NCBI RefSeq assembly: GCF_014197795.1
Contig: NZ_JACIGI010000019.1
Coordinates: forward strand, 23,679 to 87,678
DNA: 64,000 nucleotides
DNA from: Roseospira goensis
GTDB lineage: Bacteria > Pseudomonadota > Alphaproteobacteria > Rhodospirillales > Rhodospirillaceae
Direction of reading: 5' to 3'
Within the stretch, counting starts at the first letter, position 1. Each line of letters begins with the position of its first letter. The translations under genes and the position numbers were made by a program. Shown here piece by piece: positions 1 to 64,000 of this stretch. Below the pieces are notes generated by a model. The model ran no database searches, was not told where the DNA came from, and was given only the letters and a program-made list of their open reading frames with translations.

Positions 1-2
1 CC

Positions 3-1445
3 AACCTGCCGACCGTGAACCTGTATGCCGACGCCCGGAAGGTGCTCGACCCCGACGACACCGCCGCCCGGCTGGTGACGGTGCTGCCCGATCTGCCGTT
101 CGAGGAAACGCGCGCCAAGCTGGCCTCCGGCGGCAGCTTCATCTACCTGCGCCGCAGCCTCACCCCGCTGGAGCAGGCCGAGGTCAACCGTCTGGGGCTG
201 CCCGGCCTGGAGTTCGAGGCCGCCGAACGCCGGGTCTATCCGCACGGCCGATTGGCGGCACACGTGCTGGGCGCCACCAGCGTGGACAACGACGGTCTGG
301 CCGGCGTGGAGCGCGCGTTTGACAGCCGCCTGGGCCAGGACAACCGCCCGCTGGCGCTGTCGCTGGACATCCGGGTGCAGCACGCGGTGCACGAAGTGCT
401 CAGCGAGGCCGTGGCGCGGTTCGACGCCAAGGGTGGCGTGGGCCTGGTGGCCGACGCGCACACCGGCGAGATCCTGGCGATGGTCAGCCTGCCGGATTAC
501 GAGCCGGGGTCCTTCGATCCCAAGGACCGCGAGGCCCGTCGCAATCAGGCCACATTGAGCGTGTTCGAGATGGGGTCCACGTTCAAGCTGTTCAACACGG
601 CGCTGGGCCTGGAAGTGGGCGGCTACAGCCTGTCGGACGGCTTCGATGCCAGCCGTCCGCTGCGCGTGGCCCGGTTCACCATCAACGACCTCCACGGCGA
701 GGGACGCTGGCTGACGATTCCCGAGATCCTGATCCATTCCTCCAACATCGGCTCGGCCAAGATGGCGCTGTCGGTTGGCGGCGCGGCCCAGAAAGCGTTC
801 CTGGACCGCCTCGGGCTCCTGTCGCCGCTGGGCGTCGAACTGCCGGAGGTCGGCCGGCCGCAGTATCCGGAGCCATGGCGCCCTATCAATACGGTGACCA
901 TTTCCTACGGCCATGGCCTGTCGGTCACGCCGCTGCACATGGTCAATGCCGTGTCCGCGCTGGTGAATGGCGGGGTGCTGCGCACGCCGACGCTGTTGCG
1001 GCGGGCGCCCCATGTGCCGGTGCCGGGGCGGCGCGTGCTCTCCGCGCAGACCTCCGAGGCCATGCGCAGCCTGATGCGTCAGGTCGTGACCGAGGGCACC
1101 GGCGGCAAGGCGGACGTGGCGGGCTACCGCGTCGGCGGCAAGACCGGGACCGCCGAGAAGGCCGGCGGCGGCGGCTACATGCGCAAGAAGCTGCGCTCGT
1201 CCTTCGTGGCTGCCTTCCCGATGGACGATCCGCAGTACGTCGTTCTGGCGCTGCTGGACGAACCGCAGGGGCTGCCCGAGACCCACGGCTACGCCACCGC
1301 CGGCTGGAACGCGGCGCCCACGGTGGGCGCCATCATCGCCCGCATCGCGCCGCTGCTGGGGGTCCGTCCGGACACCCTGGGTCCGGTCGGCCCGGACGGC
1401 GTGCGGCTGGCCGCGGCCGGAGGCGCCGACCGTGCGGTTCAGTGA
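3..1445 (+). CDS. ftsI: Penicillin-binding protein FtsI (PBP3), 5' end outside the window
   Basis: This is the septal peptidoglycan DD-transpeptidase of the divisome. The frame is open from the first bases, so the N-terminal cytoplasmic tail and membrane anchor lie outside the window; what remains is the pedestal region and the whole transpeptidase domain. The catalytic SxxK serine is in MGSTFKLF, the SxN motif is in HSSNIGSAK, and the KTG triad is in GGKTGTAEK. A C-terminal extension of about 45 residues follows the last domain strand. The gene overlaps the next gene, murE, by 14 bp, as expected in a translationally coupled dcw operon. There is no need to invoke an internal start at 15 (GTG). 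Identity is firm from motifs and context. Confidence 0.96.
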   Translation, partial: NLPTVNLYADARKVLDPDDTAARLVTVLPDLPFEETRAKLASGGSFIYLRRSLTPLEQAEVNRLGLPGLEFEAAERRVYPHGRLAAHVLGATSVDNDGLAGVERAFDSRLGQDNRPLALSLDIRVQHAVHEVLSEAVARFDAKGGVGLVADAHTGEILAMVSLPDYEPGSFDPKDREARRNQATLSVFEMGSTFKLFNTALGLEVGGYSLSDGFDASRPLRVARFTINDLHGEGRWLTIPEILIHSSNIGSAKMALSVGGAAQKAFLDRLGLLSPLGVELPEVGRPQYPEPWRPINTVTISYGHGLSVTPLHMVNAVSALVNGGVLRTPTLLRRAPHVPVPGRRVLSAQTSEAMRSLMRQVVTEGTGGKADVAGYRVGGKTGTAEKAGGGGYMRKKLRSSFVAAFPMDDPQYVVLALLDEPQGLPETHGYATAGWNAAPTVGAIIARIAPLLGVRPDTLGPVGPDGVRLAAAGGADRAVQ

Positions 1446-2973
1446 CCTGTTGGGCGTGGCCCCGACATCGCAACCCCAAGGAGAGACGGACACCGCCATG
1501 GGCCAGGCCCTGCACGTCGCATCGGACCGCGTCGATCCGGCCGTGGAGATCACGGGCCTGACGGCCGACTCGCGCCGGGTCGCGCCGGGTGTCCTGTTCG
1601 CGGCCTTGCCGGGCACGCGCGCCGACGGCCGGGCCTTCATCCCGGAGGCGGTGGCGAAGGGCGCCGCGGCGGTGCTGGCGCCGGCCGACACGAGTCTGGA
1701 CCCGGCGCCCGCCGTCCCCGTGCTGACGGCGGACAACCCGCGCCGTGCCTTCGCCCTGCTGGCGGCCCGCTTCCACGCCCGCCAGCCGGACACCGTGGTC
1801 GCCGTCACCGGCACCAACGGCAAGACCTCGACGGCTCTGTTCACGCGCCGGATCTGGGCCGCTCTCGGCCATGCGGCCGGCAGTCTCGGTACCCTGGGCG
1901 CCTCCGCGCCGGGGTTCGAGCGACCGGGGGCGCTGACCACGCCGGACCCGGTGCTGCTGCATCAGGTCCTGGCCGAGATGGCCGCGGCCGGCTGCGATCA
2001 CCTGGCGATGGAGGCGTCCAGTCACGGCCTCGACCAGTGCCGCCTGGACGGCGTGCGGCTGGCGGCGGCGGCCTTCACCAACCTGAGCCACGACCACCTC
2101 GACTACCACGGCACCATGGACGCCTACCGGGCCGCCAAGGCGCGGCTGTTCGCCGAGGTGATGCCGGCCGGCGGGGTGGCGGTGCTGAACGCCGACGCAC
2201 CCGAGACGCCGGCGCTGGCCGACCTGTGCCGGGGGCGGGGCCATCGGGTGCTGCGCTACGGCTGCGCCGCCGATGCCGACCTGCGCCTCGACGCCGCCGC
2301 GCCGACACCGGACGGCCAGGACCTGCGCCTGACCGTGCTCGGGCAGCCCTATGGCGTGCGCCTCGCGCTGGCCGGCGGCTTCCAGGCCCTGAACGCGCTG
2401 GCCGCGCTGGGCCTGGTGCTGGCGACCGGCGCCGCCCCCGACGCCGCCCCCGACGCCGCGGTGGCGGCGCTGGAGACGCTGACCGGCGTGCCCGGCCGAA
2501 TGCAGAAGGTGGCGACCCTGGACCAGGGCGCAGTGGTCTATGTGGATTATGCCCATACGCCCGACTCGCTGGAGACCGTGCTGGCGGCCCTGCGGCCGCA
2601 CGCCGCCGGGCGGCTGGTGTGCGTGTTCGGCTGCGGTGGCGACCGCGACCGCACCAAGCGGCCGGTCATGGGCGCCATCGCCGCGCGGTGTGCCGATATC
2701 GCGATCTGCACCGACGACAACCCCCGGACCGAGGACCCGGCCGCGATCCGCGCCGCCGTCCTGGCGGCCTGCCCGGGCGGCCTTGAGATCGGCGACCGCG
2801 CCGCCGCCATCCGCGCCGGGGTAGACATGCTGGGCCCGGGGGACGTGCTGCTGGTGGCCGGCAAGGGGCACGAGCCGGGCCAGATCGTCGGCGACCGGGT
2901 GCTGCCGTTTGACGACGCCGAGCAGGTGCGCGCCGCCGTCGCCGCCCGTGCGGCGGGGGAGGGGGGACCATGA
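1432..2973 (+). CDS. murE: UDP-MurNAc-L-Ala-D-Glu:meso-diaminopimelate ligase MurE
   Basis: Cytoplasmic Mur ligase that adds the third stem-peptide residue to UDP-MurNAc-dipeptide using ATP. The 513-residue protein shows the N-terminal UDP-binding domain, the ATP loop VTGTNGKTST (about residues 125-134), and the DNPR motif (in CTDDNPRTEDP) that marks meso-diaminopimelate rather than lysine specificity. The GTG start at 1432 gives the characteristic MRFSDLL opening and lies inside the end of ftsI. The stop overlaps the murF start as ATGA. Length is typical for the family. Confidence 0.97.
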   Translation: MRFSDLLGVAPTSQPQGETDTAMGQALHVASDRVDPAVEITGLTADSRRVAPGVLFAALPGTRADGRAFIPEAVAKGAAAVLAPADTSLDPAPAVPVLTADNPRRAFALLAARFHARQPDTVVAVTGTNGKTSTALFTRRIWAALGHAAGSLGTLGASAPGFERPGALTTPDPVLLHQVLAEMAAAGCDHLAMEASSHGLDQCRLDGVRLAAAAFTNLSHDHLDYHGTMDAYRAAKARLFAEVMPAGGVAVLNADAPETPALADLCRGRGHRVLRYGCAADADLRLDAAAPTPDGQDLRLTVLGQPYGVRLALAGGFQALNALAALGLVLATGAAPDAAPDAAVAALETLTGVPGRMQKVATLDQGAVVYVDYAHTPDSLETVLAALRPHAAGRLVCVFGCGGDRDRTKRPVMGAIAARCADIAICTDDNPRTEDPAAIRAAVLAACPGGLEIGDRAAAIRAGVDMLGPGDVLLVAGKGHEPGQIVGDRVLPFDDAEQVRAAVAARAAGEGGP

Positions 2974-4412
2974 CGGCCGCCGCGACTGCCCCCCCCCTGT
3001 GGACCGCCGACGAGGCCGTGCGCGCCACCGGCGGCCGCGCCGCCGGGCGCTGGCGTGCCGGCGGGGTGTCGATCGACAGCCGCAGCCTGCGGCCGGGTGA
3101 CCTGTTCGTCGCCCTGCGCGGCCCGCGCTTCGACGGCCACGCCTTCGTCGCCGAGGCGCTGGCGGCCGGCGCCGCCGCCGCGGTCGTGGACCACGCGCCG
3201 GCGGGCGTGGACACCGCGCGCCTGCTGGTCGTCACGGACACCGACGCGGCGCTGTGGGCGCTGGGCCGGTTCGCCCGCAGCCGGGCGACGGGCGTGCGCG
3301 TGGTCGGGGTGACGGGCAGCGTGGGCAAGACCGGCACCAAGGAGATGCTGGCGCTGGCTTGTGCCCGCCTGGGCCCGACCCATGCCACCCAGGGCAATCT
3401 CAACAACCACTGGGGCGTGCCGCTGACGCTGGCGCGCATGCCGGCCGACACCCGCTTCGCCGTCATCGAGATGGGCATGAACCACGCCGGCGAGATCGGG
3501 CCGCTGTCGCGCCTGGCCCGCCCCGACGTGGCCGTCATCACTGCCATTGCCCCGGCCCATATCGAGGCCCTGGGCAGCGAGTCGGCCATCGCCGCCGCCA
3601 AGGCCGAAATCTTCGAGGGCCTGGCCCCCGGCGGCACCGCTGTCCTGCCCCGCGACAGCCGTCACTTCCGCCGCCTGCGGGCGGCCGCGCGGGCCGCCGG
3701 GGCCGGCCGCACGGTGGGCTTCGGCGCCCATATCGAGGCCGACGCCCGCCTGCTCGACGTGGCACTGGATCCGGGCGACGCGCGCGTGTTCATGATCGCC
3801 GACGACGCCACGCTGAGCTACCGCCTGGGCGCGGACGGCCGGCACTGGGCGATCAACAGCCTGGCGGTGGTGGCCGTGGTCAAGGCCCTGGGCGCCGACC
3901 CGGCGCGCGTGCTGGCGGCCTTCGCCGCCGTCGCGGCGCCGCGCGGGCGCGGCCAGCGGCGCGTGGTCGCCCGGGCCGGCGGGTCCGTGACCCTGATCGA
4001 CGAGAGCTACAACGCCAACCCGGCCGCGGTCGACGCCGCCGTCGCCACCCTTGCGCTGACGCGGCCCGGTCCCGGCGGCCGGCGGGTGGCCGTGCTGGGT
4101 GACATGCTGGAGCTGGGCGACGCCGCGCCGATGCTGCACGCCGGCCTGGCGGCGCCGCTGGAGCGGCACGGCATCGACCTGGTGTTCACCGCCGGGCCGC
4201 TGATGGCGCACCTGCAGGCGGCCCTTCCGGCCGGCCGACGCGGCGGTCACGCGGCGTCGGCGGCGGCGCTGGCGCCGGTGGTGACCGCGGCGCTGCGGCC
4301 GGGGGACGTGATCATGGTCAAGGGGTCGCTGGGCAGCCGCATGGCGGTGGTGGTCCAGGCGATCCTGGCCCCGGCCGACGCGGACGGCGCCGACGACGAG
4401 ACGGCGGCCTGA
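2970..4412 (+). CDS. murF: UDP-MurNAc-tripeptide:D-Ala-D-Ala ligase MurF
   Basis: Cytoplasmic ligase that attaches D-Ala-D-Ala to UDP-MurNAc-tripeptide, completing the pentapeptide. The 480-residue protein carries the ATP loop VVGVTGSVGKTGTKEM (about 111-126), the ATP-site stretch LNNHWGVPLT, and the Mur-ligase C-terminal domain with SYNANPAAV and VLGDMLELG. The ATG overlaps the murE stop (ATGA). Downstream, a 72-bp gap precedes mraY, the largest gap in the mur part of the operon; it contains two GATAC words but no convincing promoter. Confidence 0.97.
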   Translation: MTAAATAPPLWTADEAVRATGGRAAGRWRAGGVSIDSRSLRPGDLFVALRGPRFDGHAFVAEALAAGAAAAVVDHAPAGVDTARLLVVTDTDAALWALGRFARSRATGVRVVGVTGSVGKTGTKEMLALACARLGPTHATQGNLNNHWGVPLTLARMPADTRFAVIEMGMNHAGEIGPLSRLARPDVAVITAIAPAHIEALGSESAIAAAKAEIFEGLAPGGTAVLPRDSRHFRRLRAAARAAGAGRTVGFGAHIEADARLLDVALDPGDARVFMIADDATLSYRLGADGRHWAINSLAVVAVVKALGADPARVLAAFAAVAAPRGRGQRRVVARAGGSVTLIDESYNANPAAVDAAVATLALTRPGPGGRRVAVLGDMLELGDAAPMLHAGLAAPLERHGIDLVFTAGPLMAHLQAALPAGRRGGHAASAAALAPVVTAALRPGDVIMVKGSLGSRMAVVVQAILAPADADGADDETAA

Positions 4413-4484
4413 CGCCCGGGCCGGCCAGGGGGATACGCGGATACATCGAAACGAACGGAACGGACAAGCGGGACGCCACCACGC

Positions 4485-5570
4485 ATGCTATACTTGCTGT
4501 ATCAATTCTCGGACCAGTTGGGGGCGCTGAACGTCTTCCGCTACCTGACGTTCCGCACCGGCGGCGCGGTCATGACCGCGCTGCTGGTCGCGTTCGTGTT
4601 CGGTCCGCGCATCATCCGCTGGCTGCGCAGCCGCCAGAGCAACGGCCAGCCCATCCGCGCTGACGGGCCGGAAAGCCACCTGCTGACCAAGCAGGGGACG
4701 CCGACCATGGGCGGGGTGATGATCCTGCTCGGCGTCGCCGTCGCCACCCTGCTGTGGGCCGACCTGTCGAACGGCTACGTCTGGGCCGTGCTGCTGGTGA
4801 CCCTGGGCTACGGCGGGCTCGGCTTCGCGGACGACTTCCTCAAGGTTACGCGCCGGCATCATGCCGGCCTGCCGGGGAGCTCCAAGCTGATCGGGCAGTT
4901 CGCGATCGCCCTGATCGCCGGGGTGTGGATCGTCAGCCTGGGCGATCCGGCCGAGAGCACCGGGCTGGCGTTCCCGTTCCTCAAGGACCTGCTGCTGGAC
5001 CTGGGCTGGTTCTATGTCGCCTTCGCGGCGCTGGTGATGGTCGGCGCCTCCAACGCCGTCAACCTGACCGACGGCCTGGACGGCCTCGCCATCGTGCCCG
5101 TCATCATCGCCGCGGCGGTGTTCACCCTGATCGCCTATCTGGTCGGCAATGCGGTGTTCTCCAACTACCTCCAGATCCACCACGTGCCCGGCACCGGCGA
5201 ACTGGCGGTGTTCTGCGGCGCCCTGATCGGCGCCGGCATCGGATTCCTGTGGTTCAACGCCCCGCCGGCGATGGTGTTCATGGGCGACACCGGCTCGCTC
5301 GCCATGGGCGGTGCGCTGGGTGCGGTGAGCGTGGTCACCAAGCACGAGTTCGTGCTGGCGATCGTCGGCGGCCTGTTCGTGCTGGAGACGGTCTCGGTGA
5401 TCGTTCAGGTCGCCAGCTTCAAGCTGACCGGCAAGCGTGTGTTCCGCATGGCGCCGCTGCACCATCATTTCGAGAAAAAGGGATGGGCCGAACCCACCAT
5501 CGTCATCCGCTTCTGGATCATCGCCATGATCCTGGCGTTGATCGGCCTGTCGACCCTGAAGCTGCGCTGA
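4485..5570 (+). CDS. mraY: Phospho-N-acetylmuramoyl-pentapeptide transferase MraY
   Basis: Polytopic inner-membrane enzyme that moves phospho-MurNAc-pentapeptide from UDP to undecaprenyl phosphate, making lipid I. The 361 residues are mostly hydrophobic and fit about ten membrane spans. Conserved motifs are visible: TMGGVMIL, the catalytic Asp pair in [20 protein letters not shown], the [11 protein letters not shown] loop, and the [13 protein letters not shown] histidine motif. It opens [11 protein letters not shown], a usual alphaproteobacterial start. murD follows after 22 bp. Confidence 0.98.
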
Positions 5571-5592
5571 GACCACTCCGGAGGGTGCCGTT

Positions 5593-7062
5593 GTGATTCC
5601 CGTCTATGCCTACGCCCTGGAACCGGTGGCCGTGATGGGCCTGGGCCGCTCCGGCCTCGCGGCCGCGCGGGCCCTGTTGGCCGCCGGGGCGCGCGTGATG
5701 GCCTGGGACGACGATCCGGCCCGGCGCGCGGCGGCGGCGGCCGAGGACATGCCGGTGGTCGATCTCACCACGGCCGACCTGACCGGGGTGCGCGCCGTGG
5801 TCTGGAGCCCCGGTATTGCGCACACCCACCCGGCGCCGCATCCGGTCGCCGAGCGCGCCCGCGCCGCCGGCGCCGCCCTGGTCTCGGACGTCGAACTGCT
5901 GCTGGGCGCGCAGCCGGCCGCCTTCGTGGTCGGGGTCACCGGCACCAACGGCAAGTCCACCACCACCAGCCTGATCGGGCATATCCTGCACCACGCCGGT
6001 CAGGCCGCCCAGGTGGGCGGCAACCTGGGCACACCGGCGCTGGCGCTGGACCCAGTGGGGCCGTTCGGCACCTATGTGCTGGAGCTGTCCAGCTACCAGC
6101 TCGACCTGACGCCGTCGTTGGTGTGCGACGTGGCGGTGCTGCTCAACGTCTCGCCCGACCACCTGGAGCGGCACGGCGGCATGGAGGGCTACATCGCCGC
6201 CAAGCGCCGCATCCTCCAGGGGGTGCTGCCGCCGCGCAAGGTCTGTATCGGGCTCGACGACACCATCTGCCGCAACATCCACGCCGAGCTGACGCGCACC
6301 GACAGCCGCGACCTGATCCCATTCTCGGCCGCCCGGGCGGTGCCGCGTGGGGTCAGCACCAAGGACGGCGTGCTGGTCGACGACATCGACGGCAAGGGCG
6401 CGCGGGTGGCGGACCTGACCGGCCTGCGCGCGCTGCCGGGCGAGCACAACTGGCAGAACATCGCCGCCGCCTATGCCGCCTGCCGGGCGCGCGGGGTGCC
6501 GCCGGCAACCATCGCGGCGGCGCTGAAGACCTTCCCCGGGCTGCCGCACCGGCACGAGATCGTCGCCACCGTGGACGGCGTGCTGTTCGTCAACGACAGC
6601 AAGGCGACCAACGCCGAGGCCGCCGAGAAGGCGATCCTGTGCCACGACGACATCTACTGGATCGCCGGCGGTCAGGCCAAGGAGGGCGGCATCGACGCTT
6701 TGGAGCCGCACCTGGACCGCATCGTCCACGCCTACCTGATCGGCGCGGCGGCGGAGGCGTTCGCCGCCGTGCTGGACCGCAACGAGGTGCCGTACTCGCT
6801 GTGCGGCACCCTGGAGGCGGCCGTGGACCTGGCGTTCCAGCATGCCTGCGAGGACGACGAGGAGAACCCGGTCGTGCTGCTGTCGCCGGCCTGCGCCTCG
6901 TTCGACCAGTTCGCCAACTTCGAGGCCCGGGGCGACGCCTTCAAGGCGCTGGTGGCCGACCTCGCCGCCGAGATCGAGGACACCGTGTCGGATGATGCCG
7001 ACGGCGGGGCGGACGCGCCGACTGTCGAACCCATGACCGACGAGGACGAGACCGACCGATGA
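5593..7062 (+). CDS. murD: UDP-MurNAc-L-alanine:D-glutamate ligase MurD
   Basis: Cytoplasmic Mur ligase adding D-glutamate to UDP-MurNAc-L-Ala. The 489-residue protein opens with a Rossmann-like MGLGRSGLAAARAL, then the ATP loop GVTGTNGKSTTTSL, the SPDHLERH motif and the C-terminal NDSKATNAEAAEKA motif characteristic of MurD. It starts at GTG 5593, with GGAGGGTG-like purines just upstream. It is slightly longer than the family because of an acidic C-terminal tail rich in Asp and Glu (DDADGGADAP...). The stop overlaps ftsW (ATGA). Confidence 0.97.
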   Translation: MIPVYAYALEPVAVMGLGRSGLAAARALLAAGARVMAWDDDPARRAAAAAEDMPVVDLTTADLTGVRAVVWSPGIAHTHPAPHPVAERARAAGAALVSDVELLLGAQPAAFVVGVTGTNGKSTTTSLIGHILHHAGQAAQVGGNLGTPALALDPVGPFGTYVLELSSYQLDLTPSLVCDVAVLLNVSPDHLERHGGMEGYIAAKRRILQGVLPPRKVCIGLDDTICRNIHAELTRTDSRDLIPFSAARAVPRGVSTKDGVLVDDIDGKGARVADLTGLRALPGEHNWQNIAAAYAACRARGVPPATIAAALKTFPGLPHRHEIVATVDGVLFVNDSKATNAEAAEKAILCHDDIYWIAGGQAKEGGIDALEPHLDRIVHAYLIGAAAEAFAAVLDRNEVPYSLCGTLEAAVDLAFQHACEDDEENPVVLLSPACASFDQFANFEARGDAFKALVADLAAEIEDTVSDDADGGADAPTVEPMTDEDETDR

Positions 7063-8285
7063 CCCGTCGACCGCCACAGACGCGATCCGTCGCGGCCGGC
7101 CCGGGAGGGGGCATGGCGCCGCCGCCGGCCCCCGCCGCCGGCGCGGTCGGGCCGGCGCGCCGGGTGCGCTTCCGCGCCGGCGACGGCAGCGTCATGGGGC
7201 GCTGGTGGTCCTCCATCGACCACCTGATGCTGGCGACGGTCACGCTCCTGGTCATCATCGGCATCGTGCTGATCCTGGCCGCGGGGCCGCCGGCGGCCGG
7301 ACGCATCGACGCCGAGACCTTCCACTTCGTGCGGCGCCAGATGATGTTCGTGCCGCTCGGGCTGGCGATCATCTTCGCGGTGTCGCTGCTGTCGCCGCGC
7401 GGCGTGCGCCGTCTGGGCGTGGTCGGGTTCGGGATCACGCTCGGGCTGCTGGCGCTGACGCCGCTGATCGGCCCGGAGATCAACGGCGCCACGCGCTGGC
7501 TGCCGCTGCCCGGCTTCACGCTCCAGCCGTCCGAGGTTCTGAAGCCCCTGTTCGCCGTCACCGTGGCCTGGATGCTGGCCGCCGGCACCCAGGCCGAGGA
7601 GGTGCCGGGCACCCTGGTCACGATCGTCTTGACGGCCGCGGTCGCCGCCCTGCTGCTGGCCCAGCCCGACGTCGGCATGACCCTGGTGGTGGCGGCCATC
7701 TGGTGCGCGCAGGTCTTCATGGCCGGGCTGTCGCTGGTGTGGGTGGTGCTGATCGGCATCCTCGGGCTGGGCGCCCTGGTGGGGGCCTATTTCCTGTTCC
7801 CGCACGTGGCCTCGCGCATCGACCGCTTCCTGGATCCGGACAGCGGCGACACCTACCAGGTGGTCCAGTCCATGAAGGCGTTCACCGAGGGCGGGCTGTT
7901 CGGCCGCGGCCCCGGCGAGGGCCGGGTCAAGGAGTATCTGCCGGACGCCCATACTGACTTCATCTTCGCCGTCGCCGGCGAGGAATTCGGGCTGTGGCTG
8001 TGCCTGCTGGTGGTGGCGCTGTTCGCGCTCCTGATCCTGCGCGCGCTGATCCGCGCCATGGGCACGCGCGACCTGTTCGTGATGCTGGCCGTGGGCGGGC
8101 TGTCGGTGCAGCTTGCCATGCAGGCGGTCATCAACATGGCCTCCAGCCTGCACCTGATGCCGACCAAGGGCATGACGCTGCCGTTCCTGAGCTACGGCGG
8201 CTCGTCGATGGTCGGTGTGGCGCTGGCGACCGGGATGATCCTGGCGCTGACCCGGCGCCGTGCCCGCACGGAGGGTCGGCCATGA
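7059..8285 (+). CDS. ftsW: Peptidoglycan glycosyltransferase FtsW
   Basis: SEDS-family septal peptidoglycan polymerase that works with FtsI; integral inner-membrane protein with about ten predicted spans. Family signatures include [13 protein letters not shown], a large extracytoplasmic loop around [15 protein letters not shown], the [12 protein letters not shown] motif, and [20 protein letters not shown] near the end. The start chosen overlaps the murD stop (ATGA) and gives a 408-residue protein with a roughly 45-residue Pro/Ala/Arg-rich cytoplasmic leader. An internal ATG at 7194 would remove that leader, but coupling favours 7059. The stop overlaps murG (ATGA). Confidence 0.96.
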
Positions 8286-9436
8286 CCGCGACGTCGGCAC
8301 CCTTCATCCTGCTGGCGGCCGGCGGCACCGGCGGCCACGTGTTCCCGGCCGAGGCCCTGGCGGCGGCGCTGGAGGCGCGCGGCTGCCGGCTCGGGTTCGT
8401 GACCGATGCCCGCGGGCAGACCCACGGCGGCGCCCTGGGCCGGTTGCAGACCTGGCGGGTGCAGGCCGGCGGGCTGGCCGGTCGCGGGCTGCGCGGCCGG
8501 CTGTCCGGGGCGCTGCGGCTGGGCTGGGGCCTGCTCCAGGCCTGGCGGCTGGTGGGGCGCCTGCGGCCGGACCTGGTGGTGGGCTTCGGCGGCTATGCGG
8601 CGTTCCCGACCATGGTGGCGGCGAACCTGCGCGGCCGCCCGACCCTGATTCACGAACAGAACGCGGTCCTGGGGCGTGCCAATCGCCTGCTCGCCGGGCG
8701 GGTGGACCGCATCGCCACCGCGCTGCCCGAGGTGGTGCACCTGCCCGCCGGCAAGGGCCGGCACGTTGGCAACCCGGTGCGGCCGGCCACCCTGGCGGCG
8801 CGCGATGTGCCCTATGCCGCGCCGACCGGCGACGGCCCGGTGCGGCTGCTGGTCACCGGCGGCAGCCAGGGCGCCCGCGCCCTCACCGACCTGGTGCCGG
8901 CGGCGCTGGCGGCGCTGCCCGAGCCGCTGCGCGCCCGCCTGCGGGTGGCCCAGCAGTGCCGGCCGGAGGATCTGGCGCGGGCCCGGGATGCCTACGCCGA
9001 CGCCGGCATCGCCGCCGAGACCGCGGCCTTCTTCGACGACATTCCGGCGCGGCTGGCCCAGGCGCACCTGGTGATCTGCCGCGCCGGGGCCTCCACGGTG
9101 GCGGAGCTGACCTGCGTCGGCCGGCCGGCGGTACTGATCCCGCTGCCGTCCGCCATCGACGACCACCAGACCGCCAACGCCCGGGTGCTGGCCGAGGCCG
9201 GCGCCGGCTGGCTGCTGCCGCAGTCCCGGCTCGACGCGCTCGGCCTGTCGCGGCGGCTGGCCGACGTGCTGGGCGATCCGGCCGGGCTGGAGAGCGCCGC
9301 CGCCCAGGCCCGCACCCTGGGGCGCCCGGACGCCGCCGCGCGGCTGGCCGATCTGGCGCTGGCGCTGGCCACACCCGCGACGGCCCCGCCCCCCACCGAC
9401 CTGGACCACGCCAAGCCCCGGGAGAGTGCCCCGTGA
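8282..9436 (+). CDS. murG: UDP-GlcNAc:undecaprenyl-PP-MurNAc-pentapeptide GlcNAc transferase MurG
   Basis: Peripheral membrane GT28 glycosyltransferase that converts lipid I to lipid II. The 384-residue protein has the first glycine loop [44 protein letters not shown], the second loop [12 protein letters not shown], and the UDP-GlcNAc site [18 protein letters not shown] followed by DDHQTANA. The start at 8282 overlaps the ftsW stop and sits directly before the conserved glycine-rich strand. The stop overlaps the murC start (GTGA). Confidence 0.97.
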
Positions 9437-10871
9437 GAGCCCTGCCCCTCGATATCGGCCCCATCCACTTTGTGGGCATCGGCGGCATCGGCATGAGCGG
9501 CATCGCTGAGGTGCTGCACAACCTGGGCTATGCGGTGCAGGGCAGCGACATGGCGGCCAACGCCAACGTCGCCCGCCTGCGCGAGCTGGGGGTGCCGATC
9601 GCCGTCGGCCACGACGCCGCCAACCTGGGCGAGGCGCAGGTGGTGGTCATCTCCTCCGCCGTGAAGGCCGACAACCCGGAGGTCGCCGCCGCCCGCGCCC
9701 ACCTGATCCCGGTGGTGCGTCGCGCCGAGATGCTGGGCGAGTTGATGCGCCTGAAGTGGGCCATCGCCATCGGCGGCACCCACGGCAAGACCACCACCAC
9801 GTCGCTGGTGGCGGCGCTGCTGGAGGGGGCCGGGCTCGATCCCACGGTCATCAACGGCGGCATCATCAACGCCCGCGGCACCAACGCCTACCTGGGCGAG
9901 GGCGACTGGATGGTGGTGGAGGCCGACGAGAGCGACGGCACCTTCACCAAGCTGCCGGCGACCATCGGCGTGATCACCAACATGGACCCGGAGCACCTGG
10001 ACTTCTACGGCAGCTTCGAGCGCATGCGCGAGGCCTACAAGGCGTTCGTTCAGAACCTGCCCTTCTACGGCTTCGCCACCCTGTGCATCGACCACCCCGA
10101 GGTGCAGTCGCTGATCCCCGAGGTGCTGGACCGCAAGATCGTCACCTACGGCTTCAGCCCGCAAGCCGACGTGCGCGCGGTCAACGTCGACCTGGGTCCC
10201 GAGGGGGCGCGCTTCGACCTGACGCTGACCGACCGCATCAGCGGTCACGTCGAGACCCTGGAGGGGATCCGGCTGCCCATGTTCGGGCGCCACAACGTCC
10301 AGAACGCGCTGGCCGCGCTCGCCATCGGCCGCGAGATGGGGCTGGACAACACCGTCCTGCGCACCGCCCTGGCCCGCTTCGGCGGCGTGCGCCGGCGCTT
10401 CACCCGCACCGGCGTGGTGGGCGGGGTGACGGTCGTCGACGACTACGGTCACCACCCGGTGGAGATCACCGCCGTGCTGGGCGCGGCGCGCGACGTGGTC
10501 GGCGACAAGCGGGTCATCGCGGTGGTGCAGCCGCACCGCTACAGCCGGCTGCGGGACCTGTTCGACGACTTCTGCACCTGCTTCAACGACGCCGACGAGG
10601 TCATCGTCGCCGACGTCTACCCGGCCGGCGAGGCGCCGCTCCCCGGCGTCGACAAGCAGGCGCTGGTGGACGGCCTGCGCAGCCGTGGCCACCGCACCGT
10701 GACCGCGCTGCCGGGGCCGGAGCACCTGGCCGCCCTGGTGGCCCGCCTGGCGCGCCCGGGCGACATGGTCGTGTGCCTGGGGGCGGGCTCCATCTCCGGC
10801 TGGGCCAACGCGCTGCCCGGCCAGCTCCGCGACCTGGCCGCCCAGGCGCCGACAGCCGCCGGGGGCCGCCC

Positions 10872-10875
<4 letters not shown>
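9433..10875 (+). CDS. murC: UDP-MurNAc:L-alanine ligase MurC
   Basis: First Mur ligase of the cytoplasmic pathway, adding L-alanine to UDP-MurNAc. The GTG at 9433 overlaps the murG stop and gives a 480-residue protein beginning [18 protein letters not shown]. Visible motifs: [17 protein letters not shown] (nucleotide-binding N domain), the ATP loop [35 protein letters not shown], and the C-domain [10 protein letters not shown] and [10 protein letters not shown]. The frame is open upstream through murG, but the conserved N-terminus fixes the start. The stop overlaps murB (ATGA). Confidence 0.97.
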
Positions 10876-11839
<964 letters not shown>

Positions 11840-11843
<4 letters not shown>

Positions 11844-12766
11844 CCCGCCGTGTTACGGTCCTGATGGGCGGGTTCTCCGCCGAACGCGACGTGTCGCTGA
11901 ACAGCGGCGCCGCCGCGACGGAGGCGCTGCGCGCCTCTGGCCACACGGTGACGGTCCACGACGTCACCCGAGACCTGGACGCGCTGCTGCGGGTGCTGCG
12001 CGAGAGCCGTCCCGACGTGGTGTTCAACGCCCTGCACGGCCGCTTCGGTGAGGACGGTCGCATCCAGGGCATCCTGGACATTCTGGGGCTGCCCTACACG
12101 CACTCGGGTGCCCTGGCCAGTGCCATGGCCATGGACAAGCCGACCGCCAAGGCGGTGTTCGCCGACCACGGCATCCCCATCGCCGAGCATGTGGTGGTGG
12201 GCGCCGAGGCGTTCGCCGACCCCGGCGTCGAGCCGATGCCCCGGCCCTACGTCATCAAGCCGTTGAACGAGGGCTCCAGCGTGCATGTTCACGTCATCCT
12301 GGAGGGGTCCAACGCCCTGGCGGCCCTGCGCCAGGACTGGCCGTTCGGCTCCCGCGCGATGGTGGAGCGGTTCATCCCCGGGCGTGAGCTGACGGTGGCG
12401 GTGATGGGGCAGGGCGCCGACATCCGCCCGCTGGCGGTGACCGAGATCACCACCGCGCGCGGCTTCTACGACTACGACGCCAAGTACGTGGCCGGGGGCT
12501 CGGTGCACACCCTGCCGGCCGATCTGGCGCCGGACGTGGCCACGGCCAGCCTCGACCTCGCGGTGCGGGCGCACCGGGCGCTCGGCTGCCGGGGCGTGAG
12601 CCGGACCGATCTGCGCTACGACGGCGAGACCCTGTACGTGCTGGAGGTGAACACCCAGCCGGGGATGACGGCGACCTCGCTGGTGCCGGAGCAGGCCGCC
12701 CATGTGGGCATCCCCTTTCCTGACCTGTGTGCCTGGATGGTGGAGGCGGCGACATGCGATGGCTAG
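11840..12766 (+). CDS. ddl: D-alanine-D-alanine ligase (DdlB type)
   Basis: ATP-grasp enzyme that makes the D-Ala-D-Ala dipeptide used by MurF. The 308-residue protein shows [15 protein letters not shown], the conserved [30 protein letters not shown], the ATP-grasp [11 protein letters not shown], and the Mg/substrate region [20 protein letters not shown] followed by [12 protein letters not shown]. The start overlaps the murB stop (ATGA), and ftsQ begins 13 bp before its end. Length and position in the dcw cluster are typical of DdlB. Confidence 0.97.
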
Positions 12767-13827
12767 GTCTCGGTCCGTCCCGTGACGGCCCGGCGGCCCC
12801 CTCCCGCGGGCGGTCGACCGGCGGCGCCGCGGCGCGGGGCGCCAAGGCGGGCCGCACCGGCACCGGCACCAAGGGCACCGGCGCCAAGGGGAGCGGCGCC
12901 AAGGGGAGCGGTGCCAAGGCCGCCCCCAAGACGACCGCCCGGGGTGCCGGGCGCCGGATGCCGGCGCGCCGGACGCGACCGAGCGGGGCCGCGCTGTGGC
13001 GCGGTGCGCGTCTGGGGGCCGGGTTCCTGCTGCTGCTGGCGCTCAGCGGCGGCGCGGCCTGGGTGTGGCAGTCCGGGATCGTCGGCCGTCAGGTCGCCGC
13101 CGCCGGCGAGGCCCTGGAGCGGTTCGCCGCCCGGGGTGGGCTGGTGGTGCGCTCCGTGACCGTGGAGGGGCGGGTGCGGACCGATCCCACCCGCCTGCTG
13201 GCGGCGCTGCGGACCGGGCGCGGCGAGCCCATCCTGGGCTTCGATCCGCACGCCGCCCGAACCCGGGTCGAGGCTCTGCCCTGGGTCGCCGGCGCGCGCG
13301 TCGAGCGGCGCCTGCCCGATGCCATCCACGTCGTGCTGACCGAGCGCGAGCCGCTGGCCCTGTGGCAGCGCGCGCCCGACGGCGACTTCGCGGTGATCGA
13401 CCGCACCGGCGTGCCGGTGGAGGTGGACACCCGGCCCTATGCCGATCTGCCGGTGATCGTCGGCCGTGATGCCCCGGCGGCGGTGCCGGCGCTGATGGCG
13501 CTGCTGGCGACCGAACCCGATCTGGCCCGCCGGGTGCGCGCGGCCACCCGGGTGGCGGGGCGGCGCTGGACCCTGCGCCTGGACGATATCGAGACCGGCA
13601 TTGACGTGCGCCTGCCGGAGGGCGACCCGGCCGCCGCCTGGCGCCGGCTGGCACAGTTGGAGCGCGATGCGCGCCTGCTGGCGCGTGACATCGAGGTGGT
13701 GGATCTGCGTCTGCCCGACCGTCTGGTGGTGCGGCCCCGCACCGCCCCGGAGCCGGGACCGGGCGCGCCATCGACCGCCACCGGCACGCGCCGCGTGCCG
13801 GTGTCCGGACCCGGACAGGAGACCTGA
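12754..13827 (+). CDS. ftsQ: Cell division protein FtsQ
   Basis: Bitopic inner-membrane divisome protein linking early and late division proteins. The start at ATG 12754 gives 357 residues. The first ~75 residues are a Gly/Ala/Lys/Arg-rich cytoplasmic tail containing a lysine-glycine repeat (GTGAKGSGAKGSGAK) encoded by near-identical DNA repeats at about 12860-12920. One membrane span follows (LGAGFLLLLALSGGAAWVW). Then comes a periplasmic POTRA domain (VRSVTVEGRVRTDPTRLLAAL) and the FtsQ beta domain ending in LRLPDRLVVRP. An upstream ATG at 12727 is possible but lies further inside ddl. Very long basic N-tails occur in alphaproteobacterial FtsQ; the repeat unit itself I do not recognise. Confidence 0.93.
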   Translation: MRWLGLGPSRDGPAAPSRGRSTGGAAARGAKAGRTGTGTKGTGAKGSGAKGSGAKAAPKTTARGAGRRMPARRTRPSGAALWRGARLGAGFLLLLALSGGAAWVWQSGIVGRQVAAAGEALERFAARGGLVVRSVTVEGRVRTDPTRLLAALRTGRGEPILGFDPHAARTRVEALPWVAGARVERRLPDAIHVVLTEREPLALWQRAPDGDFAVIDRTGVPVEVDTRPYADLPVIVGRDAPAAVPALMALLATEPDLARRVRAATRVAGRRWTLRLDDIETGIDVRLPEGDPAAAWRRLAQLERDARLLARDIEVVDLRLPDRLVVRPRTAPEPGPGAPSTATGTRRVPVSGPGQET

Positions 13828-13832
13828 GGCCC

Positions 13833-15137
13833 ATGCTGCTGTTCAGCCGCACCGATCGGGATCGGCCGCGTGAGAGCGCGCCTTCGCCGCTGCGCCGCCG
13901 CGGCGGGCTGATCTGCGCGCTCGACGTGGGCACCACCAAGGTGGCCTGCTTCATCGCGCGCGCCGGCGAGGAGGACCGCACCCTGCGGGTGCTGGGCATC
14001 GGGCATCACCGCTCCATGGGGGTGCGCGGCGGCCGGGTGGCGAACCTCGACGAGGTCGAGGCCGCGATCCGCACCGCGGTGGACTCCGCCGAAGAGATGG
14101 CCGAAGAGCGCATCGACGGGGTGGTGGTCGCGGTCTCCGGCGGCGCGCCGGAAAGCCAGCGCATCGACGTCGAGATGATGGTCGCCGGCCACGAGATCCG
14201 CGACGCCGACGTGCGCCGTATCCTGGCCTGCGGGCGTCAACAGCCGAGCGACCCGGACCGCGAACTGCTGCACTGCATCCCGGTCGGCTACACCATCGAC
14301 GGCACCGACGGCGTGCTGGACCCGCGCGGCATGTACGGCGAGCGCCTGGGCGCGCGCATGCACCTGGTCTCGGCCGCGGCCGGCCCGCTGCGCAACCTGT
14401 CCACCGTCATCGAGCGCTGTCACCTGGACGTCGACAGCCGCGTCGCCGCGCCCTATGCCGCCGGCCTCGCCAGCCTGGTCGAGGACGAGCGCGAGCTGGG
14501 CGCCACCGTCATCGACATGGGCGGCGGCACCACTTCGGTGGGCGTGTTCCTGGGCGGACACGTGATCCACGTCGGTGTCATCCCCATCGGCGGCGGCCAC
14601 ATCACCAACGACATCGCCCAGGGCCTGTCGACGCCGCTGGCCAACGCCGAGCGGCTCAAGACCATGTATGGCAGCACCCTGGCCTCGCCCGCCGACACCC
14701 GCGAGACCCTGAAGGTCCCCCTGGTGGGCGAGGACGAGGAGCAGCCGTCGCTCGATATTCCGCGCTCCTACCTGGTCCAGATCATCCGCCCGCGGGTGGA
14801 GGAGACCCTTGAACTGGTGCGCGCCCACCTGGAGGCCGCCGGCGTCGATCGCGTCGCCGGCCGACGCGCCGTCCTCACCGGCGGCGCCAGCCAGTTGCCC
14901 GGGGTGCGGGAACTGGCCGAGCAGATCCTGGACAAGCAGGTGCGGCCAGGACGGCCGCTGCGGTTGCGCGGACTGGCCGAGGGCGTGGCCGGTCCGGCGT
15001 TCGCGACCTGTGCCGGCCTGTTGCGCCACGCCGTCCAGGACCACGTCGAACGGCCCATGCTCGCGGACCCGCCCCGCCCGGGCGGCCTGTTCGGTCCGGT
15101 CGAGCGCATCGGCCGCTGGCTCAAGGAGAACTTCTGA
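13833..15137 (+). CDS. ftsA: Cell division protein FtsA
   Basis: Actin-like ATPase that tethers FtsZ polymers to the membrane. The 434-residue protein has the phosphate-1 loop [16 protein letters not shown], a 1C (SHS2) subdomain, the phosphate-2 motif [14 protein letters not shown], the adenosine motif [11 protein letters not shown], and the C-terminal amphipathic membrane-targeting helix near [10 protein letters not shown]. It starts 5 bp after ftsQ. Its stop forms a TGATG junction with a frame that runs into ftsZ (see ftsZ). An insertion around 282-300 ([22 protein letters not shown]) is usual in this group. Confidence 0.97.
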
Positions 15138-15358
15138 TGACCCGTCACGGCGACGACGACCCGTTCCCCGCCGCCGGAGCGCCGCCGGCGGGCGATGGGT
15201 CCATCCCGTCCACAATCCGCCCCAGAGGCCAAGAGTCGGACCACCGACCGGCGACCCCCGCGGGGTCGCACCCCCCACTGCACGACGACGACCCGCACGG
15301 TGAAGGGCCCGCCGCGGCGCGCCCGTCACGGGACCAGACAAGGACGGAGGCAACTGCG

Positions 15359-17344
15359 ATGAGCATCAATCTTGGCGTGCCCGACGACATTGAACCCCAG
15401 ATGAAGCCCCGGATCACCGTCATCGGGGTCGGTGGCGCCGGCGGCAACGCGGTGAACAACATGATCGAGGCCCGCCTGGAGGGCGTCGACTTCGTGGTCG
15501 CGAACACCGATGCCCAGGCCCTGGCCCAGGCCCGCACCGACCGGCGCATTCAACTGGGCAGCGAGACCACCCACGGGCTCGGCTCCGGCGCGCGCCCCGA
15601 CATCGGCCGGGCGGCGGCCGAGGAGAGCTACGAGGCCATCTCCAGCGAGATGAAGGGCAGCCACATGTGCTTCATCACCGCCGGCATGGGCGGCGGCACG
15701 GGCACCGGCGCCGCGCCGGTGGTGGCGCGCTGCGCCCGCGACATGGGCATCCTGACGGTCGGGGTGGTGACCAAGCCGTTCCAGTTCGAGGGCACCCACC
15801 GCATGCGGCTGGCCGACGGCGGCATCGAGGAACTGGCCCAGTACGTCGACACCCTGATCATCATCCCGAACCAGAACCTGTTCCGCGTCGCCAACGAGAA
15901 GACCACCTTCGCCGATGCCTTCAAGATGGCGGACAACGTGCTCTACGCCGGTGTCCGCTCGGTCACCGACCTGATGATCATGCCGGGTCTCATCAACCTG
16001 GACTTCGCCGACGTGCGCACGGTCATGATGGACATGGGCCGCGCCATGATGGGCACCGGCGAGGCCGGCGGCGACAACCGCGCCATCGAGGCTGCCGAGG
16101 CGGCGATCGCCAACCCGCTGTTGGAAGAGACCTCCATGCGCGGGGCGCGGGGGGTGCTCATCAACATCACCGGCGGCAACGACCTGACGCTGTACGAGGT
16201 GGACGAGGCGGCCAACCGCATCCGCGAGGAGATCAAGTGCGAGGATGCCAATGTCATCTTCGGGTCCTGCCTGGACGCCTCGCTGGACGGCACCATGCGG
16301 GTCTCGGTGGTGGCCAGCGGCATCGACGCCGTCAGTCAGGCGCGTCCGCACGACAGCCAGGAGGCTCAGGGCAGCGGCTTCGGGCTCGGCCTGGCGGCCG
16401 CCCGCAAGGTCGCCACGGGCGGCGCCGAGCGCACCGCCCCGCCCGCCGCGCGCGAGGCAAGCGCCGCCACGGCCCGCGCTGCCGACGACGGGGTGCTCGA
16501 CGACACCGCGGCCGACCTGACCCACGACGGTCTGGTCGCGCCGGCCGCGGCGCTGGACGAGGACCCCCGCGCCGAGACGGGTGCCCCCCGCCCGGCGGCC
16601 CAGGCCGGTGGCGCCGCGGCACCGCGGCCCACGCCCGGTCGGCCGGCCGGGCCGACAGCCGGGTCGCGGCAGCCGTCCGGACACCCGGCGGGGTCGTCGT
16701 CGTTTCAGGCCCGGCCCGGGACCTCGCTGCCGCCGCTGCAGGGCGGGGCCGAGGGCAACCGCTTCATCCCGCAGCGCCCGGCCCAGCCCCCGGCGGCCGC
16801 CACCGCGCGTCTGGATCCGCCCCCGGCGGCCCCCACCGCCCCGGCGCACCCCGGCGCAGGTGGGGCGCCCGTCGATCCCGGGGCCGGCGGCCGGCCGCAC
16901 ACCCTGGGTCACGCCGAGGCGGCCCCCCCGGTGCGCGGTCAGACCGCGCTGGATCCGCGCTATCATGGTCATGAGCACGCGGCCCACCAGGGCCATGAGA
17001 CGCGCCGGCCGACGCTTCAGCCGGGTGTCCGGGTGGCCAGCCATAGCCCGCATCCGGCCCATGGTGATCCCGGCGGCCGCCGCGGCGAGGCGCCGCACGG
17101 TCCGCGCGGCGAGGAGGAGCGCCGGGACCGGCCGTCGCTGTTCCAGCGCATGACCGGATTCGGTCGCGCGCGCGGCGGCGAGGAGGAGCGCGAGCCGCCG
17201 CGGCGCGCCGAGCCGGGCCGCGCGACCGAGGAGCCGGGGGGCGCGCCGCGCGCCATGACGGTCAATCCGGAGGACCGCCCGGCGTCGTCGCACCGCGAGG
17301 ATCAGCTTGAGATCCCGGCCTTCCTGCGCCGGCAAGCGAATTGA
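15359..17344 (+). CDS. ftsZ: Cell division GTPase FtsZ with a very long C-terminal linker
   Basis: Tubulin-like GTPase that forms the Z ring. The start at ATG 15359 is supported by GGAGG 8 nt upstream and by the family N-terminus. The tubulin signature [10 protein letters not shown] is at about residues 111-120, the T7 loop lies in [11 protein letters not shown], and the folded core ends near residue 325. A roughly 310-residue Ala/Pro/Gly/His-rich disordered linker (with [12 protein letters not shown]) then leads to the conserved C-terminal peptide [11 protein letters not shown] that binds FtsA. The total of 661 residues is far longer than typical FtsZ (about 380-400), although long linkers are known in alphaproteobacteria. 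The same frame is open back to an ATG at 15137 (TGATG with ftsA); that 74-codon extension has no FtsZ similarity and is not adopted. Confidence 0.95.
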
Positions 17345-17351
17345 CGGCGTC

Positions 17352-17375
17352 GGGCCGGCGGGTGACCGCCGGTCC
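17352..17375 (+). terminator. ftsZ: GTGA-capped hairpin just after ftsZ
   Basis: Seven bases after the ftsZ stop, GGGCCGGCGG pairs with CCGCCGGTCC (10 pairs, one G-T wobble) around a GTGA loop, which is a GNRA tetraloop. No T-run follows, so it is not a canonical rho-independent terminator. It could stabilise the 3' end of the dcw mRNA or act as a processing or pausing site at the end of the long operon. Confidence 0.4.
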
Positions 17376-17505
17376 CAGAGCCGCACACTCTGCCATCGCG
17401 CCGGACCGTCCGTCCCGTCCTCCCGTCCGGTCCCTCCGGGGTCCGGTGCGGGAGGCGGGCGGACCGGGCGCCGGTCGCCGCCGCGGGTTGGTCGGCTGGG
17501 TCGCG

Positions 17506-17523
17506 GATAAAATATTTTTTATC
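17506..17523. repeat. AT-only inverted repeat upstream of lpxC
   Basis: GATAAAA and TTTTATC form a 7-bp inverted repeat around TATT. Such a run of A/T is rare in this very GC-rich window. It may be an operator, a DNA-bending or melting site, or part of a promoter for lpxC about 380 bp downstream; the sequence does not decide between these. Confidence 0.35.
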
Positions 17524-17900
17524 AAAGGGTTGCGCGGTCGTGTTGGGGTGCGGGCCGGGCGAGAGACCGGTTGGTGGCCGGACCCCGGCAAGCCCTGGAT
17601 GACGCCGCGCAAGGGATTGCAGGAGCGGCATAATTCCGGACAGAGCAGTCGCAACATTCTGAAACAATGATTGATTTGCACGGTCCCCGCTGCGCCGCTA
17701 AGTCTGGATCAAGCAAATAGTCGAGCCGCGGGTGGGGTTGGACGGAGACCCCGAGACCGTGTGGCGGTGTCCGGTCCCGGGCCGGGTCCACCGGCCGCCG
17801 GGACCACCCCGGATCGACCGCTTCAGCCATCACGGGTCTCGCGCCCCCCCGCCTGTGGGGTTCGCGCCGGACCGGCCCAGACTGACGGGGACGCTTGATC

Positions 17901-18920
17901 ATGAAGGACGCCAGCCTGGACGAAGCCGAAGCCCTCGCCGCCGCATCGGACGTGGCGCCCGCCGGCATCAGCGCCGGTCCCGGCCTGTGGCCGCTGACCG
18001 CGGCCGCGCAACGCACCCTGGCCGGGCCGGCCACCGTGACCGGCATCGGGCTGCATTCCGGCGTCGACGTTACCCTGACGCTGCGCCCCGCCGCCGCCGA
18101 CAGCGGGATCTGGATCCGCCGCGCCGACGTGACCGACCGCGACCCCATGATCCCGGCGCGCTGGGACCACGTGGTGGACACCCGGCTGTGCACCACCCTG
18201 GGCAACGCGGCCGGCGTCACCGTCGCCACCGTCGAGCACCTGATGGCCGCCCTGGCCGGGCTCGGCGTGGACAACGCGGAACTCGTCGTCGACGGGCCGG
18301 AACTGCCGGTGATGGATGGCTCTTCGGCCGCCTTCGTGGCCCTGGTCGAGACCGCCGGCACGATCGCCCAGGGCGCCCCGCGCCATGCCGTGCGCCTGGT
18401 CGATACCGTGACCGTGGAGGATGGCGAGAGCGTGGCGAGTCTGCGGCCGGCGCCGCGCGGCCTGAGCATCGACGCCACCATCGACTTCGACAGCGCCGCC
18501 ATCGGCCGCCAGCACCGCGTGGTCTCGGTCACCCCCGACAGTTTCCGCCGTGACCTGGCGGACGCGCGCACCTTCGGCTTCCGCCACGAGGTGGAGGGGC
18601 TGCGCGCCATGGGGCTGGCCCGCGGCGGCTCGCTCGACAACGCCGTGGTGGTCGATGGCGACGCCATCCTCAACCCCGAGGGCCTGCGTCACGACGACGA
18701 GTTCGTCCGTCACAAGGCGCTCGACGTGCTGGGCGACCTGGCGCTGGCCGGGCATCCGGTGATCGGTGCCTACAGCGGTCACCGACCCAGCCACCGCCTC
18801 AACAACCTGCTGCTGCGGGCGCTGTTCGCGCAGCCCCAGGCGTGGCGGTTTGAACCGGCGCTGAGCACCGCCGGCGCCGGTGACGCCGCGCGCCACGCCG
18901 GCGACCGCCGCCGCGCCTGA
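17901..18920 (+). CDS. lpxC: UDP-3-O-acyl-N-acetylglucosamine deacetylase LpxC
   Basis: Zinc enzyme catalysing the committed step of lipid A synthesis. The 339-residue product contains TVTGIGLHSGVDVTLTL, the zinc and catalytic stretch VEHLMAALAGLGVDN (with the Glu-His pair), DGPELPVMDGSSAAFV, RRDLADARTFGF, HKALDVLGDLALAG (zinc His and Asp) and GHRPSHRLNNLLL. A roughly 35-residue N-terminal extension precedes the conserved domain. The ATG at 17901 is chosen over the TTG two codons upstream. Its place after ftsZ is the standard dcw-distal position. Confidence 0.96.
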   Translation: MKDASLDEAEALAAASDVAPAGISAGPGLWPLTAAAQRTLAGPATVTGIGLHSGVDVTLTLRPAAADSGIWIRRADVTDRDPMIPARWDHVVDTRLCTTLGNAAGVTVATVEHLMAALAGLGVDNAELVVDGPELPVMDGSSAAFVALVETAGTIAQGAPRHAVRLVDTVTVEDGESVASLRPAPRGLSIDATIDFDSAAIGRQHRVVSVTPDSFRRDLADARTFGFRHEVEGLRAMGLARGGSLDNAVVVDGDAILNPEGLRHDDEFVRHKALDVLGDLALAGHPVIGAYSGHRPSHRLNNLLLRALFAQPQAWRFEPALSTAGAGDAARHAGDRRRA

Positions 18921-18958
18921 GCTCGGCCCGGCCCGGCAGCGGCCGGTCAGCCGGGCAG

Positions 18959-18986
18959 GTGACACATCCGGGTGCCATGGTATAGT
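18959..18986 (+). promoter_or_regulatory. bamD: Sigma-70-type promoter of bamD
   Basis: GTGACA (18959-18964) and TATAGT (18981-18986) are separated by 16 bp, in the gap between lpxC and bamD, about 90 bp before the bamD start. Both hexamers match the housekeeping consensus in five of six bases. It is one of the clearest promoter-like sequences in the window. Confidence 0.6.
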
Positions 18987-19075
18987 GCGAGGCTTCGGGG
19001 CCGGCGCGCGGGCGGCTGTCTGCCGCGCGCCCCCGGACTCGTCCCCCACGGACCGTCAGGATCGTCGCCCGTACC

Positions 19076-19930
19076 ATGAAGAGCCCGCTTCCCGTTCCGC
19101 CGTCGCCGTGCGCCCCGCGTGCCCGCCGTGCGACCGCGGCCGCCGTCGCCCTGGCGGCGGTGCTCGCCCTCGCGGCCTGCGGCACCGGCTCCGACGAACC
19201 GGCCTACCAGGAACGCCCGGTCGAACAACTCTACAACGAGGCGGTCAGCCTGCTGGAGGAGGGGGACTACGACGGCGCGGCCGAGGCCTTCAACGAGGTC
19301 GAGCGCCAGCACCCCTATTCGGTGTGGGCGACCAAGGCCCAGCTCATGGCGGCCTACAGCCACTACGAGGACAACGACTACGACGAGGCGATCATCGCCC
19401 TGGACCGCTTCATCCAGCTCCACCCGGGCAACCGCGATATCGCCTATGCGTACTATCTCAAGGGCCTGAGCTACTACGAGCAGATCGCCGACGTGCGCCG
19501 CGACCAGGAGATCACACGCCTGGCGATGGAGGGCCTGCGCGAGGTCATCAACCGCTTTCCGGACACCAAGTACGCCCGCGACGCCCGCTTCAAGATCGAC
19601 CTGGCGCGCGACCACATGGCCGGCAAGGAAATGAGCGTCGGCCGCTTCTACCTGCGGGAGAAGCATTACCTGGCCGCCCTGAACCGCTTCAAGCGCGTGG
19701 TGGAGGAGTACGAGCAGACCACCCACGTGCCGGAGGCGCTGTACCGCATCGTTGAAATCAACAGCATCCTGGGCCTGGAGGGCGAGGCCCGCAAGGTGGC
19801 CGCCGTCCTCGGCCACAACTACCCGGGCAGCGACTGGTACGTGGACGCCTATCAACTCGTGACCGGCGAACAGATCCGCGACCCGGACGCCGACACCGCC
19901 TGGTACGACGGTCTGTTCGACTGGATCTAG
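19076..19930 (+). CDS. bamD: Outer-membrane protein assembly lipoprotein BamD
   Basis: Essential lipoprotein of the BAM complex that inserts beta-barrels into the outer membrane. The 284-residue protein has a signal peptide with lipobox LAAC (lipidated Cys about residue 35) and then the five-TPR array of BamD. Helical repeats are visible in LYNEAVSLLEEGDYDGAAEAF, AQLMAAYSHYEDNDYDEAI and RFYLREKHYLAALNRF. YQERPVEQLYNEA just after the lipobox is family-typical. recN follows after 50 bp, an order seen in many alphaproteobacteria. Confidence 0.95.
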   Translation: MKSPLPVPPSPCAPRARRATAAAVALAAVLALAACGTGSDEPAYQERPVEQLYNEAVSLLEEGDYDGAAEAFNEVERQHPYSVWATKAQLMAAYSHYEDNDYDEAIIALDRFIQLHPGNRDIAYAYYLKGLSYYEQIADVRRDQEITRLAMEGLREVINRFPDTKYARDARFKIDLARDHMAGKEMSVGRFYLREKHYLAALNRFKRVVEEYEQTTHVPEALYRIVEINSILGLEGEARKVAAVLGHNYPGSDWYVDAYQLVTGEQIRDPDADTAWYDGLFDWI

Positions 19931-19980
19931 TGGCACCGCCCTGACCGGGGTGCCTTTCGTCTTCCGCCGGACCCGCTGGC

Positions 19981-23840
<3,860 letters not shown>

Positions 23841-23889
23841 CGGCCCCGAGGCCCGGCCGGCCCTGGTCGCCGCGCTCGGGTCGCCCCCC

Positions 23890-24618
23890 TCATCCCGCGC
23901 CCGCGCCCGCGCTCGCCCCCGCGCCCGCGTCGGCCGACAGGCGCCGGGCGCCGGGCAGCGCGTCCAGCCGGTCGGCCAGGTTTTCCGCCGTGATGATGCC
24001 GCCGGGCGCGATCGCCAGACCGGCCCGGCCGAGCTGGCGCGCCACCCAGGTGTTGCAGGTGTTGAACAGGTGGAACCGGCCGTGGGCGGGGTAGAAGCGT
24101 CCGGCCGGCGTCAGGCCGGGCGCGACCGGCGCTACCCGGCCGCCGCCGGGTGGACGCTCCACGGTGTCGTGGATCGCCCGCACCAGCCGCGCCAGGCCCG
24201 GCGCCGCGATCGGCACCCGCCAGACCGCGCGGTCGGCCGTGGGCGCGGGCAGGGCGGCGAGACCGGCCAGGTGCAGGATCGACGGTCCCGGCACCAGCCC
24301 CGCGGCCAGCGCGTCGGCCAGCGAGGCGCGCGGGTTGGGGTAATAGGCCCGGTCCCCCCAGCCCGCCTCCAGGTAGCGCGCATCGGGGAAATCCGCGGCC
24401 TCGGGCAACAGCCCGGCCGGCACGGCCGCGCGCGGGATCACGAGGCCGCTGTGCCAGCCGGTGGCGATCACGTGGATCGGCTGGGTCTCGGCGCGCGCCG
24501 GTCCCGCCGGACCGGGGGCGGCGGGCGCCCCCTTGGGGCCGGGCGGCGCGCAGCCGGAGGCCGCCGCCGCCAGCAGCACGGCGCCGACTCCGGTCAGCAG
24601 GCGGCGGCGGTCGATCAT
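23890..24618 (-). CDS. DUF2459-family lipoprotein (TIGR02117-like)
   Basis: Family function is not established. The 242-residue protein starts MIDRRRLLTGVG, an arginine-rich signal with lipobox ASGC (Cys about residue 23), so it is probably lipidated. Family landmarks are HVIATGWHSGLVIPRAA, EAGWGDRAYYPNP, HLFNTCNTWVARQLG and GGIITAENLADRL; the His/Cys/Trp pattern suggests an enzyme, but no reaction is known to me. GGGAG lies 6 nt upstream of the ATG at 24618, fixing the start over longer readings. The last ~15 residues are an Ala/Gly dipeptide-like tail (GAGASAGAGAG). It is monocistronic and convergent with ligA. Confidence 0.8.
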   Translation of the reverse strand: MIDRRRLLTGVGAVLLAAAASGCAPPGPKGAPAAPGPAGPARAETQPIHVIATGWHSGLVIPRAAVPAGLLPEAADFPDARYLEAGWGDRAYYPNPRASLADALAAGLVPGPSILHLAGLAALPAPTADRAVWRVPIAAPGLARLVRAIHDTVERPPGGGRVAPVAPGLTPAGRFYPAHGRFHLFNTCNTWVARQLGRAGLAIAPGGIITAENLADRLDALPGARRLSADAGAGASAGAGAG

Positions 24619-25216
24619 GCAACGCTCCCGCTTCAGGGGTCCGACCGCAGATGTGGGCGGGCACCGGCCGGCCGTCCAGCGGGCGGGCGCCACCCCCTGG
24701 AGCCGCGCCCGGGCCGCGACCGCAGGGAACGCAGTGCAGCATCGCGGCGTTTTTCGCTTGCGCCGAAGACGGGGCGGTCGCAGTGTGGATCCAGGCTTCT
24801 CCTGGTGTCCGGTGCCCGGTGTGCCGTGGCGTGGGAGGCCTGGGAGCATCCGCATCCGTGCGCCGGCCGCCGGATCGCGTTGGCGGCGGGTTCCGCGAGA
24901 GGCGGACGCCCCCGGGATGGTGCCGGATCCCGCCCGGGACCGCGCGGCCCCGGACCTTCCGGATCAATCCACGTCCGGAGGAGGTCGCCGTGCCCGGTCT
25001 CCAGTCGTGTGACCCGGTTACCGTCGGGTCCCTATCGTGTGAATCGAGGATCATCCGCGACGACAGCCCGCAGGACCGCGAACCGGGGGCCGCCAGGAGG
25101 CTTGACGGGTGCCGTCGGCCGCGCTTTGGTGCCGTCCCTCCGGATCCGTCAAGCCCCCTGGGTGGCGCCACGGCGCGTCGCGGGCGGCGTCGCGTGTCTG
25201 TTCCGAAAGGCCAGTG
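24619..25216. other. Intergenic region between DUF2459 gene and ptsN
   Basis: About 600 bp between divergent genes. I see no gene with a plausible start and coding character, no repeat and no clear terminator. hpf and rpoN, the genes that usually precede ptsN, are absent here. Both flanking genes must take their promoters from this stretch, but I cannot single out convincing -35/-10 pairs. Confidence 0.5.
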
Positions 25217-25681
25217 ATGGACATTGCCGATCTGATCACGCCCGACAGCGTGATGGTTCCCCTCAAGGTCACCAGCAAGAAGCAGGCGCTGCAGGCCCTG
25301 GCCCGGCGCGCCGCCCAGATCACGGGGCTGAACGAGCGAACCATCTTCGACGTGTTGCTGGAGCGCGAGCGGCTGGGCACCACCGGTGTCGGCAACGGCA
25401 TCGCCATCCCGCATGGCCGGCTGCCGGGCCTGACCGGCATGCACGGCCTGTTCGCGCGGCTGGCGCGCCCGATCAACTTCGATGCCATCGACGACCAGCC
25501 GGTCGACCTGATCTTCCTCTTGCTGGCCCCCGAGTCCGCCGGGGCCGACCACCTCAAGGCCCTGGCCCGGGTCTCGCGCCTGCTGCGCGACCGGTCGATG
25601 TGCGAAAAGCTGCGCGGCACCGATACCCCGGAGGCGCTGTACGGCCTGCTGATCTCCCACCGCGCCAGCCAGGCCGCCTGA
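25217..25681 (+). CDS. ptsN: Nitrogen-PTS regulatory EIIA protein PtsN
   Basis: EIIA(Ntr), the output protein of the nitrogen-related phosphotransferase system, regulates partner proteins according to its phosphorylation state. The 154-residue protein is one PTS EIIA type-2 domain: ITPDSVMVPLKVTSKKQALQ, ERERLGTTGVGNGIAIPHGR with the phosphorylated histidine at about residue 66, and DLIFLLLAPESAGADHLKAL. The start is ATG 25217, preceded by AAAGG. Its usual neighbours rpoN and hpf are missing. Confidence 0.93.
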   Translation: MDIADLITPDSVMVPLKVTSKKQALQALARRAAQITGLNERTIFDVLLERERLGTTGVGNGIAIPHGRLPGLTGMHGLFARLARPINFDAIDDQPVDLIFLLLAPESAGADHLKALARVSRLLRDRSMCEKLRGTDTPEALYGLLISHRASQAA

Positions 25682-25759
25682 GCCGCCCCGCCCATGCCAC
25701 AATCACCCCGTTCACTGACCGGTGGGGCGGCGCGACGCCCCGACCGATGTGGAGGCGGC

Positions 25760-25990
25760 ATGGACACCGTCCCGACCGTGCGTTTCCGCCCCTGGTGCCG
25801 CCGTGCCGGCGCGACCCTTGCGTCGGCGCTGCTGCTGGCCGGGCTCGCCGCCTGCCAGCCGTCGGTGAAGGTGCAGGCGCCCGACAAACCCATCGTCATC
25901 AACCTGAACGTGAAAATCGAACAGGATGTGCGGGTGCGCCTGGAAAAGGGCGTCGAGGAGGTCCTGGAGGGCAATCCGGACATCTTCTGA
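25760..25990 (+). CDS. ynbE: YnbE-family lipoprotein
   Basis: Small outer-membrane-type lipoprotein. From ATG 25760 (GGAGG just upstream) it has 76 residues: an Arg-rich signal, lipobox LAAC (Cys about residue 32), then the family-defining VQAPDKPIVINLNVKIEQDV and a helical EKGVEEVLEGNPDIF end. In enterobacteria, YnbE is reported to work with the AsmA-like protein YdbH, with YdbL as accessory factor, in lipid transport between membranes. Here ydbL follows after 90 bp but ydbH is not upstream. An earlier in-frame start at 25694 is less likely. Confidence 0.85.
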   Translation: MDTVPTVRFRPWCRRAGATLASALLLAGLAACQPSVKVQAPDKPIVINLNVKIEQDVRVRLEKGVEEVLEGNPDIF

Positions 25991-26080
25991 GTGTGACCGC
26001 CGCCGGGTCCGCAGGCCCGAGGCCGGCCGATCCGCACGCCGCCGCAGGGATGTCGCGAAAGGGATGAGGGAAGACGGGTC

Positions 26081-26446
26081 ATGACAGGGCAAGCGCGCGG
26101 GGCCGACGGCTCCGCTCCCCCCTCCGCCGGACGCCGCCGCCGGACCGCCGTGCGCCGCGCGGGCGCGGCGGTGCTGGCGCTGGCCACTCTGGTCGCGCTC
26201 GGCACGCCCCCGGCGGCGGCGCAGAGCCTCGACCAGCTCCGCGCCAGCGGCGCCGTGTGTGAGCGGCCGGACGGCCTGTTGCGGGCGCTCAGCGGCGACG
26301 CCGCCGTGCGCCAGCAGGTGGACACCATCAACCGCGAGCGCCTGGCGGCCTACGAACGTCTGGCGCGCGAGACCAACACCACCATCGAGCAGGTCCGCGT
26401 GGTTTCGGGCGAGAAGCTCCAGGCCAAGTACGGGGGCTGTCCGTAG
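26081..26446 (+). CDS. ydbL: YdbL-family periplasmic protein (DUF1318)
   Basis: Periplasmic accessory protein of the YdbH-YnbE system. The 121 residues have a long Arg-rich n-region, a signal sequence ending around PPAAAQS, then the DUF1318 region: GAVCERPDGLLRAL, VDTINRERLAAYERLA, NTTIEQVRVVSGEKLQAKY. ATG 26081 gives the only reasonable signal peptide, though the n-region is longer than usual. It follows ynbE in the same orientation, the conserved order. Its 3' flank is a run of large hairpins. Confidence 0.85.
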   Translation: MTGQARGADGSAPPSAGRRRRTAVRRAGAAVLALATLVALGTPPAAAQSLDQLRASGAVCERPDGLLRALSGDAAVRQQVDTINRERLAAYERLARETNTTIEQVRVVSGEKLQAKYGGCP

Positions 26447-26470
26447 CCGTCCGTCGCGGCGCGGAATCCT

Positions 26471-26519
26471 GCACCACCTCGTGATCAAAGACAGGACCAA
26501 CACGATCAAGAGGTGGTGC
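26471..26519. repeat. Hairpin following ydbL
   Basis: GCACCACCTC (26471-26480) pairs exactly with GAGGTGGTGC (26510-26519); inside, TGATC pairs with GATCA around a 17-nt loop. It is the first of four consecutive hairpins between the convergent ydbL and LpoA-like genes. It lacks the 12-bp inner stem of the next three and may be a reduced relative or an independent terminator-like structure. Confidence 0.5.
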
Positions 26520-26527
26520 GATCCGCC

Positions 26528-26593
26528 CGAGAGCAGATCGCACCAAAATGGAATCGCGCCGTGATCCCATTTTGGTGCGTGAATCTGCTCTCG
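26528..26593 (+). repeat. Structured palindrome, copy A
   Basis: An 11-bp outer stem (CGAGAGCAGAT with ATCTGCTCTCG) is followed by an asymmetric internal loop of C opposite GTGA. Then comes a perfect 12-bp inner stem (GCACCAAAATGG with CCATTTTGGTGC) and a 15-nt loop AATCGCGCCGTGATC. It defines the family architecture shared with the copies at 26601, 26676 (inverted) and 28581. Confidence 0.75.
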
Positions 26594-26600
26594 AATCAAT

Positions 26601-26662
26601 ACAGCCGATTGCGACAAACCGGAACCGCGGCGCGACGTCGGTTTGTCGCGATAATCGGCTGT
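26601..26662 (+). repeat. Structured palindrome, copy B
   Basis: Same architecture as copy A with a different stem sequence: 9-bp outer stem ACAGCCGAT/ATCGGCTGT, internal loop T opposite GATA, 12-bp inner stem starting GCGACAAACC (one wobble pair), 15-nt loop AACCGCGGCGCGACG. Its left arm is the exact reverse complement of the arm of the half copy at 60114-60135. Confidence 0.75.
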
Positions 26663-26675
26663 AAAATCAATAATG

Positions 26676-26739
26676 TAGAGCCGATTCACGTTTGAAATCG
26701 GAACGCAGTTCCGGTTCCGATTTCAAACGATCGGCTCTA
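26676..26739 (-). repeat. Structured palindrome, copy C (inverted), abutting the LpoA-like gene stop
   Basis: Read on the minus strand: 10-bp outer stem TAGAGCCGAT/ATCGGCTCTA, internal loop C opposite GTGA, 12-bp inner stem GTTTGAAATCGG, 15-nt loop AACCGGAACTGCGTT. Its outer arm includes the stop codon of the minus-strand lipoprotein gene (26737-26739), so the hairpin forms at the very end of that mRNA. Confidence 0.75.
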
Positions 26740-28542
26740 GGACGCCGGCGGGCAGACCCGCGTCGTCCGGCACGACCCGCCGGAACACTCCCGCACCCAG
26801 CGACAGCCGTCGTCGGCCGGCGCCGCCGGAGCGCCCGGCGTCGCGGCCGGGATGGCCTCCGGCGTCCCGTCCGGCCCGGGCGCCGGGCCGTCCACCGGCG
26901 CCGCCACCGGCCCGACCGGGGCCGCGGGGGAGGCCGGCGAGTCCGGGGGGGACCGCCCCGCAGGCGCGTCCACACCGTATTCACGCGCGAGCCACGGGAA
27001 GCGGGCGAAGTCGTCGGGGCCGACCAGCCGGGTCGCGGCCTGGCCGGGGGCGAAGGCTTCGGGGGCCGGCCGGATCAGGCGCGGGCCTTGCGCCGTGACC
27101 TCCAGGACATGCATGGCGCGCTCGTTCAGGCCCGACGGCAGCAGCCGGAACAGGCCCGCGTAGCCCTGGAAGCCGGCCGGGTCGGTCAGGAACGCGGTGA
27201 CATCGGCCCTATCGTCGGCTCCCTCTTCGGCCCCCTCTTCGGCCCCCTCTTCGGACCGGCCCTCGGCCGCCCAGGCGGCGGCCAGCGCCACGGCGTCCAT
27301 CGCCAGCCGCTCCAGCTTGCCGGGGCCGGCCGCAGTCCGCACGGCCGGCTCGGGTCCGGGGGCGGGGCGGTCCGGGGCCTCCGGCTTGCGGGCGGCGCGC
27401 GGCGGCGGTCCGCTCGGCGCGGCCCCGGCCGCGTCGGCCGCCCCCCCGTTCGTCCCCTCGTTCGTCCCCTCGTTCGGTGCTGCGGCATCCGTCGCGGCGG
27501 TCTCCCTCTCTGGCTCCGTCTCACGCGGTTCCGGCATGCCGGGCCGCTGGTCCGGCGGCAGGCTGGTGCTGACGTACCAGGCCCCGCGCAGCGACCCCTC
27601 CGCGAAGGTGCCCGGCCATTCCCACAGGTCGGTGCCCAGCAGGCGCACCCGGGGCAGCGTGGCGTCGTAGTACTCGAACAGCGCCGACAGGCCGACCAGC
27701 GTCATGCCGGTGGTGGGGATCACCGCACCGGTGAGGTCGAGGCGGGCCAACGCGCGCACGATCTCGACCTGACTGTTGTAGGGGGTGTCCGGCGCGAACA
27801 GGCGGCTGGCCAGGACCTGGACCGTGCCGGTCTGGGCGGCCGAGGCGGCGGCACTGGCGACCAGGCGGGCGTAGGCGGTATCGGGCCCGACCACCACCAC
27901 CCGGCCGTGCCCCTCGGCGGCGGCGTGGGCGAGCAGGGCCGTCGTTTGCGGCCCGGGCCGGTGACCCAGCACGAACAACCCCTCGCCGGCCACCGCGCGG
28001 TTGTTGGAGAACGTCAGCACCGGCACACCGGCCGCCGCGGCCACCGGTTTGACCGCCTGGGCCCCGACCGAGAACAGCGGCCCAAGCAGCAGGGCCGCCC
28101 CGTTCGCGACCGCGGTGTCGGCGGCGGCCCGCGCCCCCTCCGGTGTGCCCTGGGTGTCGTGGACGCTCAGGCGCAGGACCTCGGCCCGCCCTGGGGCACG
28201 CGCCGGCCCCAGCGCCTGGCGCGCGGCCGCCTCCAGGGCGCGCCCGGTGTCGGCCTCGGGCCCCGACAGGGGCACCAGCAGGGCGACGGACAGCGGTCCG
28301 CGCGGCGTTTCTGGGACCGGGGCGGCCGCCTCGGGGGCGGGGGGCGGTGGCGGGTCCGGGATCGGGGCGGTGGCCGTGCCGGGACCGCCCGGCGCGGCCG
28401 CGCACCCCGCCAGCAGGGCCGTGGCCAAGCCCAGGGCCGGCAGCCGGAGGCGGTCCGCCCACCGGCGCCGGGTCGGCCCGCGCGGCCGTGCCGGCGGCGG
28501 GCGGGACCCGGTCAGGTCCGGTGTCTGCGCGTGCTGGAGCAT
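26737..28542 (-). CDS. LpoA-like penicillin-binding-protein activator (periplasmic-binding-fold lipoprotein)
   Basis: Outer-membrane lipoprotein with a type-1 periplasmic-binding fold, the class annotated as penicillin-binding protein activators (LpoA-like). From ATG 28542 (GGGAG 8-10 nt upstream) it has 601 residues: a 30-residue Arg-rich n-region, lipobox LLAGC (Cys about 47), a Pro-rich linker, then the domain from VALLVPLSGPEADTGRALEA through NGAALLLGPLFSVGAQAV and PVLTFSNNRAVAG to LLGTDLWEW. Two low-complexity inserts sit inside it, NEGTNEGTNGG and EEGAEEGAEEGA, each encoded by tandem DNA repeats. The C-terminus is Pro/Ala-rich and ends with four cysteines. The usual partner rsmI is not adjacent. 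Specific role is inferred from fold only. Confidence 0.75.
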   Translation of the reverse strand: MLQHAQTPDLTGSRPPPARPRGPTRRRWADRLRLPALGLATALLAGCAAAPGGPGTATAPIPDPPPPPAPEAAAPVPETPRGPLSVALLVPLSGPEADTGRALEAAARQALGPARAPGRAEVLRLSVHDTQGTPEGARAAADTAVANGAALLLGPLFSVGAQAVKPVAAAAGVPVLTFSNNRAVAGEGLFVLGHRPGPQTTALLAHAAAEGHGRVVVVGPDTAYARLVASAAASAAQTGTVQVLASRLFAPDTPYNSQVEIVRALARLDLTGAVIPTTGMTLVGLSALFEYYDATLPRVRLLGTDLWEWPGTFAEGSLRGAWYVSTSLPPDQRPGMPEPRETEPERETAATDAAAPNEGTNEGTNGGAADAAGAAPSGPPPRAARKPEAPDRPAPGPEPAVRTAAGPGKLERLAMDAVALAAAWAAEGRSEEGAEEGAEEGADDRADVTAFLTDPAGFQGYAGLFRLLPSGLNERAMHVLEVTAQGPRLIRPAPEAFAPGQAATRLVGPDDFARFPWLAREYGVDAPAGRSPPDSPASPAAPVGPVAAPVDGPAPGPDGTPEAIPAATPGAPAAPADDGCRWVRECSGGSCRTTRVCPPAS

Positions 28543-28580
28543 GCCGCCGTCTCCCTTCTCTTGGGTCGGGTCGTGGCCTA

Positions 28581-28640
28581 GCGCCGATCGCTCGAAATCG
28601 GAACCACCGGGGTGGGCCAATTTCGAGCGTGACTCGGCGC
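28581..28640 (+). repeat. Structured palindrome, copy D
   Basis: Located just upstream of the LpoA-like gene. Outer stem GCGCCGA(T) with (C)TCGGCGC, internal loop C opposite GTGA, 12-bp inner stem GCTCGAAATCGG with one mismatch, 15-nt loop AACCACCGGGGTGGG. Architecture is identical to copies A-C although the stem sequence differs. Confidence 0.72.
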
Positions 28641-28654
28641 GATCAGTTGGTTTC

Positions 28655-28713
28655 AGAGCGGAACGCCCGAATTCGAAATCACCATGCGAGTCCGTATTCG
28701 GGCGTTCCGCTCT
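28655..28713 (+). repeat. Structured palindrome, copy E (no internal loop)
   Basis: AGAGCGGAAC (28655-28664) pairs with GTTCCGCTCT (28704-28713) and runs straight into a 12-bp inner stem beginning GCCCGAAT (two mismatches near the loop). The 15-nt loop AATCACCATGCGAGT resembles that of the half copy at 60099 (both end GCGAGT). The C/GTGA internal loop is absent. Confidence 0.65.
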
Positions 28714-28883
28714 AACCGGAGCCGTTGACGCCGATCGCCGAGGCAGGATACCGACGGCGGCGCGGCCCGGCCAGCGCCCGCCCCGGGGCGGGGCGCTGTC
28801 CCGGCATCTTTCTCGGCATCGTGTGATCGTCGCCACAGGCCGGCGCCCAGGGGTGGGGATCGGGGCCGGACTCCGGGCGGGGG

Positions 28884-29918
28884 TCAGGCCGCGGCGGCCA
28901 CCCCGGCGGCGGCCTCGACCGCGGCGAGCGCGGTCAGGATCACGTCGGGGCCGGCGCCCGGGCGATGGGCGTGGTCGCTCAGGTGGCGGCGCCAGGCGCG
29001 CGCCCCGGGCCGGCCGTGGAACAGCGGCAGGATGTGGCGGGTGATGGCCTGGAGGGGCACACCCTCGGCCAGCCGGCGGGTGGCATAGTCGGCCATGGCG
29101 CGGGCCACGGCGGCCCGCTCCGGGGGCGGCGCGGCGGCATCGCCGAACACGACCCGGTCGGCCCCGGCCAGCATCCAGGGTGTCTCGTAGGCGGCGCGGC
29201 CGATCATCACGCCGTCAAGGGCGTTCGGCCCCGCCATCAGGGCCGCCGCCGCCGCCAGATCGCGCACGCCGCCGTTGTAGACCACGCTCACCCCGGGAAA
29301 CGCCGCCTTCAGGCGCCGCACCCGCTCCGGCTGCAGGGGCGGGACCTCCCGGTTCTGTTTCGGGCTCAGGCCGGACAGCCAAGCCTTGCGGGCGTGCACG
29401 ATCACGGTGCGGCAGCCGGCGGCGGCGAGGTGGTCGACGAATCGGTGCAGGTGATCGTCGCTGTCCAGGTCGTCGATCCCCAGGCGGTGCTTGACGGTCA
29501 CCGGCCGGTCGGTGGCGGCGATCACGGCCGCCACACAGTCCGCCACCAGCGCGGGTTCGGCCATCAGGCAGGCCCCGAAGCGACCGCTGGAAACCCGGTC
29601 CGACGGACAGCCGACGTTGAGGTTGATCTCGTCGTAGCCCCATTGGGTGCCCAGCCGGGCACAGGCTGCCAGCGCGTCCGGATCGCTGCCGCCGAGTTGG
29701 AGGGCCAGCGGGTGCTCGGACGCATCGAAATCCAGGTGGCGGGCGGCATCGCCGTGCAGCAGCGCCCCGGTCGTCACCATCTCGGTGTAGAGCAGCGTGC
29801 GCCGGGTGATGCGGCGCAGGAAGTAGCGGTCGTGCCGATCGGTCCAATCCATCATCGGGGCGACGGACAGGCGGCGATCGAGCGGCGCGGGCGTATGGGC
29901 GGCGGCGGGTCCGGTCAT
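28884..29918 (-). CDS. dusA: tRNA-dihydrouridine(20/20a) synthase DusA
   Basis: FMN- and NADPH-dependent enzyme that reduces uridine in the tRNA D-loop. From ATG 29918 it has 344 residues: LSVAPMMDWTDRHDRYFLR at the start of the barrel, LLYTEMVTTGALL, QLGGSDPDALA, EINLNVGCPSDRV with catalytic Cys104, KHRLGIDD, IVHARKAWLSGLSPKQNRE and VYNGGVRD, then the C-terminal helical RNA-binding domain (ITRHILPLFHGRPGARAWRRHLSD). HARKAWLxGLSPKxNRE is a DusA-type signature. A 17-codon upstream extension is possible, but this start fits the family. No strong ribosome-binding site is visible. Confidence 0.95.
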   Translation of the reverse strand: MTGPAAAHTPAPLDRRLSVAPMMDWTDRHDRYFLRRITRRTLLYTEMVTTGALLHGDAARHLDFDASEHPLALQLGGSDPDALAACARLGTQWGYDEINLNVGCPSDRVSSGRFGACLMAEPALVADCVAAVIAATDRPVTVKHRLGIDDLDSDDHLHRFVDHLAAAGCRTVIVHARKAWLSGLSPKQNREVPPLQPERVRRLKAAFPGVSVVYNGGVRDLAAAAALMAGPNALDGVMIGRAAYETPWMLAGADRVVFGDAAAPPPERAAVARAMADYATRRLAEGVPLQAITRHILPLFHGRPGARAWRRHLSDHAHRPGAGPDVILTALAAVEAAAGVAAAA

Positions 29919-30104
29919 GCCGGAAGGATAGGGCGCCCGGCGCCGCGATGCATCCCCGAACCGCTGCACCGTCCCGCCCCGTCATTGCAGTGGCGTTGCG
30001 GGTTGACCGTGCGTTCTTTCTATGTTCTCATTCCTGGCATGGGACCAAAACGGGAACGCGCGCCCGGTCCGGCGCCCGGCTCCCGGTTCACGGAGGCTCC
30101 TGCC

Positions 30105-30203
30105 ATGACCGTCGCCGTCCTGCTGCGCGAGGGGGCTGCCCTCTCCACCCTGTTCCTGACGCTCATTCTGTGGTCGATCGTCGGCCACGCCCTGGTCGGC
30201 TGA
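30105..30203 (+). CDS. Putative 32-residue single-span membrane protein
   Basis: ATG 30105 is preceded by GGAGG with 8-nt spacing, as good a ribosome-binding site as any in the window. The product begins MTVAVLLREGAALSTLF, has one continuous hydrophobic span (ALSTLFLTLILWSIVGHALV) and ends at once. I do not recognise a family. Its last 41 bp overlap the 3' end of the minus-strand AraC gene. Supported by its start signal and composition only. Confidence 0.45.
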   Translation: MTVAVLLREGAALSTLFLTLILWSIVGHALVG

Positions 30204-31101
30204 GGTCGGCTGCGCCAGCCCCACCAGCCAACGCCCGCCAGCGCCCCGGCGGCAGCCCGTAGGTGCGCGTGAACTGGCGGGTCATGTGGCTTTGATCGGC
30301 GAACCCCGCGCCGCAGGCGGCGTCCGCCAAAGGCGCGCCACGCCACAGGGCCGCCCGCGCCCGGTCCAGACGCCGCAGCGTCAGGTACCGATAGGGACTG
30401 GTGCCGAGGCGGGCGCGGAACTGGCGGGCCAGGGTGTAGCGGTCGAGTCCGGTCACGGCTTCCAGGTCCGTGGCGTCGACACGGCGCGTGCAGTGCGCCT
30501 CCAGGAACGCCCGGGCCTGCTCCACGGCGCGGGGGCAGGTCGGCGCGGTGCGGCCGCCGCGCGCCGCCGAGGGGTCGAGGGCCAGCAGCGCCTCGGCCAG
30601 GGTCATGACCACCTGATCGCGTGCCAGCGGCTCCAGCGGGTGATCGAGGTCCGCCACCGCCGCCCCGACGGCGAGGGCGAGGCGGGGATCGCCGCTCACC
30701 GGCACGCGAACGAATGGCAGGCCGCGCGCCCGCGCGCCCAGCGCCGCCGCGACGCGGTGCGGCGCCAGGTACACCATGCGGTAGCGGAAGCCGCCTGCCG
30801 TGCCGGCCTCGCCGTCATGAACCTCGTCCGGATGCAGCACCATCAGACGGCCGGGCGTGCTGGCGGTCCAGGCGCCCCGATACCGGAAGCCCTGGACCCC
30901 GGCCAGAGTCACGCCAAGGGCATAGCTGTCATGGCGGTGCGGGCCGTAGGCGCGGCCCGAGAAGGCCCCCTCCAGGCGGGGCAGGCCGTCGCCGGGCGGG
31001 GCCAGGGTCAGCCGGTCGCCGCCGCAGGATCGTTCAAGACCCGGCGGCAGCGCGCGGCGTATGGGCTCGGGCTGCGATCCCGAAGCGACAGGTGTTCCCA
31101 T
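30163..31101 (-). CDS. AraC-family transcriptional regulator
   Basis: One-component regulator: an N-terminal cupin sensor domain (GRAYGPHRHDSYALGVTLAGVQ, LMVLHPDEVHDGEA) and a C-terminal double helix-turn-helix (DATDLEAVTGLDRYTLARQF and PLADAACGAGFADQSHMTRQF, then TYGLPPGRWRA). 312 residues from ATG 31101. No other ATG, GTG or TTG lies between there and the cupin domain, yet 31101 lacks a ribosome-binding site and overlaps the start of the divergent DUF2000 gene by 2 bp. The pairing suggests it controls that gene; the ligand is unknown. Confidence 0.85.
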   Translation of the reverse strand: MGTPVASGSQPEPIRRALPPGLERSCGGDRLTLAPPGDGLPRLEGAFSGRAYGPHRHDSYALGVTLAGVQGFRYRGAWTASTPGRLMVLHPDEVHDGEAGTAGGFRYRMVYLAPHRVAAALGARARGLPFVRVPVSGDPRLALAVGAAVADLDHPLEPLARDQVVMTLAEALLALDPSAARGGRTAPTCPRAVEQARAFLEAHCTRRVDATDLEAVTGLDRYTLARQFRARLGTSPYRYLTLRRLDRARAALWRGAPLADAACGAGFADQSHMTRQFTRTYGLPPGRWRALAGGAGAADLSRPGRGRRSTTE

Positions 31102-31513
31102 GCGACACGAGACCAAGATTGCCGTCGTCGTCCGCGACGACCTCAGGGTGTGGCAGAAGCTCAACGTCGTCGGCTTCCTGGCCGGCGGCCTGGTCGGATC
31201 CTATCCGGATCTGGCCGGCGCGCGCTACAGCGATGCCTCGGGCGGCCTGTACGGCCCGCTGATCCGCCAGCCCGTGCTCGTCTTCGCCGCCGCCGATGCC
31301 GCCGCTCTGGCCACCGCGCTGGCCCGGGCGGTGCGGCGCGGCCTGACGCCGTCGATCTACACGGCGGATCTGTTCGCGACCGGGGCCGACGACGCCAACA
31401 GGGCGGCGGTCGCCGCGGTGCCGACCCCGGCGCTCGACCTCGTGGGTCTGGCGGTCCACGGCCCCCGGGCCGATGTCGACAAGACGGTCAAGGGGCTGGC
31501 GCTGCACGGCTAG
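31100..31513 (+). CDS. DUF2000 family protein
   Basis: 137-residue single-domain protein of a family placed in the peptidyl-tRNA hydrolase II-like fold; biochemical role unknown. The sequence begins MRHETKIAVVVRDDLRVWQKL, the usual family opening, which fixes the start at 31100, and continues NVVGFLAGGLVGSYPDL and YTADLFATGADDANRAAV. It is divergent from and overlapping the AraC regulator gene. Such regulator and small-protein pairs often form a control unit, which is inference here. Confidence 0.82.
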   Translation: MRHETKIAVVVRDDLRVWQKLNVVGFLAGGLVGSYPDLAGARYSDASGGLYGPLIRQPVLVFAAADAAALATALARAVRRGLTPSIYTADLFATGADDANRAAVAAVPTPALDLVGLAVHGPRADVDKTVKGLALHG

Positions 31514-31605
31514 GCCCGATCGCGCCCCCGCTCCGTCACGCACCGGCTCCGTCACGCGCCGGCTCGGCCGCGCGCCGGGTCCAGCGTGCGCGTGGGTAGC
31601 ACGCG

Positions 31606-31634
31606 TGGACGGGCGCGCGCGCTTCCGTTACGCT
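31606..31634 (+). promoter_or_regulatory. Candidate promoter of the Crp/Fnr gene
   Basis: TGGACG (31606-31611), a 17-bp spacer and TACGCT (31629-31634) lie about 80 bp upstream of the regulator start. The same TGGACG -35 hexamer recurs in the better promoter at 35070-35098. Confidence 0.4.
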
Positions 31635-31712
31635 AGCCGTTCGGGGTGGGGAGCGTGCGGCCGGATTGCGCCGTCCGCCGGCCGGCCCCACATCCACCGG
31701 GATGGCGCGGTG

Positions 31713-32441
31713 ATGGCGAACGGAAGAGGGACCGCGGTGCGCGGGAAATCAATCGAGGCGGCGTGGCGGGGTCAGGCGGAATGCCACGCCTGCGGGGTGC
31801 GCGAAACGGCTCTGTTCTCCGCGTTGCGCGAGGCGGACTTCGCGCTGATTCATCTTCCGATCGACGAGATCCAGTTCGAGCCCGGCGCGGCCCTGTACCA
31901 CGTCGGCGACCCCGGGCAGGCCGTGTTCACCGTCCGCACCGGCCTGGTGAAACTCGTGCGCTATCTGGCGGACGGCAGCCAGCGCATCGTGCGCCTGTTG
32001 CGGCCCGGCGACACCGCCGGCCTGGAGGCGGTGCTGGGCCAGGAGTACGAGCACACCGCCATCGCCCTGCGTCCCACCCTGACGTGCCGGATTCCGCGCG
32101 AGGTGGTCAACCGGCTGGCCGAGGGGACGCCGCGCATGCACGCCCAGCTCATGCAGCGGTGGCAGCGGTCGGTGCAGCAGGCCGACGCGTGGCTGACCAG
32201 CCTGTCCACCGGCGGCGCCAAGGCCCGGGTGGCGCGCCTGCTCCTGCTGCTGATGGACGAGGGCGCCGCCACCGAGTGCGAGTTGTTCGGGCGCGAGGAC
32301 ATGGGCGCCATGCTGGGGGTGACGACCGAGACCGCCAGCCGCATCGTGGCCGAGTTCCGCCGCGAGGGCATCCTCACCGAGCTGGGGCCGAACCGCTATG
32401 CCTGCGACGTGGCCGCCCTGGGCCGGATCGCCGGGACCTGA
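31713..32441 (+). CDS. Crp/Fnr-family transcriptional regulator with an incomplete Fe-S cysteine set
   Basis: 242-residue regulator: cupin/cyclic-nucleotide-type sensor domain (about 45-135: GAALYHVGDPGQAVFTVRTG, VRLLRPGDTAGLEAVLG) and a winged helix-turn-helix with recognition helix TTETASRIVAEFRREG. The E-x-x-S-R pattern is FNR-like and suggests a TTGAT-N4-ATCAA-type target. The N-terminus has CHAC (Cys24, Cys27) where FNR and FnrN proteins ligate a 4Fe-4S cluster. Cys125 aligns with the FNR central cysteine, but the cysteine expected in the ALC position is Phe35 (ALFSAL). Oxygen sensing through a normal cluster is therefore doubtful. ATG 31713 starts the protein; longer readings are not needed. 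Confidence 0.87.
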   Translation: MANGRGTAVRGKSIEAAWRGQAECHACGVRETALFSALREADFALIHLPIDEIQFEPGAALYHVGDPGQAVFTVRTGLVKLVRYLADGSQRIVRLLRPGDTAGLEAVLGQEYEHTAIALRPTLTCRIPREVVNRLAEGTPRMHAQLMQRWQRSVQQADAWLTSLSTGGAKARVARLLLLLMDEGAATECELFGREDMGAMLGVTTETASRIVAEFRREGILTELGPNRYACDVAALGRIAGT

Positions 32442-32512
32442 CACGGGGTCCGGGTGCGCCGGGGCGGGCATCACGGGTGCCGGGAAATCGGTGCCGGCCG
32501 GCGAAAAAGCCC

Positions 32513-32540
32513 TTGCGCCCCTCCGCCCGCCCTGATACAT
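32513..32540 (+). promoter_or_regulatory. Candidate promoter of tRNA-Asp
   Basis: CTTGCGCCC with TTGCGC at 32513-32518 and ATACAT at 32535-32540 (16-bp spacer), ending about 30 bp before the tRNA. The CTTG-containing -35 is typical of alphaproteobacterial stable-RNA promoters. Confidence 0.45.
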
Positions 32541-32571
32541 ACCCGGCCTCCGCTGATGGCGGACACACCGA

Positions 32572-32648
32572 GCGGGTGTAGCTCAGTTGGTTAGAGCGCT
32601 GGCCTGTCACGCCAGAGGTCGCGGGTTCAAGTCCCGTCACTCGCGCCA
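32572..32648 (+). tRNA. tRNA-Asp (anticodon GTC)
   Basis: A 77-nt cloverleaf. The acceptor stem GCGGGTG pairs with CACTCGC (one G-T pair), followed by discriminator G and an encoded CCA. The D-arm is AGCTCAGTTGGTTAGAGC, the anticodon stem-loop GGCCTGTCACGCC has GTC centred in the loop, and the T-arm is GCGGGTTCAAGTCCCGT. G34-U35-C36 reads aspartate codons GAC and GAU. Confidence 0.97.
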
Positions 32649-32686
32649 GATCGGCACACTGGACCCACCGCCAGATGTGCCCTGTT

Positions 32687-32720
32687 GAAACGGCCCCCTC
32701 GCGGGGCCGTTTCGCGTTTT
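32687..32720 (+). terminator. Rho-independent terminator after tRNA-Asp
   Basis: GAAACGGCCCC (32687-32697) and GGGGCCGTTTC (32703-32713) form a perfect 11-bp stem with a 5-nt loop, followed by GCGTTTT. It ends the tRNA transcript and, read the other way, sits beyond the stop of the minus-strand ggt gene, so it may serve both strands. Confidence 0.8.
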
Positions 32721-32735
32721 GGGCAACGGCGGCGC

Positions 32736-34328
32736 CTATCCGGCCAGCCGGGCCGCCCCGCCGCGGCGGGCGTCGCCGACCGCCTCGAAGGCCCCCGCGG
32801 GATCGCGAGCGACCGCGTGCACCCCGCCGAAGAACATGGAGCGGTCGGGCCAGACCCGATGGTCGGCGAAGGCTGCCGCCAGCGCCGCCACGGTGGCGTC
32901 GTCCCAGCCGGCCTCGATGTCCAGGTGGCCGCGCTCCATGTGCAGCCGGGGCGCCTGCACGGCCGCCGCCAGCGGGCGGTCGTGGGCCAGCACCCCGCAC
33001 AGCACCTGCAACAGCGCCGTGCGGATGCGGTTCGACCCGCCCGAGCCCAGCGCCAGCAGGGTCCCGTCCGGGCGCTCGGCCAGGGTCGGCGCCATCATGG
33101 ACGAGACCCGCGTATCCGGCCGCCAGCGGAAAAAGCCGCCCGGGTTGAGGTCCTCCTCGCCCAGCATGTTGTTCAGCATGAAGCCCGCGCCCGGCACGAT
33201 GTGGCCGCAGCCCTCGCCGTTGGACACCGTGCAGGCGGCCGCGTTGCCGGCGGCGTCGAGCACCGAGACGTGGGTGGTCCCGCCGGCCTTGCGGGCGCGC
33301 GGGGCGTCCAGGGTCGCCGCCCAGCGCCGCAGGGCGGGGTCGTCCAGCAGGCGGGCGACGCGGGCCTCGTCCACCCCCTCCGCCAGCCCGACGGCGTCGC
33401 GGGCCGCGCCGGTGGCCTGCATGAGGGCCGCCAGCCGCACCGGATCGGGCGGCGGCCCGTCCTCCGCCAGGGCCAGCCCGAAGGCGATCAGTGCGCCCCC
33501 CGACGACGGCGGCGGGTTGGTCAGCACGCGCGCACCCCGGAAGCGTCGGTCCAGCGGCCGGTGACGCAGCACCCGGTAGCGCGCCAGGTCCGCGGCCGTC
33601 AGCAGGCCGCCGTCGGCGCACAGCGTTACCATGGCCTGACCCACCGGGCCGTCGCGGAACAGGCGCTCGCCCTCGCGGCCCAGGGCCTCCAGGGTGTCGG
33701 CCAGGGCCGGCATGGCTTGGCCCGTGCCCGCCGGCACCGGGCGCCGCGGGTCCGCCGGGTCGCCGAACAGCGCGCGGGCCTCGGGCGTCAGCAGCAGGAT
33801 GGGGGCGATGACCCCGATGATGTGGGCCTGCAACGGCGCCACCGGCACCCCGGCCCGCGCCAGCCGCACCGCTGGCGCCAGCAGGCGCGCCAGCGGCAGC
33901 CGGCACAGCGCGGCGTGGATGGCGCACAGGCCCGGGACCATGCCCGGCACCGCGGCGGCGGCGCGGCCGACGTGGAACTCCTGGGTGGTGGCGCCGAAGT
34001 CCGCGTCCACCGGCAGGAAGTCGAGTGCGGCGCGGTCGGCCGGGGCGGCGCGACCCGGGGTCTGGGCGAAGAAGTCGAGCACCAGCGGATCGGCCCCGGC
34101 GGGATGCGCCAGCAGGAAGCCGCCGCCGCCGGGGGAACTGAGCGCCGGCTCCACGACGAACGAGGCCGCCAGCGCCGCCACCACGGCGTCGAAGGCGGAG
34201 CCGCCGTCCTCCAGGATCTCGACCGCCGCCGCCGCCGTCTCCGGGTGGCCCGCCGCCACCGCGCCGCGTCCGCCCGCCCCGTGTCCGCACGCCGCGTGTC
34301 CGCCCGCGCCCGTCGTCTGTCCCGTCAT
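32736..34328 (-). CDS. ggt: Gamma-glutamyltransferase-family protein
   Basis: N-terminal-nucleophile hydrolase family that cleaves or transfers gamma-glutamyl groups. The 530-residue product shows AVAAGHPETAAAAVEILEDGG, SSPGGGGFLLAHP, VPGMVPGLCAIHAAL, NPPPSSGGALIAFGLALAE, then the autoprocessing site in KAGGTTHVSVLDAAGN (catalytic Thr) and FMLNNMLGEEDLNPGGF, SMMAPTLAERPDG, LGSGGSNRIRTALLQVL. No signal peptide is visible, so it should be cytoplasmic, unlike E. coli Ggt. The first ~30 residues are His/Gly/Ala-rich. The start at 34328 is preferred (GGGGGAG upstream) over GTG 34361. It lies 96 bp behind the DUF2889 gene. Substrate not deducible. Confidence 0.88.
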   Translation of the reverse strand: MTGQTTGAGGHAACGHGAGGRGAVAAGHPETAAAAVEILEDGGSAFDAVVAALAASFVVEPALSSPGGGGFLLAHPAGADPLVLDFFAQTPGRAAPADRAALDFLPVDADFGATTQEFHVGRAAAAVPGMVPGLCAIHAALCRLPLARLLAPAVRLARAGVPVAPLQAHIIGVIAPILLLTPEARALFGDPADPRRPVPAGTGQAMPALADTLEALGREGERLFRDGPVGQAMVTLCADGGLLTAADLARYRVLRHRPLDRRFRGARVLTNPPPSSGGALIAFGLALAEDGPPPDPVRLAALMQATGAARDAVGLAEGVDEARVARLLDDPALRRWAATLDAPRARKAGGTTHVSVLDAAGNAAACTVSNGEGCGHIVPGAGFMLNNMLGEEDLNPGGFFRWRPDTRVSSMMAPTLAERPDGTLLALGSGGSNRIRTALLQVLCGVLAHDRPLAAAVQAPRLHMERGHLDIEAGWDDATVAALAAAFADHRVWPDRSMFFGGVHAVARDPAGAFEAVGDARRGGAARLAG

Positions 34329-34424
34329 GCCGCGCCGCACTCCCCCCTCGGTCGGGTGCACCCTGGGTGCCTCGCGGCAGCATCGCCCAGGCGGGCGCCG
34401 GCTGGCAACCGGGACGGGCGGTCG

Positions 34425-35012
34425 CTAACCCTCCGAACCGGCGGACGGCGCCGCCACCGGCAGGGCCGGGCCGGTGTAGAACTCGGGCCACTCGCGCGCC
34501 ACCACGGGGCCGTCGGAGCGCAGGGCGTAACAGGTATCGAGGATGCGCGGCCGCTCGCCGGTGTTGCCGGCCTTGCGCTTCTCTTCGCGGCGGGCGTGCA
34601 GGGTCTGGTAAGCCGTCGCCGCCAGCGGCTTCAGCAGGTCAACCAGATGGGTGCAGCCCTCGGCCCGGCCCAGGGCCTGCTTGACCTTGCCGGAGAAGCC
34701 GGCGCCGATGGTCAGGCCCACCAGGCGCTGGAAGTTGGGGGTGACCCGGCCGCAGATGCCGAAGGGCGAGGCGTCGGTGACCGCCTCGACGGCGCGGATC
34801 ACCAGGTCATCGTCGACCGTGACCCGCAACGCCATGTCGTGCAGCGGTTCGCCGGCGGCGATGCGGCCGCGATCGTGGTTGGCGAAGGTGTAGGTCTTGG
34901 TGTCGACGATGCGGGCCTCGATGTCCCATAGGCCATCCTCGCGGCGGTAGCCCTGGCAGTCGATCCGGCGGGTGTGGATGTGCTGGCGCGGTTCGGGCGG
35001 AGACAGCGGCAT
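34425..35012 (-). CDS. DUF2889 family protein
   Basis: 195-residue protein of unknown function. Family features: HIHTRRIDCQGYRREDGLWD, IEARIVDTKTYTFANHDRGR, EPLHDMALRVTVDDDLVIR, SPFGICGRVTPNFQRLVGLT, GCTHLVDLLKPLAATAYQTL, then an acidic/Pro-rich end. The conserved Cys and His residues are notable but no reaction is assigned. The start at ATG 35012 has GAAAGG upstream. A strong candidate promoter with a palindrome lies 58-86 bp upstream; ggt follows downstream in the same direction. Confidence 0.82.
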   Translation of the reverse strand: MPLSPPEPRQHIHTRRIDCQGYRREDGLWDIEARIVDTKTYTFANHDRGRIAAGEPLHDMALRVTVDDDLVIRAVEAVTDASPFGICGRVTPNFQRLVGLTIGAGFSGKVKQALGRAEGCTHLVDLLKPLAATAYQTLHARREEKRKAGNTGERPRILDTCYALRSDGPVVAREWPEFYTGPALPVAAPSAGSEG

Positions 35013-35069
35013 AGGCGGACCTTTCGGAGAAACGATCCCCACGGACGGTGGGGCGGGCACCAGCCTCGA

Positions 35070-35098
35070 TGTATACGCCGGCGTATGGTCGGCGTCCA
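35070..35098 (-). promoter_or_regulatory. Promoter of the DUF2889(-ggt) unit with an overlapping palindrome
   Basis: On the minus strand, TGGACG (35093-35098) and TATACA (35070-35075) are 17 bp apart. A perfect 14-bp palindrome, ATACGCCGGCGTAT (35073-35086), covers the -10 edge and half of the spacer, the position of a repressor operator. It lies in the 114-bp gap between hpnN and the DUF2889 gene, so this pair can be expressed independently of the hopanoid genes. Confidence 0.6.
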
Positions 35099-35126
35099 GA
35101 GCCCGGCGGCGATCCGACTGTCTCCC

Positions 35127-37757
35127 CTATCTGGGGGGCCGCCCACGGCTCGGCCACAGCGCCAGCAGGGCCGGCAACACCCCCAGGGTGCAGAGCAGCG
35201 TCAGGCCGATGGCGATGGTGAGCAGGATCCCCATGCTGGCGGTGCCGGGGTGGCTGGAGGCGGCAATGGAGCCGAACGAGCCGATGGTGGTGAGCGCGCT
35301 GAACACCACCGCCCGGGGCGTGCTGCTGGTCATGGTGTGGGCGACGTCGCCCTCGTCGCGGTCGCGTTGCACCAGGTGGATGGCGCTGGCCACCCCCAGA
35401 CCGAACAGCAGCGGCAGCACGATGACATTGGCGAAGTTGAACGCCAGCCCGGCCAGCGCCGCCGTCGCCACCGTCAGCAGGCCGGCCAGGGTCAGCGGGG
35501 CGTAGACCAGCAGGATATCGCGTGTCCGCCGCAGGGTGACGGCCAGCAGCACCGTGATGCCCAGCAGCGCCAGCGCCGCCGCCTCGGCGAAGGCGCGCAT
35601 CACCGTGCGCCCCGACTCGCGGATCAGCACGGGGGAGCCGGTGGCGGTGGGGACCTCCGCGCGCACCGCGTCGACGAAGCGGGCGAGCTGGTCGGGATCG
35701 CGCGGATCCAGGGCCGGGCGCACCTCCACCCGGGCGCGGCCGTCCGGCGCGAGGTAGCGCCCCAACAGGGCGTCCGGCAGGTCCTCCAGGGCGACCGGGG
35801 CCGCCTGCAGGGAGTCGCGCAGCCGCTCCAGCATGGGCGGCAGGTCGGCGGTCAGCGCGCTTGCGACGGCGGCCAGGGCGGCGTCGTCCGGCACCCGCGC
35901 CAGGACCGCCGCCAGCCGCTGTGCCGCCGCCTGGGTCTCGGCATCCGCGCCGGGGGCCGTCGCCAGCCGGTCCAGGGCCGCCACCAGGGCGTCGCGGGCG
36001 GCGCGGCGTTCGGCTGCGTCGGGCGGCGGGGCCGGTGCGCGCGACAGGGCCGGGGCCAGGAACAGGGCCATGTCCTGGATCACGAACAGCTTCTCGTCCT
36101 GGGCGTCGGGCACCAGGTCGCGGGCCGTGATCGCGCTGTCCACCTCGGGCAGGGTGGCGACCCGCTCGGCCAGCACCTCGGCCGCGTCCAGGTCGGGCGC
36201 CAGGATGTCCATGGTGTAGGGCGTGACCCGCGGATCCGCCAGCAGGTCGAACAGGGTGGCGACGGACTCGGTGTCGGGGTCGCGCAGGTTCAGCGGGTCG
36301 AAGTCGAAGCGCGCGGTCGGGGCCAGCGCCGCCGCGCCCACCGCCAGCGCCAGCGCCGCCAGGGCCACCGCCCGGGCATGCCGGCGCAGGCCGTCGTCCA
36401 ACCGCATCGCCAGCCGCGACAGGCCGGCGCCGCCGGCGCGGCCGGGCCGCACCGGCAACAGGCTCAGGAGCGCCGGCGGCAGCGTCAGGTTGGCCACGAA
36501 GGCCACCCCCATGCCCAGGCCCGAGATCAACCCGAGTTGCGCCAGCCCGCGGTAGTCGGTGGGCAGGAACGACAGGAAGGCGATGGCCGCCGCCGCCGCG
36601 CACAGGGCCAGCGCCGGCCCCACCCCGCGCGCCGCCGCGTCCAGGGCGGTCGCACTGTCGGCGCCGGTGTCGCGGGCCTCCTTGTAGCGCAGGGCGAAAT
36701 GGATGCCGAAATCCACCGACAGGCCGATGAACAGCACCGCGAAGGCCACCGAGATCATGTTCAGCGTGCCCACGGTCACCGCCGCCAGCCCGGCGGTCCA
36801 GCACAGCCCGGCAAACAGGGTGACCACGGTCGCCAGGATCAGGCGGGGCGCGCGCAACCCCACGATCAGCAGCGTGACCACCGCCACCAGCGTGATGGCG
36901 CCGGCGATGTCCATGCCGGTCTGCACGCTCTTGAGTTCCTCGGTCTCCATGGCGGCGGCGCCGGTCAGGCGCACGGTCACGCCCCGGTCCGGGGTCAGGC
37001 CCAGGTCGCGCGCCGTGGTGCGGATCAGCCGCATGGCGTCGCCGGCCGGGGTCAGGCTGGCGAAGCGGCGCTCGGGTTTGGCCAGGATCAGGCGGCGGGC
37101 GCCGCCCATCTCCGCCATCGGGCCGTCGTCGCCCTGGATCAGCGCCTGCCAGTCCAGGCGCGCGGGCGCCCCGGCCAGCCGCGCCGCCGTGGTCTCGGCC
37201 ATGCGGGTCAGCACGTCGGCCAGCGGCAACGGCCCGCCGCCCGCGTCGGCGTTGGCGTCGGCGAGGCCGTCGGCGGCGGTGTCCATCAAGTCGGCCAGGC
37301 CGCGCAGCGACGGGTCCGCGGCCAGTGTGCCCAGGAACGGCTGGGCCTCGGCCAGGGTGTCGGACAGCGCGTACAACTCGTCCAGCGACAGGAACAGCAG
37401 CCCGTTGCGGCGGAAGAAGGGGTCGCCGGCGAGGTCGGAGACGAAGGCCAGCAGATCGTCCCGCGCCCGCAGTGCCGCGGTCAGGCGGCGGGCGGCGTCG
37501 TCGGCCAGGGCGGCGGTGTCGGCATCGAGGACGATCACCAGTTCGCCGCCGAACTGCGGGAAGGCGTCCTTCAGCGCCCGGTTCTGCTGTTGGAACGGCA
37601 GGTCGGGGTCCAGCATCGCCGAGGTATCGGTAGAGACCCCGATGCGCGTGGCCGCCGCCCACAGCGACAGCGCGGTGAGCACCAGGGCCACGGCCAGCAC
37701 CGTCCAGCGGCGGCGGCGGGCGCCCTCGACCCAGGCGGCGATCAGGCGGGCGATCAT
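35127..37757 (-). CDS. hpnN: Hopanoid-associated RND transporter HpnN
   Basis: Inner-membrane RND/MMPL-type exporter implicated in moving hopanoids toward the outer membrane. 876 residues from ATG 37757: span 1 near [19 protein letters not shown], a periplasmic domain ([20 protein letters not shown]), a five-helix bundle including [20 protein letters not shown], then the duplicated half with a second periplasmic loop ([18 protein letters not shown]) and closing helices ([20 protein letters not shown]). The Asp-Phe-Gly motif in the fourth span is family-typical. The start overlaps the hpnA stop (ATGA), so the two are co-translated. Confidence 0.94.
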
Positions 37758-38743
37758 GTCAGGTACCCGTTGGCGTCGAACCAGGCGACGGCGTCGGCGA
37801 TGGCGTCGGCCGCCGGCCGGGCGTGGTAGCCCAGGGCGCGCTCGGCCTTGGCGCTGGTGAAGAACATGCGCTTGCGGGCCATGCGCAGGCCGTCGACGGT
37901 GGCGAACGGCTCCCGGCCGGTGCGCCGGGCGATGGCCTCGGCGACATGGGCGAACGGCAGGATCAGGCCGTGCGGCAGTCTGACCCGGGGCGGCCGGCGG
38001 CCGCGCAGGCGGGCCACCTCGGCCAGGATGTCGGCCAGGGTCAGGTTCTCGCCGCCCAGGATATAGCGCGCCCCCACGGTCCCGTGATCGAAGGCCAGCA
38101 GGTGCCCGGCGGCCACGTCGTCGACGTGCACCACGTTCAGGCCGGTATCCACATAGGCCGGCATGCGCCCGGCGGCGGCCTCGACGATCACGCGGCCGGT
38201 GGGCGTGGGCTTGATGTCGCGCGGGCCAATGGGGGTGGACGGGTTGACGATCACCACCGGCGCGCCCTCGGTCTCGACCAGCGCCCGGACGGCCCTCTCG
38301 GCGCGGAACTTGCTGCCCTTGTAGGCGCCGATCATGTCGGTCTCGGTGGTGGGCGTGTCCTCGTCCGCCGGGGTGCCGTCGGCGTTCGGCTTCAGCACCG
38401 CGACGGAACTGGTGTAGACCGCCCGGCGCGCGCCGGCCTCCAGGGCGGCGCGGATCACGGCCCGGGAGCCCTCGACGTTGACCGCCTCCATGGCCGCCGG
38501 ATCGGGGATCCACAGCCGATAGTCGGCGGCGACGTGATAGAGGGCGTCGACCCCGCGCGCCGCCGCCTTCAGCGAGGCCGGGTTGGTCAGGTCGCCGGCG
38601 ACGATCTCCACGTCCAGGCCGGCCAGGTTGCGCCGGTCGCCGCCCGGGCGCGCCAGGCAGCGCACCGCCGCGCCGCGCGCGAGCAGGGCGCGGACCACGG
38701 CCGCGCCGACGAAGCCGGTGCCGCCGGTGACGAGCGTGGGCAT
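37754..38743 (-). CDS. hpnA: Hopanoid-associated sugar epimerase HpnA
   Basis: Extended short-chain dehydrogenase/epimerase found in hopanoid clusters; its exact reaction is not settled. 329 residues: NAD-binding [58 protein letters not shown], the Tyr-x3-Lys catalytic pair in [12 protein letters not shown], and [20 protein letters not shown], all HpnA hallmarks. GGGAG lies 8 nt upstream of the start. It is transcribed divergently from ispH across 219 bp. Confidence 0.94.
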
Positions 38744-38892
38744 GGGCGGGTCTCCCTGACGGGCGGAGAGGCTGCGGACGCGGAGGATGAGGGCTCATCC
38801 CTACCGCTCCCCCGTCGGGCGGGCAAGGGGCCGTTGCTGTTGCGATTCGGTCGCAGGCCGGAACCCCTGGACCGATTGGGGGGACCGCAACC

Positions 38893-38921
38893 TTGCATCG
38901 GACCGGGCCGAAGCTCTAGAT
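38893..38921 (+). promoter_or_regulatory. ispH: Candidate promoter of ispH-hpnH
   Basis: TTGCAT (38893-38898), a 17-bp spacer and CTAGAT (38916-38921) sit about 40 bp before the GTG start of ispH, in the divergent gap with hpnA. Confidence 0.45.
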
Positions 38922-38962
38922 ATGGCGGAGTTTTTCCAGCCCTCAGCCCGAGGATCGCGCCC

Positions 38963-40033
38963 GTGGACGACACGCCCGCCACTCCCGCCGCCCCTGGTGC
39001 CGCATCCGAGCGCACCGCGCCCGATGCCATGCCCACCCACCTGCGCGTCATCCTGGCCAGCCCGCGCGGCTTCTGCGCCGGCGTCGAACGGGCCATTGAG
39101 ATCGTCGAGCGCGCCCTGGAGATTTACGGCCCGCCGGTCTACGTGCGCCACGAAATCGTGCACAACAAGCATGTGGTCGAGACCCTGCGCAATCAGGGCG
39201 CGGTGTTCGTCGAGGAACTGACCGAGGTGCCCGACGGCGCCGTCACGGTGTTCAGCGCCCACGGGGTGCCGCAGGCCGTGGTCAAGGAGGCCGACCGGCG
39301 CGCGCTGCCGGTGATCGACGCCACCTGCCCGCTGGTGTCCAAGGTACACCGCGAGGGCCAGAACCTGGCCCGCAAGGGCCGCGAGGTCATCATGATCGGC
39401 CACGAGGGCCACCCCGAGGTCGAGGGCACGCGCGGCCAGGTGCCGGGCGGCGTGCATCTGGTCAGCCAGGTGGAGGACGTGGAGCGGCTCCAGATCCGCG
39501 ATCCCGACATGGTCGGCTACGTCACCCAGACCACGCTGTCGGTGGACGACACCAAGGACGTCATCGAGGCGCTCAAGCGCCGCTTCCCCAAGATCCAGGG
39601 GCCGGACGTCAAGGACATCTGCTACGCCACCCAGAACCGCCAGACCGCGGTCCGGGAACTGGCGAGCCAGGTGGACCTGCTGCTCGTGGTGGGGGCGCGC
39701 AACTCGTCCAACTCCAACCGCCTGGCCGAGATCGGGACCACCATGGGGGTGCCGAGCTATCTCATCGACGATGCCACCATGATCGAGGATGCCTGGTTCC
39801 GCGGCGTCTCGGTGGTGGGCGTGACCGCCGGTGCCTCAGCGCCCGAGCGGCTGGTGCGCGATCTGGTGGCCCGCATCGACAAGGTCGCGCCGGCCCGGGC
39901 CGAGCAGCTTCAGGGGATCGAGGAGCACATGCAGTTCAAGTTGCCGCGCGTGCTGTCGGATGCCATGCGCGAGCGCGGCATCGACCCCGAAGGCCCGCGC
40001 GATCGTGACCGCCACGACCTGCACGTGGCCTGA
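38963..40033 (+). CDS. ispH: 4-hydroxy-3-methylbut-2-enyl diphosphate reductase IspH
   Basis: 4Fe-4S enzyme making IPP and DMAPP in the last step of the MEP pathway. Cluster cysteines are visible in [32 protein letters not shown] and [13 protein letters not shown]. Catalytic His residues are in [11 protein letters not shown] and [11 protein letters not shown] (with the Glu of EGT), and NSSNSNRL is present near the end. The GTG at 38963, with GAGGA upstream, gives 356 residues with a 22-residue Ala/Pro-rich leader. An ATG at 39029 is the alternative but has no ribosome-binding site. hpnH follows in the same direction; linking isoprenoid supply to hopanoid modification is sensible. Confidence 0.95.
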
Positions 40034-40110
40034 GCCGCCCCCCGATCCACCGCCCCGATCCGCCTCGCCCGCCCGGCCGCGAACCGTCCCGACCCAGGAG
40101 TGATGATACC

Positions 40111-41346
40111 GTGGGCGTTCCCCTGATCCAGCAAGTCCGCGTCGGCTCCTATCTGATGAAGCAGCGCCTGCGCGGCACCAAGCGCTATCCGCTGGTGCTG
40201 ATGCTGGAGCCGCTGTTCCGCTGCAACCTGGCCTGCGCCGGTTGCGGGAAGATCGACTACCCGGACAGCATCCTGAACAAGCGCCTCAGCGTCGAGGAGT
40301 GCGTGGGAGCCGCCGAGGAATGCGGCGCGCCCATCGTCTCCATCGCCGGCGGTGAACCGCTGCTGCACCGCCAGATCGTGCAGATCGTCGCGGAACTGAC
40401 CAAGCGCAAGCGCTTCGTCTATCTGTGCACCAACGCGCTGCTGCTGATGAAGCGGCTGGACGACTTCAAGCCCAGTCCGTACCTGACGTTTTCCATTCAC
40501 CTCGACGGCGACCGCGAACACCACGACGCCGCCGTCTGCCAGGACGGCGTGTTCGACAAGGCCACGGCCGCCATCAAGGAGGCGCGCCGGCGCGGCTTCC
40601 GTGTGACGTGCAACACCACCCTGTTCGAGGGCGTGGAGGTGGACCGCGTGGCCGACTTCGTCAGCTACGCCACCGACGACCTGGGCGTGGAGGGGGTGAC
40701 CATCGCCCCCGGGTTCGCCTACGAGCGCGCGCCGATGAAGGAGGTGTTCCTTAATCGCCAGCGCACGAAGCAACTGTTCCGCGACCTGTTCCAGCGCGGC
40801 AAGGGCCGCAAGTGGCGCTGGAACCAGTCGGCGCTGTACCTGGACTTCCTGGCCGGCAACCAGACCTACGACTGCACGCCGTGGGGCAACCCGACCCGCA
40901 ACGTGTTCGGTTGGCAGCGGCCGTGCTACCTGCTCAACGAGGGCACCGTCGCCACCTTCAAGGAGCTGATGGAAACCACCGACTGGGACAGCTACGGCAC
41001 CGGCCGCTACGAGAAGTGCGCCAATTGCATGATGCACTGCGGGTATGAGGCGACGGCGGTCGAGGACACGGTGCGCAACCCGCTGAAGGCGCTGAAGGTG
41101 GCCCTGCGCGGCATCCGCACCGATGGGCCGATGGCGCCGGAAGTGTCGTTCGAAAACCAACGGCCGGCGCAGTGGGTGTTCGACGACCTGGTGATGCAGC
41201 AGATGAGCCGGGCCGACGCCGCCAAGGCCGAAGAGGAGGCCGCCAAGGCCGCGGCCGGCGGCGGGGCCAAGGGGTGCGCCGGCAGTGCCAGCCACGTCAA
41301 TCGGGCCGGCGGCAAGGCCAAGACGACCGCCCAGGACGCCGCCTGA
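40111..41346 (+). CDS. hpnH: Adenosyl-hopene transferase HpnH (radical SAM)
   Basis: Radical-SAM enzyme that joins the adenosyl group of SAM to a hopene, the first step to extended, side-chain-bearing hopanoids. 411 residues: the cluster-binding CNLACAGC (Cys38, 42, 45), the SAM-binding IVSIAGGEPLLHRQI, YLTFSIHLDGDREHHD, and a cysteine-rich C-terminal section (YEKCANCMMHCGYEA). The last ~50 residues are an Ala/Glu/Lys/Gly tail of low complexity. GTG start at 40111 with AGGAG 10 nt upstream. Together with the divergent hpnA-hpnN it makes this a hopanoid locus, although shc and other hpn genes are not in the window. Confidence 0.95.
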   Translation: MGVPLIQQVRVGSYLMKQRLRGTKRYPLVLMLEPLFRCNLACAGCGKIDYPDSILNKRLSVEECVGAAEECGAPIVSIAGGEPLLHRQIVQIVAELTKRKRFVYLCTNALLLMKRLDDFKPSPYLTFSIHLDGDREHHDAAVCQDGVFDKATAAIKEARRRGFRVTCNTTLFEGVEVDRVADFVSYATDDLGVEGVTIAPGFAYERAPMKEVFLNRQRTKQLFRDLFQRGKGRKWRWNQSALYLDFLAGNQTYDCTPWGNPTRNVFGWQRPCYLLNEGTVATFKELMETTDWDSYGTGRYEKCANCMMHCGYEATAVEDTVRNPLKALKVALRGIRTDGPMAPEVSFENQRPAQWVFDDLVMQQMSRADAAKAEEEAAKAAAGGGAKGCAGSASHVNRAGGKAKTTAQDAA

Positions 41347-41360
41347 GGGCCGCGGCCGGG

Positions 41361-42091
41361 GCGCTCCCGCGGGCGCGAGACTCCCAGCCTTTCTCGGTCC
41401 CCCGCATGCGCCCACGCAGGAGCGTGGGCGCGAGAAGACTCTCCCTTCTCGGTCCCCCGCTCCTGCGGGGGACCGCGCGTGACCCCCCCCAGGCGCTCCC
41501 GCAGGCGCGTGGGTGCAAGAAGACTCTCCCTTCTTTCTCGGTCCCCCGCTCCTGCGGGGGACCACGCGTGCCCCCCTATGCGCCCCCGCAGGCGCGTGGG
41601 CGCGAGAAGACTCTCCCTTCTCGGTCCCCCGCTCCCGCGGGGGACCGCGCGTGACCCCCGCATGCGCCCCCGCAGGAGCGTGGGCGCGAGAAGACTCTCC
41701 CTTCTTTCTCGGTCCCCCCGCTCCCGCGGGGGGCCGCGCGAGCCCCCCTATGCGCCCCCGCAGGAGCGTGGGCGCGAGAAGACTCTCCCTTCTCGGTCTC
41801 CCGCTCCGGCGGGGGACCGCGCGTAATCCCCGCATGCGCCCACGCAGGAGCGTGGGCGCGAGAAGAGAGACTGCTAGCCTTCCTCGGTCCCCCGCTCCCG
41901 CGGGGGACCGCGCGTGACCCCCGCATGCGCTCCCGCAGGCGCGTGGGCGCGAGAAGACTCTCCCTTCTCGGTCCCCCGCTCCCGCGGGGGACCAAGCGTG
42001 ACCCCCATGCGCCCACGCAGGAGCGTGGGCGCGAGAAGACTCTCCCTGGGGCGCGTGGGCGCGAGACTCCTCGCCTGTCTCGGTCCCGCGG
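41361..42091. repeat. Tandem double-hairpin array 1 (eight units)
   Basis: About eight imperfect units with a period of 81-91 bp. Each contains two 10-bp hairpins: one with arms GGTCCCCCGC/GCGGGGGACC (loop TCCC or TCCT) and one with arms GCGCCCACGC/GCGTGGGCGC (loop AGGA or AGGC). The linkers are GAGAAGACTCTCCCTTCTC, itself able to fold, and a variant of GCGCGTGACCCCCGCAT. Arms vary between CCCAC and CCCCC with matching changes in the partner. Fragmentary units flank both ends. The array fills the gap between hpnH and the convergent diguanylate cyclase gene and touches the latter's stop codon. Open frames through it are by-products of a period near a multiple of three. Confidence 0.9.
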
Positions 42092-43149
42092 TCATTCCTC
42101 CGGGGGCGGCTTCGTCGCCACGACGCGGTTCCGGCCCCCGGTCTTGGCCAGGTACATGGCCGTGTCGGAACGGTGCAGCAGCGCATCCAGGGTCTCGGCC
42201 GGTTCGCTCCACTGGGCCACCCCCAGGCTGGCGGTGATGGTCAGCGTCACGCCGTCGAGGGCCACCTGGCGCTCGGCGATGGTGGCGCGCAGCCGCTCCG
42301 CCACGTCGGTGGCCGACGCCATGGCGGTTTCCGGGAGCAGCACGGCGAATTCCTCGCCGCCCATGCGGCCGAGCAGGTCGGTGACCCGCAACGCCTCGCG
42401 GCAGGCCCCGGCGAAATCGGTCAGGGCGGCGTCTCCGGCGGCATGGCCGAGGGTGTCGTTGATGCTCTTGAAGTGGTCGATGTCGATCACGATCAGGCTG
42501 ACCGGCCGGCGGTGGCGGCGGCACCGCTCTATTTCGATGTTCGCCAGTTCAATGAACCGGCGGCGGTTGAGCGCGCCGGTCAGGTCGTCTTCGTTGGCCG
42601 CCCGCGCCAGCGCCTCATTGGCGCGCACCAGCGCCCGGTGACGCAGGCGCAGACGCAACAGGTTGCGCGCCCGCGCGATCAACTCGGTTTCCTCCACCGG
42701 CTTGCGCAGGAAGTCGGTGGCGCCGGCCTCGAAGGCCGCCCGTAGCGTCTCCCGCGAGTCGTCGGACGTGACCATGATGACCGGCGTCTCGCTCTCGCTC
42801 GTCACGGCGCGCAGCCGGGCGAGGCAGGCCAGCCCATCCAGCTCCGGCATGCGGTAATCCAGCAGCACAAGGTCCGGATCATGGGCGACGCACCACCGCA
42901 CGGCGCGTTCCGCATCCGTGAACACGGTGACGCCGGCCCCTGCCAAGGTCTCCAGCATCGCCGCCAGGATCTGCGCGTTGGGCTCGACGTCGTCGACGAC
43001 CACGATGCGCGTCGGCGTGGCGTCGGGCAGGCTTGGATCGACCGGCGCCGTACCCGGCGCCGGGGGTGAGGGCGGGGCCGTGGCGGGAGCCGGCGGCGGC
43101 AATGGCTCTATGGCCGCCTCGTCGGGTGGCGCGTCGCGCAGGGCCGGTC

Positions 43150-43153
<4 letters not shown>
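42092..43153 (-). CDS. Response-regulator diguanylate cyclase (REC-GGDEF)
   Basis: Makes cyclic di-GMP under phosphorelay control. 353 residues: a 45-residue Pro/Ala-rich leader, a receiver domain with phospho-acceptor Asp99 (DLVLLDYRMPELDG), acidic DD pair and Lys151 (DFLRKPVEE), a short helical linker, and a GGDEF domain starting DDLTGALNRRRF with active site GGEEF (about 265-269). The inhibitory I-site RVTD lies exactly five residues before it, so product inhibition is expected. Its start overlaps the stop of the hybrid kinase gene (ATGA), so kinase and cyclase are co-translated and probably form one pathway. Confidence 0.93.
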
Positions 43154-47472
<4,319 letters not shown>

Positions 47473-47757
47473 GGAGTCCTCATGCCGCCGGAAAAGAAGG
47501 CATCAGGCCGGGGGCGGACGCGCGGCTGCCCCGGGCCCGGGCCATGACGCCGAGTCTACGGCAACAAGCAAGAGTCACGCCACCGATAGCAACTGATCCG
47601 ACCCGCGATTCCGCCGAGTCGGAGGGGGCGGGCTGGTCCCGCGCGGCCGGCTCGGCGCACCGTGACCGCCATTCTGCAACGCGCCGGTAACGCGCTGGGC
47701 CGGTTCGAAGCCCGGTGCTAGAGTGCAGCGGGAAGCCTCGCGTGGGGGAAACGGCGG

Positions 47758-48846
47758 ATGATGGAAACAACGATCCTGGTGATCACGCTGGTCGTCCTGG
47801 CCCTCGTGTTCATCGTCCTGAGCGTGAAGATCGTCCCCCAGGGCTGGGAGTACACGGTCGAGCGGTTCGGGCAGTACACCAAGACCCTGGGCCCCGGCCT
47901 GCATCTCATCGTGCCCTTCGTCGAGCAGATCGGCGCCCGCATGAACATGATGGAACAGGTCCTGGACGTTCCCGAGCAGGAGGTCATCACCCGCGACAAC
48001 GCCATGGTCACCGTGGACGGGGTGGTGTTCTATCAGGTGCTCGACGCCCCCAAGGCGGCCTACGAGGTGCGCCAGCTTGAACTGGCGATCCTCAACCTGA
48101 CCATGACCAACCTGCGCACCGTCATGGGCAGCATGGATCTGGACGAACTGCTGTCGCAGCGCGATCAGATCAACGCCCAACTCCTGACCACCGTCGACCT
48201 CGCCACCAACCCCTGGGGGGTCAAGGTCACCCGCATCGAGATCAAGGACATCTCGCCGCCGCGGGATCTGGTGGACGCCATGGCCGGCCAGATGAAGGCG
48301 GAGCGCGAGAAGCGCGCCGCCATCCTGGTCGCCGAGGGCCAGAAGCAGGCCACCATCCTGGAGGCCGAGGGCCGGCGCGAGGCGGCCTGGCGCGACGCCG
48401 AGGCGCGCGAGCGCTTGGCCGAGGCCGAGGCCCGCGCCACCACCCTGGTCAGCGAGGCGATCGGCAAGGGCGGTATGGGCGCGGTCAACTACTTTGTGGC
48501 CCAGAAATACGTGGAGGCGTTGCAGAGCCTGGCCGTGGCCCCGAACCAGAAGGTGCTGATGCTGCCGATGGAGACCACGGGCGTGCTGGGGTCGCTGGCC
48601 GGCATCACCGAGATCGCCAAGGAGGCGCTGCGCCCGGACCCGCCCGCCGGCGGTGCCGGCAACGGCGGCGGCGGCATGCGTCCGCCGGCGCGCGATCGCC
48701 GCCCGATGGCGCCGTCGGCGCCGCCAACCCCGCCCGGGGCGGGCGCGGCCGGCGGGTCGATGGCCGGGTCGGTCATGCCGTCGGTGCCGTCGATGGGCCT
48801 GCCCGAGACGCCGGCCTTCGGGCCGTGGGCCGCGCCCTCCTCGTGA
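47758..48846 (+). CDS. qmcA: SPFH/stomatin-like membrane protein QmcA
   Basis: Band-7 protein anchored in the inner membrane, thought to scaffold membrane microdomains. 362 residues: N-terminal span TTILVITLVVLALVFIVLSV, the SPFH core (VPQGWEYTVERFGQYTKTL, GPGLHLIVPFVEQIG, DVPEQEVITRDNAMVTVDGV), the coiled-coil region ERLAEAEARATTLVSEAIG, and a Pro/Gly/Met-rich tail of about 80 residues. The NfeD-type partner usually encoded next to it is absent. ATG 47758 is followed immediately by a second ATG. A weak TAGAGT -10 at 47719-47724 is the only promoter hint. Confidence 0.9.
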   Translation: MMETTILVITLVVLALVFIVLSVKIVPQGWEYTVERFGQYTKTLGPGLHLIVPFVEQIGARMNMMEQVLDVPEQEVITRDNAMVTVDGVVFYQVLDAPKAAYEVRQLELAILNLTMTNLRTVMGSMDLDELLSQRDQINAQLLTTVDLATNPWGVKVTRIEIKDISPPRDLVDAMAGQMKAEREKRAAILVAEGQKQATILEAEGRREAAWRDAEARERLAEAEARATTLVSEAIGKGGMGAVNYFVAQKYVEALQSLAVAPNQKVLMLPMETTGVLGSLAGITEIAKEALRPDPPAGGAGNGGGGMRPPARDRRPMAPSAPPTPPGAGAAGGSMAGSVMPSVPSMGLPETPAFGPWAAPSS

Positions 48847-48876
48847 GGGGGCGCGGGGGCGACGCGGCGCGAGCCG

Positions 48877-49554
48877 TCAGTTCCGGCTGAAGCCCGACCG
48901 TTCGGTATAGGTGAACAGCTCGCGGTCGAGGTCGACGCCGAAGCGGGGCGTGATGAGGGTGACCGTGACCTCGATGTTCTGGGCGTCGCGCACCTTCCAT
49001 TGCCGCAGCTCCATCGGCCCCGTGGAGAACACCAGGGTGAGTGTGCCCTGGCCCGGCTCCTCGGTCTCGACCAGGTCGATCTCCAGCAGGCCGCCGCGCT
49101 GGCGCATGCCGGTCACCGTGATCGCCGGGTCGGTGAACTCCACCTGCTCCCGCAGCAGGATGCCGAGCGGGGTATCGCCCAAGCCGATGTAGCTGACCTG
49201 ATCCAGCTCGCCGTCCTCGTAGATCACGTAGGAGCCGTTCGCCACCACCAGCACCTCGGCCGGCGGGTCGTACTCGATGCGCATGCGCCCCGGCCGCCTC
49301 ATGTAGACCGTGCCCTTGGCGTAGTTGCCGCTCGACGAGGTCTGCGTGAACCGGGCCCGCATGGACTGGATGTCGTTCAGGTACGCGGCCGCCTGCTTGA
49401 GCAGGACCGCTTCCTGTGTGGTCATTAGGTAGGGGTTTAGGCGGCCGTCCTGGGCCTGGGCCGGGGCCGGCGCGACCGCCGGCGGGACCAGGGCGAGGAC
49501 CGCGAGGGCGGCGACGGCATGCCGGAGCCAGGCGCGGCGCGTGAACTGAGGCAT
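48877..49554 (-). CDS. lolA: Outer-membrane lipoprotein carrier LolA
   Basis: Periplasmic chaperone that ferries lipoproteins from LolCDE to the outer membrane. 225 residues from ATG 49554 with AAGGAG about 7 nt upstream. The signal peptide includes TRRAWLRH, a twin-arginine-like pair, and ends at AQAQD. The mature domain has YLNDIQSMRARFTQTSSSG, GTVYMRRPGRMRIEYDPP, VVANGSYVIYEDGELDQ and DTPLGILL, all LolA landmarks. It is convergent with qmcA and 336 bp from the next gene. ftsK, a common neighbour, is not here. Confidence 0.93.
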   Translation of the reverse strand: MPQFTRRAWLRHAVAALAVLALVPPAVAPAPAQAQDGRLNPYLMTTQEAVLLKQAAAYLNDIQSMRARFTQTSSSGNYAKGTVYMRRPGRMRIEYDPPAEVLVVANGSYVIYEDGELDQVSYIGLGDTPLGILLREQVEFTDPAITVTGMRQRGGLLEIDLVETEEPGQGTLTLVFSTGPMELRQWKVRDAQNIEVTVTLITPRFGVDLDRELFTYTERSGFSRN

Positions 49555-49890
49555 CGGGTCTCCTTCGGGGAGTCTCCTGCAGGGCCGCGATCGGGGCCGC
49601 GTGCGGGACGGGCTCGTGCGGGTTCCGCGCTCGGCCCCCATCGCACCGCCACCCTATCCAGCGAATGTGGCGCGATAAAGGGAGCGGCACGGTCCGCGCG
49701 GGACGACGGCGCCGACCCGGCAACGGTTGCCGGGCGCGGCCGGGGCGGGGGCCGTGTCGGACCGCCCGCGTCCCTGCGGCGCCCGGGCCGGGCGGCCAGA
49801 CTCCAGCGAGTCCGCGGGACGCCGTGCGAGTCCGGAGCCGGCGCGCGTGGCACGGGGCTTGCTGCCGTCGGCGGTGAGGAGGACCGCCCC
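49555..49890. other. Divergent intergenic region between lolA and the next gene
   Basis: 336 bp holding the ribosome-binding sites of both divergent genes. A GATAAA word at 49674-49679 could be a -10 for the rightward gene but has no partner -35 at the right distance. No gene or repeat seen. Confidence 0.4.
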
Positions 49891-51402
49891 ATGGCCATCG
49901 ACGCCGTTGCGCCCGACGCCGCCGCCCCGCGCTACCGCGAAGCGCCGCGGCCCGTCTACGAGGGCCAGCCTTACTACACGTTCGACGAGGTGGTCGAGGA
50001 GTTCAGCTTCTGGGACCTCGTCGACATTATCAACCCGCTGCAACACATCCCGCTGGTCAACCATCTCTACCGCGAGATCACGGGCGACCAGATCGGCTCG
50101 TTCGCCCAGGTGGCCGGCGGAGCCCTGTTCGGCGGCCCCATGGGCGCCATCTTCGGCGTCGCCAACATGGTGGTCCGCGAGAGCACCGGCAAGGACGCGG
50201 CGCAACTCGTCATGGCCGCCTTCACCGAGGACCTCGACAGCCCGGCGGGGCTGGGCGGCACCGCCGATGTCGAGACCCTGGCGGCGTCCGCGCCGATCGG
50301 CGCCGATCTGCTCGCCGACCTGGGGCCGGGCGCGCAGGCCGGGGCGCAGACGGGCGCGCCGGCCCTGGCCGGGCTGCCGGCGACCGCCGGGGCCGCCACC
50401 CAGGCGCCGGGCGGGGTGTTCGGCGGGGTCACCGTGGGTGGCATGCCGGCGACCGCGTCGGCGATGCTGGCGACGGACGCCGCGGTGCCCCTGGGCGGCC
50501 TGCTCCTGGCCAACGAGGCCGGGCGGGTCGCCGCCGATCAGGCGGCCGCGCGCGGCGTGCGCGAGCCCGTCCCGACCCTGGACGGCGCCCAGTCGGCGGC
50601 GCTGGCCGCCTTCGTCGCCCACCACACCGGAGGACCGCGCGGCGAGGGGGCGGCGCGCGGGGGCGGCATCGCCGCGCCGGCGGCACTCGACGGCGCCGCG
50701 CGCGCCGGCGTCGCCGGTCCGACCGACAGCAGCATGGACCAGCAGAGCGAGGACATGAGCCAGAACCCGCAGCAGAACCCCGCCCGCGACGACAGCGACC
50801 GCGCGGCCGCATCCTCTGCCGCCGCCCGCGCGGACGACGGCCTGCCGGCCGACATCAGGCAGGGCCGCGAGGCCCTGCGTGCCCGCCTGGCGGCCGCCCG
50901 CGCCGAGTCGGATGCCCGCGCGGACGGCATGCCGGGCGGTGCGTCGGCCGATGGCCGGCCCACCGGCATGACCCTGGCCGACTATCGCGCTCGCCCCAAT
51001 CCGCGCGCCGGCGAGGGGCGCGCAACGCCGCCGCCGGCGGCGGTCGGGGCGGCGCCGGCCGGGGTGCTGCCGGACGCGGCCGCCATGGCGGGGCTGTTGC
51101 AGCGCGGCGAGCGGGTCGCGGCCGCTGCCGATGATCGCGCCCGCCGGGCCGCCGACGGCACGGCCGCGCGCCTTACCATTCCGGTCACGCCGGCGCCGGA
51201 CAGCGCCCCGCCGGCCGGGGCCTTCCGCGCCCTCCCGGTCGACGGACCGGTTGGCGGCGCCCCCACCGAGGCCACCGGGCGCCCCGCCGGCACCGGCGAC
51301 GGGCCGGTGGCGACCCAGCCCTGGTTCTCGCAGCGCGTCCTTGATGCCATGCGCCGGTACGACGCGGCCCGCGCCGGCGAGGCCGGCGCCGCCGCCTCGT
51401 AG
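49891..51402 (+). CDS. Hypothetical protein, Ala-rich with a conserved N-terminal segment
   Basis: 503 residues from ATG 49891 (GAGGAGG 8 nt upstream). Only the first ~110 residues look structured: YYTFDEVVEEFSFWDLVDII, NPLQHIPLVNHLYREITGDQ, then a glycine-rich hydrophobic stretch IGSFAQVAGGALFGGPMGAI, the kind of segment that inserts in or lies on membranes. The rest is Ala/Gly/Pro/Asp-rich low complexity until a short ordered end, WFSQRVLDAMRRYDAARA. I believe similar N-termini occur in Rhodospirillales hypothetical proteins, but no function is known to me. Nearby are an L,D-transpeptidase (same strand, 12 bp downstream) and flgE. Confidence 0.75.
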   Translation: MAIDAVAPDAAAPRYREAPRPVYEGQPYYTFDEVVEEFSFWDLVDIINPLQHIPLVNHLYREITGDQIGSFAQVAGGALFGGPMGAIFGVANMVVRESTGKDAAQLVMAAFTEDLDSPAGLGGTADVETLAASAPIGADLLADLGPGAQAGAQTGAPALAGLPATAGAATQAPGGVFGGVTVGGMPATASAMLATDAAVPLGGLLLANEAGRVAADQAAARGVREPVPTLDGAQSAALAAFVAHHTGGPRGEGAARGGGIAAPAALDGAARAGVAGPTDSSMDQQSEDMSQNPQQNPARDDSDRAAASSAAARADDGLPADIRQGREALRARLAAARAESDARADGMPGGASADGRPTGMTLADYRARPNPRAGEGRATPPPAAVGAAPAGVLPDAAAMAGLLQRGERVAAAADDRARRAADGTAARLTIPVTPAPDSAPPAGAFRALPVDGPVGGAPTEATGRPAGTGDGPVATQPWFSQRVLDAMRRYDAARAGEAGAAAS

Positions 51403-51413
51403 GGGAGGGGGCG

Positions 51414-51986
51414 GTGGTGGCCGACGCGGACGACCCTGCGGCGACGGCCGGACTGCGGGTGTCGGCGGATGGTTGGCTGCGGTTCGGGCCGCACCGCCTG
51501 GCCTGCGCCCTGGGGCGTGCCGGCGTCGCCGTTGCCAAGCGCGAGGGCGACGGGGCCACGCCGGCCGGCACCTGGCCGCTGCGGCGGGTGTTCTACCGCC
51601 CGGACCGGCTCGACGGTCCGCCGGCCGTGGGCCGCTCCGGGCTGGATGTGGGCCCGATCACCCCGGTCCTGGGGTGGTGCGACGATCCCCTGCACCCGGA
51701 CTACAACCGGCTGATCGTGCGGCCGCATCCGGCCTCCCACGAGGTCCTGTGGCGCGACGATGCGCTATACGATGTGGTGGTGGTGCTGGGCCACAACGAC
51801 AGCCCGCCCCGGCCCGGGCGGGGCAGCGCCATCTTCCTGCATTGCGCGTTGCCGGAGGCGGGCGCCCGCCACGGCCTGCGCCCCACCGCCGGTTGCGTGG
51901 CGCTGCCGGTGGCCGATCTCCTGACGGTGCTGGCCGCGTTGCCGGAGCGGCCGGCGCTGACGGTCACGGCCGCGCCTTCGCCCTGA
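51414..51986 (+). CDS. L,D-transpeptidase (YkuD-family) catalytic domain protein
   Basis: 190-residue protein with a single YkuD-type fold. The catalytic His/Cys region reads VVVVLGHNDSPPRPGRGSAI, then FLHCALPEAG and PTAGCVALP with the nucleophilic cysteine; upstream, REGDGATPAGTWPLRRVFYR matches the GxGxxTPxG-type substrate strand. No signal peptide is present, so if it acts on peptidoglycan the export route is unclear; a cytoplasmic or regulatory role cannot be excluded. GTG start at 51414, 12 bp after the previous gene, suggesting co-transcription. Confidence 0.85.
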   Translation: MVADADDPAATAGLRVSADGWLRFGPHRLACALGRAGVAVAKREGDGATPAGTWPLRRVFYRPDRLDGPPAVGRSGLDVGPITPVLGWCDDPLHPDYNRLIVRPHPASHEVLWRDDALYDVVVVLGHNDSPPRPGRGSAIFLHCALPEAGARHGLRPTAGCVALPVADLLTVLAALPERPALTVTAAPSP

Positions 51987-52011
51987 TGCGCGCGGGGCGG
52001 TCGCCGCGGCG

Positions 52012-53250
52012 CTACTGCTTCAGCGCCGCGGCGGTGCGGATCATTTCGTCGCTGGTGCGGTAGACGGTGGCGGAGGTCGAGTAGGCACGCTGCGTCGTGA
52101 TCATGCGCGAGAACTCCGACGCCAGATCGACGGTCGAGGCCTCCAGCGAGCCGGGCTGCACCGAGGTCCGCGAGAACTGATTCTCCACCGCGAAGAACAG
52201 CGGTTCGCCGGCGTCGGTGTCGTAGGTGAACATCGAGTTGCCGACGTCGGTCAGGTTCTGCGGCGCCGGGAAATCGGCGATGGCGAGCTGATAGAGGGTG
52301 CGCGTCTGGCCGTTGCTGTAATCCGCGGTCAGGCGGCCGAAGCCGTCGAACTGGACATTCGAGACGCGGCCCGAGGGGAAGCCGTCCACCTCCTGGCGGC
52401 GCTCGACGAAGCCGGTCTCGCCGTACTGGGTCATGCCGGACAGGTCGATCTCGATGTCGTTGCTGACGCCCTCGCCGAGCGGCACGGTCAGCACCGGGGT
52501 CTCGGTCGGGGTGGCGTAGGTGCCGTCGCTGTTGAAGGTCACCTCGGTGGTGTCCTCCAGCGGAGTCACCGCGCCGTCGGGGCCGCGCACGCCGTAGCCG
52601 ACCGTCCAGGTGTTGCTGCCGATGGCGCCCGGGGTCCAGGACATGACCAGGGAATAGCGGGCGTTCTCGCCGTTTTCGCCGGGGCTGGACCAGACCCCGA
52701 CCTCGAAGGAATGGCCCTGGGTGCTGCCGGCCTCCACGTTGGCCTCGAACGCGATCCGGGTGGTGGGTTCCCCGGCCAGCCCCTCGGTGCTGTCGAGCTG
52801 GATCGGAACCAGCGCACTCTCGGTGTCGATGGCGCCGCTGGCGTCGGCCGCCCAGCCCAGGATGTACTGGCCCGACACGGTGGCCAGGTAGCTGTTGCCG
52901 TCCTCACCGACGCGGCCGGTCGTGGCGCCGTTGCGGGTGAAGTGCTGGGTGCCGGAGCCGTCGAAGGCCGGGTTGGTGACGAAGAAGCCGGGGCCGTTCA
53001 GCGCCAGGTCGAGGCCGCGTCCGGTGGCGAGGACGGAGCCCTGCCGGTCCATGTGGCGGATATCGACGGCATTGACGCCGACGAAGCTGCCCTTCGGCGT
53101 GACGTGGTTGACCGACTCGCGCAGGTGGGCGTCGAACGCCTTGTAGCCCGTGGTGTTGACGTTGGAGACATTGCCACTGATGCGTTCCATGACATGAGAC
53201 TGGGTGCTCATGGCCTGGGACGACGTATGCAGGGCGGCGAACACGCTCAT
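52012..53250 (-). CDS. flgE: Flagellar hook-type protein FlgE
   Basis: Structural protein of the flagellar rod/hook family. 412 residues: N-terminal rod motif SVFAALHTSSQAMSTQS followed by ERISGNVSNVNTTGYKAFD, the hook domains (GRGLDLALNGPGFFVTNPAF, DSTEGLAGEPTTRIAFEANV), NVQFDGFGRLTADYSNGQTR, and the C-terminal coiled segment ASEFSRMITTQRAYSTSATV. Length fits FlgE better than FlgF or FlgG. It stands alone: no other flagellar gene is in the window, and the next gene upstream is thiSG behind a hairpin array. It is convergent with the L,D-transpeptidase. Confidence 0.9.
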   Translation of the reverse strand: MSVFAALHTSSQAMSTQSHVMERISGNVSNVNTTGYKAFDAHLRESVNHVTPKGSFVGVNAVDIRHMDRQGSVLATGRGLDLALNGPGFFVTNPAFDGSGTQHFTRNGATTGRVGEDGNSYLATVSGQYILGWAADASGAIDTESALVPIQLDSTEGLAGEPTTRIAFEANVEAGSTQGHSFEVGVWSSPGENGENARYSLVMSWTPGAIGSNTWTVGYGVRGPDGAVTPLEDTTEVTFNSDGTYATPTETPVLTVPLGEGVSNDIEIDLSGMTQYGETGFVERRQEVDGFPSGRVSNVQFDGFGRLTADYSNGQTRTLYQLAIADFPAPQNLTDVGNSMFTYDTDAGEPLFFAVENQFSRTSVQPGSLEASTVDLASEFSRMITTQRAYSTSATVYRTSDEMIRTAAALKQ

Positions 53251-53401
53251 GGTCGGGCTCCGAATGGCGGCGCGGACTCTTCCGAGCCGGACCGAAGCAT
53301 GCGGCGTGCCAGGCGGGACCGCCCGGACTCCGGCCGCCCCGCTCGCGGGCACCCGGCAGACTCTGCCGGGTCGGGGCCGGACTTGCCGGGCCGGGCCGAC
53401 C

Positions 53402-53846
53402 GGTCCCCCGCGGGAGCGTGGGACCGAGAAAAGGGATCTCGCGCCCCCGCTCCCGCGGGGCGCCCGGGCTGGAGGGACGGTCCCACGCGGGAGCGTGGGA
53501 CCGAGAGAGGGGATCTCGCGCCCACGCTCCCGCGTCGGCGTGTGCGTGCGGTCCCACGCGGGAGCGTGGGACCGAGAAGGGGGGGCTTCTTACGCCCACG
53601 CTGCCGCGTGGGCGTGTGTGTGCTGTCCCACGCGGGAGCGTGGGACCGAGAGAAGGGATCTCGCGCCCCCGCTCCCGCGGGGGCGCTCGGGCTGGAGAGA
53701 CGGTCCCACGCGGGAGCGTGGGACCGAGAGAGAAAAGGGGGGTCTTCTTACGCCCACGCTCCCGCGGGGGCGTGTGTGTGCTGTCCCACGCGGGAGCGTG
53801 GGACCGAGAGAGGGGATCTCGCGCCCCCGCTCCCGCGGGGGCGCCC
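53402..53846. repeat. Tandem double-hairpin array 2 (six units)
   Basis: Six units with a period of 71-81 bp, beginning at 53402, 53479, 53550, 53624, 53702 and 53782. Each alternates a hairpin with arms GGTCCCACGC/GCGTGGGACC (loop GGGA) and one with arms GCGCCCCCGC/GCGGGGGCGC (loop TCCC). Linkers are of the GAGAGAAGGGATCTC kind and either CGGGCTGGAGAGAC or a GTGTGTGTGCT run. The hairpin feet (GGTCCC, GCGCCC) and purine linkers match array 1 in reverse orientation. The last unit ends 5 bp from the thiSG stop codon; flgE starts about 150 bp beyond the other end. Confidence 0.9.
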
Positions 53847-53851
53847 AACCC

Positions 53852-54853
53852 CTAGATCAACCCCGCCAGCGGCGAGCTGGGATCGGCGTAGCGCTTCTTG
53901 GGCATGCGGCCGGCCCGATAGGACAGCCGTCCGGCTTCCACCGCCAGCTTCATGGCCCGCGCCATCAGGATCGGGTCCTTCGCCCCGGCGATGGCGGTGT
54001 TGAGCAGCACACCGTCCACCCCCAGTTCCATGGCGACCGCCACGTCGGAGGCACAGCCGACGCCGGCGTCGACCAGCACCGGGACCGATGCGTTCTCCTT
54101 GATGAGGCGGATGTTGACCGGGTTGATGATGCCCAGCCCGGAGCCGATCATGGAGCCCAGCGGCATGATGGCGACACAGCCCATCTCCTCCAGGCGTTGG
54201 GCGGCGATGGGGTCGTCGTTGCAGTACACCATCACCTGGAAGCCGTCCTTGATGAGGGCTTCCGCGGCCTTGAAGGTCTCCGGCATGTCCGGATAAAGCG
54301 TTTTCTGGTCGCCCAGGACCTCCAGCTTGACCAGATCCCAGCCGCCGGCCTCGCGCGCCAGGCGCAGCGTGCGCACGGCGTCGTCGGCGGTGAAGCAGCC
54401 GGCGGTGTTGGGCAGGTAGGTGTAGACCTTGGGGTCGACGTAATCCATCAGCATGGGCTGGGACGGGTCGGCGACGTTGACCCGCCGCACCGCCACGGTG
54501 ACGATCTCGGCCCCCGACGCCTCCAGGGCGCGGGCGGTCTCCGTGAAGTCCTTGTACTTGCCGGTCCCCACCAGCAGGCGCGAGCGGAACCGGCGCCCGG
54601 CCACGACGAAGCCGTCGTCGTCCTCCGTCACCGGCCCGGCGGTGGTGTCGGGCGCGCCGCCGCCGATGAAGTGCACGATCTCCAGCGCGTCGCCGTCGGT
54701 CACGGCGGTGTCGGCGTACTGGCCGCGTGGCACGATCTCGCGGTTGCGCTCCACAGCCACCTTGCGGGCATCGAGGCCGAGCGTGGTCAGCAGCGCGTCG
54801 ACGGACATGGGGGCGTCGAGGGGGCGGGGTTCGCCGTTGATGGTCACCTGCAT
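53852..54853 (-). CDS. thiSG: Fused sulfur-carrier ThiS and thiazole synthase ThiG
   Basis: Makes the thiazole phosphate half of thiamine. Residues 1-66 are a complete ThiS ubiquitin-like domain ([12 protein letters not shown] ... [13 protein letters not shown]), including the Gly-Gly end that normally is the free thiocarboxylate terminus. After a short acidic linker, ThiG follows from about residue 75 ([56 protein letters not shown] with the Schiff-base lysine, [17 protein letters not shown]). The fusion is in one clean frame of 333 residues. Such fusions are annotated in related bacteria, but how the internal Gly-Gly is used is a real question. No thiamine riboswitch is visible upstream. 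Confidence 0.94.
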
Positions 54854-54916
54854 GGGTTTGTCGGGGTCCAGGGCAAAAGGAAACGGGGGGCGGTCGCCGC
54901 GGCGACCACCGGCCGA

Positions 54917-54945
54917 GAGTATGGGTCGCGGCCGGGGCGGATTCA
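54917..54945 (-). promoter_or_regulatory. thiSG: Candidate promoter of thiSG
   Basis: On the minus strand, TTGAAT (54940-54945) and CATACT (54917-54922) are 17 bp apart, between lysE and thiSG, about 65 bp before the thiSG start. Confidence 0.45.
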
Positions 54946-54961
54946 ACCGCGCCCGGCCGGG

Positions 54962-55630
54962 CTATTCCAGCGCCTTGGCGAACGCCAGGCGCACGCCCAG
55001 ACCGATGAAGACAACGCCCACGACGCGCTCGATCCAGTGCGCCGCCCCCTGGTAGGCGCGGCGCATCGGCGCCTGCCCCACCAGCACGGCGACGGTGCTG
55101 AACACCAGGAAGGTCTGGGTCATCATGGTGGCGCCGTAGAGGCCCTTCTCCACCAGCGAGGTGGTGGGGTCGATCACCTGGGTGAACAGGGCCAGGAAGT
55201 ACAGCGCCACCTTGGGGTTCAGGACGTTGGTCAGGAACCCGGCCAGGAAGGCGGCGCGGGCGCGCGGCGCAGGGGAGGGGTCCGGCGCCGCCGCGCTGAC
55301 CGTCTGCGGACGGGCGCGCAGGGCCTGGGTGCCGATCCAGATCAGCCAGGCCGCGCCCAGCACCTTGATGACGGTGAACAGCACCACCGATTGGGCGATG
55401 ACCACCGACAGCCCGGCCAGGGTGTAGAGCACGTGCACCGACAGGCCGCAGGCGATGCCGGCCGCGGTCAGCACGCCGGCCCGGATGCCGCGCGCCATGG
55501 CGGTGCGCAGGGTGATGGCGAAGTCGGGCCCCGGGCTCAGGATGGCCACCAGGTTGATGCCGGCGATCATGGCCCAGGCCGACCAGTCCACCCCGGCCAG
55601 CGCCGACGCACCGGATGCGATGGACTCCAT
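54962..55630 (-). CDS. LysE/RhtB-family amino-acid exporter
   Basis: 222-residue inner-membrane exporter with six predicted spans. Family signatures: GINLVAILSPGPDFAITLRT, GIRAGVLTAAGIACGLSVHV, LLGAAWLIWIG-type helix (VLGAAWLIWIGTQALRARPQ), and FLAGFLTNVLNPKVALYFLA. Substrate cannot be assigned. GGGAGGA sits close upstream of ATG 55630. Upstream acyP is in the same direction, 24 bp away, so the two may be co-transcribed. Confidence 0.9.
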   Translation of the reverse strand: MESIASGASALAGVDWSAWAMIAGINLVAILSPGPDFAITLRTAMARGIRAGVLTAAGIACGLSVHVLYTLAGLSVVIAQSVVLFTVIKVLGAAWLIWIGTQALRARPQTVSAAAPDPSPAPRARAAFLAGFLTNVLNPKVALYFLALFTQVIDPTTSLVEKGLYGATMMTQTFLVFSTVAVLVGQAPMRRAYQGAAHWIERVVGVVFIGLGVRLAFAKALE

Positions 55631-55654
55631 GGGCGATCCTCCCTGTGGCGGCCT

Positions 55655-55954
55655 CTAGGGGGCGGTGGCGCGCTGGCGGAATCCGCGCTCGGTCAGCGGG
55701 GCGGCCTGGGTCTGGGTGACCCCGGTCACGCGGGCGGCCGGCGGGCCGTCATGGCAGGCCGCCACCATGCGGCCGACCGCCGGCGGCGGTCCCTGGAATA
55801 CCGCCTCAACCGAGCCATCGGCGCGGTTGCGCACCCAACCATCGAGGCCCAGGCGCCGGGCCGTCTGCTCGGTCCACGCGCGGTAGGCGACACCCTGCAC
55901 GCGCCCGGTGATGGACACCCGCACGGTGGTCGTGTCGTCGGCCTGCTCCGTCAT
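55655..55954 (-). CDS. acyP: Acylphosphatase
   Basis: Small cytoplasmic enzyme hydrolysing acyl phosphates. 99 residues from ATG 55954 (GGGAGG 5 nt upstream): VRVSITGRVQGVAYRAWTEQ holds the phosphate-binding loop and catalytic Arg, and LDGWVRNRADGSVEAVFQG the catalytic Asn. Size and motifs are standard. The frame is open far upstream, but only this start gives the normal N-terminus. Confidence 0.93.
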   Translation of the reverse strand: MTEQADDTTTVRVSITGRVQGVAYRAWTEQTARRLGLDGWVRNRADGSVEAVFQGPPPAVGRMVAACHDGPPAARVTGVTQTQAAPLTERGFRQRATAP

Positions 55955-56220
55955 GGCGCCTCCCGGGTACGGCGGTGAGCGTGAAGGGTTCGGCGGTGAA
56001 GGGCTCGGCGACCGACGTCCGCCGGCTCCGCCCCTGGACGTGGCAGCCCCCAGGCCATACATCCTTCGGCATCGGTCGCGCAACAGGGGCGCGCGCCGAG
56101 GCGTGGCGCCGCGTCCGCCCGGGGCGTTCCCTCGGCCGTCCGATGCGCTGGACGAATCCGGGTGGGCTGTGGTTCCGTCCTCCCTCTGTTTTCCCTTTCG
56201 CGCCAGGAGGCGACCCCACC

Positions 56221-56907
56221 ATGACCGCTGCCCCGACCGACGCGGCCTCTTCAACCGCACAGGGGGCCGACCAAGGCGCCGGCCAGTGGCTCAAGCTGCT
56301 GCTGGAAGCCGGGCCGCTCCTGGTGTTCTTCGTGGCCAATGCCGCCTTCGGCCTGATCCCGGGCACCGCCGCCTTCGTGGTGGCGACGGTGGCGTCGCTG
56401 ATCGCCTCGCGCCTGCTGATGGGGCGGGTGCCGGTCATGCCGCTGGTCGGCGGCGTGTTCGTGATCGTGTTCGGCGGCCTGACGGTGCTGCTCGACGACG
56501 ACCTGTTCATCAAGATCAAGCCGACCATCGTCAATCTGCTGTTCGCGGCCATCCTGGCGGTGGGACTGGCGAGCGGGCGGCATTTCCTGAAGCTGGTGTT
56601 CGACGGCGCCTTTCAGCTCACAGAGCGCGGCTGGCGCGTCCTGACCCTGCGCTGGAGCCTGTTCTTCGTCGTGCTGGCGGTGATCAACGAGGTGGTCTGG
56701 CGCGGCTTCTCCAGCGACACCTGGGTGGCGTTCAAGGTCTTCGGCATCCTGCCCCTGACCGTGCTGTTCAGCCTGTCGCAGATCCCGCTGCTGCTGCGCC
56801 ACCGGCTGGAGGAGGCGGACGGAGCCGGCACGCCGGACGCGCAGGAGGGCGCGGCGCCGGCCGAGGGCAGCGAGGCGGCGGCCGGCGCGCGCGCCCCGGC
56901 GGGCTGA
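56221..56907 (+). CDS. yciB: Inner-membrane septation protein YciB/IspZ
   Basis: Polytopic membrane protein implicated in envelope and septum integrity. 228 residues from ATG 56221 (AGGAGG 10 nt upstream): five or so spans, with LLLEAGPLLVFFVANAAFGL, LVGGVFVIVFGGLTVLLDDD, FIKIKPTIVNLLFAAILAVG and FVVLAVINEVVWRGFSSDTW as family motifs. Ends in an Ala/Glu-rich tail. Divergent from acyP, with 266 bp between them. Confidence 0.92.
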   Translation: MTAAPTDAASSTAQGADQGAGQWLKLLLEAGPLLVFFVANAAFGLIPGTAAFVVATVASLIASRLLMGRVPVMPLVGGVFVIVFGGLTVLLDDDLFIKIKPTIVNLLFAAILAVGLASGRHFLKLVFDGAFQLTERGWRVLTLRWSLFFVVLAVINEVVWRGFSSDTWVAFKVFGILPLTVLFSLSQIPLLLRHRLEEADGAGTPDAQEGAAPAEGSEAAAGARAPAG

Positions 56908-57135
56908 TCCCCCGCCGCCGTCTCCGCCGTCCCTGTACGGGTGCGGGCGGATGTGCCACAGTGCGCGGATAAGGGGGCGCGGGCGCGACGGCGCGATGAA
57001 TGGGCGGACTCCGACCGGGCCGTTGGAGCCCGCCGGCCATCGCCTGCGGATCCCATGACCCCGCCCCTGACGGTTTGCGGGCGGGCGGGCCGGAGCCCGA
57101 CCCTGTCCGCGCTCCTCTTGCCGGCACGCCAGGCC

Positions 57136-57927
57136 ATGCCCTCGTCACGACGCCGCTCCCCCTCCGATGACCCCGCGCTGCCTCTGGAGGGGGCGGCGCG
57201 GCGCCGACCTGGCGCCGACGGCGAGCCGGGATCGGGCGCCGGCACGCCGGGCGTGGGCAAGCCGCACTACGCCGGCCACCGGGCCCGGCTGCGCGAGCGC
57301 TTCCTGGCCAATCCGGAGGGGCTGCCGGACTACGAGGTCCTGGAACTCCTGCTCTTTCTGGCGCAGCCGCGCGGCGACGTAAAGCCGCTGGCGAAGGCCT
57401 TGCTGGCGCGGTTCGGTAGCTTCGCCGAGGTGATCGCGGCGGACCCGGCGCACCTGCGGACGGTGAAGGGGCTCGGCGAGGCCGGCGTGGCGGCGCTGAA
57501 GACCGCGGAGGCGGCCGCGGTGCGGCTGCTGCGCGAGCGGGTGCGGGAGCAGCCGGTGCTGTCCTCCTGGGACCGCCTGCTGGACTACTGCCGCGCCGCC
57601 ATGGCCTATCGCGAGGTCGAGCAGTTCCGCATCCTGTTCCTGGACACCAAGAACCGCCTGATCGCCGATGACCCGCAGCAGAAGGGCACGGTCAACCACA
57701 CCCCCGTCTATCCGCGCGAGGTGGTGCGCCGGGCCCTGGAGGTGCATGCCACCGCCCTGATCCTGGTCCACAATCACCCTTCAGGCGACCCGACGCCGAG
57801 CAAGGCCGACATCCAGATGACGCACCAGATCCGCAATGCCGCGCACGCGGTGGGGATTACGGTTCACGACCACGTGATCGTGGGTCGTGGCGGCCACGTC
57901 TCGTTCAAGGCGCAAGGCTTGCTATAG
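57136..57927 (+). CDS. radC: RadC-family JAB-domain protein
   Basis: Named for DNA repair but with no settled function; contains a zinc JAB1/MPN metalloprotease-like domain. From ATG 57136 it has 263 residues: Arg-rich leader with [20 protein letters not shown], helix-hairpin-helix region ([15 protein letters not shown]), then the JAMM domain [54 protein letters not shown] (metal ligands) and [20 protein letters not shown]. Starts at 57055 or 56941 are open, but 57136 suits the family. Immediately at its stop codon the sequence resembles a sequencing-adapter word (see findings). Confidence 0.92.
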
Positions 57928-58051
57928 ATCGGAAGAGTACACGTATTACGGGATGAAACCGCAAGGTTTTGCTTGAATTGTGGCCGGATTTGGATGGACA
58001 CTCTCGACCAACATCACTTGACACCATGATCCGGCAGGGGGCGCGGCGCGC

Positions 58052-58507
58052 GTGTACGAGGCCTACTCTTCCATCGTCCAGCTCGTTGAGCGCCTGCACC
58101 GCCACTTTCTGGACGTTTTGCGCACGGAATTGCGGCGGGTCGGCAACGATGACGTGAATGCCGTCCAGGCTCTCCTGCTGTTCAACATCGGGCAGGAGGA
58201 CGTCGTGATCCGCGATTTGCGTGATCGCGGCTACTACCATGGGTCGAATGTCTCCTACAACATCAAGAAGCTCACAGAGATGGGCTACCTGACGCAGGAG
58301 CGCAGTCCGCACGACCGGCGCGCCACCCGCCTGCGTCTGACCGACCGCGGGTTCGTGGTCTGCCACACCGTGGGCGCCTTGCAGGAATCGCTCGTCGCCA
58401 ACCTGAGGCGGCGTGACGTGACCGAAGAGACATTGCGCGAGGCCGCCGAGGCGCTGGCCTGCATCGAGCGCACCTGGACCGACTACATCCGCTACGGCCG
58501 GGATTAG
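58052..58507 (+). CDS. ldtR: LdtR-type winged-helix (MarR-family) regulator
   Basis: 151-residue DNA-binding protein. The sequence EAYSSIVQLVERLHRHFLDV, NDDVNAVQALLLFNIGQEDV, IRDLRDRGYYHGSNVSYNIK and ERSPHDRRATRLRLTDRGF matches the LdtR family known from Liberibacter and rhizobia, which controls L,D-transpeptidase and envelope genes. The only possible start is GTG 58052: an in-frame TGA at 58019 closes the frame and no other start lies between. It follows radC by 124 bp of relatively AT-rich DNA. An L,D-transpeptidase gene lies 6 kb upstream. Confidence 0.87.
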   Translation: MYEAYSSIVQLVERLHRHFLDVLRTELRRVGNDDVNAVQALLLFNIGQEDVVIRDLRDRGYYHGSNVSYNIKKLTEMGYLTQERSPHDRRATRLRLTDRGFVVCHTVGALQESLVANLRRRDVTEETLREAAEALACIERTWTDYIRYGRD

Positions 58508-58590
58508 GCTGGACTAGGCTGGATTGGCGGGGGAAACCCGCGATCATCCCCGCACACGCCGCCCGTCATACCGGCCGACGCGACGGCGCC

Positions 58591-58647
58591 CTGGCGGCCG
58601 GACTGGCGGCCGGGCTGGGGGCCGGACTGGGGGCCGGACTGGGGGGG
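58591..58647. repeat. Short 12-bp tandem repeat
   Basis: About four copies plus a partial of a 12-bp unit, CTGGCGGCCGGA changing to CTGGGGGCCGGA, between the convergent ldtR and the hypothetical gene at 58695. Slippage-prone simple repeat; no other function apparent. Confidence 0.7.
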
Positions 58648-58694
58648 CGAAGGCCGAGGCGCGGGGAAAGGGGCGCGGCGCGGGCGGGGTGCGT

Positions 58695-59174
58695 TTACAG
58701 CGCCCGGTCGAGCCGGCGCCCGAGGAGATCCGAAGACTGGTGGCCGGCCACGGCCTGGACGGCCCGGTCGTAGACGCCGATGCCGTAGGTGATCTGGCTG
58801 AGCACCGGCAGGGGCACCGCCGCGTCGCCGGCGGCGGTCCGGCCGGCGATCTGGTCCACCAGGAAGGGGGTGACGACGAACGCGCCCGGCTCCGCGCCGC
58901 CGGCCTCGCGTGCGGCGTCGCGTCCTCGGGCCTGGGCGCGGGTCGCGTGTGCGCCCTGATCGCCATGGTCGCCGGCGTGGGCGCCGAAGTCGTCCATCGA
59001 CGGACGCTCGCCGGAGCCGCGGCTGTGCACCGGGGCGCCGCCGACGATGGCCTCGACCATGGCGGAGAGGCTGCCGTTGCCGCCGCCCGCCGACGGGCCA
59101 GGCCGGACCGTCGCCCCTCGCGAGACCGAGGACGGAACCGGAACCGATCCGACTGGCGATGCCGTTGCGGCCAT
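58695..59174 (-). CDS. Hypothetical protein, 159 residues
   Basis: Not recognised. ATG 59174 has GGGGAG 6-7 nt upstream, and a CtrA-like box lies about 240 bp upstream. The first ~95 residues are Gly/Ala/Pro/Asp-rich with many His (FGAHAGDHGDQGAHATRAQA). The C-terminal ~60 residues look folded: AFVVTPFLVDQIAGRTAAGD, AAVPLPVLSQITYGIGVYDR, AVQAVAGHQ. The reading frame and start signal support a real gene; no signal peptide or membrane span is seen. Confidence 0.6.
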   Translation of the reverse strand: MAATASPVGSVPVPSSVSRGATVRPGPSAGGGNGSLSAMVEAIVGGAPVHSRGSGERPSMDDFGAHAGDHGDQGAHATRAQARGRDAAREAGGAEPGAFVVTPFLVDQIAGRTAAGDAAVPLPVLSQITYGIGVYDRAVQAVAGHQSSDLLGRRLDRAL

Positions 59175-59407
59175 TCTTCACTCCCCGACACGGTCCGCAC
59201 CCGCCGTGTCGCGCCCCCCGATCACACGACCCCGCGGCCCGGAGCGGTCCCGGGGCCGTCACGGTGGGCCTCGCCGTCCGATGCGCCGAGAGGCGCACGA
59301 GGCGCCTGCGTCCGGACACAGAAGACATTCGGCTGCGGGCACACCCCACCAGCCTGCATCTTTCTTCCAGTCTGCGCGCGGCGCGCGGTGGCGTCAATGG
59401 CATTCGG

Positions 59408-59422
59408 TTAACGAAGCCTTAA
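59408..59422. promoter_or_regulatory. CtrA-like binding box
   Basis: TTAACGAAGCCTTAA fits the alphaproteobacterial CtrA consensus TTAA-N7-TTAA exactly. It lies in the 382-bp divergent region between the hypothetical gene (start 59174) and the GcvR-like gene (start 59557), in DNA where A/T tetramers are rare. Binding is inferred from sequence only. Confidence 0.5.
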
Positions 59423-59556
59423 GCGCGGCGGCGGCGGGGCGTCCGGCTTGCTGACGGGCGAGGATTCCCTTTTGGAGCGAACCGCTCTACGATGGCGCCG
59501 CCGCGTCCGGACTGCGGGGCGTGGCGCCGTCTGTCCGAGTCGAGGGAGAGTCCGCT

Positions 59557-60078
59557 ATGCCCCACAGCCTGCATGTCCAGGTGTTCTGTCCCGACCGCAC
59601 GGGTCTGGTCGCCGGCCTCACCGGCACCCTGTTCGACTTGGGCGCCAACCTGGGCGACACCCGGTTCTCGGTGCTGGGGCAGGGGGCGGAGTTCTCGGCG
59701 GTGGTGACGGTGGCCGACGACGTCACCGCCGACCAGGTGCAGGCCGCGCTGGCCGGGACGCCCGAGGCGCGCGAGGCCGAGATCACCGTCACGGCATACG
59801 ATGCCTGGACGAAGCCGGACGACGGCTCGGCCGTGACCCATCACGTCTACGTTTCGGGCGGCGACAGGCCCGGGCTGGTGACCCGGCTGGCCGAGGTGTT
59901 CGGCGACTTCGACGCCAACATCATGACGCTGAACGCCTATCCGGTGCCGCGCGAGGCCGGGCAGTATGTCATCCGGTTTGCCGTCGCCATCCCGCCCGGG
60001 CGGACCGATGCCTGCCTCGCCACCGTCTCCAACACCGCCCAGGCGCTGGGGCTGAACTACCGAGTGGAGGCTCCTTAA
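59557..60078 (+). CDS. GcvR-like double-ACT-domain protein
   Basis: 173 residues made of two ACT domains: HSLHVQVFCPDRTGLVAGLT and GTLFDLGANLGDTRFSVLG in the first, HHVYVSGGDRPGLVTRLAEV and FGDFDANIMTLNAYPVPREA in the second. This is the layout of glycine-cleavage regulator GcvR and related amino-acid-sensing ACT proteins; which ligand or partner it uses here is unknown. ATG 59557 has GGGAGAG 6-7 nt upstream. gcv genes are not in the window. Its 3' end is followed within 25 bp by a half copy of the structured palindrome family. Confidence 0.8.
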   Translation: MPHSLHVQVFCPDRTGLVAGLTGTLFDLGANLGDTRFSVLGQGAEFSAVVTVADDVTADQVQAALAGTPEAREAEITVTAYDAWTKPDDGSAVTHHVYVSGGDRPGLVTRLAEVFGDFDANIMTLNAYPVPREAGQYVIRFAVAIPPGRTDACLATVSNTAQALGLNYRVEAP

Positions 60079-60098
60079 AGTAGATAGTGCCTAAATAG

Positions 60099-60135
60099 AA
60101 TCGCGCCGCGAGTCCGGTTTGTCGCAATCGGCTGT
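60099..60135 (-). repeat. Half copy (F) of the structured palindrome family
   Basis: Loop-like AATCGCGCCGCGAGT (60099-60113) is followed by a single arm: inner 12 nt CCGGTTTGTCGC and outer 10 nt AATCGGCTGT. The 22-nt arm is the exact reverse complement of the left arm of copy B at 26601-26622. The matching second arm is missing, so this copy cannot fold alone. It lies between the convergent GcvR-like and DUF2937 genes. Confidence 0.7.
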
Positions 60136-60176
60136 AGGGGGTGCGGACCGGCGGACCAGCGGACCCGGCTCCCCGG

Positions 60177-60758
60177 CTAAAGGCGTGGCTCCACGCGGTC
60201 GTGCCGTCCGCCGCGCGGGCGGCTCCGCCCCGCCGGGGCATCGCCGCCGGCCGGTCGCCTGCGGTGGCGGCGCCGGACGGCCCCCGTCGCCACGGCCAGC
60301 GGCGCCCACAGCACGCCCTTGGCCAGTTCGTAGAGCAGCAAGGCCAGCACCAGGCCGGCGCCTGCCCAGCCCAGCGAGGCGGGATCCAGGGGCAGCGCCG
60401 GCTGGAAGGTCTCCAGGGTGGCCCGGGCCACCGCCGGCTCCATGTGGCGCAGGAACACCAGCGGCTGGGTCACCGGATCGGCGTCCGTCAGGCGCCGCAG
60501 CGCCTCGGTCAAGCTGGCGGCGCGGGCCTGGCTGTCGTAGAGCATGTCGGCCAACACGGTCTGGTGTGCGGGGTCCGCAGTGTCGTGCCGCGCATTCAGA
60601 CTCTCCACCTGGCGCCGCGCCTCGTCCAGATGACCGCCGAGGCGCTGAAGGTACTGCTGGAGGAATTCGCGCCACTGCGAGGCCGCGCCGCCCCCGAGCG
60701 CGGCGACCACCGCGCCACCCAGGGAATCCACCTTGCGCAGAACCCAGCCCGCTGGCAT
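60177..60758 (-). CDS. DUF2937-family membrane protein
   Basis: 193 residues from ATG 60758 (GGGGAGCG upstream). The family-like segment FLQQYLQRLGGHLDEARRQV is followed by a helical region, a proline-bounded PALPLDPASLGWA and one hydrophobic span (AGAGLVLALLLYELAKGVLW), then a very basic tail (RRRHRRRPAGGDAP...). Function unknown; the family is found in proteobacteria and predicted to sit in the inner membrane. Convergent with the GcvR-like gene and divergent from the small membrane protein gene. Confidence 0.7.
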   Translation of the reverse strand: MPAGWVLRKVDSLGGAVVAALGGGAASQWREFLQQYLQRLGGHLDEARRQVESLNARHDTADPAHQTVLADMLYDSQARAASLTEALRRLTDADPVTQPLVFLRHMEPAVARATLETFQPALPLDPASLGWAGAGLVLALLLYELAKGVLWAPLAVATGAVRRRHRRRPAGGDAPAGRSRPRGGRHDRVEPRL

Positions 60759-60962
60759 CGACTCGCTCCCCGCCCGACCCCGCGCCGGTCCGGGCTCCTT
60801 CCGCTTCGTGACGACCGCCAAGCCGCCGCCTGTCGACCCGGCCCGGGCCTTTGGCCGCGCCGCCGCCCCTTGTACAACCCTGGGCGCCCGGCCCCAAGCC
60901 CGCAAGCCCCGGCACCCCCGCGGGCGCCTCCGGTCGCTCGACCGCCCGGGGCTCGTTTCGCC

Positions 60963-61193
60963 GTGGACCTGACCGAGACGCTGGTTGCGCTGGCCGCCGT
61001 GACGGGCGTGCTGGCCGTGGCCGTCTGGCGGGCGCACCGCCCCTGGCAGCCGGGCCGCATCTGGCGCGTGCCCTGGCACGCCGTCATGGCACTGGCGCTG
61101 GTGCTGCTGCTCGGCCTGCTGGCCCACCTGGGCAGCCTGCTGACCGGACGGCCGATCACGCCGCGCGGGCTCGGCGGACCGGGCGGGCTGTGA
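60963..61193 (+). CDS. Small membrane protein with two spans
   Basis: 76 residues from GTG 60963: [20 protein letters not shown] forms a first span, a basic loop [20 protein letters not shown] follows, then a second span [20 protein letters not shown] and a short [10 protein letters not shown] end. Not recognised by name. It ends 44 bp before hldE in the same direction, so it may be the leader gene of that unit. The ribosome-binding site is weak; the open frame extends further upstream without protein-like sequence. Confidence 0.6.
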
Positions 61194-61237
61194 TAAGAGC
61201 AGCGGCCGCCGCGACCGATCACGAGGACCCCCACGCC

Positions 61238-62740
61238 ATGCCCGCCGCCGACCCCGCCGCACCCACCGAGGCCGCCGCCCTGATCGACTGGGTCGACCGC
61301 CTGTCCGCCGCTCGTGTTCTGTGTGTCGGCGACGTGATGCTGGACCGCTACGTGCACGGGGCCGTCGACCGGGTCTCGCCCGAGGCGCCGATTCCCGTGC
61401 TCCGAATCCAGCGCGAGACGGCGATGCTCGGCGGTGCCGGCAACGTGGCCCGCAACCTCGTCGGTCTGGGGGCGGATGTCGTGTTCCTGTCGGTGGGCGG
61501 CGACGATACCGCCGGGGCCGAGGTGCGGGCGATGCTGGACGCGCTGCCCGGGGTCGAGACCGTGCTGGTGACGGAACCGGGGCGGCCCACCACGCTCAAG
61601 ACCCGCTTCGTCGCGGGCGGGCAGCAGCTTCTGCGGGCCGATGCGGAACACACGACTCCGGTGACCGAGGCCGGCGCCGGCCGCCTGCTGGCGGCGGCGC
61701 GCGATCACCTCGCGGGCTGCGGCGCGGTGGTGCTGTCGGACTACGGCAAGGGGGTTTTGACGCCGGCGGTGACGGCCGAGCTGATCGCCCTGGCCCGGGC
61801 GGCCGGGGTGCCTGTGATCGTCGATCCCAAGGGCAGCGATCACCGTCGCTATGCCGGCGCCCGTGTGGTGACGCCCAACCGTGCGGAGCTGTCCGAGGCC
61901 ACGGGCGGGCACCCGACCGACGGCGACGCCGCCATCGAGGCCGCCGCGCGCCACCTGATCGGCACGTGCGGCCTGGGCGCGGTGTTGGCGACGCGCAGTC
62001 AGGAGGGGATGACCCTGGTCACCGCCGACGGCCCCGCCGAGCATCTGCCCACCGAGGCGCGCGAGGTGTTCGACGTCTCGGGCGCCGGCGACACCGTGGT
62101 GGCGACTCTGGCCGCGGCCCAGGCGGCGGGCGCGCCGCTGTCGGTGGGCGCGCGGCTGGCGAACGCGGCCGCCGGCCTGGTGGTCGGCAAGGTCGGCACC
62201 GCTGCGGTGCGGGCCGAGGACCTGGCCGCCGCGCTGCACCACCAGGATCTGGCCCGGGCCGAGGACAAGGTGGTGCGGCTGGAGACCCTGTTGGAGACCG
62301 TCGAGCGCTGGCGCCGGCGCGGGCTGCGCATCGGCTTCACGAACGGCTGTTTCGACCTTCTGCACCCCGGGCATGTCTCGTTGCTGGCGCAGGCGCGCGC
62401 AGCCTGCGATCGTCTGGTCGTCGGCCTCAATGCCGATGCCTCCGTGCGCCGCCTCAAGGGACCGAGTCGGCCGGTGCAGGGCGAGGCGGCCCGGGCCACC
62501 GTGCTGGCCTCGCTGGCCGACGTCGACCGGGTGGTGCTGTTCGGCGAGGACACGCCGTTGCGCCTCATCAACGCCCTGCGCCCGGACGTACTGGTAAAGG
62601 GGGCGGACTACACGATCGACACGGTGGTGGGTGCCGACGTCGTGCAGGGCTACGGTGGCCGGGTGCTGCTGGCCCGGCTGGAGGCGGGGCAGTCCACCAC
62701 GGCGACCCTGGAACGGATCACCCTGGACCGCCCGTCGTGA
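61238..62740 (+). CDS. hldE: Bifunctional heptose-7-phosphate kinase / heptose-1-phosphate adenylyltransferase HldE
   Basis: Makes ADP-heptose for the LPS inner core. 500 residues: an N-terminal PfkB-type kinase ([80 protein letters not shown] with the catalytic Asp) and a C-terminal nucleotidyltransferase ([20 protein letters not shown] from about residue 365, [40 protein letters not shown]). Both active sites look complete. ATG 61238 with GAGGA 10 nt upstream. Confidence 0.96.
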
Positions 62741-62805
62741 GGGTCACGGCCTGACCGGGGCGCCGTCCGCTCCGGCCCGTTGCGAACCATCGGAAGGACA
62801 TCGCC

Positions 62806-63429
62806 ATGGACGCCACCGTGCCGTGGGGCGCGCACGCCCTTTACGTCGCCCTGTGGGCCAGCTTCGGGCTCGGCCACTCGGTGTTCGCCAACCGCGGCGT
62901 CAAGCGCCGGCTGGCGGGCCTGGGGCGCTGGTACCGGCTGGCCTACAACGCCATCGCCACCGTGCATATCGGGCTGGTGTTCGGGCTCGGCCTTTGGTTG
63001 CTGGGTGACGCGCCGGCCTTCGACCTGCCCGGGATCGTCCGGGGCGCGATGCTGGGCGGGGCGGTGCTCGGGGTCGCTCTGCTGCTGTGGTCGTCGCGCT
63101 ACTACGACATGGCGCGGCTGGCCGGGCTGCGCCAGATCCGCGAGCCCGACGCGCCGGAGGACGAGGCGCTGCGCCTGGACGGGCCGCACCGCTTCGTGCG
63201 CCACCCGTTCTACGCCAGCGGCCTGCTGATCGTGTGGGGCCTGGCGCTGAGCCCGTTCGGGCTGGCAACCGCGCTGTGGGCCTCGGCCTATCTGGTGATC
63301 GGCGCCGCCGTCGAGGAACGCCGCCTGCTCCGGCGCTACGGGGCGGCCTATGCGGCCTACCGCCGCCGCATTCCCGGCTTCATCCCGGCGCCGCTGCTGG
63401 GTCGACGGCCGCTTCCGGCCGGCGAGTAG
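62806..63429 (+). CDS. NnrU/isoprenylcysteine-methyltransferase-like membrane protein
   Basis: 207 residues with about five spans. The C-terminal motif PHRFVRHPFYASGLLIVWGL and AAVEERRLLRRYGAAYAAYR match the SAM-binding part of ICMT/PEMT-type membrane methyltransferases and NnrU-like proteins; the N-terminal FGLGHSVFANRGVKRRLAGL is NnrU-like. Substrate unknown. It follows hldE by 65 bp with ATG 62806 (GGAAGGACAT upstream). A terminator-like hairpin lies 110 bp downstream. Confidence 0.8.
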   Translation: MDATVPWGAHALYVALWASFGLGHSVFANRGVKRRLAGLGRWYRLAYNAIATVHIGLVFGLGLWLLGDAPAFDLPGIVRGAMLGGAVLGVALLLWSSRYYDMARLAGLRQIREPDAPEDEALRLDGPHRFVRHPFYASGLLIVWGLALSPFGLATALWASAYLVIGAAVEERRLLRRYGAAYAAYRRRIPGFIPAPLLGRRPLPAGE

Positions 63430-63538
63430 GCGCGCCCCGGCGCGGGCCGATCGCGCGCATATAGAGCTTTGTTTGTGCATTAAACCTTTAGGGGGCGCAC
63501 GAGTAGGGGATTGGTCTAAAACGCGGTTGGCCGAATCT

Positions 63539-63559
63539 GCGCACTCTGTGCGCTTTTTT
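63539..63559 (+). terminator. Rho-independent terminator
   Basis: GCGCAC (63539-63544) pairs with GTGCGC (63548-63553) around TCT, followed by six T residues. It would end the hldE / NnrU-like transcript. Confidence 0.65.
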
Positions 63560-63645
63560 CGTTGCGGGGGGCGATGGGCGTTGTTACCTTAGTGTCATCG
63601 GCGGGTGCCGCCGGATGGCCCACTTCGAAAGGGGAGGACGCGGCG

Positions 63646-63795
63646 ATGTTGCGCTTCCTTGTGTTTTTTCGGTACGGGATGACGTGCCGTTCGCCCCACA
63701 TCGACGATCATGTGGATTCGGAACAGCAGGCCTTCAAACGCCGGGTGCTCGACGCGATGGCGTCGGCGGCCGGCACACCCAAGCCGGCGATGTAA
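63646..63795 (+). CDS. Putative 49-residue protein
   Basis: ATG 63646 has GGGGAGG 9 nt upstream. The product begins MLRFLVFFRYGMTCRSPHID and ends KRRVLDAMASAAGTPKPAM; not recognised. A terminator lies before it and another after it, which makes a small independent unit plausible. Possible promoter: TTGCGG at 63562-63567, 17-bp spacer, TACCTT at 63585-63590, weak. An earlier in-frame start at 63562 is less likely. Confidence 0.4.
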   Translation: MLRFLVFFRYGMTCRSPHIDDHVDSEQQAFKRRVLDAMASAAGTPKPAM

Positions 63796-63880
63796 CCCAA
63801 GCGCGAGGCCCTATGCGTAGCGCAAGACCACAGCGACGGCTCAGTCCCTGAAGCCGGCGGACCGACGGCACGTGTACGAG

Positions 63881-63904
63881 GCTGGCGGACCGCCGGCTTT
63901 TTTT
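63881..63904 (+). terminator. Rho-independent terminator near the right edge
   Basis: GCTGGCG (63881-63887) and CGCCGGC (63891-63897) form a 7-bp stem with a GAC loop, followed by seven T residues. An alternative, longer-range pairing of AGCCGGCGG (63852-63860) with CCGCCGGCT (63890-63898) is also possible. It sits just before the stop of the partial transposase gene on the other strand. Confidence 0.6.
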
Positions 63905-63911
63905 GGGTTCA

Positions 63912-64000
63912 TCACGGAATTCCGGGGAAGGCGGCGCGGATCTTGAGAAAGAAGTAGGCGTCATCCCGGAAACCGTAGGCCATCCGCTTGATGACCTTGA
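63912..64000 (-). CDS. C-terminal end of a transposase, cut by the window edge
   Basis: Only the last 29 codons are inside the window: KVIKRMAYGFRDDAYFFLKI, then RAAFPGIP and a TGA at 63912-63914. The IKR-AYGFRD--YF-LKI pattern is the C-terminal signature I associate with ISL3-type DDE transposases. The terminal inverted repeat should lie close to the stop, but I cannot define it without the other end. Confidence 0.65.
   Translation of the reverse strand, partial: KVIKRMAYGFRDDAYFFLKIRAAFPGIP

Follow-up and report, generated by a model that had tools for sequence, protein, structure and literature searches.

The palindromes in this 64,000-nucleotide stretch (the window, meaning the whole stretch of DNA that was analysed) are hairpins of one plan, and their unit is an inverted pair of two different hairpins, not a single palindrome. 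The unit is probably a non-autonomous, MITE-like mobile DNA element with the layout of the CIR repeats of Caulobacter and Brucella: two bulged hairpins, inverted with respect to one another and joined by a short IHF-like linker. The shape of the hairpins is conserved while the letters of their stems change, and GANTC, the CcrM-type methylation site, is preferentially retained in them.

Hairpins of the window

Hairpin A (26528-26593, forward strand) belongs to subfamily S1 and carries GANTC both in its loop (26551) and at its foot (26581). Hairpin B (26599-26664, forward) belongs to S2, has ATA as its bulge, and is a copy without GANTC. Hairpin C (26675-26740, reverse) is of S5 and hairpin D (28578-28643, forward) of S4, each with GANTC at the foot (26683 and 28631, respectively). 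These four were assigned from their folds and the subfamily profiles. Hairpin E (28653-28715, reverse) pairs with D as an S4+S6 couple; it represents a sixth, related type, S6, that lacks the foot bulge and has GANTC in its loop region (28688). The subfamily profiles also recover a remnant, a partial S2 hairpin at 60098-60136 on the reverse strand.

Hairpins A, B, and C lie between convergent genes, one encoding a DUF1318 protein (its stop codon ends at 26446) and the other a periplasmic-binding protein of family PF13458 (26737-28542, reverse strand). The TAG of hairpin C (26737-26739, reverse) is the stop codon of the PF13458 gene, and D and E (together 28578-28715) lie upstream of it. Hairpins B and C make up an S2+S5 pair of about 140 bp that recurs at many sites, and the linker between them (26665-26677, forward, its last three bases within hairpin C) holds an IHF-like site with one mismatch to WATCAANNNNTTR. 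The A-B-C arrangement resembles an S1+S5 pair whose linker has received an S2 hairpin together with a further linker, which hints at mosaic growth. The sequence AATCAATA flanks B on both sides. A further hairpin (26471-26519, z -5.0) lies between the DUF1318 stop codon and A; similar sequence is found ahead of the S1 hairpin of locus L101, and the two may represent a further hairpin type.

Folding as DNA gave z-scores of -9.0 for A, -7.3 for B, -9.4 for C, and -5.0 for D, and none of 200 shuffles folded as well, so the original prediction that the four share one plan is borne out. The fitted plan consists of an outer stem (10-11 bp), an inner stem (13 bp), and a loop (15 nt), with a bulge of three bases, TGA or in B ATA, between the stems on the 3' side. 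The first pair of the inner stem is C-G or T-G; the predicted single pyrimidine opposite GTGA, followed by 12 bp, describes the same bases. The lengths of 12 bp and 15 nt, which had been predicted to be fixed, hold for the A-D plan and are not universal: the family-wide plan is an outer stem, a 3-nt bulge, an inner stem of 12-13 bp, and a loop of about 15 nt, the loop is one base longer in most copies of S4, and hairpins of 63-68 nt and of 53 nt occur in other genomes. Hairpin D is itself imperfect, with mismatches.

A scan that used no model found 90 double-stem palindromes in 475,495 bases of the genome (the window and 100 loci chosen for holding matches, not a random sample), and in 75 of them the bulge was exactly 3 nt long. 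When 40 of the 101 sources (230,310 bases) were Markov-shuffled, no double-stem palindromes were found in them. These counts come from strict settings, as looser ones were swamped by chance palindromes of GC-rich sequence.

Among twenty-seven sequences from this and other genomes, aligned without a model, 90.2% of stem cells are paired, whereas shuffling lowers this to 72.2%; the covariation score likewise drops from 0.459 to 0.153, and none of 500 shuffles reached the observed value. When the partners were slid by one to three columns, pairing fell to at most 39.3% in this alignment and at most 44.3% in an earlier one. Among 124 distinct rows from other genomes, double changes occur at all 13 inner pairs and 95.8% of cells pair, although this is weaker evidence since the alignment was fitted to the model and some hairpins were read on both strands. 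The foot is kept in sequence as well, reading TAGAGC.GATC at one side and GTGANTC.GCTCTA at the other; across genera GTGAATC persists while the inner stem changes. The view that structure and not sequence is conserved thus stands with regard to covariation, but it does not extend to the foot or to the copies within one genome, which fall into sequence-conserved subfamilies.

At the gathering thresholds of Rfam the window matched nothing but a tRNA, and a tRNA was also the sole match in 10 loci from other genomes. A search of 26400-28800 at E-values up to 10 gave only chance-level miRNA models.

Inverted pairs in this and other genomes

A covariance model (R1) built from A-D and homologous hairpins at seven other sites of the genome has at least 153 matches there, a floor value, with 150 of 2,689 candidates scored. 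The 146 copies that were aligned fall into subfamilies of 46, 41, 28, 18, and 11 members and two singletons. A, B, C, and D look unrelated because they are drawn from four different subfamilies. One hundred stretches were taken, most of them around R1 matches and extended by about 2 kb to either side as far as the contigs reached. In these and the window, the subfamily profiles identify 223 hairpins or pieces of hairpins in 116 units: 68 of S2 (the type of B), 53 of S5 (C), 31 of S3, 30 of S4 (D), 23 of S1 (A), and 18 of S6 (E). Several contigs stop a few hundred bases or less from a hairpin (L101, L126, and L129), and three contig ends that adjoin hairpins have the same flanking sequence. The repeats evidently cause breaks in the assembly, and double counting of some sites is possible.

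The original prediction described a family of palindromes of about 60 nt. The hairpins are real, but they are halves of a larger unit. Neighbouring pairs are inverted with their bulges facing inward in 82 of 96 cases, and when both members are full length the inverted fraction is 76 of 82 in this genome and 30 of 30 in other genomes. The commonest combinations are S2+S5 (26), S2+S3 (22), S1+S5 (17), and S4+S6 (16). Three pairs of like with like are split or adjoining pieces, and 31 hairpins were left unpaired by the pairing rule. The partners are never 85% identical or more (0 of 82 pairs here and 0 of 30 elsewhere, with maxima of 0.75 and 0.74, respectively). An inverted pair of identical hairpins is a very long palindrome, which bacteria tolerate badly, and this may be why the partners are unlike.

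The spacer between partners is about 10 nt, and exactly 9 nt in 27 of 30 pairs from other genomes. With at most one mismatch allowed from the IHF consensus as commonly given, sites were found in 16 of 46 distinct linkers of this genome and 11 of 28 from other genomes, against about 2% of shuffles; the second figure is the more independent, because the linkers of one genome are related copies. The linker is therefore regarded as IHF-like and as a putative binding site.

R1 detected the element in 8 of 41 relatives, so the predicted further copies exist within and beyond the genome. Within the order, a second model (R2), built from 27 hairpins of this and other genomes, matched at least 44 of 318 genomes, spread over 24 of 115 genera (16 candidates scored per genome); among 385 genomes sampled from the class it matched at least 24, from 20 of 277 genera (13 candidates per genome). 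Both counts include this genome. As a negative control, 80 named loci, proteobacterial and other (789,171 bases), were searched with R2 and gave no match. It matched 5 of 24 named genomes, those of Rhodospira trueperi, Azospirillum soli, Azospirillum oryzae COC8, a Minwuiaceae MAG, and a Parvibaculum MAG. In R. trueperi the matches fall at the coordinates seen in G002, so the genus of the window is most likely that of R. trueperi. The distribution is patchy, and G005, which is of the same genus, is without the element. BLAST searches with the window element against plasmids and phages, and with four pairs from other genomes against plasmids, gave no match.

Element ends, stop codons, and GANTC sites

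The ends of the element read YTA...TAR, in a window in which T and A each account for about 13% of the bases. A pattern requiring TA matched 74 left and 80 right ends of the 116 units. Of the 74 left ends parsed, 62 have C or T before the TA, and of the 80 right ends, 64 have G or A after it. The left ends are YTAG and not GTAG, a G standing before TAG at only 5 of 74.

At 48 places the TAG of an element is also the stop codon of the neighbouring gene. Genes called with a simple codon model built for this analysis, rather than by a standard annotator, stop with TAG in 48 of 52 cases at element ends and in 80 of 349 cases elsewhere; C or T precedes this TAG in 39 of the 48 and in 25 of the 80. 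The genes include infC, purB, ilvC, pyk, and ccrM, whose products are IF-3, adenylosuccinate lyase, ketol-acid reductoisomerase, pyruvate kinase, and a CcrM-like methylase. In a scan of 20 element-ended proteins, several of which have no family model, the models reach or nearly reach the ends of these products; the CcrM-like methylase has a tail of 41 residues beyond its last domain. YTAR sites outside the elements comprise 27 stops, 117 intergenic sites, and 52 coding sites, a base rate from which some coincidence with stop codons is expected, but less than was observed.

A test independent of gene calling gave the same picture. At 36 of 55 ends in this genome, and at 30 of the 53 from other genomes, the long open frame upstream is that of the TAG; for other YTAG sites the figure is 56 of 161 (counts by frame, that of TAG first, are 36/6/13, 30/8/15, and 56/57/48). 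S2 ends, which start with TAC and cannot stop translation, show no bias (8/7/6). Twenty-nine rows from this genome and 12 from others that lack TAG or TAC were left out, as were edges and repeated places.

Of 103 units with classified context, 48 lie between convergent genes, 49 between genes in tandem, and 6 between divergent genes; 13 further units at contig ends, in an ORF, or without a flank fall outside this count. Counted by gap, an element is present in 47 of 75 gaps between convergent genes, in 48 of 225 between tandem genes, and in 6 of 50 between divergent genes, in stretches that were chosen for holding elements. Away from contig ends, 1 of 105 units lies inside a called ORF, although stop codons are overlapped.

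Orthologues were available for 12 of the 52 element-ended genes, from regions of G002, G004, and G005 and from earlier loci; three L043 rows (end not aligned, repeat-like protein) and one duplicate ilvC place were left out. Six orthologues end at exactly the same residue. The others extend further, four of them by one to three residues, one by 6, and one by 13. Five stop with TAG and seven with TGA. The TGA stops and the two longest extensions indicate that some stops changed at or after insertion. In G005, which is element-free, ilvC ends AAC TAG GCGGG, whereas here AAC TAG continues into the element, the end of which reads CTCTAG GACGG. This empty site fits duplication of TA, but a terminal TA belonging to the element would look alike. 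The Rhodospira trueperi orthologue of the PF13458 gene, which is without an element, also ends in CTAG. No precise alignment to an empty site was obtained at L049/L308, nor for D and E against L130.

GANTC is present in 173 of 192 full-length hairpins (19 are without it), in 113 of 116 units, and in 94 of 98 distinct hairpins from other genomes. By subfamily the counts are 23 of 23 in S1, 47 of 56 in S2, 22 of 23 in S3, 27 of 30 in S4, 36 of 42 in S5, and 18 of 18 in S6. The site is in the loop in S2 and S6, in the foot bulge in S3, S4, and S5, and in both in S1. Its density is 9.8 times background. Since TCNGA is also enriched (6.7 times), the pattern of variation at N weighs more as evidence. 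Across the seven consensus positions, minor alleles have a share of 0.43, 0.39, 0.36, 0.35, 0.50, 0.12, and 0.33 at N, as opposed to 0.00-0.14 at G, A, T, and C; N exceeds its four neighbours at all seven, though only slightly in S5 (0.12 against 0.08). The base that follows GTGA alternates between A and C, while GA and TC are constant. On the hairpin strand N is almost only A or C (93 GAATC, 93 GACTC, 7 GATTC, and 3 GAGTC in L030-L129, over six subfamilies). GAGTC is rare although transitions would yield it, and N is therefore not simply free.

A CcrM-like gene with a RAMA domain is present in this genome. Because 35 of 41 relatives also have one, whether they carry elements or not, its presence does not discriminate. 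The gene of this genome (L087:5032-6231) itself stops on an element, which starts at 6229 and belongs to the very family that carries CcrM sites.

Mobility and comparison with known repeats

If the pair is a mobile element, it would insert at a YTAR site and have TA on either side afterwards. At a TAR stop codon, the next base of the element, G, would rebuild TAG. Insertion there would cost the gene little because the stop is restored, and this low cost would be why copies persist at the ends of housekeeping genes. The hairpins would be recognised by their shape and conserved foot by an enzyme supplied in trans. They may also be structure-recognised recombination sites, as originally suggested. 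With less confidence, IHF may bend the linker and so bring the two hairpins together, and methylation of GANTC may couple movement to the passage of the replication fork, by analogy with IS10, for which Dam and IHF act in this manner. A broader proposal is more doubtful, though conceivable: that this is a structure-recognised mobile element widespread in Alphaproteobacteria, with its hairpins joined by IHF, its movement gated by CcrM methylation, YTAR stops targeted and rebuilt, and an enzyme from a class that has yet to be connected with repeats of this sort. The few families tried, RAYT and DDE_3, yielded no mobilising enzyme.

Two other transposition routes were weighed. In an element of the REPIN/BIME type, a RAYT (HUH tyrosine transposase) would excise the paired REP-like hairpins as single strands. 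Inverted palindrome pairs with a spacer that replicate as one unit, location at gene ends, and subfamilies within a genome all agree with this, as do two RAYT matches in the genome, the second of them in an open frame of 764 aa (G000:C30). It is nevertheless unlikely, and RAYT was rejected as the resident mobiliser on distribution and context. Five of the eight element-bearing relatives (G001, G003, G004, G006, and G038) have no RAYT match, and G005 has a RAYT but no element, five of these six genomes being drafts that are at least 96% complete. Element matches are absent from six RAYT loci, and the RAYT gene (NF047646) at L009:1354-1923 is flanked by a different REP-like repeat, which begins GTAGGTTGGGGTGAGC. 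The YTAG ends, in place of GTAG, and the hairpin size of about 66 nt also argue against it. A possible but not favoured origin is as a MITE mobilised by a DDE transposase that targets TA (IS630/Tc1-mariner type), in which case the hairpin feet would serve as the terminal inverted repeats. Mobilisation of this type has been suggested for RUP and Correia elements, and the TA at both ends, the preference for YTAR, and the empty ilvC site would fit it. However, DDE_3 (PF13358), the only DDE family searched, has no match in the genome, and TA bounds each hairpin and not just the unit.

Readings that do not depend on mobility fare worse. RNA elements selected at gene ends, whether as bidirectional terminators or as 3'-end stabilisers of mRNA, could have spread by any route. 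The strong excess between convergent genes, the scarcity between divergent ones, and the stable folding of both strands would suit them, but purifying selection on insertions also yields a bias toward gene ends. The sequences read have no T-run after them, there is no Rfam match at gathering, and GANTC is conserved with a free-standing N, including changes of N that break the facing pair, which points to DNA. An RNA role is accordingly improbable. It is more improbable still that the hairpins are domesticated CcrM sites, dispersed as GANTC beacons for timing of the host cell cycle: retention of GANTC and the element at the stop codon of ccrM itself favour this, but the element is absent from G005, a member of the same genus, and from most relatives with a CcrM-like gene.

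The preferred reading, a mobile element of CIR layout, would extend what was a set of a few Caulobacter and Brucella repeats to an apparent superfamily spanning the class, whose members can be recognised by shape. It offers testable answers to why the repeats carry a methylation site, why they consist of two unlike hairpins, and how essential genes tolerate them. If methylation gating is true, the element would be an alphaproteobacterial counterpart to the control of IS10 by Dam.

Several known repeats share features with the element. As predicted, it is unlike ordinary REP elements, from the classical forms of which it differs in size and loop. According to the available text of PMC3116915, REPIN/BIME repeats have in common with it inverted palindrome pairs acting as one unit, location at gene ends, and subfamilies; the differences are hairpins of about 66 nt here instead of 20-40 nt, the lack of a GTAG tag and of RAYT association, and unlike partners. 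The prediction that an integron core is lacking was also correct, attC being rejected since GTTRRRY is absent from both strands of A-E. Correia/NEMIS and RUP elements, as far as PMC2229807 was accessible, are similar in their length of about 100-200 bp, TA ends, and long stem-loops, with an IHF site reported in NEMIS. Those elements fold end to end, whereas each half folds on itself here, and no resident IS630-type transposase (PF13358) was found in this genome. Rhizobial RIME and the A/B/C palindromic mosaics are further alphaproteobacterial palindromic mosaics, and their likeness to the element is one of description only.

The closest resemblance is to CIR, the CcrM-associated intergenic repeats, which reportedly go back to Chen and Shapiro in 2003. 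In the parts of PMC2229807 and PMC10969869 that were available, they are intergenic repeats of about 110 bp whose mobility is unexplained, with two independent stem-loop arms, a linker, GANTC, and TA termini. The family was not recognised originally, but the CIR repeats are a described kind with the same layout in the accessible text of PMC2229807. In the CIR-type literature searched, which excluded most subscription papers and the founding CIR paper, no placement at stop codons, heterotypic pairing, or IHF-like linker was found, and stems that covary across genera, as seen here, were not found in the CIR descriptions available. In the same partial descriptions, one CIR arm has GANTC at a terminal loop or partly inside it; here GANTC is in the loop (S1, S2, and S6) or the foot bulge (S1, S3, S4, and S5). 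The element is called CIR-like and not CIR because its units are about 140 bp and not about 110 bp, and it is likened to CIR by layout, from those descriptions, and not by sequence. On that basis the two have in common a pair of long, independently folding stem-loop arms, a linker, a conserved GANTC, TA termini, an intergenic location, and alphaproteobacterial hosts.
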